From positions 2,093,001-2,157,000 of the forward strand of contig NZ_CP130044.1 of NCBI RefSeq assembly GCF_030505395.1: a stretch of 64,000 bases of DNA, given 5' to 3'. Numbering within the stretch: position 1 is the stretch's first letter; the number at the start of each line of letters is the position of its first letter. The DNA comes from Asticcacaulis sp. ZE23SCel15. Lineage in GTDB: Bacteria > Pseudomonadota > Alphaproteobacteria > Caulobacterales > Caulobacteraceae. Below the pieces are notes generated by a model. That model had not been told where the DNA came from. It saw only the letters and a program-made list of their open reading frames with translations, and ran no database searches. Position numbers and translations under genes: made by a program. This document shows positions 1 through 64,000 of this stretch, in pieces.

Positions 1-157
1 GGCGCTGATACTGCGACTGCACGTCGGCCCACTTGGCCTTGGTGGCTTCCTGCTTGGTCGGAATGGTGTTAAATCCGCAGGCGGATAAGGTGACGGCGGC
101 GGCGGCCAGTGCGGCAAAGGCCGCGATACGCTTACCCAGTTTAGATGCGAATTGCAT
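1..157 (-). CDS. lemA: LemA family lipoprotein (N-terminal part only)
   Basis: The gene runs off the left edge, so only the first 52 or so residues are visible. They begin with a basic, hydrophobic signal peptide ending in a lipobox (LSAC, Cys27), followed by GFNTIPTKQEATKAKWADVQ and then SQYQRR. This matches the start of LemA proteins, in which a lipid-anchored Cys is followed by a YNTIP-like stretch and a helical domain beginning with QYQRR. LemA proteins are membrane-anchored helical-bundle proteins of unclear function, often next to TPM-domain phosphatase-like genes. A GGGAGCT ribosome-binding site precedes the ATG at 157. The neighbour that could refine the role lies outside the window. 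Confidence 0.85.
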   Translation of the reverse strand, partial: MQFASKLGKRIAAFAALAAAAVTLSACGFNTIPTKQEATKAKWADVQSQYQR

Positions 158-290
158 ATGAAGAGCTCCCTCGAATGCTCATGTGTCAAAGGCGGGCGAT
201 CACCCGCTTTTGGTTATGTGGGTGTTAATACGCGATTTTAAAGAACTACAAAAGAGGATAACGTCATACCTGATGTGCGTGACAGAAAAT

Positions 291-886
291 ATGGCGATCC
301 GGGACATGAGCAAACGGGCTAAGCAAAATTGGAAAATCTGGGCCTATGTCGTGCCGGTCGTAGCCGTGCTGGCGGGCTTTGGTTATGTCGCCTATGACAA
401 CTGGGGCGTTCAGGCCTATCCTGACCCGATCGAGGTCGAGCGTAAGGCGGCTGAGGGGGGGGACTGTCGGCACAGGTACGCATGGCTGAAATCTATGACT
501 ACGGGTTTTCGGTGCCGGTCGATAAGACTGAGGCGGTGCGGTGGTATCGGCTGGCCGCCGAGCAGGGGCATGGCGGATCGCAGTTTATTCTGGCCGAAAA
601 GCTGATGCGCGGGGAAGGCGTCGCGCGCAATGAAACTGAGGCGTTCGCGTGGTATCAAAAGGCCGGTTTTAAGGATCATGCTGTAGCGCGTTTTAAGGCC
701 GCCGATATGTTGGCAAAGGGTGTAGGGACGGACAAAAACCTGCTGCGGGCCTATGTTGAGTTTTCACGTCTGGCCAAGGGCGGCGATCAGAATGCCGCGG
801 TGCGTGCGCAGACGTTGTTTGATCAACTTACGCCGGAGGAAAAGGCTAAGGCGGAAGGGTATCTGGCGGAAGCAAAAGCCGAATAA
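291..886 (+). pseudogene. Membrane-anchored Sel1-repeat protein, frameshifted in a G8 tract
   Basis: Two overlapping reading frames encode the two halves of one protein. The first half, in the frame of the ATG at 291, has a basic start, one membrane segment (about residues 14-34, WAYVVPVVAVLAGFGYV) and the beginning of a Sel1 repeat ending AAEGG. The second half continues as LSAQVRMAEIYDYG and carries further Sel1 repeats (EAVRWYRLAAEQGHGGSQF; EAFAWYQKAGF) to the stop at 886. The frames meet at a run of eight G (455-462). One extra G would join them as EGGGLSAQVR. Sel1 repeats form alpha-solenoids that mediate protein contacts. The start is uncertain (273, 291 or 306). Whether this is a true mutation, a slippery phase-variable tract or a sequencing error cannot be decided here. 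Confidence 0.75.
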
Positions 887-908
887 ACCGGTTCACTTAT
901 TCGTATGT

Positions 909-1038
909 GTTGGCCCCCCTCCGTCCGCTTCGCGTCCACCTCCCCGAGTAAACTGGGGGAGTATAAATGTCTAAACTTATACTCCCCCGGCGTGCCGGGG
1001 GAGGTGGCAGCCCGGTAGGGCTGACGGAGGGGGGCTAA
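909..1038. repeat. Inverted pair of GC-rich intergenic palindromic repeats (copy 1)
   Basis: Two arms containing CCCCCTCCGTC and CCACCTCCCC face each other around a centre in which GGGGGAGTATAA is followed ten bases later by TTATACTCCCCC. The same arms recur many times in the window, always at gene ends. No coding potential is evident. It fills most of the gap between the Sel1 gene and the GNAT gene. Confidence 0.8.
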
Positions 1039-1073
1039 CGCAGGCGTCCGTTCCTCCACCATCGCTATCCTTT

Positions 1074-1118
1074 TGCCCCTCACCCCTAGCCCTCTCCCCT
1101 CGAGCAGGGAGAGGGAAA
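1074..1118. repeat. GC-rich repeat, CCCTCACCCCTAGCCCTCTCCCC type
   Basis: The sequence reads CCCCTCACCCCTAGCCCTC then TCCCCTCGAGCAGGGAGAGG, forming a short hairpin. A second form of the same unit lies at 32998-33044 in the opposite orientation, and a shorter one at 49364-49396. It sits just past the end of the acetyltransferase gene. Confidence 0.7.
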
Positions 1119-1146
1119 AGTGAGCAAATTCAGTCACGCTTACAGC

Positions 1147-1701
1147 CTACAACGCCTTGGTCATGATATAGTCGGTAAAGTCAAACGGGCCCATGCGTAC
1201 CGGCACTTCGGTTATGACCTGAAGGCCGTTATATTTGTAATAGTCGATGGCCTTTTCGTTACCCTTATTGACATAGAGCGACAGGTGCGTGGCGGGTGCG
1301 AAGTGCTCAAGCGCCTTCTGCATCAACGCCTTGCCCAGCCCCAGCCCCTGATATTCCGGTAGGATATAGAGCTTCTTGATCCACAGGGTCGAGCCGTCCT
1401 TATAGGCCGAGGCAAAGCCCGTATCGACCGGCGGCTCACCGGGAACGGCGTAGCTGATGATCCAGAATACATGCCCCAGTTCGTCCATGTCCTGCTCCAG
1501 CGTATCGAGCGCATAAATCTGCGCCAGCATGGTGTCGATCTGGTGCGGGGCGATAACGCCGTCATAGCTGTTGGGCCATATCCGTTGGGCCAGAGATTGC
1601 ACGATATAAAGTTCATCGGCCTTGATCTGACGGATATGTGTGCGCCCGGGTGCCGGACGGCTTACGGGCTTTTGGCGGGTATTGGTGGCGTTTCCTGTCA
1701 T
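1147..1701 (-). CDS. GNAT family N-acetyltransferase
   Basis: This 184-residue protein has the GNAT fold signature. A strand LWIKKLYILPEYQG leads into the acetyl-CoA pyrophosphate loop QGLGLGKALM (about residues 118-127), and a later segment LYVNKGNEKAIDYYKYNGL is the usual motif B with N and Y positions. It would transfer an acetyl group from acetyl-CoA to an amine. The acceptor cannot be predicted. The first 20 residues are basic and probably disordered, so a later start is possible. It is transcribed alone, with the ald terminator upstream and a repeat element downstream. An AATCAA/TTGATT inverted repeat lies in its promoter region. Confidence 0.85.
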   Translation of the reverse strand: MTGNATNTRQKPVSRPAPGRTHIRQIKADELYIVQSLAQRIWPNSYDGVIAPHQIDTMLAQIYALDTLEQDMDELGHVFWIISYAVPGEPPVDTGFASAYKDGSTLWIKKLYILPEYQGLGLGKALMQKALEHFAPATHLSLYVNKGNEKAIDYYKYNGLQVITEVPVRMGPFDFTDYIMTKAL

Positions 1702-1762
1702 GCGGCGGCCTTATAAAGATTTATGGGCTCTGTTATTGGCGTGGAGACCGACTATAAATCAA

Positions 1763-1778
1763 AATCAACCGATTGATT
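1763..1778. promoter_or_regulatory. Candidate operator upstream of the GNAT gene
   Basis: A perfect AATCAA-CCGA-TTGATT inverted repeat lies about 60 bases upstream of the acetyltransferase ATG in an AT-rich stretch. It could bind a regulator, but no matching regulator gene is adjacent. Confidence 0.3.
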
Positions 1779-1796
1779 AGCTGTAAAATGCACATG

Positions 1797-1836
1797 AAAA
1801 AGGACGCTCGAACGGGGGGCGGTTCGAGCGTCCTTT
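1797..1836 (-). terminator. Rho-independent terminator of ald
   Basis: A perfect 15-base-pair stem (AAAGGACGCTCGAAC with GTTCGAGCGTCCTTT) encloses an eight-base loop. Read on the minus strand it ends in a run of T, so it fits the end of the alanine dehydrogenase transcript. Confidence 0.85.
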
Positions 1837-1924
1837 GGGGTAAAGCGCGTTTGGCGCTCTACGCAGGAGCGGAGACTGCAAGGGGGAAGAACAGTCGCAT
1901 CGCTCGTAGACCTGATATGGGGCT

Positions 1925-3037
1925 TCAGGTCGCGGTTTCAAGTCCGCTATAGGCAAGATTTAAGGCGTCTGCCACCGCGCGGTGGGTGATCTTTCCGCCT
2001 TGAATATTAAGGCCTGCGCGCAGGTGAGGATCGCTGGACAAGGCCCCTGCGACACCCTGCCGCACCATCTTGAGCACAAAAGGCAAGGTCGCGTTATTCA
2101 AAGCCAGAGCCGATGTGCGCGCCACAGCACCCGGCATATTGGTGACGCAGTAATGGACGACGCCGTCTTCGATATAGATCGGATCCTGATGCGAGGTCGG
2201 GCGCGAGGTTTCAAAACAGCCGCCCTGATCGATGGCGATATCAACCATGACTGCACCTGTCTTCATCGACTTGACCATATCGCGGGTAACCAGCTTAGGG
2301 GCCGCCGCGCCGGGGATCAGCACGGCCCCGATAACGAGGTCAGCCTCCCTGACGGCGGCGGCAATGGCGGCCTTTGAGGCGTAGGCGGTTTTGATGCGCC
2401 CCTGATAGGTTTGGTCGATCTCGATCAGCTTATGGGCGGAGATATCAAGCACGGTGACATCCGCATGAAGGCCCACCGCCATCTGGGCGGCATTGAGGCC
2501 GGCAACCCCGCCGCCGATGATCACGACCTTGCCCGGTGCCACCCCCGGCACCCCGCCCAACAGGACGCCGCGCCCGCCATAAGCCTTATGCAGATAAACG
2601 GCCCCGACCTGAACCGACAGCCGCCCTGCCACTTCGGACATGGGGCGCAGCAGAGGCAGGCCCCCTTGCGGCTCGGTCACGGTCTCATAGGCGATGCAGG
2701 TCGCTCCCGACGCCATCAGGGCCTGGGCCTGCGGTTTATCGGCGGCCAGATGCAGGTAGGTGAACAGGGTTTGATGGGGGTGCAGGCGGGCACATTCGTG
2801 AATCTGTGGCTCCTTGACCTTGACGATCAGGTCACCGACGGCGAAAACCTCTTCGGCGGTGGCGACAATGATCGCACCGGCGGCCAGATAGTCCTTATCC
2901 GAAAAGCCAATGGCGGCACCACTTTGCGTTTCCGCATAGACTTGATGGCCGTGGTGGGTAAGCTCCGCCACCGAATCCGGTACTAAGCCCACCCGGTATT
3001 CGTGGTTTTTGATTTCCTTCGGAACGCTGATTTTCAT
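1925..3037 (-). CDS. ald: Alanine dehydrogenase
   Basis: This 370-residue protein has the normal family length. It starts with the conserved MKISVPKEIKNHEYRVGLVP segment and carries the NAD-binding Rossmann loop VVIIGGGVAGLNAAQMA (about residues 170-187). The enzyme reversibly converts L-alanine, NAD and water to pyruvate, ammonia and NADH in the cytoplasm, so it links alanine use to nitrogen and carbon supply. It is divergent from an Lrp/AsnC regulator 141 bases away, the common arrangement in which the regulator activates ald in response to alanine. A strong hairpin follows the gene. All family motifs appear intact. Confidence 0.95.
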   Translation of the reverse strand: MKISVPKEIKNHEYRVGLVPDSVAELTHHGHQVYAETQSGAAIGFSDKDYLAAGAIIVATAEEVFAVGDLIVKVKEPQIHECARLHPHQTLFTYLHLAADKPQAQALMASGATCIAYETVTEPQGGLPLLRPMSEVAGRLSVQVGAVYLHKAYGGRGVLLGGVPGVAPGKVVIIGGGVAGLNAAQMAVGLHADVTVLDISAHKLIEIDQTYQGRIKTAYASKAAIAAAVREADLVIGAVLIPGAAAPKLVTRDMVKSMKTGAVMVDIAIDQGGCFETSRPTSHQDPIYIEDGVVHYCVTNMPGAVARTSALALNNATLPFVLKMVRQGVAGALSSDPHLRAGLNIQGGKITHRAVADALNLAYSGLETAT

Positions 3038-3075
3038 GAGCGGCCTCCTGTCGGTTTCCAGTGATTATAGCCTGT

Positions 3076-3139
3076 TGTGATCACAGTGTTATTTTGTTGA
3101 TAATGATACGAAAACCGTAAGATGTTTTTGCAAATTTGC
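3076..3139. promoter_or_regulatory. ald/lrp divergent control region with two palindromes
   Basis: The gap between ald and its regulator contains two perfect 10-base palindromes, TGTGATCACA (3076-3085) and GCAAATTTGC (3130-3139), in an otherwise AT-rich stretch. Lrp-type regulators bind several sites in such divergent promoters. Which palindrome is the operator is an inference. Confidence 0.4.
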
Positions 3140-3178
3140 AGCTTGAATTGCCAAGTTGCGCCAGATATTCTCAAAAAC

Positions 3179-3643
3179 ATGGCCAATGCCGATAAATTTT
3201 CCGATCTCGATTCCTTCGACCGCGAACTGATTAAGGTTTTGCGGGCGGATGCACGCGCCACGGCGGCGGAACTGGGCGAAAAGGTGGGTTTAAGCCCATC
3301 GGCAGCCCACCGCCGCGTCAAGATTTTAGAGCAGCGCGGCATCATCACCGGCTACCGCGCCGTCATCGCTGAAAATGTGCAGGGCAAGCAGGGGACGGTG
3401 TTTGTCCACGTCACCTTGCAGGATCAGCGCCGTGAGACGTTTGAGAAGTTCGAGAAGGTCGCCTTAACCTGCGCGCCGATCGAAGAATGTCACCTGATGT
3501 CGGGAGAAGCCGATTATCTGCTGAAAATCGTCCTGCGCGACAGCCTGTCCTATGAGGATGTCCACCGTGATGTGCTGTCGACCATGCCGGGGGTCTCCAA
3601 GCTGGTGTCGCAGTTTTCGATCCGCACCGTGAAGATGCTTTAG
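3179..3643 (+). CDS. Lrp/AsnC family regulator, probably of ald
   Basis: This protein of about 154 residues starts at MANADKFSDLDSFDRELIKV. An N-terminal helix-turn-helix (TAAELGEKVGLSPSAAHRRVKILEQRG split over about residues 29-56) is followed by the RAM/AsnC ligand domain (VFVHVTLQDQ ... EECHLMSGEADYLLKI ... VSKLVSQFSIRTV). Such proteins form octamers whose DNA binding changes with an amino acid ligand. The divergent position next to ald suggests it senses alanine and controls ald and itself. An upstream in-frame ATG at 3122 would add 19 residues that do not resemble the family and would overlap a palindrome, so I chose 3179. Confidence 0.9.
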   Translation: MANADKFSDLDSFDRELIKVLRADARATAAELGEKVGLSPSAAHRRVKILEQRGIITGYRAVIAENVQGKQGTVFVHVTLQDQRRETFEKFEKVALTCAPIEECHLMSGEADYLLKIVLRDSLSYEDVHRDVLSTMPGVSKLVSQFSIRTVKML

Positions 3644-3671
3644 CTTATAGCGGCGGATAAGATTTACATTT

Positions 3672-3846
3672 CACCTCCACTCCTCCCTATTGCGCAGCAA
3701 TGGGGAGGTGGCAGCCCGTCAGGGCTGACGGAGGGGGATTCTTCTTACTTAAACTTATCCGCCTGAGTGCTCACAGTGACAGCGCTGCCCCCCTCCGTCT
3801 CGTCGCTAACGCTCCGATCCACCTCCCCATCTGCGATAGGGAGGAG
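3672..3846. repeat. Inverted pair of GC-rich intergenic repeats (copy 2)
   Basis: The left arm has CTCCCTATTGCGCAGCAATG then GGGAGGTGGC and CTGACGGAGGGGG. The right arm begins CCCCCCTCCGTC and ends CCACCTCCCC and GGGAGGAG. It fills the convergent gap between the Lrp-type gene and the DUF1365 gene and may act as a bidirectional transcription end. Confidence 0.8.
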
Positions 3847-3851
3847 AAAGA

Positions 3852-4673
3852 TCACCCGACTGAGGCCGAAGATTTCGCCGTCGGCGGTTTGGGGCGGTAC
3901 GTGATCCCTTTCAGCCAGATTTTCAGCGCTTCCCAATGTATGCCGGCCATCACCCCCAGCGTCATCAGCGGCAGGGCAAGAAACTGCTGCATCAGGGCTT
4001 TATCGCTCAAGGCCTCGCGCTTGGCCGTAAAGGCCGCCAGCAGCATATTCTCCCCCTTTTGCCGCAGCATGATCTTGAGTGCAAAGGTCTCATCAGGGGC
4101 CGTCAGGTCAAAATCATAGCTCATATCCATGTCCATGAACGGTGACACATGCAGCCGTTTGGCGCTGCGCTGATGGATGTGGCGGGTGTGGGGCTCAACC
4201 GGCAAAACATAAGAATGGCGGTCGCCAAAGGTGTTGTTGACCTCATAGACCACTGAGCGGATCTGGCCATCCGGGGCCTGCACGAAATAGAGGCTGATCG
4301 GGTTGAACACATAGCCCAGCACCCGCGGCATGGTCAGCAGAAACAGCCGGTCGCCGCCTTGGTACATGTCGCGTGATTTCAGATGGCGCACCACGCGATC
4401 TTTGAGCGGTCGGGTTGTGTCGTCCTGATCCGGGCCGTGGTCGGCCTCATGGAAACTGAGCCAGCCAAACCGGTTCAGCGATAGCCATTTCAGGGGTTTA
4501 AGGTCGGCGTCCAGATGATCCAGATCGAGCAGCACCTGAAACACCTTATAGCTCAGCCGGTGTGATTTCGGCGCATAGCGGACATGCAGCACATCCCCCG
4601 CATAAAGACCTACGGCCAGCGCATCTGGCCGGTTGATTTTATGCTCAGCAGGGGCGGGGAAGGGCGCGTTCAT
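3852..4673 (-). CDS. DUF1365 family protein
   Basis: This 273-residue protein belongs to the DUF1365 family. Recognisable stretches are LYAGDVLHVRYAPKSHRLSY near the start, LLTMPRVLGYVFNPISLYF (about residues 117-135) and the VVYEVNNTFGDRHSYVLP region. The biochemical role is not established. Genes of this family are typically found with a flavin amine-oxidase-like gene, a cyclopropane-synthase-like methyltransferase and a ChrR-controlled sigma factor, exactly as here. Only four bases separate it from the oxidoreductase stop codon, so the two form one operon read from the ECF-type promoter at 6150-6179. A role in modifying membrane fatty acids is an inference from context. Confidence 0.85.
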   Translation of the reverse strand: MNAPFPAPAEHKINRPDALAVGLYAGDVLHVRYAPKSHRLSYKVFQVLLDLDHLDADLKPLKWLSLNRFGWLSFHEADHGPDQDDTTRPLKDRVVRHLKSRDMYQGGDRLFLLTMPRVLGYVFNPISLYFVQAPDGQIRSVVYEVNNTFGDRHSYVLPVEPHTRHIHQRSAKRLHVSPFMDMDMSYDFDLTAPDETFALKIMLRQKGENMLLAAFTAKREALSDKALMQQFLALPLMTLGVMAGIHWEALKIWLKGITYRPKPPTAKSSASVG

Positions 4674-4677
4674 TCAA

Positions 4678-6120
4678 CTACTCGGCAGCTATATCAGCCG
4701 TATAATCGGCCGGTTTGGGCCGCCACGCAATACGGCTTTGGGCCGGATCAAACGCCCACGGACGTTTCATCCCGCTTAAAGCCTCTGCCACCGCCAACCC
4801 GGATTGCAGACCATCTTCGTGAAAGCCATGACCCATCCACGCCCCGCAGAACCATGTCCGGCGCACGCCCTGAATAAGCCCAATATGCTGCTGAGACTTC
4901 AAGGCGCGGGCATTAAACAGCGGGTGGTCAAACTCGGCCACCGATATGATTTTGGCCGGATCAACCGGCGTGACCGGATTGAGGGTCACAAAATAATCGG
5001 TATCGGTGTTCAGGTTCTGAAGCCGGTTCATCCAGTAGCTGACGCACAACTGTCTGTCATGGTCCGCGCCCTTACCAATATAGTTCCAGCTTGACCAGGC
5101 ATGGCGGCGCTTGGGCATCAGCTTCGCATCGGTATGCAGGACAACCGTGTTGGGCGTATAGCTGATGCCGCCTAAGATATCGGTTTCCATGTCATCGGGG
5201 TCACCGAGCATGGCCAGCGTATCAGGCGTGTGGCTGGCGAAAATCACATGATCAAAGCGGTGAGCGCGGTCTTGCTCATCGATCACGATCACTTCGCGCT
5301 CATGGCGGATCACGGTTCGGATGGCGGTGTTGGTTTTGATGCGGTCTGTGAACGTCGCCGTCAGTTTTTCGACATAGGCCTGAGAACCATTGGTCACCGT
5401 GCGCCACGGCACGCGGTCTTTCAGGCGCAGCAGGCCGTGATTTTCAAAAAAGGCGATAAACGCCTTGAGCGGATAGTCCATGATCTCGCGCGCCGAGGTT
5501 GACCAGATCGCTGCCGCTTGTGGCAGAAGATGATCATCGATAAACGCCCGGCCATAGCGTTTATCGGTCAGGTACTCGCCCAAAGTATAGCTGTCGGAGG
5601 TCAGGGCCTTGGTATCAATCGGCGCGTGTTTGTAAAAGCGCATGATATCGCTAAGCAGGCTCAAAAACCGGGGACGGATCAGGTTGCGGCGCTGAGCAAA
5701 CAGGCCATTGAGGCTGGTTGAGGCATACTCCAGGTGCCCGGGCCCGTCCTGATCGATGCTGACGCCAAACGACATATCGGACGGCTCATGGGCCACGCCC
5801 AAATGCTCAAACAAGGCCAATAAATTAGGATAGCAAGGATTGTTAAAGACAATAAAGCCCATGTCGATCCACAGCGGGGTATCGGTCGTACCAGCATTAA
5901 AGCTGTGGGAATGGCCACCGGGGCGGTCGGATTTTTCAAATACCGTCAGGTCGTAACGATCTTTCAGCATCCACGCTGCCGACAGCCCGGCGATGCCGGT
6001 GCCGATGATGGCGACCCTTTGACGATCCTCGCCCAGCGGCATACGGCTAAAGCTGAAATCAGCGTGCGGGCCATGCGGGTCAAACGGCTTGATAGGATCA
6101 TAGATATGGCTGTCGGACAT
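4678..6120 (-). CDS. FAD-dependent amine-oxidase-like oxidoreductase
   Basis: This 480-residue protein has an FAD-binding Rossmann motif, VAIIGTGIAGLSAAWML (about residues 36-52), followed by the FEKSDRPGGHSHSF segment typical of flavin amine oxidase/desaturase-like proteins. It starts the operon with the DUF1365 gene and is divergent from the ECF sigma factor. Related genes in Rhodobacter have been linked to the singlet-oxygen response and to methylated or furan fatty acids (from memory). The substrate here would then be a membrane acyl chain, but this is an inference. No export signal is seen, so it is probably cytoplasmic or membrane-associated. The minus-strand promoter with TGATCC and TATAGG lies about 30 bases upstream of the ATG. 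Confidence 0.85.
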   Translation of the reverse strand: MSDSHIYDPIKPFDPHGPHADFSFSRMPLGEDRQRVAIIGTGIAGLSAAWMLKDRYDLTVFEKSDRPGGHSHSFNAGTTDTPLWIDMGFIVFNNPCYPNLLALFEHLGVAHEPSDMSFGVSIDQDGPGHLEYASTSLNGLFAQRRNLIRPRFLSLLSDIMRFYKHAPIDTKALTSDSYTLGEYLTDKRYGRAFIDDHLLPQAAAIWSTSAREIMDYPLKAFIAFFENHGLLRLKDRVPWRTVTNGSQAYVEKLTATFTDRIKTNTAIRTVIRHEREVIVIDEQDRAHRFDHVIFASHTPDTLAMLGDPDDMETDILGGISYTPNTVVLHTDAKLMPKRRHAWSSWNYIGKGADHDRQLCVSYWMNRLQNLNTDTDYFVTLNPVTPVDPAKIISVAEFDHPLFNARALKSQQHIGLIQGVRRTWFCGAWMGHGFHEDGLQSGLAVAEALSGMKRPWAFDPAQSRIAWRPKPADYTADIAAE

Positions 6121-6149
6121 GCACGGGCCTCACGGTTAGACTTACTCAA

Positions 6150-6179
6150 CCTATACGCCGCCCTCTCGCGCATGGATCA
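6150..6179 (-). promoter_or_regulatory. ECF (RpoE/ChrR-type) promoter for the oxidoreductase operon
   Basis: On the minus strand the sequence is TGATCC (6179-6174), 18 bases, then TATAGG (6155-6150). TGATCC with this spacing is the -35 signature I recall for sigma factors paired with ChrR in alphaproteobacteria. The position, 30 bases before the ATG at 6120, fits. Confidence 0.7.
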
Positions 6180-6204
6180 AGGCGCGTATTTTTTTACGCT
6201 TGCG

Positions 6205-6234
6205 TGATCCGGCTGAAATCTAATGCCGTACTAA
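6205..6234 (+). promoter_or_regulatory. ECF promoter for the sigma factor operon (autoregulation)
   Basis: TGATCC (6205-6210), 18 bases, then TACTAA (6229-6234). It has the same -35 and the same spacing as the divergent promoter on the other strand. Transcription would begin near 6241, so a sigma-factor start at 6204, inside the -35 box, is very unlikely. Confidence 0.65.
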
Positions 6235-6239
6235 CCGTC

Positions 6240-6917
6240 ATGAAACAGCGCATGTCGACCCTGACCCTGGACCCCGACGCCTTCACCGCGGAAGGGTTTG
6301 ACGTGCGACCTCAGATTGGCGCATCATACATTATGTCTCATGACGACCTGCGTGCCGCCACGGTAGAGGCCCTGATCCTTAAAATCGCCGTTGATCGCGA
6401 CCGGGCGGCCTATGCGCGTCTGTTTTCGCAATTCGCCCCAAAGCTCAAAGCCTTCATGATGGGGCGCGGGATGAATGCGAGTGAGGCCGAAGATCTGGCG
6501 CAAGACACACTTTTGAATGTCTGGCGCAAGGCCCATTATTTTGATCCGCACAAGGCGCAAGGCTCGACATGGATCTATGCCATTGCTCGCAATCTGCGCA
6601 TTGATAATCTACGTAAGCTACAGCGCGTCAAGGAATTGCCCGAAGACCTGTGGGCGCCGGAGCCTGACCGGGCCGCCGATGACGCGGTGATCACCGCTCA
6701 GTCGGTAAAGTCCATGGCCGCCCTGATGCAGAACCTGCCGCCTGAACAGATGGAAGTCATCCGGCTGTCATTTTTTGAAGACCTGTCCCACGGTGAAATC
6801 GCCGCCGCCCTGTCGATACCGCTGGGCACCGTTAAATCGAGACTGCGTCTGGCCATGATGCGCCTCAAAAACGCCTATGAAGCCTCGCTCGCCAAAGACC
6901 CTGTGTTAAGATCATGA
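6240..6917 (+). CDS. rpoE: ECF sigma factor, RpoE/ChrR-associated group
   Basis: The protein has the two sigma domains. Region 2 contains YARLFSQFAPKLKAFM ... ASEAEDLAQDTLLNVWRKA and GSTWIYAIARNLRIDNLRK. Region 4 contains LPPEQMEVIRLSFFEDLSHG and AAALSIPLGTVKSRLRLAM. It would direct RNA polymerase to TGATCC promoters, including the two in the gap upstream. It overlaps the ChrR gene by four bases, the classic sigma/anti-sigma arrangement. The start is uncertain: ATG at 6240, 6252 and 6333 are all in frame, none has a clear ribosome-binding site, and the inferred transcription start is at about 6241. A leaderless start or the ATG at 6333, just ahead of the sigma domain, are both possible. Confidence 0.9.
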   Translation: MKQRMSTLTLDPDAFTAEGFDVRPQIGASYIMSHDDLRAATVEALILKIAVDRDRAAYARLFSQFAPKLKAFMMGRGMNASEAEDLAQDTLLNVWRKAHYFDPHKAQGSTWIYAIARNLRIDNLRKLQRVKELPEDLWAPEPDRAADDAVITAQSVKSMAALMQNLPPEQMEVIRLSFFEDLSHGEIAAALSIPLGTVKSRLRLAMMRLKNAYEASLAKDPVLRS

Positions 6918-7573
6918 GTAGCGTTATGCACCACCCCGCCACTGAACTTTTGCTGGATTACCACAACGGCCGGATGCCGCGCGGGCAGGGCCTGACCGTG
7001 CGCGCCCATGTGGAGGCCTGTGCGGAATGTCGCGCCCAACTGCGGCTGTTTGACGTGATCGGCGCGGCCTTGCTTGAGGACACGGACGGCATTGAGATGT
7101 CAGCCGATGCGCTCGATCTGGCGCTGGCGCGCATTGAGCGGCCGGAAGAACGCGTGGCCCAGCCCATTGCTAAGCCCGCCAAGCCTAAGCCTTACCTTGA
7201 AGGGATCGCCCTTCCGGCGGGCCTGACAGCGCAGGACTTCAAGTCGCGTTACTGGGCCGCCCCCGGTGTTTGGATTGCCTCGCTGGATAATGAAACCGAC
7301 GGTGCGCACACCTATCTGATGGGCGTTAAGGGCGGCATGAACATGCCCGACCATGACCATAAGGGCCTTGAACTGACCGTCGTGCTGACCGGGCGTTTTT
7401 CTGATGTTGGCGGGGATTATCTGCCCGGCGATCTGGTGGCGCAGGCACCGGGCGATATTCACGCTCCGGCGATTGCGGGCGGGCAGGAGTGCATCTGCCT
7501 GATTTCGGCCTTGGCGCCGATTGCGCCCAAGACCTTGCTGGGTAAGCTGCTTAAACCGTTTGCGCGGATTTAG
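6914..7573 (+). CDS. chrR: ChrR-type zinc anti-sigma factor with cupin domain
   Basis: The 219-residue protein shows both metal sites of ChrR. The N-terminal anti-sigma domain has His6/His7 and the HxxxCxxC motif (His32, Cys36, Cys39). The C-terminal cupin has His147, His149, Glu153 and His183 (PDHDHKGLELTVV ... GDIHAP). The spacing equals what I recall for the Rhodobacter ChrR zinc ligands (H-x-H-x3-E, then His 30 residues on). ChrR binds and inhibits its sigma factor until singlet oxygen or organic peroxides trigger release. It overlaps the sigma gene by four bases, so translation is coupled. Confidence 0.92.
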   Translation: MSSVMHHPATELLLDYHNGRMPRGQGLTVRAHVEACAECRAQLRLFDVIGAALLEDTDGIEMSADALDLALARIERPEERVAQPIAKPAKPKPYLEGIALPAGLTAQDFKSRYWAAPGVWIASLDNETDGAHTYLMGVKGGMNMPDHDHKGLELTVVLTGRFSDVGGDYLPGDLVAQAPGDIHAPAIAGGQECICLISALAPIAPKTLLGKLLKPFARI

Positions 7574-7575
7574 AG

Positions 7576-7998
7576 ATGACCAGATTTGCCCTCAGCTACA
7601 GCGCGGTATTCATCGTTTTTGCGATACTTGATTTTCTGTGGCTGTCAAATATGGCCGGGCGGATTTACCGGCCTATGCTGGGCGATTTGTTGCTGGAAAA
7701 ATTTAATGTCCCGCCCGCGATCCTGTTTTACATTCTGTATGTCTTTGGCCTGACCTGGTTTGCGGTCTATCCGGCGGCCAGCGGTCAGGTCAGCCCTTAC
7801 GGTCTATCGCCGTTTATGTCGGCTGTGACTAATGGTTTTATGGTCGGGCTTATCGGTTATGGCACCTATAATCTTACCGCGCTGGCCGTGGTAAAAAACT
7901 GGTCATCGCCATTGTCATACATCGACATAGGCTGGGGCGCTGTGGCCAGTGCGGTAGCATCCGGTATCGCTTTTTTGTGTCTTCGTCTCATTAAATAA
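7576..7998 (+). CDS. DUF2177 family membrane protein
   Basis: This 140-residue protein has four predicted membrane segments (starting near residues 6, 45, 76 and 118) and the family-like features FLWLSNMAGRIYRPMLGDLL and GFMVGLIGYGTYNLTALAVVK in two stretches. Its molecular role is unknown. It begins two bases after the chrR stop codon and is followed 39 bases later by the methyltransferase gene, so it belongs to the sigma-factor operon. DUF2177 genes are common companions of cyclopropane-synthase-like genes. A role in lipid modification or transport is therefore plausible but unproven. Confidence 0.85.
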   Translation: MTRFALSYSAVFIVFAILDFLWLSNMAGRIYRPMLGDLLLEKFNVPPAILFYILYVFGLTWFAVYPAASGQVSPYGLSPFMSAVTNGFMVGLIGYGTYNLTALAVVKNWSSPLSYIDIGWGAVASAVASGIAFLCLRLIK

Positions 7999-8037
7999 GC
8001 TATATTTGCCTCATACATAGAGGAAGGGTGCCTGCGT

Positions 8038-9300
8038 ATGCTCACGTCACCAGTAAACCACTCTGCGTCAGATACATCCGCGCGCACATCACCTGCGCTT
8101 AAGCCTGCAGATATGTCGATCTTACCGGCGGCGTTTCGCAAAAGTCTGAAAATTCTCAATAAAAACTGGCGCAAAGGCCGGCTGGATATTATCTTTCCGA
8201 ATGGTGGCGTCTGGTCGCTTACGGGGGTAGAAGAGGGGCCTTCGGCACAGTTGCAGGTAAAGAATACCCGCTTTATCCGCCGGGTGATGGCGTCGGGCGA
8301 TATCGGCTTTTGCGACGGATACCGCGAAGGCGAATGGGATACACCTGATCTGGCGGCTCTGTTGACCGTGCTGAGCCACAACCTTGATAAGCTTAAGATA
8401 CTGCTGGTCGGCAATCCGCTGGTGCGGGCGTTCAACAATATCGTCCACGCCTTCAATAAAAACACCAAAGAGGGTTCCAAACGCAATATTTTCGCCCACT
8501 ATGATCTCGGCAATGATTTTTATGGTCAGTGGCTTGACCCCAGCATGACCTATTCGTCGGCCCTGTTTGGTACCGAAACCGATCTGGAAAGCGCGCAGAC
8601 GGCCAAATATGCAGCCCTTGCCAAACTGGTTGATCTCAAACCCGGCCAGCACGTGCTCGAAATCGGCTGCGGGTGGGGCGGATTTGCTCAGTACGCCGCC
8701 CAAACCATCGGGGCCAAGGTCACCTGCCTGACCATATCCCCGGCTCAGGCCGATTATGCGACGGCGCGCATGAAACGGCACGGGCTCGATAATCTTGTGG
8801 ATATCCGTCTGATGGATTACCGCGATGTCGAGGGCGAATTTGACGCCATTGTCTCCATTGAGATGTTCGAGGCGGTCGGCGAAGCCTATTGGGATGCCTA
8901 TTTCGATCAGGTCAAAGCGCGGCTTAAACCCGGCGGTAAGGCGGGCCTTCAGATCATCACCATCCGCGATGACCTGTTTGATGAATACCGTCAGCGTTCG
9001 GATTTTATTCAAAAATATATCTTCCCCGGCGGCATGTTGCCAAGCCTTGCAAAGCTTAAAGACCAGGCGGCGCGCGTGGGTCTGTCACCGCTTAAAACCT
9101 ATGGGTTTGCGCTCGATTACGCCCACACACTGAAACTGTGGGCGCAGCGGTTTGAGGCGGCGTGGAAGGCGGGCCGCATCAGCGGTTTTGACGGGCCTTT
9201 CCGTAAGCAGTGGCTGTTTTATCTGGCCTATTGCGAAGCCGGTTTCCGCACCGGCCGCACCGATGTCATCCACTTCGGACTGCAACGCCCCAGAGTCTAA
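8038..9300 (+). CDS. cfa: Cyclopropane-fatty-acyl-phospholipid synthase family methyltransferase
   Basis: The 420-residue protein carries the S-adenosylmethionine motif VLEIGCGWGGFAQYAA (about residues 206-221), the family segment FAHYDLGNDFYGQWLDPSMT (about 152-171) and the C-terminal RQSDFIQKYIFPGGMLPS region. Enzymes of this family add a methylene or methyl group from SAM to double bonds in phospholipid acyl chains at the inner membrane. In the sigma/ChrR context it may be a methylase in a furan-fatty-acid route rather than a true cyclopropane synthase, and the sequence alone does not separate the two. A GAGGAAGG ribosome-binding site precedes the ATG. It probably ends the operon started at the TGATCC promoter. 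Confidence 0.88.
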   Translation: MLTSPVNHSASDTSARTSPALKPADMSILPAAFRKSLKILNKNWRKGRLDIIFPNGGVWSLTGVEEGPSAQLQVKNTRFIRRVMASGDIGFCDGYREGEWDTPDLAALLTVLSHNLDKLKILLVGNPLVRAFNNIVHAFNKNTKEGSKRNIFAHYDLGNDFYGQWLDPSMTYSSALFGTETDLESAQTAKYAALAKLVDLKPGQHVLEIGCGWGGFAQYAAQTIGAKVTCLTISPAQADYATARMKRHGLDNLVDIRLMDYRDVEGEFDAIVSIEMFEAVGEAYWDAYFDQVKARLKPGGKAGLQIITIRDDLFDEYRQRSDFIQKYIFPGGMLPSLAKLKDQAARVGLSPLKTYGFALDYAHTLKLWAQRFEAAWKAGRISGFDGPFRKQWLFYLAYCEAGFRTGRTDVIHFGLQRPRV

Positions 9301-9377
9301 AGGCGAAAAGAGCCTTGTTTTGACTCACCTGTCAGGCTACGAGCTTAGATCGTAGTCAATAACCATCGGGGCCTTAA

Positions 9378-10034
9378 ATGGGGGTGTCGGCGTTCAGTCC
9401 GCAGTCTCTTGATACCCCGGCCGGGGGCAAGGTGACGGATAAGGGCAGCACATCGCGTCATAAGGGCGGAGCCATTACGCTGGTCCGTCATGGCGAGCCA
9501 GCATTGTCACGGCGGGTCAAACTGACCGCCAAAGGCTATGGCGAATGGTGGGCACGTTATGAGGTGGGCGGCCTGCTCGAAGGCCAGCAACCGCCGCAGG
9601 TGCTGAAAGACTATATTGCCCGCGCCCGTCATTTGCTGTCGTCGACCCGCCAGAGAGCGCTGGAGACCGCGCGCATGGCCTGTGGTGAGCGTGAGTTTGA
9701 GTCGCTGGATCTGTTTATCGAAGCCCCCTTGCCACCGCCGAATTTTCCCGACAGCCTAACCTTCAGCCCCAAGCACTGGGGGGCGATTTCGCGCTTCTGG
9801 TGGTGGGCGTTCAACAACCACAAAGGGCAGGAAACCCGCCGTCAGGCCGAGGTGCGCGCCCGCAAAGCCGCAGATTTCCTGCTGGAGCGGGCGAGTGGCG
9901 GCGATGATGTCGTGCTCATGGCTCACGGCTATTTCAACTACATGATCTCACGCGAACTGAAGCGGTCCGGCTATGCCAAAACCCATGAGCAGGGCTTTAA
10001 ATATTGGGGCTGCCGTCGCTACGAAGCGCGCTGA
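9378..10034 (+). CDS. Histidine phosphatase family protein
   Basis: The 218-residue protein has the RHG catalytic signature in ITLVRHGEPALSRR (about residues 34-47) and the second histidine in VVLMAHGYFNYMISREL near residue 180. The family transfers phosphate through the first histidine, and substrates range from sugars to proteins. An unusual aromatic-rich stretch, HWGAISRFWWWAFNNHKGQ, lies in the middle. The ATG at 9378 has a poor ribosome-binding site, and a GTG at 9432 would still keep the domain. It sits between the cfa gene and xseB with no obvious operon partner. Confidence 0.8.
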   Translation: MGVSAFSPQSLDTPAGGKVTDKGSTSRHKGGAITLVRHGEPALSRRVKLTAKGYGEWWARYEVGGLLEGQQPPQVLKDYIARARHLLSSTRQRALETARMACGEREFESLDLFIEAPLPPPNFPDSLTFSPKHWGAISRFWWWAFNNHKGQETRRQAEVRARKAADFLLERASGGDDVVLMAHGYFNYMISRELKRSGYAKTHEQGFKYWGCRRYEAR

Positions 10035-10049
10035 TCAGCGGTCTGTTAG

Positions 10050-10084
10050 GCCCTAAACAGGGTTGATATGGTGAAATTTAGGGC
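10050..10084. other. Inverted repeat between the phosphatase gene and xseB
   Basis: GCCCTAAA and TTTAGGGC are separated by 19 bases. There is no T run, so it is not a typical terminator. It lies about 50 bases upstream of the xseB start and could be part of its leader or promoter. Confidence 0.3.
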
Positions 10085-10132
10085 TTAAAGCCTGTTATAG
10101 AATTATCGCTGTAAGAGAATTTTATCCGCACC

Positions 10133-10381
10133 ATGACCGAATCTGTAACCGATATTTCCGCCCTGTCTTTTGAAGACGCCTTGAGCCAGCTTGAGAAGGT
10201 CGTGCAAAAGCTGGAATTGGGTGCGGCACCCCTGGAAGAATCGCTTAAGCTCTATACCTACGGCGCCGAGCTAAAAAAGCATTGCGAAAAGCGTCTTGAA
10301 GATGCACGGCTTCAGGTTGAAAAGATATCGCTGTCTAAGACCGGACAGGTCGAAGGGGTTGCCCCGGCAGAGTTCAATTAA
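10133..10381 (+). CDS. xseB: Exodeoxyribonuclease VII small subunit
   Basis: This 82-residue protein matches XseB in length and in the core SFEDALSQLEKVVQKLE followed by GAAPLEESLKLYTYGAEL. It forms exonuclease VII with XseA, which is not in the window, and degrades single-stranded DNA from both ends. It heads the common xseB-ispA-dxs block, with gaps of 63 and 85 bases to the next two genes. Confidence 0.93.
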   Translation: MTESVTDISALSFEDALSQLEKVVQKLELGAAPLEESLKLYTYGAELKKHCEKRLEDARLQVEKISLSKTGQVEGVAPAEFN

Positions 10382-10444
10382 TACAGCGCTTTGCCGCGCG
10401 CTCATGTGACGCCTTAAATGAGAAAGATCTAAGCCTTGACCCTG

Positions 10445-11347
10445 ATGGCCGCCAATTCCGACCTTCCCCCCCTGCGCCAGCGTATGCAGGAAACGGCGGA
10501 TTTGGTGACTATGGCGCTGGATGAACTTTTGCCGCGCGCCGACGGGCCTGAGCAGCGCCTGACCGAGGCCATGCGTTATGCGGCTCTGGGACCGGGTAAG
10601 CGGCTGCGGCCGTTCTTTGCGCTGGAAACCGGGCGTTTGTTCGATGTCGATGAGCGGGCCGTGCTGCGGGCCGCCTGTGCGTTAGAGTGCATCCACGCCT
10701 ACAGTCTTATCCACGATGACCTGCCGTGCATGGATGATGACGATATCCGTCGCGGACAGCTAACCGTGCACCGCGCCTATGATGAGGCGACCGCCGTTTT
10801 GGCCGGCGATGCCCTGCAAAGCGTGGCGTTTGAGATCATGGCGTCGGAAGACACCCACGAAGACCCGCTGGTGCGCTGCGACCTGGTGACGCGTCTGGCG
10901 CAGGCGTCCGGGGCCCACGGCATGGCGGGCGGTCAGATGATCGACCTGATTGGTGTGTCGGATGACATGGGGGGCGTGGCACGGATGCAGCGCCTGAAAA
11001 CCGGCGCTTTGATCGTGTTTGCCTTTGAAATTCCACTGATTATCGCCGATGCCGGTGACCGCGAATCCCACGCCCTGACGCACTTTGCGCAGGATCTGGG
11101 GTTGGCCTATCAGATTGCCGATGATTTGCTTGATGTCGAAGGCGACCCTGATCTGCTGGGCAAGGCGACCGGCGGTAAGGACGCGGCCAAGGGCAAGACT
11201 AATTTTGTGACCCTGCTGGGCGTCGAAGAATCCAAGGCGCGCGTCAAAATTCTGGCCGATCAGGCCAAGTCGCGGCTCGATATGTTTGGCGCGGACGCGC
11301 GCTTCTTACGCGAAAGTGTTGATTTTGTGCTTAATCGCCAGAGTTGA
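10445..11347 (+). CDS. ispA: Farnesyl (short-chain polyprenyl) diphosphate synthase
   Basis: The protein of about 300 residues has both aspartate-rich motifs of polyprenyl synthases, [17 protein letters not shown] (first motif with the two-residue insertion typical of bacterial short-chain enzymes) and [13 protein letters not shown] (second). It condenses isopentenyl diphosphate with allylic diphosphates to make geranyl and farnesyl diphosphate in the cytoplasm. The placement between xseB and dxs is typical of proteobacteria. An in-frame TTG at 10436 is better placed for the weak AGAAAG site, so the protein may be three residues longer. Confidence 0.92.
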
Positions 11348-11432
11348 TAGCTGAAGCCAGCGCATATCGCCGCAAATGAGGCGATAATTTAGTTATTTCA
11401 AAGCGATTCAAAAATCTATATTCTTAAGCGTA

Positions 11433-13361
11433 ATGAATATGTCGTCAGTAACGCCCGTCCTCGACACCCTGTCCCCGCCTGAGCGCATTAGGTCTTTGAG
11501 CTTTCATGATCTGAAAGCGCTGGCCGATGAGGTGCGTCTGGAAACCATCGAGGTGGTCTCAAAAACCGGCGGCCATCTGGGCTCGGCGCTCGGCGTGGTC
11601 GAATTGACGGTGGCTCTGCATCATGTTTTTGAAACGCCGAAAGATATACTGATCTGGGATGTGGGCCACCAGACCTATCCGCATAAGCTTTTGACTGGAC
11701 GGCGCGACCGTATCCGCACGCTTCGTCAGGGCGGCGGACTGTCGGGGTTCACCAAGCGCTCTGAGAGCGAATACGACCCGTTTGGCGCGGCCCATGCGGC
11801 GACCTCGATCTCGGCAGCGCTGGGGTTCTGTGCCGCCCGCGACCTTCAGGGCAGAGACAACCGCGTCGTGGCCGTGATCGGTGACGGCTCGATGTCGGCG
11901 GGCATGGCCTATGAAGCCATGAACAATGCCTGCGAGACGACCAAGAGCCTGACGGTTATCCTCAACGACAACGATATGTCGATTGCCCCGCCGGTCGGGG
12001 GCATGAGCGCGTACCTGGCTAACCTCGTCTCCGGCGGGGCCTATCAATCGTTCCGTAAGTTCGGCAAATCAGTCGCTGAGCGCCTGCCGCGCCCGCTGTT
12101 TGAAGCGGCGCGCAAGGCTGAGGAATTTACCCGCGGCATGGTCACGGGCGGGACGTTTTTCGAGGAACTGGGCTTTTACTACGTTGGCCCGATCGACGGC
12201 CACAATATGGAGCACCTGCTGGCCGTGCTCAAAAAAGCCCATTCGATCACGGACCGCCCGGTGCTGGTCCATGTGGTGACGCAAAAGGGCAAGGGCTATG
12301 TCCACGCCGAAAGTGCGGCTGACAAATATCACGGTGTCGCCAAGTTTGATGTGGTCACCGGTGAGCAGTCAAAGCCCAAGGCCAATGCCCCCAGCTACAC
12401 TGATGTGTTCGCCTCAGAACTGATCAAACGCGCCCGCATTGACCCGAAAATCGTCGGCATAACGGCCGCCATGCCATCGGGCACCGGCCTTGATCGTTTT
12501 GCCGAGATTTTCCCGGCGCGCACCTTTGATGTTGGCATTGCCGAGCAGCACGCCGTGACCTTTGCGGCTGGGTTGGCGGCAGACGGCATGAAGCCGTTTT
12601 GCGCCATCTATTCGACCTTTTTGCAGCGCGGCTATGATCAGGTTGCCCACGATGTCGCCTTGCAGGACTTACCGGTGCGCTTTGCTATCGACCGGGCAGG
12701 TTTGGTCGGGGCTGATGGCGCGACCCATGCGGGCACGTTTGATGTGGGCTATCTGGGCGCACTGCCCGGCATGGTGATTATGGCCGCGTCTGATGAGGCC
12801 GAACTGGCCGCCATGATCGCCACCGCCACCGCCTATGATGACGGCCCGTCGGCGTTCAGATATCCGCGCGGCGAAGGCACGGGGGCGGTGATCCCCGAAC
12901 TGGCCGCGACGCTTGAGATCGGCAAAGGCCGGATTGTGCGCGAAGGCTCAAAGGTCGCCATCCTGTCGCTGGGCGCCCGCTTAAGTGAAGCGCTTAAGGC
13001 CGCCGAAATTCTGGCCGCCAAGGGTTTATCTACGACCGTGGCCGATGCCCGCTTTGCCAAGCCGCTCGACAAAGATCTGATCCGCCAACTGGCCAAACAC
13101 CATGAATGTCTGATCACCGTCGAAGAAGGCGCAGTGGGTGGCTTTGGCGCGTTTGTGCTGCATTTTCTGGCCGAAGAAGGTGCGCTGGATGCGGGCCTTA
13201 AGATCCGCACCCTGACCCTGCCGGATCGGTTCCAGGATCACGATAAGCCCGACGCCATGTACGCAGATGCGGGTCTTGATGCCGAGGGGATTGCCATTGC
13301 GGCCCTGCAAGCGCTGGGTTTCAGCGAGGCCGATATCGCCCGCGTGGCGGTCAAGGGGTAA
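11433..13361 (+). CDS. dxs: 1-deoxy-D-xylulose-5-phosphate synthase
   Basis: The 642-residue protein has the standard Dxs layout. It shows the N-terminal [20 protein letters not shown] segment, the thiamine-diphosphate motif [17 protein letters not shown] with ILNDNDMSI (about residues 150-186), the transketolase pyrimidine domain ([19 protein letters not shown]) and a C-terminal transketolase domain. It joins pyruvate and glyceraldehyde 3-phosphate to give DXP, the first step of the MEP pathway, supplying precursors to IspA next door and to the polyprenyl synthase at 34.7 kb. No defects are seen. Confidence 0.96.
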
Positions 13362-13379
13362 TTAAGCTAGGGGGGATTT

Positions 13380-13841
13380 ATGAATAGAGCTTTTAACGCG
13401 CTACTGGTGGCGTATGCAGTCGCCTATTTTGGCAATATACTCGTCGTGCTATTGTTTTCCCAACATTTTCCCGTTGGTGCAGGCGGCGCTTATGATCAAG
13501 CCTTGAGCGAAGTTTTCGCCGCGTATGGAGACCGTTACAGTAGCATCTACTCAGGCCTTTATTGGGGCCTATATTACCTCAATATGTGTTCCTTGGTCGC
13601 GGCGTTGATTTTGTTGGCGGTTAGAAAAACTCCGGGCATCGAAATTTTAATGACATTCATGATTGTGGATGTGATTTTATTTTATTTCATAAGCTCTAAT
13701 TCTGTAACCGTAAGTCATAAAATACTTACAGTGTCAGGCCTTGTTACATATCCCCTTCAAGGCGCGATCATAGCTCTCTATTTTTCTGGGCGTGAAAAAC
13801 TTGGTTTCGGGAAAGTGCCTCAGCTAGAGCCCATAAAATAA
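13380..13841 (+). CDS. Small integral membrane protein, unrecognised
   Basis: I do not recognise this 153-residue protein. It has four likely membrane segments (about residues 7-26, 61-81, 86-105 and 115-135) and a short cytoplasmic tail ending PQLEPIK. It starts 18 bases after the dxs stop behind a good GGGGG site and may be read through from dxs. The DNA is visibly richer in AT than dxs, especially between 13660 and 13790, which can mark transfer or relaxed selection. A hairpin follows directly. Confidence 0.65.
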   Translation: MNRAFNALLVAYAVAYFGNILVVLLFSQHFPVGAGGAYDQALSEVFAAYGDRYSSIYSGLYWGLYYLNMCSLVAALILLAVRKTPGIEILMTFMIVDVILFYFISSNSVTVSHKILTVSGLVTYPLQGAIIALYFSGREKLGFGKVPQLEPIK

Positions 13842-13866
13842 CGGCGCCGGTTAGGGCGCCGCTCTT
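13842..13866. terminator. Hairpin terminator between convergent genes
   Basis: CGGCGCC and GGCGCCG form a perfect 7-base-pair stem with a six-base loop, followed by CTCTTT on the plus strand. It lies between the convergent membrane protein and RcnB-like genes and may serve both. Confidence 0.55.
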
Positions 13867-13870
13867 TAGG

Positions 13871-14257
13871 TTATCTCGTTAAAATAATGGTGGCAATGAC
13901 GCCGGTCGCAACAGCGGCCAGAACATAGCGGTTGTCGATCTGACGCCATTCATAGCCACGCGGCGGGGCTTTCAGCTTTTTGTGCTGGCGGTAATCGACC
14001 GACTTGCCGCGCTGCCAATCATTGTAGGCAACATAGCCGCCTTTTTTGTAGCTCGACTTATCGTGCTTGTGCCAGCCCTTTGGCGGCCCGCGTCTGTCAT
14101 CGCCGCGATCGTCTTTGCGGTCATCATGGCGGGCTTCGGTCTTGCCCTTAACCTGCTCATGACGGTCGTCAGGACGTGGTTGCGCCATAGCGGTGCCGCT
14201 GAGGCCAGTGGATGCCATCATGATGGCCATCATCGATGCGGCGAATATCTGTTTCAT
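13871..14257 (-). CDS. RcnB-like periplasmic protein
   Basis: The start at 14257 is chosen because AGGAGAG lies just upstream. A signal peptide (MKQIFAASMMAIMMASTGLS and TAMA) is followed by a highly charged, His/Asp/Arg-rich middle (PDDRHEQVKGKTEARHDD region), then the domain with GGYVAYNDWQRGK, PPRGYEWRQIDNRYVLAAVA and a terminal hydrophobic segment. This is the layout of RcnB-type proteins, first described in nickel/cobalt efflux control in Escherichia coli. In Caulobacteraceae they are numerous and of unknown role, so metal homeostasis is only a possibility. It is transcribed alone. Confidence 0.8.
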   Translation of the reverse strand: MKQIFAASMMAIMMASTGLSGTAMAQPRPDDRHEQVKGKTEARHDDRKDDRGDDRRGPPKGWHKHDKSSYKKGGYVAYNDWQRGKSVDYRQHKKLKAPPRGYEWRQIDNRYVLAAVATGVIATIILTR

Positions 14258-14492
14258 AGGGTCTCTCCTTTTCACTACTGTGTTCCGATGCCCTTAGAAT
14301 GATCCTTGCCCTATGAACCCTATCTGAATGTTCCAAGGTCATAGTGTGTTGGTTTTATTTACGATTTGAAATATTTGCCGGTAATCTGGTCATGCCCACA
14401 GTCCGTAAATCGTTCTTTTCGATACTATCTGAGTTTGACAGCGAAGCACTTACCGCTAAGCTCAGGGTTTTGCTGTGGTATGGGGAGCGATC

Positions 14493-16079
14493 ATGACGAA
14501 TAGCGATGCGATGCAACGCCAGAAGGGCTTTCTGGGCCTGATCGAACGCTTAGGCAATAAACTGCCCGATCCGGTCATGATCTTTGTGTGGCTAATTCTG
14601 GTTCTGATGGTGCTGTCGACCGTCGGGGCATATCTGGGCTGGTCGGCCTCAATCCCCTTTTCCGGCGATAAGGCCCCGCCGTTTTCGACGCTTGAAAACG
14701 GGGTCGTCACCTATACCGCCGACAGCCTGTTCACGCAGGAAAACATCACCCGCCTGCTGGTCGATATGCCAAAGACCCTGACCGGATTTGCACCATTAGG
14801 GGTCGTGCTGGTGGTCATGTACGGGGCGGCGGTGGCGGAACGCACGGGCATGTTCAGCGCCCTGATCCGCTCAAGTCTGCGCAATGCCCCAAAGGCCATA
14901 TTGACGCCGTGTGTGGCGGTGATTGGCATGTTGTCGCACCATGCTTCCGATACCGGCTATGTGGTGTTTATCCCGCTGGCAGCGCTGATCTATGCCTCGG
15001 TCGGGCGGCATCCGCTGGTGGGCGTAGCGGCCGCGTTTGCGGCGGTTTCGGGAGGTTATGCCGGTAATATTACGCCGGGCCAGATCGACGTGCTGCTGTT
15101 CGGCTTCACGCAGGAAGCGGCCCGCATCATTGATCCCGAATGGACCATGAACCCGATCGGCAACTGGTGGTTCATCGTGGCGATTGTGTTTCTGTTTACG
15201 CCCATCGTGTGGTTCATCACCGACAAAATCGTTGAGCCGCGCCTCGGCAAATGGGGCGGCACCAAGGACACCGAAATCGCCGCCGAACTGGCCAAGTCCG
15301 AAGTGACCGAAGCCGAAAAGAAGGGCCTTAAGGCCGCAGGGATTGCCGCTTTGGTTATCATTGGCCTGTTTGCGGCGCTGGCCCTATGGCCAGGCTATAC
15401 GCCATTGATTGATGAAACAAAGACCGGCCCGGCGCAATTGCAGCCGTTTTATTCGGCCCTGATCCCCGGCTTTTTCCTGCTGTTTCTGGCGACTGGCATA
15501 TCGTTTGGCGTCAAGGCCGGCACGGTCAAATCCGACAATGACGTGGTGCGCATGATGGGGGAAGGGATACGCTCGATGGCGCCCTATATCGTGTTTGCCT
15601 TTTTTGCCGCCCATTTCGTGGCCATGTTCAACTGGTCAGGTCTGGGGCCGATTGCCGCCATCAACGGGGCCGAAGTGCTCAAAGGCTGGAACCTGCCCGC
15701 GCCGCTGCTGCTGGTCAGCGTGCTGCTGTTCTCCTCGGTGCTTGATCTGTTTATCGGGTCGGCCTCGGCCAAGTGGTCGGCGCTGGCCCCCGTCGTCGTG
15801 CCGATGTTTATGCTGGTTGGTATTTCGCCCGAAATGACGACGGCGGCTTACCGGATGGGCGACAGCTACACCAATATCATGACGCCGCTGATGTCGTACT
15901 TTCCGCTCATTCTGGCCTTTTGCCGGCGGTGGGACTCGACTTATGGCGTGGGATCATTGCTGGCCCTGATGCTGCCATATGCCCTGTGTTTCATGGTGGC
16001 GGGGATCGCGATGACCGCCGGGTGGGTGCATTTTGACCTGCCGCTGGGGCCCCACTCGCAGGTTCACTATACCCGTTGA
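14493..16079 (+). CDS. abgT: AbgT family transporter
   Basis: The protein of about 528 residues starts at MTNSDAMQRQKGFLGLIERL behind a GGGGAGCG site. An upstream ATG at 14475 would lie over that site. It has many membrane segments and AbgT signatures: NKLPDPVMIFVWLILVLMV, SHHASDTGYVVFIPLAALIY, and the C-terminal SASAKWSALAPVVVPMFMLV with GDSYTNIMTPLMSYFPLIL. AbgT proteins import p-aminobenzoyl-glutamate or, in other members, export sulfonamides. Which applies here is not clear. It ends by overlapping the convergent O-antigen ligase-like gene by 13 bases. Confidence 0.92.
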   Translation: MTNSDAMQRQKGFLGLIERLGNKLPDPVMIFVWLILVLMVLSTVGAYLGWSASIPFSGDKAPPFSTLENGVVTYTADSLFTQENITRLLVDMPKTLTGFAPLGVVLVVMYGAAVAERTGMFSALIRSSLRNAPKAILTPCVAVIGMLSHHASDTGYVVFIPLAALIYASVGRHPLVGVAAAFAAVSGGYAGNITPGQIDVLLFGFTQEAARIIDPEWTMNPIGNWWFIVAIVFLFTPIVWFITDKIVEPRLGKWGGTKDTEIAAELAKSEVTEAEKKGLKAAGIAALVIIGLFAALALWPGYTPLIDETKTGPAQLQPFYSALIPGFFLLFLATGISFGVKAGTVKSDNDVVRMMGEGIRSMAPYIVFAFFAAHFVAMFNWSGLGPIAAINGAEVLKGWNLPAPLLLVSVLLFSSVLDLFIGSASAKWSALAPVVVPMFMLVGISPEMTTAAYRMGDSYTNIMTPLMSYFPLILAFCRRWDSTYGVGSLLALMLPYALCFMVAGIAMTAGWVHFDLPLGPHSQVHYTR

Positions 16080-17347
16080 TTTCCCTGCAACCGGTTGCCG
16101 GTCAGGCGGGCCGCCGCCGCCACAAACAGCACCCAGATCAGGCTGTTTTGGCCCAGAATAAAGCTTTCCGACAGGATCAAAAAGCTGAACAGACATAATA
16201 TAAGCACGGAAAAAAAGCCGTCATTGACGCGCGAGAACCGAAACAGGGCACACAGAAAACAGATCACCAAAAACACGCCAAAGGTGATCACCCCGACCCA
16301 GCCCAACTGCACCAGCAAATCCAGCCAGCCATTGTGCGCCGACGGCACCGGCCAATGGGTTTCGCGCCGCACGATCAGGGCGGGCACTGACCCTTCGGCC
16401 CAGAAGGCTTTGTAGCCGTAGCCGAGCAGGGGGCGTTCTTCGGATAATCGCCCCAGCGCTTCCCAGATCTGGGTGCGGCCGGTCAGGGTCGGGTCTTTGC
16501 CGAGGGCCTTTAACACCACATCCGGGATGATCATGAACACGACCGTGCCTATGGTGGCCGCCGTCGTGGCGCACCAGATAATGACGACGCTGATCAAGCC
16601 GCCGCGCTGAATGGCCACCAGCACCGGCATGGCGCCCAAGCTCAACAGGCAGGCCAGCAGCGAGGTCTTTGAGCGCGACAGCACGACCAATACGAATATC
16701 ATCACCGCGGCTGCGATCCATGCCTTGCGCCGCTCCGGCACCTGAAACGCGGATGCGCAGGCGGCTATAAAACCCAGAACCATCATGGCCGCCATCTGGT
16801 TTTTTTCATGCCATAGCCCGCGCCAGGCCCCGGCATTGATGTCGTGGGCGATACCCATCTTTGGGTACAAAATCGCCGCCAGATAGGAACCTATCGCCAG
16901 CCCCACAAAGGTGATGCCCACAATTTGAGTCAGGTCTGAGCCTTTATAGCGCGCGCCCAGATAAAGCCCGAACAGGCTGGTGAAGGCCAGCGCAATGGCA
17001 CGCCTGGTGGAAACATCGGGCGCGATCGACCAGACGGATGACAGATAGGCCAGACCGACAAATATACCGGTGGCAAATAAAGCCGGGACAGCGCGCAAAA
17101 ACGAGGGTATCCGTAAGGCGCACAGTAGCGCCGTGGCACCGTAAACCGGCAGCCACAACAGGCGCATCCATGCCGTCTCCCCACCGTTTTCCTGATTGGG
17201 TGCAAACAAAGGTGCCCACAGGGCTTCGGTAAACATGAACACGCAAAAAATAGTCAGGGTGACTTCCGCGGCCCGGATCAGCACAGCAGGGCGGCTCGCA
17301 TCATCAGGTGCGGCAGCGGTCTCGGTCCGGTAAAGGGCGGCGGTCAT
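16067..17347 (-). CDS. O-antigen ligase (Wzy/WaaL-type) family membrane protein
   Basis: The 426-residue protein has about ten membrane segments and, near residue 325, the large periplasmic loop with SAHNGWLDLLVQLGWVGV, preceded by LGYGYKAFWAEGSVP. This is the Wzy_C signature of O-antigen ligases and polymerases. Such proteins join or polymerise lipid-linked glycans on the periplasmic side of the inner membrane. No other glycan genes are adjacent, so ligase versus polymerase is open. The start at 17347 has a weak ribosome-binding site. Confidence 0.85.
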   Translation of the reverse strand: MTAALYRTETAAAPDDASRPAVLIRAAEVTLTIFCVFMFTEALWAPLFAPNQENGGETAWMRLLWLPVYGATALLCALRIPSFLRAVPALFATGIFVGLAYLSSVWSIAPDVSTRRAIALAFTSLFGLYLGARYKGSDLTQIVGITFVGLAIGSYLAAILYPKMGIAHDINAGAWRGLWHEKNQMAAMMVLGFIAACASAFQVPERRKAWIAAAVMIFVLVVLSRSKTSLLACLLSLGAMPVLVAIQRGGLISVVIIWCATTAATIGTVVFMIIPDVVLKALGKDPTLTGRTQIWEALGRLSEERPLLGYGYKAFWAEGSVPALIVRRETHWPVPSAHNGWLDLLVQLGWVGVITFGVFLVICFLCALFRFSRVNDGFFSVLILCLFSFLILSESFILGQNSLIWVLFVAAAARLTGNRLQGNQRV

Positions 17348-17401
17348 GGCCCGGACATTAAGCCTAAAAGGTCAAAATCTTCTTAGCTGCAAAGCTGGTC
17401 A

Positions 17402-18280
17402 CTAATCCAAAATAATCTGGCGCAGTTCCATCTGCTTCAGGCGCTCAATTTCGCGTTGCTCCCGCGCCAGCCGATCCGCCTCTATGGCCCGGTCACGCAG
17501 GTGTTCAATAGCCCGCCAGACCGACGCGATTTCGTCGTGCGAATGATGGACATGGGCCGGGTCGTGGTGCGGATGGGCGTCAGGAATGGGCGTGTCGTAT
17601 TTGCCCTCGGATACGCTGATGATAGCGTTGGCAATGGTCTTTAGCGGCTTTGAGATGAACTCCACGACGATCCACACCGATATGGCGACCATGAGTACGA
17701 TCCCCATAATGGCCACCGTCATGAAATGAATGGCGCGTTTGGCGTTATATTCGCGCGCGATGGCCTGATGATTGGCTAAGTCCTTACGTGAGGCCAGAAC
17801 TGCCTTTTCGACATCGGCCTGAAAGGCGATGCGGCGAGCGCGGGCGCGCTCATTATTGCCCAGTTTGTCCGCTTCGGCGGGCGATACCGTCGTCCCTAGC
17901 CGGATAAGTTCGCGGCGGAAGGTTATAAAATCCGCGGCCTGCTTTTCGATGACCCCAAAGCTGGCCAACTTGGCCGGTCCGCCATTGACGCGCCAGTCTT
18001 CCAGGGTCTGTTCGATTTCAGTGAGGTCGTTCTCCAGCCGCTTGGCAAAGACGCGGGCTGAGGTGGTGTCTTTTGACAGATATATGCCGCGTGATTCCAT
18101 GACGGCGCTGGAGACCAGATAGTTGAGATGTTCACCGTAATAGGTGTTGTCATAGGACAGACCGTAATTTTTCATCATCCGGTCATAGTCGCGGATGGTC
18201 AGTACGCCCAGCGCGGCAATCGCCAGTGCCATGACCGCAAACGCCCCGACAAGGGCAAGTATTCTGGACTTGATCGACAT
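17402..18280 (-). CDS. HAMP-domain receptor lacking an output domain (paralog 1)
   Basis: The protein of about 292 residues begins MSIKSRILALVGAFAVMALA behind GGGAG. It has a membrane segment (about 8-29), a helical periplasmic region (about 30-182) with AVMESRGIY and FRRELIRLGTTVSPAEAD, a second membrane segment (about 186-206), a HAMP-like region (ISKPLKTIANAIISVSEGKY) and a short coiled coil ending LRQIILD. This is the front half of a methyl-accepting receptor, but the signalling domain is absent. A linker rich in histidine (HPHHDPAHVHHSHDE) lies inside the HAMP region. The next gene is a paralog with the same ends, so the shortness looks natural rather than a truncation. Confidence 0.75.
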   Translation of the reverse strand: MSIKSRILALVGAFAVMALAIAALGVLTIRDYDRMMKNYGLSYDNTYYGEHLNYLVSSAVMESRGIYLSKDTTSARVFAKRLENDLTEIEQTLEDWRVNGGPAKLASFGVIEKQAADFITFRRELIRLGTTVSPAEADKLGNNERARARRIAFQADVEKAVLASRKDLANHQAIAREYNAKRAIHFMTVAIMGIVLMVAISVWIVVEFISKPLKTIANAIISVSEGKYDTPIPDAHPHHDPAHVHHSHDEIASVWRAIEHLRDRAIEADRLAREQREIERLKQMELRQIILD

Positions 18281-18509
18281 GGGTATCTCCCTGCCTTTAT
18301 GTTTCTGCACGCAGATACCGGATATCGGCGTGTATTTCCCTGTGGTAGTTTTATGCCTTACTCAGCCGGTAAGTTTTTTGATGTACTGAATATATTATGC
18401 CTAAACGCGCAAATAGCAATGATTGATAAATCAGGCCTTTGTGATGCGGGCAAGACCTGTTTTCGGTGACGCAATACTTTTGCGGGTGCGAACGAATATT
18501 GTGCGCACC

Positions 18510-19343
18510 TTAATCCAGCAGGATCTGACGCATTTCGAGGGAGCGTTTCGCCTCGGCGTCTCTTTCGGCCTTTGCGGTGACTTCGGCGGCCTGAGCGCGT
18601 TCGGCCAGCAGGCTTAAGGATTTCCAGACGGTGGTGATTTCCGCGCCCGCCTGTGCGGCGGGCGGTTGGGTTTTGGCGGCGGCATAATCGCCTTCGGAGA
18701 CGCGTATAATGGTCGAGGCCAGCGTCTGCATCGGGCGGGAAATATAGGTGATCGCCCACCATAGCGACAGGCCGATCATACTCACCAGCCCAAAGCCGAC
18801 GATGACCACAAAATGCATGATGCGCCCGTCGCCATAGTTGCTGGCGATTTCACGATGGCGATCAAGTTCACGCCGGTTCATATCAACCCAGTGGCTAAGA
18901 TCAGCCTGATACTGGGTGCGGGTATAGCGGTTGGTTTCATTATTACCATGACGGTCGGCGGCGGCCGGAGAGACCTGCGTGCCGAGGCGAATAAGCTCAC
19001 GCCGGAACGCGACAAAGGCCTGGGTCTGGGTAACAAGCTCAGAGCTCAGGGTTGGCGGTTCGTTCAGTACGGTCTCGATGTCCTGAAGGTTGCGCTCAAG
19101 GCGGGCGGCGAACAACTTAGCGTCTTCGGTGTTGCGGGCGTGATAGATGCCGCGCGATTCCGCCACAGCGCTGGAAACCAACCCGTTGAGGTGCTCAGCC
19201 TTATGGGCGGTTTCATGGGTTTGCGTATACTGGGCCAGCATGCGGCTGTAGTCGGCAATGCTGACCACGCCCAATACGGCAATGGCCAGTGCCATGACCG
19301 CAAACCCGGCGACCAGCGCCAGAAACCTCGATCGGATCGACAT
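18510..19343 (-). CDS. HAMP-domain receptor lacking an output domain (paralog 2)
   Basis: Starting at MSIRSRFLALVAGFAVMALA (ATG at 19343), the 277-residue protein repeats the plan of its neighbour: membrane segment, helical periplasmic part with AVAESRGIYHARNTEDAK and FRRELIRLGTQVSPAAAD, membrane segment, HAMP-like region (ISRPMQTLASTIIRVSEGDY) and a coiled coil ending EMRQILLD. No methyl-accepting, kinase or cyclase domain follows. The His-rich loop of the first paralog is replaced by AAAKTQPPAAQAGAE. The two genes are 230 bases apart and probably separately transcribed. Function unknown; a sensor working through a partner protein is an inference. Confidence 0.75.
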   Translation of the reverse strand: MSIRSRFLALVAGFAVMALAIAVLGVVSIADYSRMLAQYTQTHETAHKAEHLNGLVSSAVAESRGIYHARNTEDAKLFAARLERNLQDIETVLNEPPTLSSELVTQTQAFVAFRRELIRLGTQVSPAAADRHGNNETNRYTRTQYQADLSHWVDMNRRELDRHREIASNYGDGRIMHFVVIVGFGLVSMIGLSLWWAITYISRPMQTLASTIIRVSEGDYAAAKTQPPAAQAGAEITTVWKSLSLLAERAQAAEVTAKAERDAEAKRSLEMRQILLD

Positions 19344-19466
19344 GAAGACCCCACATACGCTTACTACCATCCCCCTAGGGATCGTTTCGATCCTGATTGA
19401 GCGGTATAAATGTAAAATAGAGGTGAATAACCACGGAGTTAAAGAGGTTATGTCTTTGAAACCGGA

Positions 19467-19503
19467 AATAAAAAGGGCTCCGCACATTACATGCGAAGCC
19501 CTT
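19467..19503 (-). terminator. Rho-independent terminator of the sugar-acid dehydratase operon
   Basis: Read on the minus strand, AAGGGCT and CGCA pair with TGCG and AGCCCTT (one mismatch), followed by TTTATTT. It lies 27 bases after the dehydratase stop codon. Confidence 0.85.
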
Positions 19504-19529
19504 AATGGTAATTCGTGGCGGCTCTATTT

Positions 19530-21335
19530 TTAGTGGTTATCTCTTGGCAGGCCCTTGGTTTGGGCGATGCGTTGATAGGCCACGGCGTTTTCAAGCGCGG
19601 CACCGGTATCCATTTGCCCGACGACAGCACGTTGCATTTCCTGCCACGGCGTCTGGTGCTCAGGGTACTTAAAGCCACCAGCGGCGTCGAGGGCGGCGCG
19701 GCGCTCAGCGATCTCCGCATCCGAAATCAGCACATTGACGGTGTTGGTGTTGAGGTCAACGCGCACGCGGTCATCGGTCTTGAGGATAGCGAGGTTGCCA
19801 CCTGCTGCGGCTTCCGGAGAGGCGTTGAGGATTGACGGCGACCCCGACGTGCCGGACTGACGGCCATCGCCGATACAGGCCAGTGACTTGATGCCGCGTT
19901 TCAGCAGATAGTCAGGGCAGCGCATGTTGACGACTTCGGCGGCACCCGGATAACCGATGGGGCCTGCGCCGCGCATGAACAGGATGCAGTGCTCATCAAT
20001 GCCCAGCGCCGGATTATCGATGCGGTGGTGATAATCTTCGGGGCCGTCAAACACTATAGCGCGGCCTTCAAAAGCGTTCAGGTCAGCCGGGTTGTTTAGA
20101 TAGCGCTCACGGAACTCAGGCGAGATCACCGAAACCTTCATGATGGCCGAGGTGAACAGGTTGCCCGACAGAACGCGGAAGCCAGCGTTTTCCTTAAGCG
20201 GCTTTTCAAACGGACGAATGACGTTTTCGTCTTCGATAATGGCGTCACGGCAGTTGTCACCGATGGTCTTACCGTTCACCGTCATGGCGTCTTCATGGAT
20301 CAGGCCATGCTTGATCAACTGACCCACAACGGCGGGGACGCCGCCGGCATGGTGATAATCTTCGCCGAGATATTCACCGGCGGGCATCAGGTTGACGATC
20401 AACGGCACTTCTTCGCCGTACTGCTGCCATTCCTCAACCTTGAGGTCCACGCCGATATGGCGGGCCAGAGCGTTGAGGTGGATAGGCGCGTTGGTCGACC
20501 CGCCAATGGCCGAATTGACGCGGATGGCGTTGATGAAGGCTTCCTTGGTCAGGATGTCCGAAGGCTTGAGGTCTTCGTGAACCATCTCGACAATGCGCTT
20601 ACCCGTGCGGTTGGCGCATTCCTGACGGTCGCGGTGCGGGGCCGGAATAGCCGCAGAGTAGGGCAGTTGCATCCCCAGCGCTTCGGCCAGAGAGTTCATG
20701 GTCGTGGCCGTGCCCATGGTGTTGCAGTAGCCGGTCGAAGGTGCGGATGACGCCACCAGCTTGATGAAGCCCTGATAGTCGATCTCACCGGCGGCCAGCA
20801 GTTCGCGGGCCTTCCAGACGATGGTGCCGGAGCCCGTGCGCTCACCCTTGTACCAGCCGTTAAGCATAGGCCCGACCGACAGCGCGATTGACGGGATATT
20901 GACGGTGGCGGCGGCCATCAGGCAGGCGGGGGTGGTCTTATCGCAGCCGATGGTCAGGACGACACCATCTAGCGGATAGCCATAGATGATCTCAACCAGC
21001 CCCAGATAGGCCAGATTACGGTCAAGGCCCGCAGTCGGACGCTTACCGGTTTCCTGAATCGGGTGAACCGGAAACTCCAGCGGAATACCGCCCGATGAGA
21101 TGATGCCGTCACGGATATGCTTGGCCAACTCAATGTGATGGCGGTTACACGGGCTTAAGTCCGATCCCGTCTGCGCGATGCCGATGATCGGCTTATCCGA
21201 TTGCAGGTCTTCGAGCGACAGGCCGAAGTTCATGTAGCGCTCAAGATAAAGCGCCGTCATGTCAGCATTGTCGGGATTGTCAAACCAGGCGCGCGAACGA
21301 AGCTGGGTTTTGGAACGGGAAACGGAATCGGACAT
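19530..21335 (-). CDS. xylD: Sugar-acid dehydratase, IlvD/Edd family (xylonate/arabinonate type)
   Basis: The 601-residue protein closely follows, from memory, the Caulobacter D-xylonate dehydratase Xyl[78 protein letters not shown] and the C-terminal LPRDNH. The cysteines in SPCNR, GCDKTTP and GYCNTMG are where the family binds its iron-sulfur cluster. It would remove water from an aldonate to give a 2-keto-3-deoxy acid. D-xylonate, L-arabinonate or a similar acid is possible. It shares an operon with the aldose epimerase 21 bases upstream, and a dehydratase for the next step is encoded divergently at 23.6 kb. Confidence 0.9.
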
Positions 21336-21356
21336 AAGGCTAAGTACTTCGGTCTT

Positions 21357-22496
21357 TTATTGGGTTACGAAAAGGTGGTGAACCGTGGTCTGGGTATAGG
21401 TCTGGCCGGGGTTCAGGCGTGTGGTCGGGAATTCCGGACGGTTAGGGCTGTCGGGGTAGTGCTGGGTCTCAAACGCCACCGCGTCACCCATGCGTGTCAC
21501 CTGACCACCCTTGCCGGGGATTTTGCCGTCGAGGAAGTTGCCGGTATACATCTGAACGCCCGGTTCGGTCGTCAGGATCTTGAGGCCGCGACCGGATGTG
21601 GCGTCGGTCAAAGTAACCGCCAGTTTCGGGGTCTTGGTCAGACCGCCGCGCACCAGATAGTTATGGTCGATGCCGAGGCCGACCAGAATTTGCGGATGGC
21701 GGGCATCGCGAACCTTGGAACTGATCAGGGCAGGGGTCGTAAAGTCAAACGGTGTGCCCTTGACCGAAGCAATCTCGCCGGTCGGAATGGCCGTGGCTGT
21801 GGTCGGCAGGTACGAATCCGCCTCCAGTTGCAGGGTGGCGTCCAGCGCGCTGCGGCCAGAGCTTACGCCGCCCAGATTGAACAGCGAATGGTTGGTCAGG
21901 TTGACCACAGTCGGTTTATCGGTCGTGGCCTTATAGCTGATGGTCAGGTCGTTAGCATCGCTCAAAGCATAGGTCACAAAGACCTTGACTGTGCCGGGAT
22001 AGCCTTCTTCGCCATCGGGAGAGACATAGGACAAAGTCACCGAAGCGGTCGGGCCGGATTTGACCTCTTCGACCTTCCAGACCACCTTGTCCCAGCCCTT
22101 AAGACCGCCGTGCAGGTGGTTGCCGTTATTGTTGGTGGCCAGGGTATATTCCTTGCCATCGAGCGTGAATTTGCCCAGCGCGATACGGTTGGCATAGCGG
22201 CCAACGGTGACGCCCAGATACTGCGGCGTATCGACATAGCCATCGATGGTGTCATAGCCGATAACGATATCGTCAGCCTTGCCCGCCTTATCCGGCACGA
22301 TCAGCGACTGAAGCGTCGCGCCATAAGCAATGACCTTGGCCGAAACGCCTTTGGAGTTCTTAAGCTCGACGGCTTCGATCTTGGTGCCGTCTTTCAACGC
22401 GCCAAAGTCGCCCTTGGTGGCGGTGGCGGCCAGCGCGGTCGAAGACATCAAAAGGGCGGCAAGCGTCAGGCCTGCAGCTACGGCAAAAGATTTCAT
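21357..22496 (-). CDS. galM: Periplasmic aldose 1-epimerase (mutarotase)
   Basis: The 379-residue protein has a signal peptide (MKSFAVAAGLTLAALLMSST then ALA) followed by a galactose mutarotase domain: VIAYGATLQSLIVPDKAGK, LGVTVGRYANRIALGKFTL, NNNGNHLHGGLKGWDKVVW and VNLTNHSLFNLGG. The conserved histidines in HLHGG and NHSLFN and a late glutamate (VAFETQHYPDSPN) are the usual sugar-binding and catalytic residues. It interconverts alpha and beta forms of an aldose, here outside the inner membrane, before oxidation to the sugar acid. It lies in one operon with the dehydratase and has a candidate operator about 100 bases upstream. Confidence 0.9.
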   Translation of the reverse strand: MKSFAVAAGLTLAALLMSSTALAATATKGDFGALKDGTKIEAVELKNSKGVSAKVIAYGATLQSLIVPDKAGKADDIVIGYDTIDGYVDTPQYLGVTVGRYANRIALGKFTLDGKEYTLATNNNGNHLHGGLKGWDKVVWKVEEVKSGPTASVTLSYVSPDGEEGYPGTVKVFVTYALSDANDLTISYKATTDKPTVVNLTNHSLFNLGGVSSGRSALDATLQLEADSYLPTTATAIPTGEIASVKGTPFDFTTPALISSKVRDARHPQILVGLGIDHNYLVRGGLTKTPKLAVTLTDATSGRGLKILTTEPGVQMYTGNFLDGKIPGKGGQVTRMGDAVAFETQHYPDSPNRPEFPTTRLNPGQTYTQTTVHHLFVTQ

Positions 22497-22598
22497 TATC
22501 GGTCTCTCCTGTGTAAGGTCTTCGGTCTTGCGTCATGGTGCCGAAGTCATCGGGGCCATGTCAGACTCTGTTCAGCCAGTCTTTTAGCCTTGTGACTA

Positions 22599-22609
22599 AA
22601 GTCCGACAA
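22599..22609 (-). promoter_or_regulatory. Candidate FadR/GntR operator upstream of the epimerase operon
   Basis: The minus strand reads TTGTCGGACTT, matching nine of eleven positions of the palindrome TTGTCNGACAA. The divergent dehydratase gene has TTGTCTGACTA in its promoter. Both fit the GT-N3-AC core recognised by FadR-type GntR regulators, and one is encoded between them. Confidence 0.5.
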
Positions 22610-22686
22610 TAGCTGATTTTATTATCATACAAAATAAGGCGGCCCTCACTAAGGCAATCCTCTGAAAAAGGCTCAGCCCGGAAGGT

Positions 22687-23475
22687 TTAAGTTTGCGGCG
22701 ACATGCTTTTTTGCGTGTCCTCTAACGCCATGCGCACCAGCGATTCCATGCACCAGCGGGCGGCGGAGGCATCGCCGCGCTCAATCGCTTCGAATACGCG
22801 GGCATGATCGGGAATAGGGTCGCGGCTTAGGGACTGATGGCGCTGCTTGTAGCGGGTGGTCCAGCTTACCGCCGCCCCGATGGTCGTGCTGAGCGAGGCC
22901 AGCGCCTCGTTATGGGTGGCGAACATCAGGGTGTGGTGAAATTCCAGATCGGCCATGCGTCCGGCCTCACTGGCTAAAGTTTCGGCTTCCATGACCTCAA
23001 GCGCCTTGCGCATCCGCTCGATCTGATCCGGCGTGCGTCGCTCGGCTGCAAGGGCGGCGGCGGCGGGCTCGGTAATCAGCCGTAGTTCAAACAGCCCCTT
23101 GATGAAATCCTCAGACGGTTCGGTTTCAAACATCCAGCCCAGAACTTCCGGGTCGAGGATGTTCCAGCGATCGCGCTCAGTGACGCGGGTGCCGATCTTG
23201 GGCCGGCTTTCGACCATGCCTTTGGAGGCCAGAATCCGGATCGCCTCACGGTAGGCCGAGCGCGATATATCGAGCGATTCGCTGGAGTTGATTTCATTGG
23301 GCAGGATATCGCCGGACTTATAGACCCCTCCCAGGATCTGAACGCCCAGATTGTGCGCCAGCGCGCCGTGCAGGCGTCCCTGAAACGCCGCGCGGAACAT
23401 GTCATGTCCGCCCGTCGCGGGGGTGAAGGTCAGGGGATGCTGTGTTTTATTATCGGTAAGCGTTGGTTTCCTCAT
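22687..23475 (-). CDS. FadR-type GntR family regulator of sugar-acid catabolism
   Basis: Starting at MRKPTLTDNKTQHPLTF (ATG at 23475), the protein of about 262 residues has an N-terminal winged helix (LGVQILGGVYKSGDILPNE ... SRSAYREAIRILASKGMVES) and a C-terminal helical FCD domain (LFELRLITEPAAAALAAER ... DLEFHHTLMFATHNEAL). The FCD histidines in FHHTLM and those further on usually bind a metal and a sugar-acid ligand. It sits between the two transcription units of the locus and most likely represses both until the sugar acid or its dehydration product is present. The ribosome-binding site is weak, so the start may shift. Confidence 0.88.
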   Translation of the reverse strand: MRKPTLTDNKTQHPLTFTPATGGHDMFRAAFQGRLHGALAHNLGVQILGGVYKSGDILPNEINSSESLDISRSAYREAIRILASKGMVESRPKIGTRVTERDRWNILDPEVLGWMFETEPSEDFIKGLFELRLITEPAAAALAAERRTPDQIERMRKALEVMEAETLASEAGRMADLEFHHTLMFATHNEALASLSTTIGAAVSWTTRYKQRHQSLSRDPIPDHARVFEAIERGDASAARWCMESLVRMALEDTQKSMSPQT

Positions 23476-23541
23476 GATCAATGCATGACATTTTCGCTGA
23501 TATTTGACAAAGTTATTTTTAATCAGGCCCGTGATTTGCGC

Positions 23542-23596
23542 TTTACGACGCATATTTGTCTGACTATATCAATCGGCCTGATGTTCCGTGCGGAAC
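23542..23596 (+). promoter_or_regulatory. Promoter and operators of the AraD1/XylX-like gene
   Basis: TTTACG (23542-23547), 17 bases, then TATATC (23565-23570) form a sigma-70-like promoter. The FadR-like site TTGTCTGACTA (23556-23566) lies in the spacer and touches the -10 box, a position suited to repression. Downstream, GTTCCG-TG-CGGAAC (23583-23596) is a perfect inverted repeat in the early transcript. Confidence 0.5.
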
Positions 23597-23626
23597 ACGC
23601 CCAAAAACCATATACGGGAGCCCGTC

Positions 23627-24625
23627 ATGACCCTGCGCCTTATTCAATTCGTAACTGCCACAGGCGAACGCCGTGTCGCCGCCGCTCAGGATGACGGTTC
23701 GGCGCAAGTGGTGAACGGCGTGTCCTCGACCTACGAACTGGCGACCGCGGCTATCCGCGAAGGGATTTCGCTGGATGCCAAGGTCACGGCTTTGGGATTG
23801 GGTGAGGCGGTTGAAATTGCGACAGCCTTGTCCGAAGGCCGCGTTCTGGCCCCGATCGATCACCCCGATTCGGCCCACCTGCACGTCACCGGCACGGGCC
23901 TGACGCACTTGGGTTCAGCCGAAAGCCGCAACAAGATGCACCAGGCGGCCGCGTCCGGCGAAGAAAACCTGACCGATTCCATGCGCATGTTCCTGATGGG
24001 CGTTGAAGGCGGTAAGCCCGAAGCCGGTAAGGTCGGTGCGCAGCCGGAATGGTTCTACAAAGGCAATGGCTCGACGCTGGTGGGGCCGAACGTGCCGCTG
24101 GAATCGCCAAGCTTTGCCGAAGACGCCGGCGAAGAGCCTGAAATGGCAGGCATCTATATCATCGGTGACGACGGCAACGCCTATCGTCTGGGCTTTGCGC
24201 TCGCCAACGAATTTTCCGATCACATTGTTGAGAAGCAAAACTATCTGTGGCTGGCCCACTCAAAGCTGCGTCCGGCGTCAATCGGCGTTGAAATCCGCAC
24301 CGGCGACCTGCCGAAAAGCGTCGAAGGCACCGCCCGCATCACCCGCGGCAACGAAGTGGTCTGGGAAAAGCCGTTCCTGTCGGGTGAGGACAACATGTCC
24401 CATACCTTCGCCAACCTTGAATATCACCACTTTAAATATGCCCTGTTCCGTCAGCCGGGTGACATCCATGTCCATTGCTTTGGCACCTCGACCGCCTCGT
24501 TCGGCGACGGCATTCGCACGCAGGACGGCGATGTGTTTGAAATCGAAGCGACGCCGTTTGTGTTCGGTCTGCGCAATGAACTGACGACGACCAAGGAAGA
24601 AAAGATCGTGGTCCGCGCGCTGTAA
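23627..24625 (+). CDS. AraD1/XylX-like 2-keto-3-deoxy-sugar-acid dehydratase (FAH superfamily)
   Basis: Starting at MTLRLIQFVTATGERRVAAA behind CGGGAG, the 332-residue protein belongs to the fumarylacetoacetate-hydrolase superfamily group that includes AraD1/GguC and XylX. Marker stretches are HVTGTGLTHLGSAESRNKMH, PEWFYKGNGSTLVGPN, GEEPEMAGIYIIGDDGNAYR and ANEFSDHIVEKQNYLWLAHS. It would dehydrate the 2-keto-3-deoxy acid made by the dehydratase at 19.5 kb to an alpha-ketoglutarate semialdehyde. The semialdehyde dehydrogenase that would finish the path is not in the window. A clean terminator follows. Confidence 0.85.
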   Translation: MTLRLIQFVTATGERRVAAAQDDGSAQVVNGVSSTYELATAAIREGISLDAKVTALGLGEAVEIATALSEGRVLAPIDHPDSAHLHVTGTGLTHLGSAESRNKMHQAAASGEENLTDSMRMFLMGVEGGKPEAGKVGAQPEWFYKGNGSTLVGPNVPLESPSFAEDAGEEPEMAGIYIIGDDGNAYRLGFALANEFSDHIVEKQNYLWLAHSKLRPASIGVEIRTGDLPKSVEGTARITRGNEVVWEKPFLSGEDNMSHTFANLEYHHFKYALFRQPGDIHVHCFGTSTASFGDGIRTQDGDVFEIEATPFVFGLRNELTTTKEEKIVVRAL

Positions 24626-24646
24626 GCCACTGGTGCCAATCTGATG

Positions 24647-24681
24647 AAAAAGCCCGCCTCAGTTAGAGGCGGGCTTTTTTA
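24647..24681 (+). terminator. Rho-independent terminator of the AraD1/XylX-like gene
   Basis: AGCCCGCCTC, a five-base loop and GAGGCGGGCT followed by TTTTT give a perfect 10-base-pair terminator 25 bases after the stop codon. Confidence 0.92.
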
Positions 24682-24766
24682 ATGGAGCGGAAATATTCCG
24701 CTCAAGCCGCCACCAGCGGCGCGGCCAAGGTGGCGGAGCCACCGCCCGGCGAGGGACTAAAGATAA

Positions 24767-24797
24767 GCTTAGGTCATTATGTCATAATGATCTAAGC
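24767..24797. other. 31-base hairpin overlapping the end of the S9 peptidase gene
   Basis: GCTTAGGTCATTAT and ATAATGATCTAAGC pair with one mismatch around a three-base loop. The right arm contains the TAG stop codon of the peptidase gene (24792-24794). There is no T run. It may be a factor-dependent transcription end or a stability hairpin. The 85 bases to its left are GC-rich and show no gene. Confidence 0.5.
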
Positions 24798-26768
24798 GGG
24801 CGGGTTGTGCTTTTCCAGAAACGCGATGATGGCGTTCGAGCTTTCCAGTCGCTTTTCCTCATTTGAACCCCAGTGATCCTCACCTTTCAGTTCGATAAAG
24901 GTGACGTCCTTGCCAGCCTTTTTCAGGGCGCGCTCCATTTTGCGGCTTTGGCCGATATCGACGATGATATCATCCTTGCCATGGATCAGAAGAATGGGGA
25001 TGGTGACCTTGTCGACATAGTTGATCGGTGAAATCTCATCCAGAGTCTTCTTATCACCGACCGAGCGTTTCAGAGACAGTACCACGGTACTGGTCGACGA
25101 TCCGGTCTGGTTGGTGTCGAAACTCAGCATGGCCTTAATATCGCTGATACCTGCCACTGATACCGCGCACCGGTAAACGCCGAGATCAAGGGTTGCTCCC
25201 GCCAGTGCCGCATAACCACCATAGGACGCCCCGACAATGGCGACGCGCTTAAGGTCGATAGTCCCGTCCTTAGCCAGATAACGCACCCCGTCGGACAGGT
25301 CGGTCTGCATCTTACGACCCCACTGGCCGTAACTGGCTTCAACGAAGTCGCCGCCATAGCCGGTCGATCCGCGGAAATTGGGTTGCAGGACGGCATAGCC
25401 GCGTGAGGCGTAAAGCTGGGATTCCCAGTCAAAGCTTGAGGTATCGCGCACATGGGGCCCGCCGTGCGGTAGGACGATCAGCGGCAGGTTTTTGGCTTCA
25501 CGGTTAGGCGGCAGGGTCAGGTAACCATGAATTTCCAAACCATCTGCGGCCTTATACTTGATCGGTTTTTTCTGGGTGATCCATTCGGCGGGCAGGTCGG
25601 GGTAGCTTTGCCCGACGGGTAGGGATGAGCCCGCACCAAAATCGATAAAATAGTAGGTGCCGGGATCACCGGAGCTTTCGCCGTAAATTAGGACTTTACG
25701 CGGGTCTTCTTCGGCAAATTCATAGATTGAGACATTATATTCTGGCATAGCCCCTTTGCACAGGTCAGCCAGTTTCTGCATCCGTGGATCATTATATTCG
25801 TATGTCACCCAGTCATCCCAGCGGGCAAAACCGGCAAACAGTTTGGTGGTCGGGTGGAACATCGGGCTACGGTTGTAGCCGTCCTTATCCAGTGGCTCCG
25901 AGAAGGTGCCGTCGGCGCTGACTTCCAAATACTCACCGGCATTATCGCCAGCATCGATATAGATAATGACCGATTGTTCGGTGCGGCCAAGCCCAATGAG
26001 TGAGGGGTAATCAACGGCCTCTTTTACTTTGTAGATTTTTTTCCAGCCTCCCTTGGGCTGACGGTATTCTAACGTCCATTCCTTACGGATGCGGTCGTGA
26101 TGCGAGCGGGCAACCGGTAAGCCACTGGGAGTTACAACCCAGTTGTGAGTGTAGCTGTATGCTTCGTCAATGAGTTTGCCGCGGTAAGATTCCAAGTCAA
26201 ATTTATAAAGGCAGAGTGGATATAGGTCGTGATCAATTTTGTAGTTAGAGGCCGTAACGTAATATTTGCCCTCATGCTTGATGCGCCTTAACCCGCCTTC
26301 GACGGTGTTGTAAAAGCCGTCCATCCGGTCAAACAGGGTTTTAAGCGTGTTCGTGCGGATGTCGATAATATGGGCCAGCCAATGCTCCTGACGACTGCCG
26401 GTAAACTCACTCAGGCCCACGGTGGCGGAGGTGCTGACCAGTACGTGATCATTACTGGCCCAGAAGACGCTGCGAACCTTGGCGTCGCCCAAGTTGCGGC
26501 GGGTGGTTTTGTTGGTCGCTATCTCATAGGTGACTAGATAGAACACTCCGCTACTACGGGTGATAAGAGCGATGTGTTTGCCATCCGGCGACAGGCTTAC
26601 ATCTTCAATCTGTGGCGATCTGACATAGGTTTCAACCGAAGGCCGGGGCGGGAGGGGCTCATCTGGCTTTGGTCCCTGAGCCTCCGACATAGCTCTTACC
26701 GCGATGGCGTTCAGCGACAGTGCCCCCATACCCGCCAGCATGGCGCGGCGGTCCATATGTCCCCCCAT
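24792..26768 (-). CDS. S9 family (prolyl oligopeptidase-like) exported peptidase
   Basis: The 658-residue protein has a short signal sequence with two arginines (MDRRAMLAGMGALSLNAIAV), so Tat export is possible. A beta-propeller region (SPDGKHIALITRSSGVFYLV and similar repeats) precedes an alpha/beta-hydrolase domain with the serine motif VGASYGGYAALAG (Ser515), the acid in HGKDDIIVD (Asp599 or Asp600) and His632 in EDHWGS. These enzymes cleave dipeptides or short peptides in the periplasm. The start may be 26768 (good GGGAG site) or the ATG four codons later. The gene is monocistronic, and its stop lies in a hairpin. Confidence 0.9.
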   Translation of the reverse strand: MGGHMDRRAMLAGMGALSLNAIAVRAMSEAQGPKPDEPLPPRPSVETYVRSPQIEDVSLSPDGKHIALITRSSGVFYLVTYEIATNKTTRRNLGDAKVRSVFWASNDHVLVSTSATVGLSEFTGSRQEHWLAHIIDIRTNTLKTLFDRMDGFYNTVEGGLRRIKHEGKYYVTASNYKIDHDLYPLCLYKFDLESYRGKLIDEAYSYTHNWVVTPSGLPVARSHHDRIRKEWTLEYRQPKGGWKKIYKVKEAVDYPSLIGLGRTEQSVIIYIDAGDNAGEYLEVSADGTFSEPLDKDGYNRSPMFHPTTKLFAGFARWDDWVTYEYNDPRMQKLADLCKGAMPEYNVSIYEFAEEDPRKVLIYGESSGDPGTYYFIDFGAGSSLPVGQSYPDLPAEWITQKKPIKYKAADGLEIHGYLTLPPNREAKNLPLIVLPHGGPHVRDTSSFDWESQLYASRGYAVLQPNFRGSTGYGGDFVEASYGQWGRKMQTDLSDGVRYLAKDGTIDLKRVAIVGASYGGYAALAGATLDLGVYRCAVSVAGISDIKAMLSFDTNQTGSSTSTVVLSLKRSVGDKKTLDEISPINYVDKVTIPILLIHGKDDIIVDIGQSRKMERALKKAGKDVTFIELKGEDHWGSNEEKRLESSNAIIAFLEKHNPPA

Positions 26769-26853
26769 AATCTACTCCCGTAATGCCCGTGCCCCACGCA
26801 CTAAATAAGGATTTTATACTTATGGTTTTAAAATACACAAGTCAGATAGAGGG

Positions 26854-27735
26854 TTAACGCGGTAATTCCTTAAGCGAAGGCATCTGGTTGCGGAACCAGG
26901 TCATCTGGCGCTTGGCGTAGTTGCGGGTCTTTTGCTGGGCCAGGGCGCGGGCGGCCTCCAGCGTCATATCTCCCTGAATACAGGCGCTTATTTCGGAAAG
27001 CCCCAAAACCCGCATGATCGGCCATTCGGGTTTGAGACCGCTGACCATCAGGGCCTCTACCTCTTCCAACACCCCATTTTCCAGCATCATATCAAAGCGG
27101 TGGTCGCAGCGCGAGTACAGCCATTCGCGATCGGGCCGCAACACCTCAAGGTGGTAAGAGCCTTGCGGTAAAATAGGTGCATTGGTCTTTTGCCAGTCGC
27201 TCAAAGCCCTGCCAGTTTCCAGCCAGACCTCATAGGCCCGCGTCAGGCGTTGCTGGTCATTGGGCAGAATGCGGGCGCAGGCTTCGGCATCGACCGATAG
27301 CAACAGGCCGCGAAACGCCTCTTCGCCCATGTCAATATAGGCCTGGCGCGCCTGAGTTCGCGCGTGATCGCCGATTTCCGGTATTTCGGCAAGGCCTCGG
27401 ATAAGGCTGAGGAAATATAGCCCCGTCCCCCCGACGACGCACAGGGCGGTATCTCCGCGCAAGGCGGCATCGATAAATGGCTGAGCTGCCCGCAGCCACT
27501 GCCCGGTCGACCACATCTGATCTGGCCCCAGATGACCATACAGCACATGGCGGGCTATGGCCTCATCATCGGCAGAAGGGCGGGCGGTTAGCGTAGGTAC
27601 TGCCTCATAAAGCTGCATGGAATCGGCATTGAGTATAATGCCGCCGGTCTTGACGGCCCAATCCAGCGCCAGAGCCGACTTGCCGGATGCGGTAGGGCCG
27701 GCCAGAAGCAGCAGGTGAGGGGGGGATGCGGACAT
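26854..27735 (-). CDS. miaA: tRNA dimethylallyltransferase
   Basis: The protein of about 293 residues starts at MSASPPHLLLLAGPTASGKS, with the nucleotide-binding P-loop GPTASGKSALALDWA, then NADSMQLYEAVPTLTARPS, LCVVGGTGLYFLSLIRGLAE and the C-terminal QQKTRNYAKRQMTWFRNQ. MiaA adds a dimethylallyl group to A37 of tRNAs that read codons starting with U. It lies divergently from the Mrp ATPase gene, 82 bases away. An ATG at 27780 is possible but adds non-conserved residues. Confidence 0.94.
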   Translation of the reverse strand: MSASPPHLLLLAGPTASGKSALALDWAVKTGGIILNADSMQLYEAVPTLTARPSADDEAIARHVLYGHLGPDQMWSTGQWLRAAQPFIDAALRGDTALCVVGGTGLYFLSLIRGLAEIPEIGDHARTQARQAYIDMGEEAFRGLLLSVDAEACARILPNDQQRLTRAYEVWLETGRALSDWQKTNAPILPQGSYHLEVLRPDREWLYSRCDHRFDMMLENGVLEEVEALMVSGLKPEWPIMRVLGLSEISACIQGDMTLEAARALAQQKTRNYAKRQMTWFRNQMPSLKELPR

Positions 27736-27817
27736 ATTGATGTGAATAGCCGCAATGTGGGTTGCATGACAAGCCGCCAAAGCCTAATCCCTGACGCGAA
27801 CTTGTAAGGACTATCTC

Positions 27818-28924
27818 ATGACCCAGCCCGACCGCGAACAGGTACTCAGCGCGCTCAACACCATCAAGGACCCGGTATCCGGGGCGGGCTTGTCGGACGC
27901 AGGGTTGGTGCGCGGACTGGTGCTGTCGCCGGATCGGGTCGGGTTCATGCTGGAAGTGCCGCGCGATCAGGTCAATCTCTATGGCCCTGTGCGGGCTGAG
28001 GCCGAGCGGATGCTGGCCGGATTGCCGGGCATCAAAAAGGCGCAGGTCGTACTCACGGCTGAGACCGAAGCGCCGGTTCAGACCCCCAAAGCCGCCAAAC
28101 TGTCGCCGCAGGCCGCCGACCAGAACCGCCCCAAAGCGCCCGTGGCCTCATCGCGACCGGCCCATGTCAAGCGCGTGATCGTGGTCGGATCGGGTAAGGG
28201 CGGGGTCGGCAAATCAACTGTTGCCCTTAGTCTGGCGCTGGCACTCAAGGGGCTTGGGTTACGGGTCGGGTTGCTGGATGCCGATATCTACGGGCCGTCA
28301 GCGCCGCTGATGCTGGGGGTGACCACGCCACCGGCGTTTGGGCCGGAAAAGATGATGATCCCGCCGCAAGCCTTTGGGCTTAAGGTCAATTCGGTCGGGT
28401 TCTTAGTGGATGCCGATCAGGCGATGATCTGGCGCGGGCCGATGGCGTCGCAGGCGCTTAATCAACTGCTGACCCAGACCCTGTGGGGGACTGAAGCCGA
28501 GCCGCTCGATGTGCTGGTGGTCGATATGCCGCCGGGGACGGGAGATGTGCAACTGACCCTGACGCAAAAGACGATGATTGACGGGGCGGTGGTGGTGTCG
28601 ACGCCGCAGGAAATGGCGCTGATTGATGCGCGTCGGGCGATCACCCTGTTTGAAAAAACATCCGTGAAAATTCTTGGGATTGTTGAGAACATGGCCTGGC
28701 TGGAAAATCCGGTCTCAGGTGAAGCCATCTATGTCTTTGGGCGCGATGGGGCCAAGATTTTGGCGCAGAATCTGAAAGTGCCATTTCTGGGGGACGTGCC
28801 GCTCGATCCGGCGTTGCGCAAAGGTTCGGATGAGGCGCAGCCGCTGGTGGCGCTGGAGCCCGACGGCGATGTCGCCGTGCGCTTTAAGATGATCGCTCAG
28901 GCGGTGATGGCGCAACTGGATTAG
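27818..28924 (+). CDS. apbC: Mrp/NBP35 family ATP-binding iron-sulfur carrier
   Basis: The 368-residue protein has an N-terminal MIP18-like domain (residues about 5-85), a proline/alanine-rich linker and a ParA-like ATPase domain with the deviant Walker A motif GSGKGGVGKSTVALSLALA (about residues 128-146), DADIYGPSAPLMLGV and VVDMPPGTGDVQLTL. Mrp proteins carry and transfer iron-sulfur clusters to apo-enzymes. Clients nearby could include the IlvD/Edd dehydratase, though that is a guess. The gene is followed by an intergenic repeat pair. Confidence 0.93.
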   Translation: MTQPDREQVLSALNTIKDPVSGAGLSDAGLVRGLVLSPDRVGFMLEVPRDQVNLYGPVRAEAERMLAGLPGIKKAQVVLTAETEAPVQTPKAAKLSPQAADQNRPKAPVASSRPAHVKRVIVVGSGKGGVGKSTVALSLALALKGLGLRVGLLDADIYGPSAPLMLGVTTPPAFGPEKMMIPPQAFGLKVNSVGFLVDADQAMIWRGPMASQALNQLLTQTLWGTEAEPLDVLVVDMPPGTGDVQLTLTQKTMIDGAVVVSTPQEMALIDARRAITLFEKTSVKILGIVENMAWLENPVSGEAIYVFGRDGAKILAQNLKVPFLGDVPLDPALRKGSDEAQPLVALEPDGDVAVRFKMIAQAVMAQLD

Positions 28925-28969
28925 GGTGCGCTCGGTTTTGCCTTCCCAGCACATAGCGGGAATAAGTTC

Positions 28970-29148
28970 CCTTTCTCCTCCCTATTGCGGAGCAATGGGG
29001 AGGTGGCGCGGCGAAGCCCGCGACGGAGGGGGTTTCTTAATGAATATCGAGCGTCTGAGTATCTACAATGGTCGCGCTATCCCCCTCCGTCATTTCGCTT
29101 TGCTCAATGCCACCTCCCCATCTGCGCCAAAGGCTAGATAGGGAGGAG
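28970..29148. repeat. Inverted pair of GC-rich intergenic repeats (copy 3)
   Basis: CTCCTCCCTATTGCGGAGCA, then GGGGAGGTGGC and GACGGAGGGGG, face CCCCCTCCGTC and CCACCTCCCCATCTGC on the other side of a 50-base centre. This and the next 130 bases fill the gap to the oxidoreductase gene. No gene is seen there. Confidence 0.8.
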
Positions 29149-29288
29149 AAGAGGAACTTATCCTCTGCGCTAAATTCCGGGGCCAGGGGCCGTGACCTTG
29201 CTCCACCGCTAATTTCGCGCTCAGTTCTTGTGCAGCGCAAAATCGTAACTAAATCTGCATCAGTTACTTATTCATGCGGAGCATGCAC

Positions 29289-30383
29289 ATGACCCATTCC
29301 AACCTGTTTTCACCTTATAGCTTTAAGGGGCTCGACCTTAAAAACCGCATCGTCATGGCCCCCATGACACGCCAGTTTTCACCGGGCGGGACGCCGGGGC
29401 AGAATGTGGCCGACTATTATACCCGCCGCGCCAAGGGCAATGTCGGCCTGATCATTACCGAAGGCACGGTCATTGAACGCACCGCCTCAAAGAACGAAGA
29501 AGGCATCCCCAATTTTTACGGTGACGCGCTAAATGGCTGGCGCAAGGTGGTCGATAGTGTGCACGCCGAAGGTGGCCTGATCGCCCCGCAAATCTGGCAT
29601 ACCGGCGCCATCTACGGTAATGATCCGGCCTGGAAGCCGACCCCTATGGACAGCCCGTCAGGCATTGCACCGGACGGTACGCCGGTGGGCCAGCCGATGA
29701 CCGAGACCGATATCGCCGACACCATTGCCGCCTTTGGGCGTGCCGCCGCCTCGGCCAAAGGGATCGGGTTTGATGCGATTGAACTGCACGGTGCCCACGG
29801 CTACCTGATCGACGAATTCTTCTTTGCCGGTTCCAATAAGCGCGACGACCAGTGGGGCGGGGCGACACTCAAAGAGCGCACGCGCTTTGCGGCTGAGGTC
29901 ATCAAGGCCGCCCGCGCCGCGGTCGGGCCTGATTTCCCGATCATTATCCGCTTGTCGCAGTTTAAGCCCAACGCCTATGACGCCAAGGTCGCGTCGACGC
30001 CGCAGGAGATGGAAGACTGGCTGAATCCGCTGGTTGATGCCGGTGCCGATGTCATTCACGCTTCACAGCGCCGGTTCTGGGAGCCTGAATTCGACGGTTC
30101 TGACCTCAACTTTGCCGGTTGGGCCAAAAAGATCACGGGTAAGCCCACCATCACAGTCGGATCGGTCGGTTTGTCGGGTGAGTTCATCGCCGGTTTTGGC
30201 GGCGAAGTCTCTAATCCGGCATCATTAGATAAGCTTCTGGAACGTCTCGATCGCGGTGATTTCGATCTGGTCGCCGTCGGTCGCGCCATCCTGTCCGACC
30301 CTGAGTGGGTCGATAAGATCCGCACCGGCGAGACGGCCAGCCTTAAATCGTTTGATCGCTCACTGCTGGGTGAGTTGGTTTAA
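29289..30383 (+). CDS. NADH:flavin oxidoreductase (old yellow enzyme family)
   Basis: The protein of about 364 residues is an FMN barrel enzyme. Marker stretches are FKGLDLKNRIVMAPMTRQFS, NVGLIITEGTVIERTASKNE, APQIWHTGAIYGN, FDAIELHGAHGYLIDEFFF and DFDLVAVGRAILSDPEWVDK. It reduces activated C=C bonds such as enones with NAD(P)H. The natural substrate is unknown. The start at 29289 is the third of three close ATG codons and has GCGGAGC ahead of it; 29274 is possible. It is followed directly by the 47-base palindrome at 30384. Confidence 0.9.
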   Translation: MTHSNLFSPYSFKGLDLKNRIVMAPMTRQFSPGGTPGQNVADYYTRRAKGNVGLIITEGTVIERTASKNEEGIPNFYGDALNGWRKVVDSVHAEGGLIAPQIWHTGAIYGNDPAWKPTPMDSPSGIAPDGTPVGQPMTETDIADTIAAFGRAAASAKGIGFDAIELHGAHGYLIDEFFFAGSNKRDDQWGGATLKERTRFAAEVIKAARAAVGPDFPIIIRLSQFKPNAYDAKVASTPQEMEDWLNPLVDAGADVIHASQRRFWEPEFDGSDLNFAGWAKKITGKPTITVGSVGLSGEFIAGFGGEVSNPASLDKLLERLDRGDFDLVAVGRAILSDPEWVDKIRTGETASLKSFDRSLLGELV

Positions 30384-30430
30384 GCGCATTCTGAAAAGTG
30401 TGAAACGGTTTTCAGATACAAATGCGCGAC
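30384..30430. repeat. 47-base palindromic repeat (copy A)
   Basis: GCGCATT...AATGCGC form the ends, with TGAAAA and TTTTCA as inner arms around GTGTGAAACGG. It begins on the base after the oxidoreductase stop codon. The same 47-base unit, with a few differences, is at 62264-62310. Similar palindromes are common between genes in alphaproteobacteria. Confidence 0.75.
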
Positions 30431-30433
30431 TAA

Positions 30434-30952
30434 CTAAGATTTTACCCGCTCATAGACCCGTGTGGTGAAATCGTAATCATCGCCTTCGCCCGCCTGATGG
30501 AACTGAGACGATACCTCTTTCCACTGGGCGGGGTCGATTTCGGGGAAGTGCGTGTCGCCTTCCAGCCAGACATGGACTTCGGTCACATAGAGCCGGTCGG
30601 CCTTGGCCAGCGTCTGCTCATAGACATTGGCGCCGCCGATGATGCAGACCTCATCCGCACCGTCATCCTTGGCGTGTTCGCGGGCGATTTCGATGGCTTC
30701 AAACAGGGTGGTGCAGATCAGGCCCCCCTCAGCCTCAAACAAGATATCGCGGCTGAGGACAAGATTTAGCCGCCCCGGTAAGGGTTTACGCGGCAGGCTG
30801 TCCCAGGTGTTTGAGCCCATGATGATCGGCTTGAACTGAGTGATGGCTTTGAACAGCTTGAGGTCGGATTTGAGGTGCCACGGCAGCGTGTTTTCACGCC
30901 CGATGACGCGGTTTTCGCTCATGGCGACAACGAGGGATAGTTTGGGTTTCAT
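30434..30952 (-). CDS. folA: Dihydrofolate reductase
   Basis: The 172-residue protein has the normal length and motifs: LVVAMSENRVIGRENTLPWH at the start, DLKLFKAITQFKPIIMGSNT, GGLICTTLFEAIEIAREHAK and IIGGANVYEQTLAKADRLYV. It regenerates tetrahydrofolate from dihydrofolate with NADPH, the partner reaction to thymidylate synthase, whose gene lies just upstream on the same strand. A repeat element separates the two genes. Confidence 0.95.
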   Translation of the reverse strand: MKPKLSLVVAMSENRVIGRENTLPWHLKSDLKLFKAITQFKPIIMGSNTWDSLPRKPLPGRLNLVLSRDILFEAEGGLICTTLFEAIEIAREHAKDDGADEVCIIGGANVYEQTLAKADRLYVTEVHVWLEGDTHFPEIDPAQWKEVSSQFHQAGEGDDYDFTTRVYERVKS

Positions 30953-30962
30953 TCTTAACTTT

Positions 30963-31081
30963 CATACTCCCCCAACTTGTTTGGGGGAGGTGGCTTGAGG
31001 TGTCAACCTCAAGGCGGAGGGGGGGCATCACCCCGACCGTAAACGGTCGCGGTCCCCCTCCCCGGCACACCGGGGAGGTAT
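30963..31081. repeat. GC-rich intergenic repeat pair between thyA and folA (copy 4)
   Basis: ATACTCCCCCAACTTGTTTG then GGGGAGGTGGC opens the element, and CCCCCTCCCCGGCACACC then GGGGAGGTAT closes it. The element lies inside what would be a thyA-folA operon, two bases past the thyA stop codon. Confidence 0.75.
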
Positions 31082-31083
31082 AA

Positions 31084-31890
31084 TTACACGGCCACCGGCG
31101 CTTTCAACGCACCGTGGGATTGGTAGTTCTCAAGGGCGATATCACCGTACTCAAACCCGAACAGATCGCGGCCCTCAGCCAGTTTTAGCGTGGGGAAGCC
31201 AAACGGCGTGCGCTCCAACTGGGTTTTGGCCTGCTCGACATGGTTCAGGTACAGATGGACATCGCCGAACGCATGGACAAAATCACCGACCTCAAGCCCC
31301 ACAGCCTGCGCCACCATATGAGTCAACAGCGCATAGGAGGCGATATTGAACGGCACGCCCAAAAATACATCGGCCGAACGCTGATAAAGCTGGCACGACA
31401 GTTTGCCATCAGCGACGAAAAACTGAAACAGGCAATGGCAGGGCGGCAGGGCCATGTCCTCAACCTCTGCCGGGTTCCAGGCCGAAATCACATGGCGGCG
31501 GGAGTAGGGATTGACCTTCAGGTTCTCAATAAGGTTCGCCATCTGATCAATCACGCGACCATCGGGGGCGGCCCATGACCGCCACTGCTTGCCATAGACG
31601 GGGCCCAGATCGCCGTTGTCATCGGCCCACTCATCCCAGATCGAAACCCCGTTATCTTTCAGGTATTTGATATTGGTGTCGCCGCGCAGAAACCACAGTA
31701 ACTCCACCGCCACTGACTTAAAATGCACCTTTTTGGTGGTCAGGAGCGGGAAACCTTTCGACAGGTCAAAGCGGATCTGGCGCCCAAACAGCCCCAGCGT
31801 GCCGGTGCCGGTGCGGTCTTCGCGCTTCGTGCCGGTGTCCAAAATCTCACGCAGCAGGTTGAGATACTGATATTCGGGGTGATCTGACAT
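31084..31890 (-). CDS. thyA: Thymidylate synthase
   Basis: The 268-residue protein starts at [20 protein letters not shown]. It shows [39 protein letters not shown], the catalytic cysteine in [19 protein letters not shown] and the [20 protein letters not shown] segment. It methylates dUMP to dTMP with methylene-tetrahydrofolate, producing dihydrofolate for FolA. A second repeat element lies in its upstream region. Confidence 0.96.
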
Positions 31891-31911
31891 GTATATTCCG
31901 TGCGATGCTAC

Positions 31912-31966
31912 TCTCCGCCCTATGCGAAGCATGGGGAGGGGGACCACGAAGTGGTGGAGGGGTCAC
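31912..31966. repeat. GC-rich intergenic repeat upstream of thyA (copy 5)
   Basis: TCCGCCCTATGCGAAGCATG then GGGAGGGGGACCACGAAGTG and GTGGAGGGGTC resemble the other units but as a single arm. It lies between the divergent thyA and ilvC-like genes. Confidence 0.65.
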
Positions 31967-32020
31967 TGTTTCTAGCTTAAACAGACGTCAGTTTGAACGA
32001 TTCTTTTGAGAGTGCGTCCT

Positions 32021-33028
32021 ATGCCTTTACCCGTATACCATGATCGCGACTGTGATTTGGAGATTATCCGCTCGCGCAAAGTGCTGATCATCGGCTATGG
32101 CTCGCAGGGGCGGACCCACGCGCTCAATGCCCGCGATTCCGGCGTGGCCGATATCCGCGTGGCGCTGAAACCCGGCAGTGCGACCCGCGGCAAGGCGGCG
32201 GCCGATAGTTTTGAGGTGGTGACGGTGGCCGACGGCGTTATCTGGGCCGAAGTCATTGTGGTGCTGACTTCCGACGAAGCCCATCAATCCCTGTTTCGTG
32301 ATGAGATTGAGCCCAATTTACGCGCCGGACAGGCCCTGATTTTTGCGCATGGGCTATCGGTCAATTTCGGGCTGGTGTCGCCGCCTGCCGATGTCGATGT
32401 CATTCTGGTCTCACCCAAGGGCATCGGGCCGCGCATCCGCGACATCTATGTGGAGGGGCAGGGGGTGTTTTGCCTGTTTGGTGTGCATCAGGATGCCACA
32501 GGTCGCGCCAAAACGAACGGGCTGTCCTATGCCGCAGCCTTGGGCTGCGGGCGCAAGGGCATACTGGAAACGACCTTTAAGGACGAATGTGAAAGCGACC
32601 TGTTTGGGGAGCAGGTCGTGCTGTGTGGCGGCACGCGCGAACTGGTATCGACGGCGTTTCAGACCCTGGTCGATGCAGGCTATCCGGCCGAGGTGGCCTG
32701 GTTTGAAACCTGCTATGAGTTGAAGCTGGTGGTCGATCTGTTGTTTGAACGGGGTATGTCGGGCGGGTTTGAGAAGATATCGAATACGGCGGAATACGGT
32801 GCTTACCTTACCGGCCCGCGGGTCATCGGTGACGCCTCAAAAGTGGCTATGCAAGGGGTGCTCAAAGATGTGCAGTCTGGCGATTTTGTCCGCGCCCTGA
32901 TGGCCGATTACGACGCCGGCAGCCCCGACCTTATCGCCCGCCGCGCGGCGTTGAAGGGGAATTTGCTTGATCAGACCAAGGGGTATCTGGATGAAATCTC
33001 CCTCTCCCCGCGCGCGGGGAGAGGGTAG
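32021..33028 (+). CDS. ilvC: Ketol-acid reductoisomerase, divergent copy
   Basis: The 335-residue protein has the cofactor loop VLIIGYGSQGRTHALNARDS, the AHG catalytic histidine, the metal-site motif ECESDLFGEQ and the second acidic helix CYELKLVVDLL, so it looks catalytically complete. It departs from the usual IlvC at the SPKGIGPRIRDIYVEG loop, where PGH is normally found, and lacks the usual C-terminal end. The last residues SPRAGRG are encoded by an inserted repeat element. IlvC makes branched-chain amino acid precursors. This may be a second, specialised paralog. The ATG at 32021 is chosen over an upstream TTG. Confidence 0.85.
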   Translation: MPLPVYHDRDCDLEIIRSRKVLIIGYGSQGRTHALNARDSGVADIRVALKPGSATRGKAAADSFEVVTVADGVIWAEVIVVLTSDEAHQSLFRDEIEPNLRAGQALIFAHGLSVNFGLVSPPADVDVILVSPKGIGPRIRDIYVEGQGVFCLFGVHQDATGRAKTNGLSYAAALGCGRKGILETTFKDECESDLFGEQVVLCGGTRELVSTAFQTLVDAGYPAEVAWFETCYELKLVVDLLFERGMSGGFEKISNTAEYGAYLTGPRVIGDASKVAMQGVLKDVQSGDFVRALMADYDAGSPDLIARRAALKGNLLDQTKGYLDEISLSPRAGRG

Positions 33029-33044
33029 GGGTGAGGGGCAAAAC
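32998..33044. repeat. GC-rich repeat spanning the ilvC stop codon
   Basis: TCCCTCTCCCCGCGCGCGGG then GAGAGGGTAGGGGTGAGGGG is the reverse form of the unit at 1074-1118. It supplies the final codons and the stop of the ilvC-like gene. Confidence 0.75.
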
Positions 33045-33054
33045 AGGGGGTAAC

Positions 33055-33717
33055 ATGCGGAAAATTATGGGATTAGTCGTCATGTTTTTGCTGCTGATTG
33101 CGGCAGTATCACTGACGCTTTGGTATAATCGAGACCCTGATCCGAATTTCACGGCAATGCTCAAACTGGCGCGTAAGACACCGGTTCCAGAAGCCTATGT
33201 AAACGCCAGTTGCGGGTATATTTCTGACAGAGCTTCTAAGGACGAATGTTCGACGCAGGTTAAAACGCGTTATCTGAAAAATTTAGACAAAAGCTTTAAT
33301 CAAAGTATCTATTTGATAATACCGCATGAAATTCCGGATGAAGATTGCGCCTTAATGAGTTTGGCTCTCAAAGATCAGGGCGTTAAAAATGATGGCTATA
33401 TTTACGAAAATTATTTCGGCCAACTGAATTGTGACTTTTCAAGATATGGCTTGAGGCACGTTGAACACAATGATCCTAGCGGCTTATTTGTCATATCGCC
33501 TCCATTTGGTTTGGATCGCGTGGGTAGTAAAGATGAATATGAACTGTCGATTAGGGATGTTTATGTAAGTCGTCCAAGCTACAATTTGCTCAAAAGCAAG
33601 GCATATATAGAGCATGGCCGTGACCGTGAGGGGTGGGGTGGCATGGCGTGCTTTTATGAGCGTATTGAAGGTGAGTGGAAAAAATCGGGTGACTGTCTAA
33701 TGACGTGGGTAAGTTGA
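33055..33717 (+). CDS. Hypothetical membrane-anchored exported protein
   Basis: I do not recognise this 220-residue protein. It starts at MRKIMGLVVMFLLLIAAVSL behind GGGGG, has one hydrophobic segment and then a soluble part with six cysteines (NASCGYISD, DECSTQ, EDCALMS, QLNCDFS, MACFYE, GDCLMTW), which suggests disulfides in the periplasm. The DNA is clearly richer in AT than its neighbours, a sign of foreign origin or weak selection. It lies between a repeat-terminated ilvC-like gene and a methyltransferase gene on the other strand, and nothing nearby suggests a role. Confidence 0.6.
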   Translation: MRKIMGLVVMFLLLIAAVSLTLWYNRDPDPNFTAMLKLARKTPVPEAYVNASCGYISDRASKDECSTQVKTRYLKNLDKSFNQSIYLIIPHEIPDEDCALMSLALKDQGVKNDGYIYENYFGQLNCDFSRYGLRHVEHNDPSGLFVISPPFGLDRVGSKDEYELSIRDVYVSRPSYNLLKSKAYIEHGRDREGWGGMACFYERIEGEWKKSGDCLMTWVS

Positions 33718-33747
33718 CCCCACCTTCCGGCCTGATAACTCAGGCTT

Positions 33748-33776
33748 CCCTCCTCCCCTCCTTGAGGGGAGGTTCT
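33748..33776. repeat. Short GC-rich hairpin repeat
   Basis: CTCCTCCCCTCCTTGAGGGG then AGGTTCT is a short version of the intergenic repeat, three bases past the convergent methyltransferase stop codon. Confidence 0.6.
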
Positions 33777-33778
33777 AA

Positions 33779-34558
33779 TTACCACCCCAACAGCGCCTCG
33801 CCGCGCAAGATCGCCTCAACCTCCGGGGTGTGTTTGCGGTCGCCATCGTCATGCAGGATCAGCGGCGGCAACAGTTTCAGCGGGGCCTTGCCCAGCCGTT
33901 TAGCGCGGACGATGACGCGCTTGGCGGGCTGATCGGCAAAGGGTTGGATCGGGCGGATGATGAACGATCCACAGCGTCCCGAAAGCCCATTCAACAAATC
34001 AAAAAGCCGGTCGGCGCGGTGGACGAACAAAATCTCTCCGCCGTCCTTGACCGAACCTTGCGCAAACTCGGTCCACGCCCCCAGACCATCATCGGCGATC
34101 CAGGCGGGGCGCTTAAGCTCATGGGGGGCGCGCAAAAGGGTCGGATCATCAAAATAGGGCGGGTTGGAAATCACCATGTCAAAGCGTTCCAGCCCAAACG
34201 ATTTAAAGCCTTTGCCGATATCGCCGTTGATGGCGATGTGACGGGCTGCCGGATCATTGCATTTGATATTTTCCTGCAATAATTCAAAGCTTTGCAGCTC
34301 ACGCTCGATGCCGGTCGCCACCACCTGCGGGCAGCGCTTATAGAGCGAGAGCATAACCCCGCCGACCCCGCACCCCAGTTCCAGCACCCGTACGGGCTTG
34401 ACGCGGTCTTCGGCCAGCACGCCCGCGGCGGCGGCGGCCAATAGCGCGCCGTCCATGCCGATACGATAGCCCTTGGCCGGTTGCCACAAATCGACCCGCC
34501 CGTTCAGCAGGGTGGTTTCAACAACGCCAAAGGGTAAATCAGGGGATAGGTCTTCCAT
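33779..34558 (-). CDS. tRNA1(Val) (adenine-N6)-methyltransferase-like protein
   Basis: The 259-residue protein has the SAM motif RVLELGCGVGGVMLSLYKRC (about residues 57-76) and the adenine-N6 catalytic motif NPPYF (about residue 131), followed by WIADDGLGAWTEFAQGSVKD. This matches the TrmN6/YfiC group that methylates A37 of tRNA1(Val), but related proteins modify other substrates. It is divergent from the polyprenyl synthase gene. No unusual features are seen. Confidence 0.85.
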   Translation of the reverse strand: MEDLSPDLPFGVVETTLLNGRVDLWQPAKGYRIGMDGALLAAAAAGVLAEDRVKPVRVLELGCGVGGVMLSLYKRCPQVVATGIERELQSFELLQENIKCNDPAARHIAINGDIGKGFKSFGLERFDMVISNPPYFDDPTLLRAPHELKRPAWIADDGLGAWTEFAQGSVKDGGEILFVHRADRLFDLLNGLSGRCGSFIIRPIQPFADQPAKRVIVRAKRLGKAPLKLLPPLILHDDGDRKHTPEVEAILRGEALLGW

Positions 34559-34719
34559 GACGCGGCCATACTACAGATTGCGACAAAACGACATAGTCCC
34601 GATTAAGACATGCCCACGCGGCCTTTATTAAGATATAACGCAAACGCTACTGACAAAGGCATGGACACCCGCGAAAAGGGGGGGTATGGCGATATTTCGA
34701 GTGTATCAGGAGTATGGTT

Positions 34720-35769
34720 TTGGACACGGCTGACATTGATAAAATCAGAGCCTGGGAAAAAATCCGCGCCCGGCACGATACGAAAGCCCCCGTCGCTGAT
34801 GTCAATGATCTGGTGCGCCTCAGTGCCGCCGATATGGATGACGTCAACGCCCTGATCCGTGCGCGTATGCAAAGCGATGTTGCCATTATTCCGGCGCTGG
34901 CTGATCACCTGATCGCCGCCGGCGGTAAACGTCTGCGCCCGCTGCTGTGTGTGGCGGCAGCACGCCTGTGCGATACGGCCAACACCCATCACCATAACCT
35001 GTCGGCGGCGGTGGAGTTCATCCATACAGCTACCCTGCTGCATGACGATGTGGTCGATTCTTCTAACCTGCGTCGGGGTAAGGTCGCCGCCCACCTGATC
35101 TGGGGCGCGCCGTCATCGGTTCTGGTCGGCGACTTTCTGTTTTCGCGCGCCTTTGAACTGATGGTCGAAACCGGCTCGCTTGAGGCGCTCGGAATCCTGT
35201 CGAAAGCGTCGGCCGTGATTGCCGAAGGCGAGGTCTGGCAACTGACCAAGGCGTTCGACATTAACCTCAGCATCGACACCTATATCGAGATCATCTCGGC
35301 CAAGACCGCGGCCCTGTTTGCGGCGGCGTCTGAGAGCGGGGCGGTATCGGCTAAGGCCACGCCGGAACAGCGCGAAGCCCTGCGGCTTTATGGGCTTTAT
35401 CTGGGGCTGGCCTTCCAGATTCAGGACGATGCGCTCGATTACACCGGATCGGCGGCGGATCTGGGCAAAAATGCTGGCGATGACTTTGCGGAAGGCAAGG
35501 CGACCTTGCCGTTGCTACTGGCCGTTCAGCGTTCCAAAGACACGCACGGCGATTTCTGGCACCGCGCCGTGTCGTTGCGCCAGCAAGCCGACGGCGACCT
35601 GCACACCGCGCAACAGATCATGAACAATACCGATGCGCTGGTCGATTCCATCGCCATGGCCCGCGACTATGCGGCTCAGGCCAAGGCCTGCCTATCGGTG
35701 TTTAAATCCTCGGCCTGGAAGACGGCGCTCGAAAATCTGGCCGACTACAGCACAGCGCGTCAGAAGTAG
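34720..35769 (+). CDS. ispB: Long-chain polyprenyl (octaprenyl-type) diphosphate synthase
   Basis: The protein of about 349 residues has both aspartate motifs, LLHDDVVDSSNLRRGK and FQIQDDALDYTGSAADLGKN, plus AGGKRLRPLLCVAAARLC near residue 71. The first motif has no insertion, as in long-chain enzymes that make the ubiquinone side chain. Coq7 at 61.6 kb uses the product pathway. AGGAG at 34708-34712 sits seven bases before a TTG at 34720 but only one base before the ATG at 34714, so TTG is the likelier start. The acyltransferase gene follows after three bases. Confidence 0.92.
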   Translation: MDTADIDKIRAWEKIRARHDTKAPVADVNDLVRLSAADMDDVNALIRARMQSDVAIIPALADHLIAAGGKRLRPLLCVAAARLCDTANTHHHNLSAAVEFIHTATLLHDDVVDSSNLRRGKVAAHLIWGAPSSVLVGDFLFSRAFELMVETGSLEALGILSKASAVIAEGEVWQLTKAFDINLSIDTYIEIISAKTAALFAAASESGAVSAKATPEQREALRLYGLYLGLAFQIQDDALDYTGSAADLGKNAGDDFAEGKATLPLLLAVQRSKDTHGDFWHRAVSLRQQADGDLHTAQQIMNNTDALVDSIAMARDYAAQAKACLSVFKSSAWKTALENLADYSTARQK

Positions 35770-35772
35770 CTG

Positions 35773-36933
35773 ATGGCATCATCTGCTTCGGGCCGCTTTT
35801 ATGAATTGGACATTCTTCGCGGAGCCGCCTCTTTGCTGGTTGTCGCTTATCACTATGTCCATTTCTACTGTACCTGGGAATTTAACATAGAGTATTTACA
35901 GCGATTTCCATTTTTTGACCTTTTAAAACCGATCTATTTCCACGGTAATAGCTTCGTGGAAATGTTTTTTTCGATCTCAGGTTATGTTTTCTTTTGGCTA
36001 TATCGTGAGGGTATAGCGGGTGGTTTGGTATCGTTTAAAGACTTTCTGGTCGCGCGTCTGGCACGGCTTTATCCGCTATACATAGTTACCCTTATTGTGG
36101 TGGTCGGTCTCGTTGTTTTGTTTCGGATGCAATATGGCTATGATTATGTTTATCAGGGCAACACCAAGACCAATCTGTTGTTAAGCGTATTAATGGTTCA
36201 ACAATGGATCCCGGGATCTCTGCAAAGCTTCAACGGCCCCTCATGGTCGATCTCGGTTGAAATGGCGCTTTATGGAATGTTCTTCCTTTTTTGCTGGCTT
36301 AAGCTTGGAAGGGTTTGGCTTTGGGGGCCGGTTATCATCGGTATTATCCTGAACTCTGTGTGGTCTACTCAGGAAATCTGGCGGGGCCCGCCCAGTTTTT
36401 TTCTCGGGGCAATGGCTTTTTACGCCGTCCAAGACATCAAAGCCCGTGCCTATGCTGTAAATTTGCGTAAACTTATTGGGGCTTTTGTTATTATAGGGTG
36501 GGTTTGTGCCGCTATATTCGGCTATGAGCTATTGCCGGAAACGCCGGATTACAGCTTTGTTTCTATAGTGTTTTCACGGGAAAGTCTGATATTTTTCCTT
36601 ATGCCTTTGACGCTGGTAGCGACGGGCCTATGGGAGGGAGCTATCATACCTGAACATTTAAAGCCGCTTAGTTGGTTGGGCGATATTAGCTATTCGACCT
36701 ATCTTATCCACTTTCCCCTTCAAATGACCCTTGTGCTGTTTCTGAACCGTTTGCCGGTTCATCAAAAGATTGACATGGTATCTTCGCCTATGTTTTTTTT
36801 GAGCTTTTTTGCGGTTTTGATCGGGCTGTCGATCTTAAGTTATGCTTACTTTGAGATGCCAACGCGCCTGTGGCTGCTTAAGCGGTTTTCGCCGCGCATT
36901 CAGCCCGAACCCATCCCCAAAAGTGCGCTTTAG
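35773..36933 (+). CDS. Acyltransferase 3 (OafA/YrhL-type) membrane protein
   Basis: The 386-residue protein has about ten membrane segments and the family start FYELDILRGAASLLVVAYHY, where the arginine and histidine are conserved, then SISGYVFFWLYRE, FLVARLARLYPLYIVTLIVV and FNGPSWSISVEMALYGMFFL. Such proteins move acyl groups onto glycans or lipids across the inner membrane. The acceptor is unknown; the WecA-like gene that overlaps it tail-to-tail by four bases hints at a surface glycan. Its DNA is richer in AT than the flanking genes, so it may have been acquired. Confidence 0.88.
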   Translation: MASSASGRFYELDILRGAASLLVVAYHYVHFYCTWEFNIEYLQRFPFFDLLKPIYFHGNSFVEMFFSISGYVFFWLYREGIAGGLVSFKDFLVARLARLYPLYIVTLIVVVGLVVLFRMQYGYDYVYQGNTKTNLLLSVLMVQQWIPGSLQSFNGPSWSISVEMALYGMFFLFCWLKLGRVWLWGPVIIGIILNSVWSTQEIWRGPPSFFLGAMAFYAVQDIKARAYAVNLRKLIGAFVIIGWVCAAIFGYELLPETPDYSFVSIVFSRESLIFFLMPLTLVATGLWEGAIIPEHLKPLSWLGDISYSTYLIHFPLQMTLVLFLNRLPVHQKIDMVSSPMFFLSFFAVLIGLSILSYAYFEMPTRLWLLKRFSPRIQPEPIPKSAL

Positions 36934-38042
36934 CTTTTCGCGGTTTTTGGATCAGAGGCGCGACAATTCAAAAGCCTCCCGCGCAGCCACAGCCATCCGA
37001 CCGCAAACACCCAGAACAGGGCCACCAACGCCACAAAGCGCAGGTTCACGCCCGTTTCGATATGGATATAGCGCATGGTCAGGCCGAACGCGCCTGAGAA
37101 CGCACATAATGCCCACACCCGCAGGGCCATGTTGAGGTGCGACGGGTCTTTGTGGATCAGCCATTGCTGATAGAGGTGATCCTTATGAGCCTCGAATAGC
37201 TTCGCGCCACTTTTGGCACGCAGGGCCAGGGTCAGCAGCACATCGACCAGCAGCGGCGCCAATACATATCCGCCCAGCCACAGCGACGTCACCCCGGCAT
37301 GGATCATCAGCAAAACCCCGCCGGTAATCAGCGCGCCGCCAAACAGCGATCCGGCATCACCTTGAAACACCTTGCCCATCGGCAGGTTGAACGGCAAAAA
37401 GCCGAGATGGCCCCCAAGGGCGGCCACACAGATCAGCAGCAGACCGGCGGCATAATAGGTTCGCTCACTAAGCGGCCCTAAAACAATGATCATAATGATC
37501 ATAAGCCCCAGCGCGATCGATTGCGAACCGATCGCCAGTCCGTTGGAGCCGTCCATGAAGTTGATGGTGTTTAGCCCCAGCACCAGCCAGAACGCCGTCC
37601 CTAGCATCCCCAGCCACGGCCACAGGCTGAGCGATGCGCCAAATCCAAAGTCGATGTGGACGATGGGGTAGGCGGTCGCAAACCCAAGGGCGAGGGCGAC
37701 CTGAAACAACAGTTTGAACCTGGCATTGAGCGCGAACATGTCATCCAGTGTGCCCGATAGGCCGAGAAGGGTCGCATAGATCAGCAGGGCAAAGCCGTGT
37801 CCGCCGTCGCGCGGAAGTTGGGTGTGGAACAGCAAGCTGAGCATACCAATGCCGAGTGCCGTGGCAGCGATAATGGCCATGCCGCCGGAGGTTGCGGTCG
37901 GGGTGCTGTGGGAGCCGCGGGCGCGCGGGCGGTCAACGGGGCCACCGCGTATGGCCAGTTGCGTAAACGCGGCTGAGGCCAGTGCAGATATGGCAAAGGC
38001 CGAGATCAGGATTAAGGGCGGAATAATCCAGAACTTAATCAT
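36930..38042 (-). CDS. MraY/WecA-type glycosyl-1-phosphate transferase
   Basis: The 370-residue protein has about ten membrane segments and the family motifs RGGPVDRPRARGSHSTPTAT near the start, GTLDDMFALNARFKLLFQVA (aspartates in LDD), NTINFMDGSNGLAIGSQSIA and VFQGDAGSLFGGALITGG. These enzymes transfer a sugar-1-phosphate from a UDP-sugar to undecaprenyl phosphate and so start a surface polysaccharide. The second sugar-specificity histidine motif is not distinct enough to assign WecA or WbpL. An inverted repeat pair lies upstream. Confidence 0.88.
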   Translation of the reverse strand: MIKFWIIPPLILISAFAISALASAAFTQLAIRGGPVDRPRARGSHSTPTATSGGMAIIAATALGIGMLSLLFHTQLPRDGGHGFALLIYATLLGLSGTLDDMFALNARFKLLFQVALALGFATAYPIVHIDFGFGASLSLWPWLGMLGTAFWLVLGLNTINFMDGSNGLAIGSQSIALGLMIIMIIVLGPLSERTYYAAGLLLICVAALGGHLGFLPFNLPMGKVFQGDAGSLFGGALITGGVLLMIHAGVTSLWLGGYVLAPLLVDVLLTLALRAKSGAKLFEAHKDHLYQQWLIHKDPSHLNMALRVWALCAFSGAFGLTMRYIHIETGVNLRFVALVALFWVFAVGWLWLRGRLLNCRASDPKTAKS

Positions 38043-38065
38043 GGATAGTCAAAGGCAAAAGCGTA

Positions 38066-38192
38066 TGCCCCCTCCGGCGCGGACTTGCGCCGCGCCACCT
38101 CCCCCGTAAACAGGGGAGGAGAAACGCTGATCACATGTCTTCTCCTCCCCTGTTTACGGGGGAGGTGCCCCAAAGCGACGGAGGGGGGCATC
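38066..38192. repeat. Inverted pair of GC-rich intergenic repeats (copy 6)
   Basis: CCCCCTCCGGCGCGGACTTG then CGCCGCGCCACCTCCCCCGT faces CTCCTCCCCTGTTTACGGGG and GAGGTGCCCCAAAGCGACGG. The centre around AGGAGAAACGCTGATCACAT separates CCCCCGTAAACAGGGGAGGA from its reverse. It lies between two minus-strand genes, upstream of the WecA-like gene and just after the transaminase stop codon. Confidence 0.8.
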
Positions 38193-38197
38193 TTGGC

Positions 38198-39747
<1,550 letters not shown>

Positions 39748-40494
39748 ATGGTGCAAAGCCTTAAGGCCCTCTGGGACAATGTGTGGTCCTTCCTGACCAA
39801 TATGGACTCAAAGGTCATGCGCGCCGTGTGGGTGACGCTGGCCCTGTTTGCCTGCGTCGGCCTTGTGTTCATGGTCGGCAAGACTGATATCGGCCATGAG
39901 CTGACCCACGAACTCGAAGCGTGGATGGCGCACTATTCCAAGTCGCCGTGGGCGGTATTTATTGTCATCGCGGTCTTTACGATTTCAGCCTTTATAGCCG
40001 CACCCCAATTCGTGTTGATCGCCGCCTGCGTGGTGGCGTTCGGGCCGTGGCTGGGCTTTGCCTATTCGTGGGTCGCCACTATCGTCTCAGCCGCCGTCAC
40101 CTTTTATGCCGGACGGTTTATCGGGGCGGATACCTTGGCCAAGATCGAGGGCAAGCGCATGCAGCGCCTGTCGGAATATATCGGACGCAATTCATTTAGC
40201 GCGTCGTTTATCGTGCGCAATGTGCCGTCGGCGCCGTTTATCATTGTCAATATGGCGTTCGGTGTGTCTAAAGCGCGGTTTTCAGGGTTTATCTTAGGCT
40301 GTGCGCTGGGCTCGATCCCAAAGACCGCACTGGTCGCCCTGTTCGGATCGTCGTTTTCGCGGCTCACCAGTGGCGGTGACTGGAAGGGGGCGGCGCTGAT
40401 TGCGGTCATCGGTCTGGCGTGGATGGCGCTGATGATTTTTGCCCGCACCCTGATCGAGAAATGGCGTGAAAATGGGCGAGGTTCGGCCTCTTAA
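39748..40494 (+). CDS. TVP38/TMEM64 family membrane protein
   Basis: The protein of about 248 residues starts at MVQSLKALWDNVWSFLTNMD, has five or six membrane segments and the VTT-domain pattern ISAFIAAPQFVLIAACVVAF, FAYSWVATIVSAAVTFYAGR, NSFSASFIVRNVPSAPFIIV and VALFGSSFSRLTSG. The family is related to DedA proteins, thought to be lipid scramblases or transporters. A distant relative of the same superfamily is encoded at 63.0 kb. The start lacks a clear ribosome-binding site. Confidence 0.85.
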   Translation: MVQSLKALWDNVWSFLTNMDSKVMRAVWVTLALFACVGLVFMVGKTDIGHELTHELEAWMAHYSKSPWAVFIVIAVFTISAFIAAPQFVLIAACVVAFGPWLGFAYSWVATIVSAAVTFYAGRFIGADTLAKIEGKRMQRLSEYIGRNSFSASFIVRNVPSAPFIIVNMAFGVSKARFSGFILGCALGSIPKTALVALFGSSFSRLTSGGDWKGAALIAVIGLAWMALMIFARTLIEKWRENGRGSAS

Positions 40495-40496
40495 GG

Positions 40497-40548
40497 TGCG
40501 GCCCGAAAAAAGCCGCAATAGGGTGGTGGGTTTGCGCCACTATTTTTT
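40497..40548 (+). terminator. Two hairpins after the TVP38 gene
   Basis: TGCGGC-CCGAAAAAA-GCCGCA (with one extra base in the loop) is followed by ATAGGGTGG pairing with CCACTAT and then TTTTT. The second, with its T run, is the better terminator. Confidence 0.55.
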
Positions 40549-41852
<1,304 letters not shown>

Positions 41853-41931
41853 AAACTTAGCCTAAATTCTGTCGCCAATCGGCGCTATAAGGCCTGAATA
41901 AGTTTAAGTCTGTTGATTCGGGGTCAGTCGC

Positions 41932-43095
41932 GTGCCGCAAGGGGATAAGCATTTTGAGCACCTGAAGCTGCCGGTGAACTGGGGCGTGATGGCTCTGGTG
42001 GCGGCGGTCTGTATCTTTGGTGCGCTCAGCTTTCTGGGCGACCGGCGCGAAGAGGTGTCGGGGCGTTCCTACGGCAACCGCTCAGGCTTTGATGCGGCCG
42101 CAGGGCCTGCCAGTAACGTGCTGGCCACCCCGGCCCATGTGGTCGGTGACGGGGCCAACTGGATTGACGACTATTTCTTTGCCGTGCGCGAAAACCGCAT
42201 CCTGAAAAAGCGGGTCCAGGATTTGTCGCTGTATCGCGACATGTATTTCCAGCAAAAAGACATTTCCGAACGCTACGAAAAGCTGCTCAACCTGCGCACC
42301 GAGCCGCCGGTGGAGATGGTCACGGCCCGTTCAGTGTCCGTCACGCGTGGGCCGTTCAACAATAATCGCCTGATTGACGCCGGATCGAACGTAAAGATTC
42401 GTTTTGGTAATCCCGTCATTACCGATCAGGGACTGGTCGGTCGCGTGGTCGGTGTAAGCCCCAAGGTCAGCCGTGTGCTGATGATCACCGATGTGGTCAG
42501 CCGTACCCCGATCATGATTGCCCGCTCCGACGCCCGTGCCGTCATGTCCGGCGATGGCGGTGATTTCCCGCGCCTTGATTTCGTGCGGGGCAAGGATGCC
42601 GTCAAAAAAGGCGATCAGATTTTGACCTCCGGCGACGGCGGCATCTTCCCGCGCGGTTTGCCGGTGGGCGAAGCGGTGCAAGGGGTTGATAAGGTGTGGC
42701 GGGTCAAGCTCTATGCCAACCGGGCCCCGATCGATTTTGTCAAAATCCTGCTGTACGAAGACTTTTCACAGTTCCCGGAGGCGGATCAGGTGCTGATGAC
42801 GCCGCAGATCACCGAGCTTTTGCCGCAACCGGCGATCCCGCAACCTGTGACCGCAGGGGCGGCGGCGTCCTCCGCAAGCGTGGCCTCAACACCGGCAGCC
42901 GGTACTGTAACCTCCAGTGCGGTCGCTCCGACATCGGGAGCGTCCGCGACCTCTGCCGCCGCCCGTCCAGCCGCGCCTCGGCCTGCACAACCCAGACCGG
43001 CACAGACACGCCCAGCGCAGACACCCGCCACGCAGCCTGCACAGGCCCAAACCCAAAGCGCTGCGGCCACACCTTCGACCGAGGTGCCTTTTTGA
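41932..43095 (+). CDS. mreC: Rod-shape determining protein MreC
   Basis: The 387-residue protein starts with GTG, has one membrane segment (about residues 15-34), a coiled coil (ENRILKKRVQDLSLYRDMYF) and the beta domain (VSVTRGPFNNNRLIDAGSNV, RVVGVSPKVSRVLMITDVVS, ILTSGDGGIFPRGLPVGEA). A tail of about 90 residues is rich in Ala, Pro, Thr and Gln with repeated RPAQ/TPA units. MreC is periplasmic and links MreB/MreD to PBP2. Its stop codon overlaps the TTG start of mreD. Confidence 0.96.
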   Translation: MPQGDKHFEHLKLPVNWGVMALVAAVCIFGALSFLGDRREEVSGRSYGNRSGFDAAAGPASNVLATPAHVVGDGANWIDDYFFAVRENRILKKRVQDLSLYRDMYFQQKDISERYEKLLNLRTEPPVEMVTARSVSVTRGPFNNNRLIDAGSNVKIRFGNPVITDQGLVGRVVGVSPKVSRVLMITDVVSRTPIMIARSDARAVMSGDGGDFPRLDFVRGKDAVKKGDQILTSGDGGIFPRGLPVGEAVQGVDKVWRVKLYANRAPIDFVKILLYEDFSQFPEADQVLMTPQITELLPQPAIPQPVTAGAAASSASVASTPAAGTVTSSAVAPTSGASATSAAARPAAPRPAQPRPAQTRPAQTPATQPAQAQTQSAAATPSTEVPF

Positions 43096-43661
43096 AAACG
43101 CCGTTTATCAAGACGCCGCTTAAGGTGACGCTTGATCGCGGCGTGCGCAAAGGCATGGCTCAGCGCATGATCGGCCCGCTCGACTGGATCGGCTGGCCGG
43201 CTTTGTGGGTGCTAGCTGGAACTATCATTCTGGCGACCCCTATGAAAATATTCGGGTTCTATTTGCCGGAGCCGGTCTTGCCACTGGCTTTGGCGTTTGC
43301 CTGGCCGCTGATCCGCCCGTCCTATATCGCGCCATTGATTTTGGCGCTGATGGGGGCGTTTCTGGATTATTTCTGGGGGGCACCGCTGGGGTTCTGGACC
43401 CTGTCGCTGATGATTGTCTACGGCGTGACCTTTTTGTTGCGCGGGTATATTGTGGGCCAGGACATGATGGTCATTACGGCCCTCTATGGTTCGGCGGTGA
43501 TCGGATTTTTCGTACTCAATACCCTGTTGGCGACGATTGATTCCGGCATGGTGCCCCGCCTGATCAGTGTGTTCGAGCAGGCTCTGGCGACCTTTGTGTC
43601 GGTATTTCTGGTGTTGTGGCTGCTTGAGTCATACGTCCACGCCGATGTGCGCTTTCAGTGA
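43092..43661 (+). CDS. mreD: Rod-shape determining protein MreD
   Basis: The 189-residue membrane protein has five membrane segments and ends ESYVHADVRFQ. I place the start at a TTG (43092) whose bases overlap the mreC TGA as TTGA, with GAGGTG six bases ahead; this gives the usual MreD length. Longer in-frame sequence upstream is only the shadow of mreC. MreD forms a complex with MreC and RodA/PBP2 in the inner membrane. Translational coupling to mreC is likely. Confidence 0.9.
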   Translation: MKTPFIKTPLKVTLDRGVRKGMAQRMIGPLDWIGWPALWVLAGTIILATPMKIFGFYLPEPVLPLALAFAWPLIRPSYIAPLILALMGAFLDYFWGAPLGFWTLSLMIVYGVTFLLRGYIVGQDMMVITALYGSAVIGFFVLNTLLATIDSGMVPRLISVFEQALATFVSVFLVLWLLESYVHADVRFQ

Positions 43662-43673
43662 GTAATGGCATAG

Positions 43674-45686
43674 ATGGCTGAAACCTCGATCATTTTCAGC
43701 GATGTCAACGAACGTCAGGGCGTGTTCTCGCGGCGCGTCTTCCTGATGGGCGGGGTGGTGGCGTTTGGCCTGTTTGCCCTGACCGGACGGCTGGCCCAGC
43801 TTCAGTTGATCGAAGGCGGCAAGTACCGGCGCCTATCCTCGGCCAATCAGTTCAACTACCGCCTGATCCCGCCGCCGCGCGGTCAAATCCTTGATCGTAA
43901 CGGCGTGGTCATAGCCGGTAACCGGCCGTCCTTTTCGGTGCTGGTTATGCGCTCTCAGGTCAAGGATATCGACGAAACCCTGGATCAGATCGCCTATGTC
44001 CTGCCGCAGACCCTGCTGCGGCGTCGGGCGATTCTGCGCGACATCAACCAAAGCCGGCGCTTTGCCCCGACCGCCATTGCCACCGACCTGAACTGGGAAG
44101 ACTTCGCCAAGGTCAACCTCTATGCCTCGACCATTCCGGGCGTGGATGTGTCGATGGATGAGGTGCGCGTGTACCATTACGGCGGCGCGTTTTCTCACGT
44201 CATAGGCTATGTCGGTAAGATTTCCGACAAAGACCTCAAGGCCGAAACCGCCGCGGCGGGCGACGAAGAACAGCTTGACCCAATCCTGCTGCACCCCGGC
44301 TTTCGTATCGGCAAGCAGGGCATTGAAAAGGCCTTCGACAAAGACCTGCGCGGGGTAGCGGGGGCGCGTAAGATCGAAGTCAACGCCACCGGCAATATCA
44401 TTGCCGAAGACTCAGACGGAATGCGTCCGGCCACACCCGGCGAAGATGTCGTCCTGACGCTGGATGCCGAGATTCAGCAACGCGCGCTGGAGGTCTTTGG
44501 CGAAGATTCCGGCGGGGCAGTGTTGATGAACATCCACACCGGCGAAGTCCTGTGCATGATGTCGGCGCCGTCGTTCGATCCCAACCTGTTCGTGTCGGGG
44601 ATATCGTCCAAGGCTTACGGCCTGTTGCGGGACTATGAGCGCCTGCCGCTGCTCGATAAGTGCATTGGCTCGACCTATGCGCCGGGGTCCACGTTCAAGG
44701 TGGCGACGGCTCTGGCTTTCCTTGAGGGCGGCATAAACCCCGAAGAGCGGGTGGTGTGCTCAGGCAGTTACCGCTACGGAAATCGCTCCTTTGCCTGCCA
44801 TAAACGCGGTGGCCACGGCCCGCAGACCATGCATGACGCCATTAAAAACTCATGCGACGTTTATTTCTACCATATGTGTAATCGGGCTGAGGCCGGCCCC
44901 GACCGCATCGCCCAGACGGCGCGGGCGCTGGGTATGGGCCATGTCTTTGAAAACTTTGAAATCGCCGGTCAAAAGCGCGGCACGATTCCGGACCGGGAAT
45001 ATAAACGCACGGCCTTTAAGAACGATCCGAAATGGCATCCGGGGGAAACCCTGTCGGTCGCCATCGGTCAGGGCTATGTGACCACCTCAGCCCTGCAACT
45101 ATGTACCTATATCGCCCGCATCGCCAATGGCCAGAAGGCGGTTGAGCCCTATCTGGTCAAAAAAATCGGCGAGGTCGAAAAGGTTCCGTTTAAGGATTTC
45201 AAGGACTTGCCGTTCTCAAGGGCGCATCTTGATATCGTCCGCGCGGGCATGATCGCCGTGTCCAATGATGTGACCGGCACCGCCTATCGCAATTCGCGGC
45301 TGAACCTCGGCAATATCGAAATGGCGGGCAAGACCGGCACGGCGCAGGTGCGCTCCTACGATAAGGTGACTAACCGCCGCAACGAAGGTATCCCGTGGAA
45401 GCTGCGCGATCACGGCCTGTTTGTGGCCTTTGCGCCCGCCGATGCGCCTAAATACGCTATCGCCGTCATCGTTCAGCACGGCATGGGCGGGTCGATGTTT
45501 GCCGCCCCGAAAGCGCGCGAGATCATGAAGCTGGCCCTGATCAAGGACCCTGAAATGCAGGCCCGCATTATCCAGCCCATGCCGATCGACCCAAGCCTTG
45601 CCAATGCGCCGGATCAGGAACTCACCTCTGATGCGCCGCCCGATACGATTGACATCCCGACGCCTACCGCAAATCCGCAACCGTAA
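43674..45686 (+). CDS. mrdA: Penicillin-binding protein 2, elongasome transpeptidase
   Basis: The 670-residue protein has a membrane anchor (about residues 21-44), the dimerisation region starting YRLIPPPRGQILDRNGVVIA, and a transpeptidase domain. The active serine is Ser339 in APGSTFKVATA (SxxK), followed by the SCD triad (about residue 393) in place of SxN, as usual for PBP2, and KTGTAQ. It cross-links peptidoglycan during elongation with RodA, encoded next. It starts 12 bases after mreD. The C-terminal tail is rich in Pro, Asp and Thr. Confidence 0.97.
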   Translation: MAETSIIFSDVNERQGVFSRRVFLMGGVVAFGLFALTGRLAQLQLIEGGKYRRLSSANQFNYRLIPPPRGQILDRNGVVIAGNRPSFSVLVMRSQVKDIDETLDQIAYVLPQTLLRRRAILRDINQSRRFAPTAIATDLNWEDFAKVNLYASTIPGVDVSMDEVRVYHYGGAFSHVIGYVGKISDKDLKAETAAAGDEEQLDPILLHPGFRIGKQGIEKAFDKDLRGVAGARKIEVNATGNIIAEDSDGMRPATPGEDVVLTLDAEIQQRALEVFGEDSGGAVLMNIHTGEVLCMMSAPSFDPNLFVSGISSKAYGLLRDYERLPLLDKCIGSTYAPGSTFKVATALAFLEGGINPEERVVCSGSYRYGNRSFACHKRGGHGPQTMHDAIKNSCDVYFYHMCNRAEAGPDRIAQTARALGMGHVFENFEIAGQKRGTIPDREYKRTAFKNDPKWHPGETLSVAIGQGYVTTSALQLCTYIARIANGQKAVEPYLVKKIGEVEKVPFKDFKDLPFSRAHLDIVRAGMIAVSNDVTGTAYRNSRLNLGNIEMAGKTGTAQVRSYDKVTNRRNEGIPWKLRDHGLFVAFAPADAPKYAIAVIVQHGMGGSMFAAPKAREIMKLALIKDPEMQARIIQPMPIDPSLANAPDQELTSDAPPDTIDIPTPTANPQP

Positions 45687-45695
45687 AGGACTCTC

Positions 45696-46859
45696 ATGGC
45701 CGAAAGCGCACTGACACGCCCTGGACAACGCGACCGCTACCAGAACAAGTTCGCCCAGATTGACTGGACGCTATGCCTGATGATGGCCCTGATCGCCGGT
45801 ATGGGCTCACTGGTGCTCTATAGCGTCGGTGGCATGTCGTGGGAACCGTGGGCCTATGACCATCTGTTCCGGTTTGGGCTGTGTTTCGTGGTCATGATCG
45901 GCCTGTCCATGATCAATCTCAGTATCTGGCTGAGCATAAGTTACTGGGCCTACGGCGGATCATTGCTGTTGCTGATAGCGGTTGAACTGTTCGGTAAGGT
46001 CAAGATGGGGGCGCAGCGCTGGCTTGATATCGGCATCACTGACATTCAGCCGTCCGAGTTCATGAAGCTAGCCATCGTGCTGGCTCTGGCGCGCTGGTAC
46101 CATGAAAATTCGGCCAAGGACGCTAACTGGTCGTGGAAACTGCTGGTGCCGATTTTCATGATCCTGATCCCGTTTACCCTGGTGGCGCACCAGCCCGATT
46201 TGGGCACCGCCATGCTGATCCTGATCACCGGCGTGGCGGTCATGATTGCGGCCGGCTTGAACTGGAAGGCCATCGCCACGGCGGCCGGCGCTGGGATTGT
46301 CGCCATTCCGTTTGTGTTTACCTTCGTCCTGCACGATTATCAGGCCAAGCGCATCACCACTTTCTTAGACCCCGAATCCGATCCGTCAGGGTCGGGTTAT
46401 CACATCCTGCAATCGAAGATCGCCATGGGGTCGGGCGGGTTGCTGGGGAAGGGGCTGGGGCTGGGCTCTCAGTCGCAGCTAAACTTCCTGCCGGAAAAGC
46501 ATACTGATTTTATCATGGCCGCAGTGTCCGAAGAACTGGGCTTTGTCGGCGGGGCGTCGGTATTTTTACTGTATGGGCTGGTGATTTTCATGGCCCTGCG
46601 CATTGCCATGCTGTCCCACAGTCATTTTGGTCGTCTGGCCGTAGCGGGGGCGATTGCCACCTTTGCCGTCTATGTGCTGATCAACGGGGCGATGGTCATG
46701 GGGCTGGCGCCGGTCGTGGGCGTGCCTATGCCATTGTTGTCCTATGGCGGCTCGGTCATGCTGACCGTGATGGTCGGCTTTGGCCTGATCCAGGGCGTCA
46801 AGGTGCACCGGTATCAGGAGCTACCCCGCCAGAATTCGATCTTCGCCCGCTTCGAATAA
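45696..46859 (+). CDS. rodA: RodA, SEDS-family peptidoglycan glycosyltransferase
   Basis: The 387-residue protein has ten membrane segments and SEDS signatures: GAQRWLDIGITDIQPSEFMK, VAHQPDLGTAMLILITGVAV, RITTFLDPESDPSGSGYHIL, EKHTDFIMAAVSEELGFVGG and GVPMPLLSYGGSVMLTVMVG. The aspartate in the QPDLGT region and the large loop with FIMAAVSEELG are characteristic. RodA polymerises glycan strands that PBP2 cross-links. It begins nine bases after mrdA and ends the operon. Confidence 0.97.
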   Translation: MAESALTRPGQRDRYQNKFAQIDWTLCLMMALIAGMGSLVLYSVGGMSWEPWAYDHLFRFGLCFVVMIGLSMINLSIWLSISYWAYGGSLLLLIAVELFGKVKMGAQRWLDIGITDIQPSEFMKLAIVLALARWYHENSAKDANWSWKLLVPIFMILIPFTLVAHQPDLGTAMLILITGVAVMIAAGLNWKAIATAAGAGIVAIPFVFTFVLHDYQAKRITTFLDPESDPSGSGYHILQSKIAMGSGGLLGKGLGLGSQSQLNFLPEKHTDFIMAAVSEELGFVGGASVFLLYGLVIFMALRIAMLSHSHFGRLAVAGAIATFAVYVLINGAMVMGLAPVVGVPMPLLSYGGSVMLTVMVGFGLIQGVKVHRYQELPRQNSIFARFE

Positions 46860-46995
46860 GGGAAAATCGCGGTCTTTGGCCGATTAGTGCGTCGCCAGCA
46901 CTTGCAGGTACTCAATGTACCAGCGGCGTTTGGCTCCTGCTACTCGTCTCAAATCTCACGATTTTCCGGCCGGTGGAATTAAAAACATTTGCCTT

Positions 46996-47066
46996 ACTCT
47001 TCTCCGCCCCCGTTTACGGGGGAGGGGGACCATCAAACGAAGTGCAGATGGTGGAGGGGGCAACAG
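46996..47066. repeat. GC-rich intergenic repeat after rodA (copy 7)
   Basis: TTCTCCGCCCCCGTTTACGG then GGGAGGGGGACCATCAAACG and GATGGTGGAGGGGGC is a single-arm version of the unit. It lies in the convergent gap before the prolyl aminopeptidase gene. The 130 bases before it show no gene. Confidence 0.7.
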
Positions 47067-47074
47067 TGAGGTCT

Positions 47075-48067
47075 CTACCCCAAAACCTCAACCGCCTGAT
47101 CGCACGTCGCCACCAGCGCCTCAAGAATCCCCGGATCGGACGACGAATGGCCAGCCTTGCCGATCAGCTTAAAGCGCGCTTCCGGCCACGCCTTATGCAA
47201 GGCCCAGGCGCTGTCCATCGGCGTCACCACATCAAACCGGCCCTGAATGATCCATGCCGGAATATGGCGGATACGGTCGATGTGATCCAGTATCCAGGTC
47301 TCGTGCTCGAAAAAGCCCTTGTTCTGGAAATACCATGATTCAATGCGCGCAAAGGCGATGGCGAATTCGGTATCGGTGAATTTTGATGGCGTATCGGACG
47401 GCCCTTCGATCGACAGGGTGGCCCCCTCCCAGCCGCTCCACGCCAGAGCCGATGCCGCTTGCGCCGCCTTATCCTCACCATTCAGGCGGCGGATGTGGGC
47501 GGCCATCAGGTCGTGGCGCTCAGCTTCGGGAATGGGAGCTACGAAATCTTCCCAGATATCGGGGAACAGGTAGCTGGCGCCTTCCTGATAGAACCATTTC
47601 AGCTCTTTTGGGCGAACCATGAATATGCCGCGCAAAATCAAAGCCATCACCTTATCCGGGTGGCTGATGGCATAGGAAAGCGCCAGTGTCGATCCCCACG
47701 ACCCGCCAAACACCGCCCATTGCCCAATCCCCAGTTTCTGCCGCAGGGCCTCGATATCGGCCACCAGATGCCAGGTCGTGTTGTCGCTCAGGTCAGGATC
47801 GCTTGAGGCATGCGGCGTCGATTTCCCGCAGCCGCGCTGATCGAACAGTATGATGCGGTAAAGTTTCGGATTGAAATAACAGCGCAAATTCGGGCTGGTG
47901 CCGCCGCCGGGTCCGCCGTGCAGCACGACGACCGGAATGCCGTCCGGGTTGCCGCTTTGCTCATAATAGATCCGGTGGCGCCCCCCTGCGGCCATATAGC
48001 CCTGATCATACGGTTCTATGGCGGGATAAAGGCCCTTGGCGGGTCTGGGGGTGAGGGAATCGGTCAT
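47075..48067 (-). CDS. pip: Prolyl aminopeptidase
   Basis: The 330-residue protein, from MTDSLTPRPAKGLYPAIEPY, is an alpha/beta-hydrolase with the family stretches VVVLHGGPGGGTSPNLRCYF, ILFDQRGCGKSTPHASSD, the nucleophile serine in VFGGSWGSTLALSYAISHPD and the acid and histidine in GRFDVVTPMDSAWALHKAWP and KAGHSSSDPG. It removes N-terminal proline from peptides in the cytoplasm. It is divergent from the MFS gene, 66 bases apart. Starts further upstream are less like the family. Confidence 0.95.
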   Translation of the reverse strand: MTDSLTPRPAKGLYPAIEPYDQGYMAAGGRHRIYYEQSGNPDGIPVVVLHGGPGGGTSPNLRCYFNPKLYRIILFDQRGCGKSTPHASSDPDLSDNTTWHLVADIEALRQKLGIGQWAVFGGSWGSTLALSYAISHPDKVMALILRGIFMVRPKELKWFYQEGASYLFPDIWEDFVAPIPEAERHDLMAAHIRRLNGEDKAAQAASALAWSGWEGATLSIEGPSDTPSKFTDTEFAIAFARIESWYFQNKGFFEHETWILDHIDRIRHIPAWIIQGRFDVVTPMDSAWALHKAWPEARFKLIGKAGHSSSDPGILEALVATCDQAVEVLG

Positions 48068-48133
48068 AATCAAGTGGCGTTTGAGACAGTTGCGATGGTA
48101 ATGGGCAGGCTTAAGGCCTATCAAAGACTGAAA

Positions 48134-49420
48134 ATGTCACGGATCACAATACCTTTTTCCCGCAAAGACCCGCAATCGCCGCGCCCTGATCTGTCGACGC
48201 GTGCGCGTCAGGCGTTGTTTTACACCTTTGTCTATATCGGTACCGGCGCGTCATTGCCGTACATGCCGCTGTGGTTCCAGTCGCAGGGCTTAAGCGGCTC
48301 TGAGATCGGGCTCATTCTGGCCGTGCCGTTGCTGCTGCGGGCCGCCTCTGGGCCGATCATCGGGGTGTGGGCCGATAATTTTAAGCTGTACCGGACACCG
48401 ATGATATGGCTGGCTCTGGCGGGCGCTATCTTTTATGCCTTGATGGCGGCGTCACCGGCCTTTGGTGATTATAAATTCTATGGCTTTCTGGTGCTGTGGA
48501 CGGTGGGGTACACGCTCACCACTTCGGTCAGTCCGCTGATTGACGCCATGACCTTTCAACTGGCGGCGAAGGAGGGCTTTGCCTACACCTTTCCACGCGC
48601 TATTGGCTCGGCGGTGTTTGTCGCCACCAATATATTATTGGGGTTTTTGCTGACCCTTATGACGCCCGATATCATCTTAGTGTGGGTAGTGCTGGCAGGC
48701 TTAGGCATTTCAGCCGCCGCAGCTTTGATCCTGCAACCCAAGTCAAAAGACGACTTGCCGGACGTGGATAAGGTTGCGGAAGAGGGACCGCGTGAAAGCG
48801 GGGTCGCACGGTTAAAGGCACTGCTGGCCAACCGAACGCTGGTCTGGGTGGTGGTGGCAATGGGCTGTTTTCAGGCTTCTCACAGTTTTTATTACGGTTT
48901 TTCGACCATTATCTGGCAAGGTGAGGGCTATAGCGGCACCATCTGCGGTTATCTGTGGGCTGTAGGGGTGGTGGCCGAAGTCGCCTATATGGGCCTGACG
49001 CTGGGCTGGCGACGACGCATCGGGCCGTGGCGGATGCTGATTTTGGCAGGGATTTTAAGCGTGGTGCGCTGGGGGATCATGGCCCTGTCGCCGCCGCTGT
49101 CGGTGCTGTGGTTCGTGCAGGCCCTGCATGCCTTCAGCTTTGCGGCCATCTATCTGGCCGGGCTTGAACTGGTGCAGACCCTGTCGCCGCGCCGTCTGGG
49201 CGGTCTGGCCCAAAGCCTCAATGCCGCCTTTACGACCGGGGTGATGATGGGACTGGGGACGCTGGCGTCAGGAGCCGTCTATGACCGTATCGGGTCGGGT
49301 GGTTACGCCTTGATGGCCGGATTATCTGCGGCTGGGCTTGGTATTGCTGTCTGGCTCTACTTAGTTCCCTCTCCCCGCTTGCGGGGAGAAGGAGATGATT
49401 TAGCCCCAAAGTTCGGGTAA
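48134..49420 (+). CDS. MFS transporter, MFS_1-like (HcaT type)
   Basis: The protein of about 428 residues starts at MSRITIPFSRKDPQSPRPDL and has twelve membrane segments; features include LPYMPLWFQSQGLSGSEIGL, IIGVWADNFKLYRTPMIWLA and LSPRRLGGLAQSLNAAFTTG. It resembles the HcaT/3-phenylpropionate group, but the substrate is unknown. The C-terminal stretch SPRLRGEGDDLAPKFG is encoded by an intergenic repeat element and the overlap with the convergent dipeptide epimerase gene (21 bases). It could start at 48095 with an upstream ATG. Confidence 0.85.
   Translation: MSRITIPFSRKDPQSPRPDLSTRARQALFYTFVYIGTGASLPYMPLWFQSQGLSGSEIGLILAVPLLLRAASGPIIGVWADNFKLYRTPMIWLALAGAIFYALMAASPAFGDYKFYGFLVLWTVGYTLTTSVSPLIDAMTFQLAAKEGFAYTFPRAIGSAVFVATNILLGFLLTLMTPDIILVWVVLAGLGISAAAALILQPKSKDDLPDVDKVAEEGPRESGVARLKALLANRTLVWVVVAMGCFQASHSFYYGFSTIIWQGEGYSGTICGYLWAVGVVAEVAYMGLTLGWRRRIGPWRMLILAGILSVVRWGIMALSPPLSVLWFVQALHAFSFAAIYLAGLELVQTLSPRRLGGLAQSLNAAFTTGVMMGLGTLASGAVYDRIGSGGYALMAGLSAAGLGIAVWLYLVPSPRLRGEGDDLAPKFG
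49364..49396. repeat. GC-rich repeat within the 3' end of the MFS gene
   Basis: TCCCTCTCCCCGCTTGCGGG then GAGAAGGAGA is the same type as at 32998-33044. It encodes SPRLRGEGD in the MFS frame. Confidence 0.7.
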
Positions 49421-50380
49421 GGGCGGTTCCAGCATGGAGCCCACAATCCCCAGACCATATTCCCGGTCTTTGGCCAGCAGCAGCGGCCCGTCCAGATCAA
49501 CAAAATCCGCCCCCTGCGCCACAATCATGGCCGGAGCCATCGACAGGGACGTGGCGACCATGCAGCCGATCATGACCATCAGGCCTTTGTCGCGCGCAGA
49601 CTGATTGAGTTTCAGCGCCTCGGTCAAACCACCCGTCTTATCCAGCTTGATATTGACGCACGCATAAAGCCGCGCACAGCGCATCAAGTCGGCCGAGGTA
49701 TGCAGGCTTTCATCAGCGCACAGCGGCACCGGCGACGTGTAACCCAGCAGGGCCTCATCATCCGCGACCGCTAAGGGCTGTTCAATCAGCACCACCCCCA
49801 ACGCCTTCAACTCGGGCGCGATCCGTTGCAGGGTCTCGAAATTCAGTCCCTCATTGGCATCGACAATCAGGCGGGTTTTCGGCGCATTGGCCCGCACCGC
49901 CTCGACGCGGTCCAGATCATCCGCACCGCCGATTTTGAGTTTCAGGATCGGGCGGCGGGCATTGGCCGCAGCCTGCGCACCCATAGCTTCGGGGCTATCA
50001 AGGCTCAAGGTATAGGCGGTCTTGAGCGGCGACAGGCTACGCAAACCGGCGGTTTTAAAGGCGGCAATACCGCTTTGCTTGGCGCGCAGATCCCACAGGG
50101 CGCAATCCAGCGCATTGCGGGCTGCACCCGCAGCCAACACGGATTGCAGGGCCTCAATGCTTAACCCGGCCTCGACCTGCGGGCGGATGGCTTCTAACTC
50201 GGCAATAGAGGCGTCAATACTTTCGCCATAGCGGGCATAGGGCACGCTTTCGCCGTGTCCGATGTGGTCACTGTCACGCAGTTCGACATAGAGCACTTGG
50301 GCTTCGGTTTTAGAGCCGCGCGCGATGGTGAACCTGCCCGCGATCGGCCAGCTTTGGGCCTCAATAACGAAATCGGTCAT
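49400..50380 (-). CDS. L-Ala-D/L-Glu (dipeptide) epimerase
   Basis: The 326-residue protein belongs to the enolase superfamily. It shows the lysines in PILKLKIGG (about residue 148), the metal ligands in LIVDANEGLNFETL, VLIEQPLAVADDE and PLCADESLHTSADL, and the second lysine in VNIKLDKTGGLTEALKLN. It interconverts L-Ala-D-Glu and L-Ala-L-Glu so that murein peptides can be recycled. Its ATG overlaps the stop of the tipN-like gene by one base, so it is translated from the same message. The gene overlaps the convergent MFS gene by 21 bases. Confidence 0.92.
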   Translation of the reverse strand: MTDFVIEAQSWPIAGRFTIARGSKTEAQVLYVELRDSDHIGHGESVPYARYGESIDASIAELEAIRPQVEAGLSIEALQSVLAAGAARNALDCALWDLRAKQSGIAAFKTAGLRSLSPLKTAYTLSLDSPEAMGAQAAANARRPILKLKIGGADDLDRVEAVRANAPKTRLIVDANEGLNFETLQRIAPELKALGVVLIEQPLAVADDEALLGYTSPVPLCADESLHTSADLMRCARLYACVNIKLDKTGGLTEALKLNQSARDKGLMVMIGCMVATSLSMAPAMIVAQGADFVDLDGPLLLAKDREYGLGIVGSMLEPPLPELWG

Positions 50381-53268
50381 CAGGAGAGGTCGCTGATAGC
50401 CGCATCGAACAGCAGGTACGCCCGGCCGGTATCATTAGCCAGCACATCCATCAGGGCCGCTTCCGGCTCTGGGGTCAGCAGGGCGACATTGATCTGACGG
50501 TCATAGAAGGTCACGAAATCATTGACCTGTTCACGCAGTTCGGCATCGGCACTCAGGCGACGCGACAGGCGGTGCACCGGATCGGCGGCGACGCGCACAA
50601 TCACCCGGCGGGCCGTGTCATTGTCATCGGTGGCGATGGCCGCGACCGCTTCTTCGAGGCGCGAACGGGTGATCAGGGCCTTGGCATCAATCCCCATGCG
50701 CGAGACTTCGTTAATCAGCATGTCGTCGAGATTATCAAACTCTTCGGCGTCCGGCAGTTCAGGCGTGGCATTGGCCAGAGCTTCCTGCGCCGCCTGATAG
50801 GAATAGGGCGGCGGGGCGGCGGGAGTTGCAGGCTCATCAAATTCCGGCTCCGGGGGCGTTGCTGCCGGTTCCTGACGACGGGGCGCACGGGCATCGCCAT
50901 TCATGCCCCCCAGAAGATCGCGCCAGGACCAGCCATCGTTTTGGGACTTGGCCTGACGCGGATCAACTTGCGGCTCAGGCTGAGGGGCTGGGATGTGCAT
51001 GTCGTCGTCGACATCATGCTCAAGCGGCGTCAGACGCAGGCGCGGCCGCGGTGCTGGGGCCTCCGGCGGGATGGGCTCATAGGTTTGAGCGACCGGTTTC
51101 GGCTGAGGTGCGGCGGGGGCTTCAAACGGGGCCGGCATAACATCCCGCGCTACCGGGCGGGCTGGCGGGCGCGGGGCTTCGCGGGCGGGCGCCGGTTCAC
51201 GGGCTATGTCTTTGGCGGGCGGGGCGACAAACGGATCAAACGGCTCAGGGGCCACGCGGCGCTGCGCCGGTTGAGGTGCGGGCTGAGCGACCGGAGCCGG
51301 GGCTGATCTCGTGGGCTCCGAACGGACAGGTTCCGCCTGCGCGGGACGCACGGGCTGTCCGTAGGATTTACGGGCGTCGGTATCGGTGGGGCGAAGCGGC
51401 GGGCGCGCAAAGGTCGAGGCCGACGGCGCCGTGCTGTGCCCGGAGACCATACCCATCATGCGCACGGTTTCCTGGAGCATTTCATAGTTGCGCTGCACCC
51501 GCTCCTGAAACTTCTGATCGACGGCTTCGGTCTCAAGCGCGGCGCGGCGGGCAGATTCGGTCATGGCCAGAAGCCCGTCTTCGACGCTGCGGCGGATTTC
51601 ATTGATCCGTTCCTGTGCGATGTGCGGCAATTCATCGGCGCGGGCATAAAGCCCGTTCATGGCACTGGCCACATCGGTGATGGCAGCCTGAGCGTGCTGG
51701 AAGGTCTGATCCAGCCGCTCGGCGGTGCGGTCACCGGCCTCATTGATCAGGTCGGCGGAGTTTTCAATCAGGCGGCGGGCGGCGGCAAAGCGGCTGTCGA
51801 AAGCTTCGTCAGCTTTTTTACCGGCTTCGAACAGGGCTTCATTCAGACGGTCAACGCGCGACTGAGCGGAACCGGCAGCGGCATCAGCAGTGCGGCGGGC
51901 ATCTTCGGCGGCGATATTGAGCGCCTCCAGCGCCTGACGGGTTTCCGCGATCAGCTCATCGCGGGCATCGGCGGCCATGGTCGAAATATTGGCCAGAGTT
52001 GAATGGATGCGCGTCTCATATGAGGTGCGCTCATTCTCCGCCGCGCCTATCGCCTGACGCAGATGCTCCTGTGCGGCGATAACCAGATCGCGCAGTACAT
52101 CGGCCCCGCGCGATGAGGTTTCGCCCAGATCAACCGTCGCCTGACGGGCGGTCATCAGCGCGTCGGTCAGTTGGTTGCGCTGCCCCTCCAGATGCTGAGC
52201 GAAGTCTTCCTGATCGGCGCGCAGGGAAAGGGCGGCCGATACTAAACCGGCGCGTTGTTGCGACAGGCCTTCTTCAACCGTGCGGATCTGATCGACCACG
52301 CCGTTTCCGGCCGTTTCCAGCCGCAAGGTCTGGCGGCTCAGGTCGTCCGATATCGCGCTGGCGGTGGCCTGAGCGTCGGCGGCGACACTGGCGAGGTCGG
52401 CGGCGCGGGCGGCAAGCGTCGCTTCGGCTTCACGAAGCTGGGTCTGGGCGAGGTCTGAGGCATCGGCGACCATGCGCGCCTGCCGGTCGACCGCATCGAT
52501 CACGCCCTGAGCCTGACCATCCAGCACCTGGGTCATCTTATAGATCGCGTCGCGTTCTCCTCCGAGAGAGGTAGTGATGGCGCGGGTTGTGTCTTGCGCG
52601 GTCGTGGCCGCTTCGGTGATGCGGTCGGTTTCCGACTTCATCTGGTTAGCCAGGGTCGTCAGGTCGCGGTGGGCCATCTGAACGGCGCGCACGGCCTGAT
52701 CGACCTGATGGCGCAGGTTTTCCACGAGTTTGCTGGCATTATTGGCGGCGGTGGCGGCAGGGCCTACCATGGAGTCGGCAAGGTCTGAGGCGCGGCGGGT
52801 CTCACGCGCCAGAATAGCCGCCTGACGCAGCAGGAACGCCGAGGCGAACACCATGCCCGCCGGGAACAGGCCCATGAATACAAGGATGATCGCCTTAAGC
52901 GGGGCCGTGACAAAGGCATCAAGCTGGGCTTCGGCACCCAGCGCAAACGCGGCCAGCCCCAGCGCCCATAACAGGCTGACAAAAGTAGCACCGACCCAGT
53001 AAGGCCCAGAGCTTACAGTCATTTCCTGACGACGGGCCGGGGTATGCAAAGGTTGCAGTTCCGAAGACCGGGCCTGTGTCGGGCTAGCCGATTTCGCGGC
53101 AACCGGCGGGCTGGCTTCCGGGGGCGGCGTCGGGGTGGCCACGTCATTAAAAATATCATCAGCGTGAGGTGAGAAGGCTGTATGGGTTTCAGCCTCACGC
53201 GCTTCGCCATCAACTTGCGGCGCGGTCAGATTAAGCGGCGGACGGGTTCTGAATTTCATAAACGGCAC
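50380..53268 (-). CDS. tipN: TipN-like polarity protein (two membrane segments and long coiled coil)
   Basis: The 962-residue protein has a proline-rich cytoplasmic start (1-85), two close membrane segments (about 89-111 and 123-148) and a very long helical, Ala/Gln/Arg-rich coiled coil (about 150-630). A proline-rich linker (about 650-850) leads to a folded C-terminal domain of about 120 residues ending RAYLLFDAAISDLS. This plan matches the Caulobacter birth-scar protein TipN, which marks the new pole and helps place flagella and ParA. The match is by architecture and taxon, not by a search. It is translationally coupled to the dipeptide epimerase gene. Two TTGACA boxes lie in its upstream region (53360-53380, minus strand). 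Confidence 0.65.
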   Translation of the reverse strand: MPFMKFRTRPPLNLTAPQVDGEAREAETHTAFSPHADDIFNDVATPTPPPEASPPVAAKSASPTQARSSELQPLHTPARRQEMTVSSGPYWVGATFVSLLWALGLAAFALGAEAQLDAFVTAPLKAIILVFMGLFPAGMVFASAFLLRQAAILARETRRASDLADSMVGPAATAANNASKLVENLRHQVDQAVRAVQMAHRDLTTLANQMKSETDRITEAATTAQDTTRAITTSLGGERDAIYKMTQVLDGQAQGVIDAVDRQARMVADASDLAQTQLREAEATLAARAADLASVAADAQATASAISDDLSRQTLRLETAGNGVVDQIRTVEEGLSQQRAGLVSAALSLRADQEDFAQHLEGQRNQLTDALMTARQATVDLGETSSRGADVLRDLVIAAQEHLRQAIGAAENERTSYETRIHSTLANISTMAADARDELIAETRQALEALNIAAEDARRTADAAAGSAQSRVDRLNEALFEAGKKADEAFDSRFAAARRLIENSADLINEAGDRTAERLDQTFQHAQAAITDVASAMNGLYARADELPHIAQERINEIRRSVEDGLLAMTESARRAALETEAVDQKFQERVQRNYEMLQETVRMMGMVSGHSTAPSASTFARPPLRPTDTDARKSYGQPVRPAQAEPVRSEPTRSAPAPVAQPAPQPAQRRVAPEPFDPFVAPPAKDIAREPAPAREAPRPPARPVARDVMPAPFEAPAAPQPKPVAQTYEPIPPEAPAPRPRLRLTPLEHDVDDDMHIPAPQPEPQVDPRQAKSQNDGWSWRDLLGGMNGDARAPRRQEPAATPPEPEFDEPATPAAPPPYSYQAAQEALANATPELPDAEEFDNLDDMLINEVSRMGIDAKALITRSRLEEAVAAIATDDNDTARRVIVRVAADPVHRLSRRLSADAELREQVNDFVTFYDRQINVALLTPEPEAALMDVLANDTGRAYLLFDAAISDLS

Positions 53269-53414
53269 CTTTGAGCCATATCCGGATTGTTCATCGGGTT
53301 GGCTTCTCCCATGAGGGGAAACGCTATCCTCAACCGGCGCGTATGGTAAAGGGGTTTGTCAAAATTTTTGTCAATTTTTCGTGGAGATGCCGAACCTTAG
53401 CGGCATTTTATAAC

Positions 53415-54077
53415 TCACAGAATGATATCGCCTGACGGATGCGCGGTCGGGTCCATCATTTGCCGGGCGCGTTCGGCCTCGGCCGCTGCGCAGGCGGCTT
53501 GCGCGGCCAGTTCCAACTGCTGAGCGTGGGCTTTTGCGGCTTCAACAGACGCCAGATCAATCGGTGGTATAGTAAAGGCTTCGATGTTGAAAGGCTCGGT
53601 GGCAAAGCTTTGCGGCAGGGTAACCGTGACGCCGCTAAGCGACTTACCGTCATGGCGGAACGACAGACGTGATCCCGGCTGTGATGCCGGGCGCGCGTGG
53701 GCCTTCATTTCTGCGGCTTCGATCTGAGCTTCGAATGCCTTCATCTGGGCTTCGTGCAGTTTCATATCAGCTTCGTGCGCGCTCATCTCGGCTTCATACA
53801 CGGCGCGTTCGGCAAGGGCAGCCATGCGGTCGGCTTCGGCATCCGCCGGTTCGCTATGGATGTCGCTGATGGGCTGCGGGGCCAGGGGTGCCGACGGTGG
53901 TTGCGGCGCCGACACAGGGGCGACTTCCGTCACGGGCGGTGCGTAAGACGAAGCTTCCGGCGGGGTGGAGGCCGGTACGCCGCGACCGACAGGTATTTCC
54001 GAAGCGCCGAAATGCGCAAAGGCCGCCGCGATCAGCGCGGCGATAAAGGAAATAACGATGTCAAATATCGATGACAT
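53415..54077 (-). CDS. Hypothetical anchored protein with heptad repeats
   Basis: I do not recognise this 220-residue protein. It has a hydrophobic start (IFDIVISFIAALIAAAFAHF, residues 4-23), a proline/alanine-rich stretch, then four heptad-like units (EMSAHEADMKLHEAQMKAFE and onward), and a small domain with SFRHDGKSLSGVTVTLPQSF before a coiled end. The heptads suggest a parallel coil or charged ladder. It lies upstream of the tipN-like gene on the same strand with a 146-base gap, so co-transcription is possible but unproven. No obvious signal peptidase site is seen. Confidence 0.6.
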   Translation of the reverse strand: MSSIFDIVISFIAALIAAAFAHFGASEIPVGRGVPASTPPEASSYAPPVTEVAPVSAPQPPSAPLAPQPISDIHSEPADAEADRMAALAERAVYEAEMSAHEADMKLHEAQMKAFEAQIEAAEMKAHARPASQPGSRLSFRHDGKSLSGVTVTLPQSFATEPFNIEAFTIPPIDLASVEAAKAHAQQLELAAQAACAAAEAERARQMMDPTAHPSGDIIL

Positions 54078-54277
54078 GACAGGCTGCGCAAGAGATAGGG
54101 TTTGGCCGCAAAGGCGGCGGAGATCATGTGTTCAGGTAATACGCAGGTTACTTATGGTTACTTTATGCCCTGTTTTCATCACGGTTGCAACTGAAACCGG
54201 CGCAAGTTTTTGACGTAAAGTCATGTGGCCTTGATAGGTTTCTACTTGCGGCAAATTTGTGGCGAATTGGGAGCGAT

Positions 54278-55027
54278 TCAGCGAAAATGATCCTTGCGGG
54301 CGCGAAGGTCGCCAAAGCGATTGGCCTGTGCGTCAAAATCCGGCTCCATGAGCGGAAATTTCAGGAACGGATTGGCGCGGATTTCGTCCCTAAGGCGCGA
54401 GGGTACGGTGGGCAAGCCCTAAGTCCTGAGCGTGCGCAAATGTTGAGCGTGAACTATCAGATCGTCATGAATATCAACACTTTCCGCAAACCGTAGGTTA
54501 TCCAGCGCATATTCATGGGCGCTGTAGATCAGGGTGTCTGCGGGCAGGGTCATCAGGCGTGTCAGGCTCATCCACATGTCGGTGGGCGTGCCTTCTCGCA
54601 GCCGCCCGCAGCCCAGCACAAACAGGCAGTCACCGACAAAGGCGACTTTGAGATCGCGGTTTATATAGCCAATCTGTCCGGCGGTATGGCCGCGCAGATC
54701 CATAATCTCAAAGCGCGTTTCCCCTAGGACAACCTCATCGCCGGGATGTAGGACCTGATCCAGCGGGGCGTTGCGGGTCACTTCCTGCGGCCCGAAAATC
54801 TCGCAGCCAAAACGGTCTTTCAGCGCCTGATTGCCGTTCGTGTGATCGGGGTGCCAGTGGGTGTTGAAGATGTAGTCAAGCCGTCCCCAGCCCAAACCAG
54901 AGATGGCGCTCGCAATCACGTCCGCGTCGGGGGTGTCGATGGTGGCAACCTGTCCCGTCGCCTGATCGCGGACTAAAAAGGCGTAATTGTCCTGAAGACA
55001 GGGGAAGACGCGGATATCGAGAGCCAT
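54278..55027 (-). pseudogene. gloB: Glyoxalase II (hydroxyacylglutathione hydrolase) interrupted by an in-frame amber codon
   Basis: The first 202 codons encode a metallo-beta-lactamase fold with the metal motif THWHPDH (residues 57-63), RGHTAGQIGY and VGDCLFVLGCGRL. A TAG then stops the frame at 54419-54421. The same frame continues directly with GLPTVPSRLRDEIRANPFLK and, at its end, RKDHFR to a TGA at 54278. That tail is the normal glyoxalase II C-terminal, glutathione-binding domain. One C-to-T change (CAG to TAG) explains it. Full length would be 249 residues, the usual size. The truncated protein would keep the metal site but lose most glutathione contacts. Glyoxalase II hydrolyses lactoylglutathione to lactate. 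It is divergent from a methyltransferase gene. Confidence 0.88.
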
Positions 55028-55164
55028 GTCGCTTATGTAAGTGCGACCGTTCCTATTGTCAAAGAATGGCCATGTGTAAAATAGGGGACGGTTGTATGTT
55101 CAGGGGAATTGCTGCTAACATAATGCCCTGAAAAGAATAGTTCCTATAAGGATTTGCGTAGCCC

Positions 55165-55911
55165 GTGCGCCGTTCGGTCGAAGATTTAAACCGGTTTTAT
55201 ACCACCCCCGAAGGGATGATGGCCCGCCAGATGGTCAGTGATAAGCTGATTGAAGCGTGGGATGATGTGGCCGGGCTCGATGTGCTGGGGCTGGGTTATG
55301 CCACGCCGTATCTGGCCCCGTTTGCCAAGGCACGAAGGGTGCTGGCGGCCATGCCGGCGGCGCAAGGCGCTGAAATCTGGCCCGAAGACCTGCGGGTCAG
55401 GTCTGTGCTGGTCGATGAGCAGGCTCTGCCGTTTTCGGGCGGCCTGTTCGACCGGATATTGCTGATCCATGCCCTCGAAGAAGCCCAAAACCCTGAGCGT
55501 CTGCTGCTGGAGGCGTCGCGCCTGTTGTCGCCCAATGGCCGTCTGATTATTGCGGTGGCGGCGCGTGGCGGGTTCTGGGCCCATGCCGAAAAAACGCCGT
55601 TTGGCCACGGTCTGCCCTATAGCCGCATGCAGCTTGAAACCGCCATTCGCGATGCCGAGCTTGAGCCGCTGGCCTGGTCCTATGCGCTTTATACGCCGCC
55701 GTGGCGGGCCTTGACGCGCTGGTCAAAGACGATTGAAATGATCGTGCCGAACGTGCTGCCGATGAATGGCGGGCTGATCCTGATGGAGGCGGGCCGACGG
55801 CCGTTTGTGGCGCTGACGCAGAAGACAGCCGACAAATCGATCTTAAGCGATATCCGTGAGGCTCTGGGGGCCAAGCCGGTGCCGACCGCGCGTGAGATTG
55901 AAAAGGCGTGA
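55165..55911 (+). CDS. Class I SAM-dependent methyltransferase
   Basis: The 248-residue protein starts with GTG (55165) after an AAGGA site. It has a SAM fold: VLGLGYATPYLAPFAKARR (first motif, altered from the usual GxGxG), PFSGGLFDRILLIHALEEAQ and PNGRLIIAVAARGGFWAHAE. The substrate is unknown. Proteins of this kind are often encoded next to gloB in alphaproteobacteria, and here the two are divergent, 137 bases apart. It lies upstream of sixA and pyrD, which follow on the same strand. Confidence 0.8.
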   Translation: MRRSVEDLNRFYTTPEGMMARQMVSDKLIEAWDDVAGLDVLGLGYATPYLAPFAKARRVLAAMPAAQGAEIWPEDLRVRSVLVDEQALPFSGGLFDRILLIHALEEAQNPERLLLEASRLLSPNGRLIIAVAARGGFWAHAEKTPFGHGLPYSRMQLETAIRDAELEPLAWSYALYTPPWRALTRWSKTIEMIVPNVLPMNGGLILMEAGRRPFVALTQKTADKSILSDIREALGAKPVPTAREIEKA

Positions 55912-55976
55912 AATTTTAATTTGAGACCCGTTGATTGTGCTTTTCGAGTCATAGATTTTGGGCCATATCACCCTTC

Positions 55977-56495
55977 ATGAAACATCTGATTATCATGCGC
56001 CATGGCAAGGCGGAAAAAGACGCCGAAAGCGGCGAAGACTTCGATCGCGATCTGGCCTCGCGGGGCCTGCGCGAAGCGGCGGCGGTGGCTCTGGCCCTGA
56101 AAGATTATGGGCTTAAGCCTGATTTCGCGCTGGTATCTTCCGCCCACCGCACGCTCCAGACCTTTGAGCAGGTATCAGCCGTATTTGGCGGGATCAATTC
56201 TGAGGTGAATGACGCCCTTTATAATGCCAACTCGCGCAAACTGCGTCAGTTTATCGAGGCCCATGAAGATCGCGGTGAGTGCCTGCTGGTGATCGCGCAT
56301 AATCCGGGCGTGCAGTATCTGGTGTCTGAATACCTCTATGAAGGGGCGGCAGGGCCTGAGATCACGGATCGCATCCGCGGCAGTTACCCGACCGCGACTG
56401 CGACCGTATTCGAAGTCGATGTGGCGGGGCGTCCGACCTATGACGGCCTCTATAAGCCCAAGGATTTGATTGGCGCCGATGAGGAGCCGGCCTGA
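55977..56495 (+). CDS. sixA: SixA-like phosphohistidine phosphatase
   Basis: The 172-residue protein, from the ATG at 55977, has the MRHGKAEKD motif of the histidine phosphatase branch with SixA-type protein phosphatases (about residues 7-15), LVSSAHRTLQTFEQVSAVFG and AHNPGVQYLVSEYLYEG. SixA acts on phosphohistidine in histidine-containing phosphotransfer proteins. Its stop codon overlaps the pyrD ATG (TGATG), so the two genes are translationally coupled. Confidence 0.88.
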   Translation: MKHLIIMRHGKAEKDAESGEDFDRDLASRGLREAAAVALALKDYGLKPDFALVSSAHRTLQTFEQVSAVFGGINSEVNDALYNANSRKLRQFIEAHEDRGECLLVIAHNPGVQYLVSEYLYEGAAGPEITDRIRGSYPTATATVFEVDVAGRPTYDGLYKPKDLIGADEEPA

Positions 56496-57580
56496 TGGAT
56501 TTTTTTAAACCCATCGTCAGAACCCTGCACGGCCTTGATGGCGAAGACGCTCATATCGCGACCCTGCACCTGCTGAAACTGGGTGCTTTAACGGGAATTG
56601 GTCCGTCGTCGGATTACAATCCGCCGGAACTGAGCGTGACCATTCCCTATGATGGCGGGGCGCTTGAGGTCGGCAATTGTGTGGGGCTTGCCGCCGGTTT
56701 CGATAAAAACGCTGATGTGCCGCTGGCCATGATTCGCGCCGGGTTCGGGTTTGTCGAATGTGGTACGGTGACGCCGCTGCCGCAGGCGGGCAACCCCCGT
56801 CCACGTCTGTTTCGCCTTAAAGAGGACGAAGCCGTCATCAACCGCATGGGCTTTAACAATAAGGGGCTTGAGGTTTTTTCCGGCCACCTCAGCCGCTATG
56901 CCGGACGGCCCAATCACGCGGTCATCGGGGCCAATATTGGCGCGAATAAAGACGCGACCGACCGCATGAATGATTATGTGACGGGGCTGAAAACCCTATG
57001 GGGCCTGAGTTCTTATTTTACGGTCAATATATCATCGCCCAATACGCCGGGCCTGCGGGCTTTGCAGGGGCGCGGGCATCTGGATGAACTGTTGTCACGT
57101 ATTGCTGAGACGCGCCATGATCTTAAAAGCGTAACCGGCAGTAACTATCCGATCTTCCTCAAGATCGCGCCAGATCTCGATGAAGCGGAAATTGTCGATA
57201 CAGTCGAAAGCGCCATTGATCATGAGTTGGACGGGCTGATTATCTCCAATACGACGCTGGCTCGGCCGGAAACGCTGAAATCGCCCCATGCCGGTGAAAG
57301 CGGTGGCCTGTCGGGGGAGCCACTGTTTGCGTTATCGACGCAGGCTCTGCGCGTGGCTTACGGGGCCTCTGGCGGCAAGCTGCTTCTGATCGGAGCGGGC
57401 GGCATCAATTCCGGCGAACGGGCCTATGCCAAGATCAGGGCCGGGGCTTCGCTGGTGCAGCTTTATTCGGCGCTGGTCTATGAGGGGCCGGGGCTGACCG
57501 ACCGCATCAAGCGCGATCTGGTTAAGCGGTTGAGGGCCGACGGCTTTACCCATATTTCCCAAGCTGTGGGGCAGGGTTAA
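56495..57580 (+). CDS. pyrD: Dihydroorotate dehydrogenase, quinone type (class 2)
   Basis: The 361-residue protein has an N-terminal membrane-facing helix region and a barrel with GFGFVECGTVTPLPQAGNPR, NRMGFNNKG, VIGANIGANKDATDRMNDYV, YFTVNISSPNTPGLRALQGR and LIGAGGINSGERAYAKIRAG. It oxidises dihydroorotate to orotate and passes electrons to quinone at the inner membrane. The serine in ISSPNTPG is the class 2 catalytic base. It is coupled to sixA. Confidence 0.96.
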   Translation: MDFFKPIVRTLHGLDGEDAHIATLHLLKLGALTGIGPSSDYNPPELSVTIPYDGGALEVGNCVGLAAGFDKNADVPLAMIRAGFGFVECGTVTPLPQAGNPRPRLFRLKEDEAVINRMGFNNKGLEVFSGHLSRYAGRPNHAVIGANIGANKDATDRMNDYVTGLKTLWGLSSYFTVNISSPNTPGLRALQGRGHLDELLSRIAETRHDLKSVTGSNYPIFLKIAPDLDEAEIVDTVESAIDHELDGLIISNTTLARPETLKSPHAGESGGLSGEPLFALSTQALRVAYGASGGKLLLIGAGGINSGERAYAKIRAGASLVQLYSALVYEGPGLTDRIKRDLVKRLRADGFTHISQAVGQG

Positions 57581-57591
57581 GACGGCATCCG

Positions 57592-58644
57592 TTAAGCCAG
57601 TAGTTTCAGCCAGTTCTGCGAAATATCTAAAGCGGCGCTGCGGGCGGAATCAACGACATCTGTAAATAGCGGGAAACTGTGGGGCAGGGTGTCGTAGCGA
57701 CGATAAACCACCTCGGTGCGGGCCTCCATCAGACGGCGCGTCCACGCCTCGGCCTGATGGGCGACGGGATCGAGGCCACCAGCCACGATCAGGGCCTTGG
57801 GTTGTCCCACGACCACAGATTCCCTCAGCGGCGACACCTGCGGCGAAGTCAGGTCGATGCCCGCACCGCCGTAGTGATCGATCAGGGTAGCGATATCTGC
57901 CGCCGACACCGGCCAGCTTTTCGCATAGGCCGAGGCGGCAATCATATCATCGGCCAGATCAAGCAACGGTGAAATCAATAATTGAGCGACCGGCAGGGGC
58001 TTGAACTCACGCTTGAGGTCAAGGCATAGCCGCGTGGCCAGGGATGCGCCAATCGATTGTCCGCCCACCGCGACTGCACCCGTCATAACCCCCAGCGAGA
58101 CAGCATTGGTAACCGCCCAGTCATAGGCCATCCGGGCATCTTCTAACGCGGCCGGAAAGCGGTGTTCGGGCGCCAGCCTGTAGTCCGGCAAATAGACCGG
58201 GCTCTTGGTTTCAGCCGCCAAAAGCGTGGCAAAGCTTCCTGACAATTCAGCCCCGCCCAGGACCCCGCCGCCGTCGTGGAAAAAGACGATCAAGGGCGCA
58301 TCGGGGGCTATAATCAGCGGGCGGATCAACTGTCCGCTGATGGGGGCGGTGATTTGGGTCGTGCTGCCGACCGGCTCGATGCGCACCCGCCCATCCAGAG
58401 GGGCGCACATCAGGTTTGCGGCGTCCCGCCATTCCTGGCGGGCCAGCTCCAGCGGACTTCCGTTCAAAGTCAGCGGCGTCGGCTGGTGGCTGCTCAGATA
58501 GGTGCGCCACAGGAACTGTATTTGCGCATCAAGGGTGCGTCCATCGACATGGACGACGCTACCGCCCGCCAGAAAGCGCAGCACCGCCGGTGGCAGTGAC
58601 AAAACCCGCTTAAGGAACAGGCGTCTAAGGACGGAGGCGCGCAT
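57592..58644 (-). CDS. Alpha/beta-hydrolase, HSL family esterase
   Basis: The 350-residue protein has the oxyanion motif FFHDGGGVLGG (about residues 124-134), the nucleophile serine in VGGQSIGASLATRLCL, the acid in IVAGGLDPVAHQAEAW and the late histidine in TLPHSFPLFTDVV. Such enzymes cleave short acyl esters, but the physiological substrate is unknown. It is convergent with pyrD, with 11 bases between the stop codons. Confidence 0.87.
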   Translation of the reverse strand: MRASVLRRLFLKRVLSLPPAVLRFLAGGSVVHVDGRTLDAQIQFLWRTYLSSHQPTPLTLNGSPLELARQEWRDAANLMCAPLDGRVRIEPVGSTTQITAPISGQLIRPLIIAPDAPLIVFFHDGGGVLGGAELSGSFATLLAAETKSPVYLPDYRLAPEHRFPAALEDARMAYDWAVTNAVSLGVMTGAVAVGGQSIGASLATRLCLDLKREFKPLPVAQLLISPLLDLADDMIAASAYAKSWPVSAADIATLIDHYGGAGIDLTSPQVSPLRESVVVGQPKALIVAGGLDPVAHQAEAWTRRLMEARTEVVYRRYDTLPHSFPLFTDVVDSARSAALDISQNWLKLLA

Positions 58645-59015
58645 AGGGTAGGGGGACTCCCGGCAGAAAAAGACGCGGATTGATATCTAGCCTAGGCAGG
58701 CGCGCCACAGAAGGGGGCGGAGCTAATTTTTTAGCCGCCGCGCGCATTGGATAACATCGTTCTGATGAATCTCACGGGTTTTTTATGAGGAGAGGGGCCA
58801 TTTTACAGCGTTTTTATTTGACCACTAAAAAAACCGCTGTCTTAATGCTCACACAATTCGTTAGTCTGGCTGCCGATACCACGGGCTCCGGTTATATGTT
58901 CCTTTTTTGGGCCATGTCTCCAGATCTCAAACTAACTGCTACCGAGATATGCGATTGTCTACGGGAAGTGCGCTTCCCACCTCGATAACAGCTCGTTTTA
59001 GATAAGGAGAGCATC
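58645..59015 (+). promoter_or_regulatory. Long leader of the cold-shock gene
   Basis: These 371 bases separate the esterase start from the cold-shock gene and hold its promoter and long 5' leader, as is usual for cspA genes, where structure controls translation. GATAAGGAGAGC lies just ahead of the start codon. A 67-codon frame at 58785-58988 lacks any recognisable features and is probably not translated. Confidence 0.5.
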
Positions 59016-59219
59016 ATGGCTGAAGGTACAGTCAAGTGGTTTAACTCAACGAAGGGCTTCGGCTTCATTCAGCCGTCTAACGGTGGTTCAGATGTGTTCG
59101 TGCACATTTCCGCCGTTCAGCGCGCGGGCCTGCAAGGTCTGGCTGATGGTCAAAAGATTGCCTACGAACTGCAATCCGAGCGTGGCAAGACCGCAGCGGT
59201 CGATCTGAAACTGCTCTAA
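59016..59219 (+). CDS. cspA: Cold-shock protein
   Basis: The 67-residue protein is the single cold-shock domain, with RNP1-like GFGFIQPSNGGSD and RNP2-like DVFVHISAV motifs after MAEGTVKWFNSTKG. It binds single-stranded nucleic acid and melts RNA structure. It has a strong AAGGAG site and a long leader. A bidirectional hairpin follows. Confidence 0.96.
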   Translation: MAEGTVKWFNSTKGFGFIQPSNGGSDVFVHISAVQRAGLQGLADGQKIAYELQSERGKTAAVDLKLL

Positions 59220-59232
59220 GCGGGTTTAAATC

Positions 59233-59282
59233 AAAAGCATAAAGGCGCGGTTCCTCACGGGGCCGCGTTTTTTTATGCTTTT
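59233..59282. terminator. Bidirectional terminator shared by cspA and gluQ-RS
   Basis: AAAAGCATAAA and TTTATGCTTTT pair around an inner stem GCGCGG/CCGCGT with a T run on both strands. The stop codon of the glutamyl-Q synthetase gene (59273-59275) lies inside the right arm, so its last codons form part of the hairpin. Confidence 0.75.
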
Positions 59283-60103
59283 GCGTAATTTGCCATTAGG
59301 GCCTTTATATCTGCCAGATTAATACCTTCGTCGCGCAGATCGCGCAGGGATTTTGACCCTTTACGTTTGGCCAGACGCTGACCGGTGTCATCGAGCAGCA
59401 GGGCATGGTGATGGTATTGCGGTGTAGGTAATCCCAGTAAGGCTTGGAGCAGAACCTGAGTATGGGTGGCCTCAAACAGATCATGTCCGCGATGGATGTG
59501 GGTGATACCTTGACGGGCGTCATCGACGACGACCGCCAGATGATAGGCGATGCCGACATCCTTACGTGCCAGCACGACATCGCCGTTAATAGACGGATCG
59601 GCTACCTGCCAGCCATGCTCACCGTTTGGACCACGGCCCTGTTCCTCAAACCCAAGCCCTTCCCAGCGCGAGCCCAGATAATCGCGGGCCTCTGTCAAAG
59701 CCAGTCGCCATGCGGGTTCCCTATCCAGCGGCGCATCGCCGGGCGGCAGGACAGGCGTGTCTTGAGGCGCGCTTAAGGCCTCCAGCATCAGCTCTTTGCG
59801 GGTCTTAAAGCACGGATAAACCAGCCCCATGCTTTTCAGCCGTTCAAGGGCGACCTGATAATCGGCCATATGTTCGCTCTGGCGCAGGACGGGTTCGGGC
59901 CAGTCAAGCCCCATCCAGCGCAGGTCATCATAGATCGCCTGCTCATACTCCGGCCGGCAGCGCGTATGGTCAATGTCCTCGATGCGCAGAATGAACGCTC
60001 CGTCGTGACTGCGCGCGGCTTTAAACGCCGTTAGCGCACTAAAGGCGTGGCCCGGATGCAGATATCCAGTAGGTGACGGGGCAAAGCGGGTGGTGTAAGT
60101 CAT
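59273..60103 (-). CDS. gluQ: Glutamyl-Q tRNA(Asp) synthetase
   Basis: The 276-residue protein is a shortened glutamyl-tRNA synthetase with the signature SPTGYLHPGHAFSALTAFKA (HIGH-like motif HPGH), RIEDIDHTRCRPEYEQAIYD and the KMSKS-like LAKRKGSKSLR. It lacks an anticodon-binding domain, as in GluQ-RS, which adds glutamate to the queuosine base of tRNA(Asp). The C-terminus is encoded in the terminator hairpin shared with cspA. Confidence 0.92.
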   Translation of the reverse strand: MTYTTRFAPSPTGYLHPGHAFSALTAFKAARSHDGAFILRIEDIDHTRCRPEYEQAIYDDLRWMGLDWPEPVLRQSEHMADYQVALERLKSMGLVYPCFKTRKELMLEALSAPQDTPVLPPGDAPLDREPAWRLALTEARDYLGSRWEGLGFEEQGRGPNGEHGWQVADPSINGDVVLARKDVGIAYHLAVVVDDARQGITHIHRGHDLFEATHTQVLLQALLGLPTPQYHHHALLLDDTGQRLAKRKGSKSLRDLRDEGINLADIKALMANYAKA

Positions 60104-60270
60104 TTGGGAAACATAGCGGCTGTCGCATAAATTTCACTGTTTCTTTTTCGGTGAATCAGGTTCTTAATATCGGTGTGGATAACCCATAACGACACATAAG
60201 GAGGCCGCGTCTTCCCCGAACCTTGTCGCTTACCCGCCCTGACCCCTTACGCGATGCGAAGGAGATGGCG

Positions 60271-60831
60271 ATGAATATCTTAAAAAGCCCCCCATCGGAC
60301 TGGCGCGCTCTTGTGCTCAATTCCGATTTCCGGCCGCTGAGCTATTACCCCCTATCGACCCGTCCGTGGCAGGAAGTCGTTAAGGCCGTTTACGAAGGCC
60401 GTGTCGATGTGGTGTCGACCTACGACCTTGAAATCCGCTCGCCGTCCATGTCGATGCGCCTGCCCAGCGTTATTGCTCTTAAATCCTACATCGATCAGAA
60501 CCGCCCACCGGCCTTTACGCGCTATAATGTGTTCCTGCGTGATAAGTTCTCGTGCCAGTACTGCGGAGCGCGGCATGACCTTACCTTTGACCATGTGGTG
60601 CCGGTATCTCAGGGCGGAAAGTCGACCTGGCAGAATATCCTGACGGCCTGCGCCCCGTGCAACTTGCGCAAAGGGGGAAAAACTCCCCAGCAGGCACGCA
60701 TGATGCCGACAAAAAACCCACACCGGCCAACAATGTATCAGCTACAGGAGCTGGGGCGTCGTTTTCCGCCTCACTATCTTCACGAAAGTTGGGTAGATTA
60801 TCTGTATTGGGACACTTTGCTGGAGGCATAA
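60271..60831 (+). CDS. HNH endonuclease
   Basis: The 186-residue protein starts at MNILKSPPSDWRALVLNSDF, with AAGGAG six bases upstream. The HNH core is FSCQYCGARHDLTFDHVVPV, then QNILTACAPCNLRKGGKTPQ, giving two CxxC-type metal pairs and the DH catalytic pair. Its role is unknown; proteins of this group are widespread in alphaproteobacteria and are not obviously tied to restriction. Three bases after its stop codon begins an unrecognised 108-residue protein. Confidence 0.86.
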   Translation: MNILKSPPSDWRALVLNSDFRPLSYYPLSTRPWQEVVKAVYEGRVDVVSTYDLEIRSPSMSMRLPSVIALKSYIDQNRPPAFTRYNVFLRDKFSCQYCGARHDLTFDHVVPVSQGGKSTWQNILTACAPCNLRKGGKTPQQARMMPTKNPHRPTMYQLQELGRRFPPHYLHESWVDYLYWDTLLEA

Positions 60832-60834
60832 AAC

Positions 60835-61161
60835 ATGCCCATTCGGTTTGAGCTGGATCGCCGTAAATTCGGCGTTCTGCACTTTGCGTTGTCGGGGGAA
60901 CGGGCAGCCGAAGGTTATAGGGCGGTAAAGCGTGACGAGTTTGAGGCGGCACTGCAATCGGCGCTTAAGGTAAGCCTTGAGACCCGTCGGGAGCGGCTGT
61001 TTGGCCCGAAGGTGACCCGCTTTACCTTTCAGGGCGAGCCGGTGATGGTTCGGGTCGCGGCCAATGGCGATGTGCAGCTTGAACTGGGTGATCTGGATGA
61101 TGATGTGCGCGAAACCATCATCGAAAAACTTCGTCACAGTATGGAATTTATGAATATCTGA
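60835..61161 (+). CDS. Conserved-looking small protein, unrecognised
   Basis: I do not recognise this 108-residue protein. It is soluble, with alternating charged helices and strands (RFELDRRKFGVLHFALSGER, TRFTFQGEPVMVRVAANGD) and no membrane segment, signal or cysteine. It starts three bases after the HNH stop codon and so is probably co-transcribed. A ribosome-binding site, CTGGAGG, overlaps the end of the HNH gene. A function tied to the HNH protein is a guess. Confidence 0.6.
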   Translation: MPIRFELDRRKFGVLHFALSGERAAEGYRAVKRDEFEAALQSALKVSLETRRERLFGPKVTRFTFQGEPVMVRVAANGDVQLELGDLDDDVRETIIEKLRHSMEFMNI

Positions 61162-61162
61162 C

Positions 61163-61639
61163 TCAGTCGGGTTTTGTTGTCTCTTGCCCCAAACGGGCGT
61201 TACGTTCCTCGCATAAAACTTCGACCAGTTTGATCAGCCGGTTAATGTCGTCTTCGCGCATCATGTCGATCTTTTGGTGCAGGGCCTCGATATCCAGTTC
61301 GGCCTTCAGGTTCACATCGTAGTCCAGTTGCGCCTTGCCGCGGTCGATGTCCGACTGACGGTTCTGCGACATCATCAGGATCGGGGCGGTGAACGCCGCC
61401 TGAAACGACAGGGCCAGATTGAGCAGGATAAACGGGTACGGGTCCCACGCCTTGATCCAGGCAAAGACATTGACCAAAATCCAGCCGAACAGCAGCACCG
61501 ATTGAATGATGATGAACCGCCACGACCCGACGATGGCGGCGATTTTGTCGGCCATCCGATCGCCCAGCGACAGTTCCGGCGTCTTACCGTGCAGATGGCG
61601 CAGACTAAACGCGCGCACCTTATCGGGATCAATGGTCAT
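61163..61639 (-). CDS. DUF1003 family membrane protein
   Basis: The 158-residue protein starts at an ATG (61639) that overlaps the coq7 stop codon as ATGA. It has two membrane segments (WRFIIIQSVLLFGWILVNVF and PFILLNLALSFQAAFTAPIL) and the family end MMSQNRQSDIDRGKAQLDYD then a helical tail. The family's function is unknown. Coupling to coq7 suggests shared expression, not necessarily shared function. Confidence 0.88.
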   Translation of the reverse strand: MTIDPDKVRAFSLRHLHGKTPELSLGDRMADKIAAIVGSWRFIIIQSVLLFGWILVNVFAWIKAWDPYPFILLNLALSFQAAFTAPILMMSQNRQSDIDRGKAQLDYDVNLKAELDIEALHQKIDMMREDDINRLIKLVEVLCEERNARLGQETTKPD

Positions 61640-62241
61640 ATTTTTTCGCTGATCTTGATGGCCAGACGACACCCGGCCTGAACCACCGCTGACAGCAGCG
61701 GGTAGGCGGGGGCCTGATGGGCGCCGGCACTGACCGCATGATCCTTATGGCCGATCTCGTCGTCGCGGAACTTCATCAGTTCGGCGGCAAGGTCGGGTTC
61801 GCGGTGTTTCAGGTCTTCGATCTGCTCGGCATAGTGCTTTTCGATCACGCTTTCGACCGCTTCGGTGCAGGCATGGGCGGCCTTTGGGCCCAGCAGCGCA
61901 GTACCAACCCCAAGCCCCATTGCCGCCAGCCGCCACACCGGCGTCATCACCGTCGGTCGTACCTCGTGTTCGCGCATCAGCGCATTAAAGCGATCCAGAT
62001 GCACCTGCTCCTCAAACTCCATGCGCTTGAGGTCGTTGCTTAACGCCCGCTCAGGCGTGGCGGAAAAGACCATGCTCTGGGCGCGGTAAATGTGAACGGC
62101 GGCCAGTTCACCGGCGTGATCGACGCGCAGGATTTCTTCTAAGCGGTGGCGTGCGGCCCCTTTGCCCGGACGTGGCGGGACACCCGAAGGCGTAGGCGTG
62201 ACCGCTTCGGGGATTTCTTCGACCAGAATATCGTCACTCAT
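61636..62241 (-). CDS. coq7: Coq7 family demethoxyubiquinone hydroxylase
   Basis: The 201-residue protein has the di-iron ligands expected of Coq7 in RVDHAGELAAVHIYRAQ, FEEQVHLDRFNALMREH and, later, AVESVIEKHYAEQI and FRDDEIGHKDHA. It hydroxylates demethoxyubiquinol, a late step of ubiquinone synthesis, at the inner membrane. The polyprenyl synthase at 34.7 kb supplies the side chain for the same pathway. The DUF1003 gene overlaps its stop codon. Confidence 0.93.
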   Translation of the reverse strand: MSDDILVEEIPEAVTPTPSGVPPRPGKGAARHRLEEILRVDHAGELAAVHIYRAQSMVFSATPERALSNDLKRMEFEEQVHLDRFNALMREHEVRPTVMTPVWRLAAMGLGVGTALLGPKAAHACTEAVESVIEKHYAEQIEDLKHREPDLAAELMKFRDDEIGHKDHAVSAGAHQAPAYPLLSAVVQAGCRLAIKISEKI

Positions 62242-62263
62242 GGCAGGGTTCCCGCAGGGCTAA

Positions 62264-62310
62264 GCGCATTCCAAAAAGTGTAGGGCGGTTTTTGGATACA
62301 AATGCGCGAC
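62264..62310. repeat. 47-base palindromic repeat (copy B)
   Basis: This has the same ends (GCGCATT...AATGCGC) and the same length as the unit at 30384-30430, with differences only in the arms and centre. It lies between dsbB and coq7. Confidence 0.75.
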
Positions 62311-62321
62311 AAATATAAAGC

Positions 62322-62900
62322 CTATTTTGTCAGGTTTTTAGGGCGGCGGAAGAAGTATTTTAGTCGCAGGGAGGCGATAAAGCTCAATACCGCCAGAATA
62401 GCGGAAATGATGGCGTTCCATCCGGCCATGCTCAGGCCCCACATTTTCCAGGCGACCACATCGCACTGCGGGATGGTGATCGGTGCGCCCGATAGCAGAG
62501 CGGCCATAGAATTGATACTGATATCGTCACCGCCACCGGTGCAGGTTTCGGGGCCGGGCCACCATTTCAGTTCGACCCCGGCGTGAAACAGGGCCAGAGC
62601 CGCGCCGGTGGCAAAAATGGCAAACAGTACAAAGGCAAACACCCGTGGCGGGCCTTTGGCGCCGGTAAACAGCGCCCAGACGCTGGCGACAAGTGACACC
62701 ACCACGGCGATCCAGTAGATATCGCGTTGCTTAAGGCACAGATGGCATGGATCAAGCCCGCCGAATTTCTGAAACGCATGGGCCGTCATCAGCAGGGCCA
62801 GCGACGCAATCAGGGCTGTAATCGTCCACCAGCGGCCGAACAGGAGCGCGGCCCGCATGGTTATTTTCTGGCCGTCCTTATCGAATTTTGAAGCGTTCAT
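62322..62900 (-). CDS. dsbB: Disulfide bond formation protein B
   Basis: The 192-residue protein has four membrane segments. The first cysteine pair lies in LDPCHLCLKQR and a second pair (PETCTGGGDD and TIPQCDVVAW) in a periplasmic loop. DsbB reoxidises DsbA and passes electrons to quinone. The 47-base repeat lies after its stop codon. Confidence 0.9.
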   Translation of the reverse strand: MNASKFDKDGQKITMRAALLFGRWWTITALIASLALLMTAHAFQKFGGLDPCHLCLKQRDIYWIAVVVSLVASVWALFTGAKGPPRVFAFVLFAIFATGAALALFHAGVELKWWPGPETCTGGGDDISINSMAALLSGAPITIPQCDVVAWKMWGLSMAGWNAIISAILAVLSFIASLRLKYFFRRPKNLTK

Positions 62901-63037
62901 TCCCTATCCGCACGCAATCGGTAATCGTCGCGGTAACCCGCAGCCAGTGTGTGATCCGGCGGCGCGCATCATGCAACAGATTTCAGCCTTTGTCGCACCG
63001 TTTTTAACTAAGTCCGCATTTGGGCGGGGAAAATCCC

Positions 63038-63619
63038 TTAGTGCGGGATCATCTTGATGGCGACAATCAGCAAAACCAGCACGGCCAGAGCGATGGCTGA
63101 AACCGTATAGATGCGCTTTTCGATGTGATGGGTGATTTCCGGCCCGAACTTTTTCAAAAGGTACGCCACCAGCAAAAACCGCGGCGTACGGGTAATGATG
63201 CAACTGGCGATAAAGATGCCCAGATTCATATGCCCAAGCCCTGCGGCAATGGTCACCAGCTTGAACGGAATGGGGGTCAATCCCTTGGCGATGATGACCC
63301 ACGGGCCCCATTGCGCCATAAAGTCATGGAACTTTGACAGGTCGTCGCTGTAGCCGAAAAGTTTCAGCAGCCAGATGCCGACCGGCTCCAGATAATAACC
63401 AATGGCATAGCCCAGCATCGCCCCGAACACAGAGGCAATGGTGCAGACTATGGCATACCGGTAAGCCTTGTCCGGCCGTGCCAGAGCCATCGGCGCCAGC
63501 ATGACATCGGGCGGGATAGGAAAGAATGAGCTTTCGGCGAACGATACGACGGCGAGCGCCTTCTCGGCATGGCGGCTGCCCGCCAGGTTGATCATCCAGT
63601 TATAAATGGGGCGCAGCAC
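63038..63619 (-). CDS. YqaA/DedA-superfamily membrane protein
   Basis: The 193-residue protein has VTT-domain signatures: FAESSFFPIPPDVMLAPMAL, GAMLGYAIGYYLEPVGIWLL and AKGLTPIPFKLVTIAAGLGH, the last with the conserved PIPFKL. YqaA-like proteins are relatives of DedA and TVP38 and may move lipids. It is transcribed toward dsbB with a 137-base gap. Confidence 0.88.
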   Translation of the reverse strand: MLRPIYNWMINLAGSRHAEKALAVVSFAESSFFPIPPDVMLAPMALARPDKAYRYAIVCTIASVFGAMLGYAIGYYLEPVGIWLLKLFGYSDDLSKFHDFMAQWGPWVIIAKGLTPIPFKLVTIAAGLGHMNLGIFIASCIITRTPRFLLVAYLLKKFGPEITHHIEKRIYTVSAIALAVLVLLIVAIKMIPH

Positions 63620-63828
63620 GTTAAAATCTTTGGCTTGAAATAAAGGATAGGTTCCTATGGCATGTTGCCATCACCAAGCAAACGGCTTTGTCGCTATGGG
63701 CGAACTTTATTTCAGGCTGTGGCCCGATGAGGCATCTGTTTGGCGGATGTATCGGTTTAGTGGATGTGGTTGGCGGATTAACTAAAACTCATTTGTATTA
63801 AGCGTTGGGGCAAGGCATAAACATGACA

Positions 63829-63844
63829 ATTATAAAACTATAAT
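63829..63844. promoter_or_regulatory. Candidate MarR operator on a -10 box
   Basis: ATTATA-AAAC-TATAAT is a perfect inverted repeat. The right half is also a consensus -10 box, 55 bases ahead of the marR start codon, so a bound regulator would block the promoter. The 200 bases to the left, from the yqaA start, show no gene. Confidence 0.4.
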
Positions 63845-63898
63845 GCGCAGATGTGTGTTTGCGTATGTTTTTCTATACCCTTCAGGAGGCTATTCGAA

Positions 63899-64000
63899 AT
63901 GTCGGTGAGTAAGCTTGCGCTTGATGATTACCTTCCCTACCGTTTGTCGGTAGCGTCGAACGCCGTCAGCACGCTTATTTCAACCGCTTACGACAGCATC
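63899..64000 (+). CDS. MarR family regulator (N-terminal part only)
   Basis: Thirty-four residues are visible before the right edge: MSVSKLALDDYLPYRLSVAS followed by NAVSTLISTAYDSI. LxDYLPYRLS followed by a NAVS helix is a usual start of MarR-family winged-helix proteins of alphaproteobacteria. CAGGAGG lies upstream. The DNA-binding domain and target are not visible. Confidence 0.75.
   Translation, partial: MSVSKLALDDYLPYRLSVASNAVSTLISTAYDSI

What the first reader, a model, noticed from the sequence alone, without database searches (positions are those of the whole stretch)
54278..55027. In-frame amber codon before an intact C-terminal domain of glyoxalase II
The reading frame stays open on both sides of TAG at 54419-54421. 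The 46 codons after it keep the family's TVPSRL...NPFLK and terminal RKDHF motifs, so the mutation looks recent. It could be a true nonsense mutation, a readthrough or suppression site, or a sequencing error. If real, methylglyoxal clearance through lactoylglutathione would depend on another copy.
Basis: seen in the sequence. Interest (0 to 1): 0.75.

Follow-up and report, generated by a model that had tools for sequence, protein, structure and literature searches.

The report
False stop codon from nanopore miscall
The stop codon that seems to cut a methylglyoxal-detoxifying enzyme short in this lake bacterium is most likely a sequencing error caused by a methylated DNA site, so the gene is probably normal.

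Summary
In detail: gloB (54278-55027, minus strand) reads 202 codons, TAG at 54419-54421, then 46 intact codons holding the HAGH_C domain. The TAG is most likely not in the cell. The genome has the exact length (3,774,217 bp) of Asticcacaulis sp. ZE23SCel15, a Flye assembly of native R10.4.1 nanopore reads "without any further correction". The TAG falls on the outer base of a CcrM methylation site: the closest relative for this gene has GACTC (GANTC), the window GACTT. This genome loses GANTC sites this way en masse: of 289 sites shared by two relatives, 49 read AANTC or GANTT here, against 7 of 253 and 2 of 256 in the relatives. These changes ignore selection: 32 of 44 coding ones alter the protein, against 13% of other private transitions here (first sample) and 0 of 9 in A. 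endophyticus. An unbiased scan ranks GANTC first of 11,819 contexts. Of 24 other Asticcacaulis genomes, none has a stop in the domain; 23 have one open frame and one (G022) a frameshift. Verdict: methylation-linked basecalling error, about 0.92; a real recent nonsense mutation is the main rival. Not a biological novelty, but a warning about this reference genome.

The parts
54278..55027 (-). gloB, hydroxyacylglutathione hydrolase (glyoxalase II), whole frame with the in-frame TAG
   Evidence: TIGR03413 234.9 bits when read through
54422..55027 (-). 202 codons before the TAG: metallo-beta-lactamase domain with the THWHPDH metal motif
   Evidence: Pfam PF00753 71.3 bits, TIGR03413 199.7 bits; motif read, its name recalled
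54419..54421 (-). TAG codon 203; G004 and G013 have CAG here
54421..54425 (-). GACTT, where G004 (UBA2476) has GACTC, a GANTC (CcrM) site; the differing base is 54421
54281..54418 (-). 46 codons after the TAG: end of the HAGH_C domain, conserved
   Evidence: Pfam PF16123 28.8 bits

Best explanation
The TAG is a methylation-induced nanopore basecalling error. CcrM methylates the adenine of GANTC. With the basecalling model used, the base next to the methyl-adenine was ambiguous in native reads (G or A on one strand, hence C or T on the other), and at a fraction of sites the uncorrected consensus took the wrong base. In gloB the wrong base turns a glutamine codon into TAG. The cell would then make an ordinary 249-residue glyoxalase II. 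Shown: the excess of such changes, its motif, its blindness to protein effect, a ccrM gene, the published sequencing method. Inferred: that this particular base is one of the errors, and the signal-level cause.
For: Genome length equals that of ZE23SCel15, an uncorrected R10.4.1 Flye assembly. GANTC sites shared by two relatives and read AANTC/GANTT in the third genome: 49 of 289 here, 7 of 253 in G002, 2 of 256 in G013; upstream 200 kb not used to form the idea: 28 of 157, 5 of 134, 2 of 137. Coding effect of these private changes: 32 of 44 replacement here, 0 of 9 in G002 (not counted); other private transitions here 564 of 4242 replacement or stop (Fisher p 2e-13). Blind hits would give 72% replacement, 23% synonymous, 5% stop. 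GANTC G>A ranks first of 11,819 contexts. Nine gapped control motifs and GATC show no comparable asymmetry. CcrM ORF, PDB 6PBD E 6e-189. Known error type beside methylated bases, motif RA/TY, and GANTC named for agrobacterial nanopore assemblies.
Against: No reads were seen. At this codon only G004 has the GANTC; G013 has GGCTC, so the ancestral site rests on one relative. None of the 51 tabulated private GANTC changes is a stop, where up to about 2 were expected. Indels and broken genes show no clear excess in this genome. Broader G>A contexts are also mildly raised here (p about 1e-8), unexplained. One other Asticcacaulis genome (G022) has a frameshifted gloB, so loss of gloB in the genus cannot be ruled out.
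Confidence: 0.92

Rival explanations
1. A real, recent nonsense mutation in this isolate: glyoxalase II is cut at residue 202, loses most of HAGH_C, and lactoylglutathione hydrolysis falls to the YcbL-like enzyme or stays low.
For: The TAG is in the file; a single transition suffices; a YcbL-like glyoxalase II is encoded; G022 shows that a gloB frame can be broken in another deposited genome of the genus.
Against: The base lies on a GANTC outer position, where most private changes in this genome look like errors; the tail is constrained; no other of 24 genus genomes has a stop here.
Confidence: 0.06
2. The GANTC changes are real: a recent methylation-directed mutation process in this strain, of which the gloB stop is one outcome.
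For: The same counts as for the best explanation would be seen if the mutations were too young to be filtered by selection.
Against: It needs a process not known to me, while the sequencing method used has a published error of this form.
Confidence: 0.015
3. The TAG is real and read through or suppressed, so that full-length enzyme is made.
For: The tail is conserved and in frame.
Against: Of 45 tRNA matches 44 were called by ARAGORN and none has anticodon CTA; the last is a 5' half. The list is incomplete: it holds no tRNA-Ile(GAT) or tRNA-Ala(TGC). No relative has a stop here, so no conserved recoding signal.
Confidence: 0.005

Closest known systems
Methylation-induced nanopore basecalling errors (Lohde et al. 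2024, PMC11610573; mSystems 2025, PMC12710330; passages seen of both)
   Same: A/G and T/C confusion beside methylated bases, minimal motif RA/TY; GANTC named as an error motif in agrobacterial assemblies
   Different: Here inferred from comparison with relatives, without reads; shown for one Asticcacaulis assembly with a false stop as a consequence
Glyoxalase II GloB (TIGR03413; PDB 1XM8, 1QH3)
   Same: Whole frame scores 234.9 bits against a cut-off of 200.8 when read through; 1XM8 E 6e-51
   Different: As filed, the frame stops at residue 202 and scores 199.7, just under the cut-off
YcbL-type glyoxalase II (PDB 2XF4)
   Same: A 231-aa paralogue elsewhere in this genome matches it at E 5e-69; it lacks a HAGH_C match in the own genome scan
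   Different: gloB of the finding is not of this type; its cut frame only resembles it in lacking the C-terminal domain. The function of YcbL is recalled

Membership tests
methylation-induced nanopore error | errors concentrate at a methylation motif | tested here: met
   49 of 289 shared GANTC sites changed here, 7 of 253 and 2 of 256 in relatives; top of 11,819 contexts
methylation-induced nanopore error | purine-purine or pyrimidine-pyrimidine confusion next to the methylated base (RA/TY) | tested here: met
   G>A before A and C>T after T are the changes in excess; definition from passages
methylation-induced nanopore error | changes blind to protein effect | tested here: met
   32 of 44 coding changes replace a residue; 72% expected if blind
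methylation-induced nanopore error | matching methyltransferase in the genome | tested here: met
   RAMA domain hit and 373-aa CcrM ORF in L170, PDB 6PBD E 6e-189
methylation-induced nanopore error | native nanopore reads without short-read correction | tested here: met
   PMC10586169, whole text; link to this genome by identical length
methylation-induced nanopore error | mixed, strand-biased base calls at the position | not testable with these tools
   reads SRR25177533 not held
glyoxalase II GloB | TIGR03413 above its cut-off | tested here: inconclusive
   199.7 as filed, 234.9 read through, cut-off 200.8
glyoxalase II GloB | metallo-beta-lactamase domain with THxHxDH metal motif | tested here: met
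   PF00753 71.3 bits; THWHPDH in the translation
glyoxalase II GloB | C-terminal HAGH_C domain in the product | tested here: inconclusive
   encoded in frame but after the TAG
glyoxalase II GloB | hydrolysis of S-lactoylglutathione | not testable with these tools
   needs an enzyme assay

The most novel reading that the evidence does not exclude
The CcrM-site changes are real: this strain has recently undergone unselected transitions confined to GANTC outer bases (methylation-directed mutagenesis), hundreds across the genome by extrapolation, and the gloB stop is one of them.
Probability: 0.015. Interest if true: 0.8.

Novelty: not a real feature. Interest (0 to 1): 0.18.

Why it matters
It probably removes a false pseudogene and shows that a published complete genome carries systematic errors at CcrM sites: in the 264-kb sample 35 of 209 GANTC sites shared by two relatives are changed at an outer base, where 6 of 183 and 2 of 188 would be background. 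Extrapolated, 15 to 22 false stop codons could exist genome-wide, a rough figure that the stretches sampled did not bear out beyond gloB. Counting outer-base transitions at a methylation motif against relatives, with their codon effects, is a way to flag such assemblies without reads. Similar 'recent pseudogenes' in nanopore-only alphaproteobacterial genomes should be checked for GANTC context.

Tried and rejected
Suppressor tRNA: none with anticodon CTA among 44 called tRNAs; the list is incomplete. Second GloB: none found; only a YcbL-like paralogue. Shared truncation: no relative has a stop at this place. In one search, 12 of the 29 whole-genome loci L004-L032 were read on the wrong strand and their rows are meaningless; re-read those 12. 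Together, 28 of 29 have one frame through the position and L017 (G022) has a frameshift near residue 185, with the tail in another frame. The 37 loci L033-L069 all read past the position (L055 holds three ambiguous residues). Seven relatives that bear no locus from the genus (and the rest of the 61) were not read codon by codon. The DNA alignment misplaces G002 and G009 for the same strand reason; only its window, G004 and G013 rows were used. General assembly decay: no clear excess here. Broken ORFs: G002 tested in this genome 10 of 209, G013 in this genome 17 of 195, this genome in G002 13 of 193 and in G013 20 of 187, G002 in G013 20 of 209, G013 in G002 18 of 199; many are alternative-start artefacts. 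Private 1-2 base indels were 47 here, 154 and 202 in the relatives, by looser rules for the relatives. One search returned nothing (BLAST options) and was redone. The downstream 160 kb was poorly collinear (75 kb aligned to G002, 17 kb to G013) and adds little; in the second upstream 200 kb only 86 kb aligned to G013. In one search two G002 pieces overlapped; one search repeats the count without the overlap, with the same result (35 of 209). Paper searches; the only paper listed for ZE23SCel15 is its announcement. No paper was read.

Full report
Observation. On the minus strand, 55027 to 54278 holds one frame: ATG, 202 codons, TAG at 54421-54419, 46 codons, TGA. The product is glyoxalase II: TIGR03413 199.7 bits before the stop, HAGH_C 28.8 bits after it, 234.9 bits on TIGR03413 when read through. 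The tail is constrained: 12 synonymous against 2 replacement codon differences from UBA2476, 10 against 3 from G013, in 46 codons. All 61 genomes searched, this one included, have a match to the part before the stop. In 25 Asticcacaulis genomes HAGH_C is found 25 times and contains a stop only here. Of the 24 others, 23 have it in the same open frame as the rest of gloB; in G022 it lies in another frame, a frameshift near residue 185. In 37 of 37 loci from named genomes the frame runs past this position.

Which genome. The contig is 3,774,217 bases long, the exact length of Asticcacaulis sp. ZE23SCel15 (CP130044) from Lake Zurich. Its announcement (PMC10586169, whole text read) reports native barcoded R10.4.1 reads, guppy 6.4.6 super-accurate model, Flye assembly 'Without any further correction', 34x. 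The nearest genomes it names, UBA2476 and A. endophyticus, are G004 and G002 here: the contig lengths 238,866 and 1,883,974 agree.

The site. UBA2476 reads GGACTCAGG around codon 203, the window GGACTTAGG, G013 GGGCTCAGG. The differing base is the last base of GACTC, an instance of GANTC, the CcrM target. A CcrM is encoded (373-aa ORF in L170, PDB 6PBD at E 6e-189).

The pattern. It was first seen in the window and then tested on fresh stretches. Taking GANTC sites shared by two of the genomes, I counted how many read AANTC or GANTT in the third (this genome, G002, G013). Upstream 200 kb, not used to form the idea: 28 of 157 here, 5 of 134 for G002, 2 of 137 for G013; window: 7 of 52, 1 of 49, 0 of 51. 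A further 200 kb: 12 of 65, 1 of 57, 0 of 55. Downstream 160 kb, little of it collinear: 2 of 15, 0 of 13, 0 of 13. Sum: 49 of 289, 7 of 253, 2 of 256. In pairwise counts with G013, G002 and G009, 111 of 782 GANTC sites are lost this way towards this genome, 22 of 637 the other way, 39 of 1212 among the relatives. Nine gapped control motifs and GATC show no comparable asymmetry; the largest are GTNAC, 0.057 against 0.042, and GATC, 0.081 against 0.070. A scan of 11,819 substitution contexts puts G>A in GANTC first (41 private changes here, 11 in G002, 6 in G013, p 1.6e-12). Broader G>A contexts follow at about 1e-8, a mild general excess in this genome that I did not explain.

Error, not evolution. 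Real differences between species are filtered by selection; errors are not. Of private GANTC-outer changes in coding sequence, 23 of 33 (window plus 200 kb), 7 of 9 and 2 of 2 replace an amino acid, 32 of 44 in all; 7 more are non-coding. Other private transitions here are 564 replacement or stop against 3678 synonymous in the first sample (Fisher p 2e-13). In G002, 0 of 8 and 0 of 1 coding GANTC-outer changes are replacements (not counted). If outer bases were hit blindly, 72% replacement, 23% synonymous and 5% stop would be expected. The observed split is that of blind errors. From that 5%, about 1 to 1.5 false stops are expected in 264 kb; gloB would be one. It is outside the tabulated sites because of the relatives compared only UBA2476 keeps GANTC there, and none of the 51 tabulated changes is a stop where up to about 2 were expected, a mild mismatch.

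Known error type. Lohde et al. 2024 (PMC11610573, passages) report A/G and T/C ambiguity beside methylation sites, minimal motif RA/TY, which GA and TC of GANTC fit. A 2025 mSystems paper (PMC12710330, passages) names GANTC among error motifs of nanopore assemblies of agrobacteria; a BMC Genomics paper (PMC12392509, passages) links two potential errors to GANTC in Brucella.

If the TAG were real. The cut enzyme would lack most of HAGH_C, which by recalled knowledge of human glyoxalase II carries glutathione-binding residues; the structure alignments stop short of that end. The genome has a glyoxalase I match (111.9 bits, under the 120-bit cut-off, which only 1 of 25 genus genomes passes), gshA and gshB, and a YcbL-like glyoxalase II (2XF4, E 5e-69), but no second GloB equivalog was found. 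No amber suppressor tRNA was found in an incomplete tRNA list.

Verdict. Methylation-induced basecalling error 0.92; real nonsense mutation 0.06; directed mutagenesis at CcrM sites 0.015; readthrough of a real TAG 0.005. The reads decide.

Noticed in passing
window 23289, 41181, 62513 (Asp to Asn); 71, 38797, 58522 (synonymous); 10218 (non-coding); 8685 (synonymous): Eight further private GANTC-outer transitions in the window, suspected miscalls; at 8685 A. machinosus shares the base, so that one may be real.
   Followed up: partly
L128 (G000:C1:3578547-3578618): A 34-bit tRNA match that ARAGORN does not call: only the 5' half looks like a tRNA (CTT anticodon region), perhaps an integration scar of a mobile element.
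   Followed up: no
L017 (G022:C1, around 1055597): gloB of another Asticcacaulis genome has a frameshift near residue 185, with the intact tail in another frame.
   Followed up: no
G004:C18:47652-48398 (L173): UBA2476 carries a second, 37%-identical gloB-like frame with a strong HAGH_C (101.2 bits) and no glyoxalase I match; it is an 87% complete metagenome bin, so contamination or a gap is possible.
   Followed up: no
G000:C1 near 1953750, 1958546, 2075256 (L137, L143): Single-base insertions against both G002 and G013 where ORF matches split between frames: possible indel errors, no excess shown.
   Followed up: partly
PMC10586169: The announcement gives G+C as 56.81% in its abstract and 56.18% in its text.
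   Followed up: no
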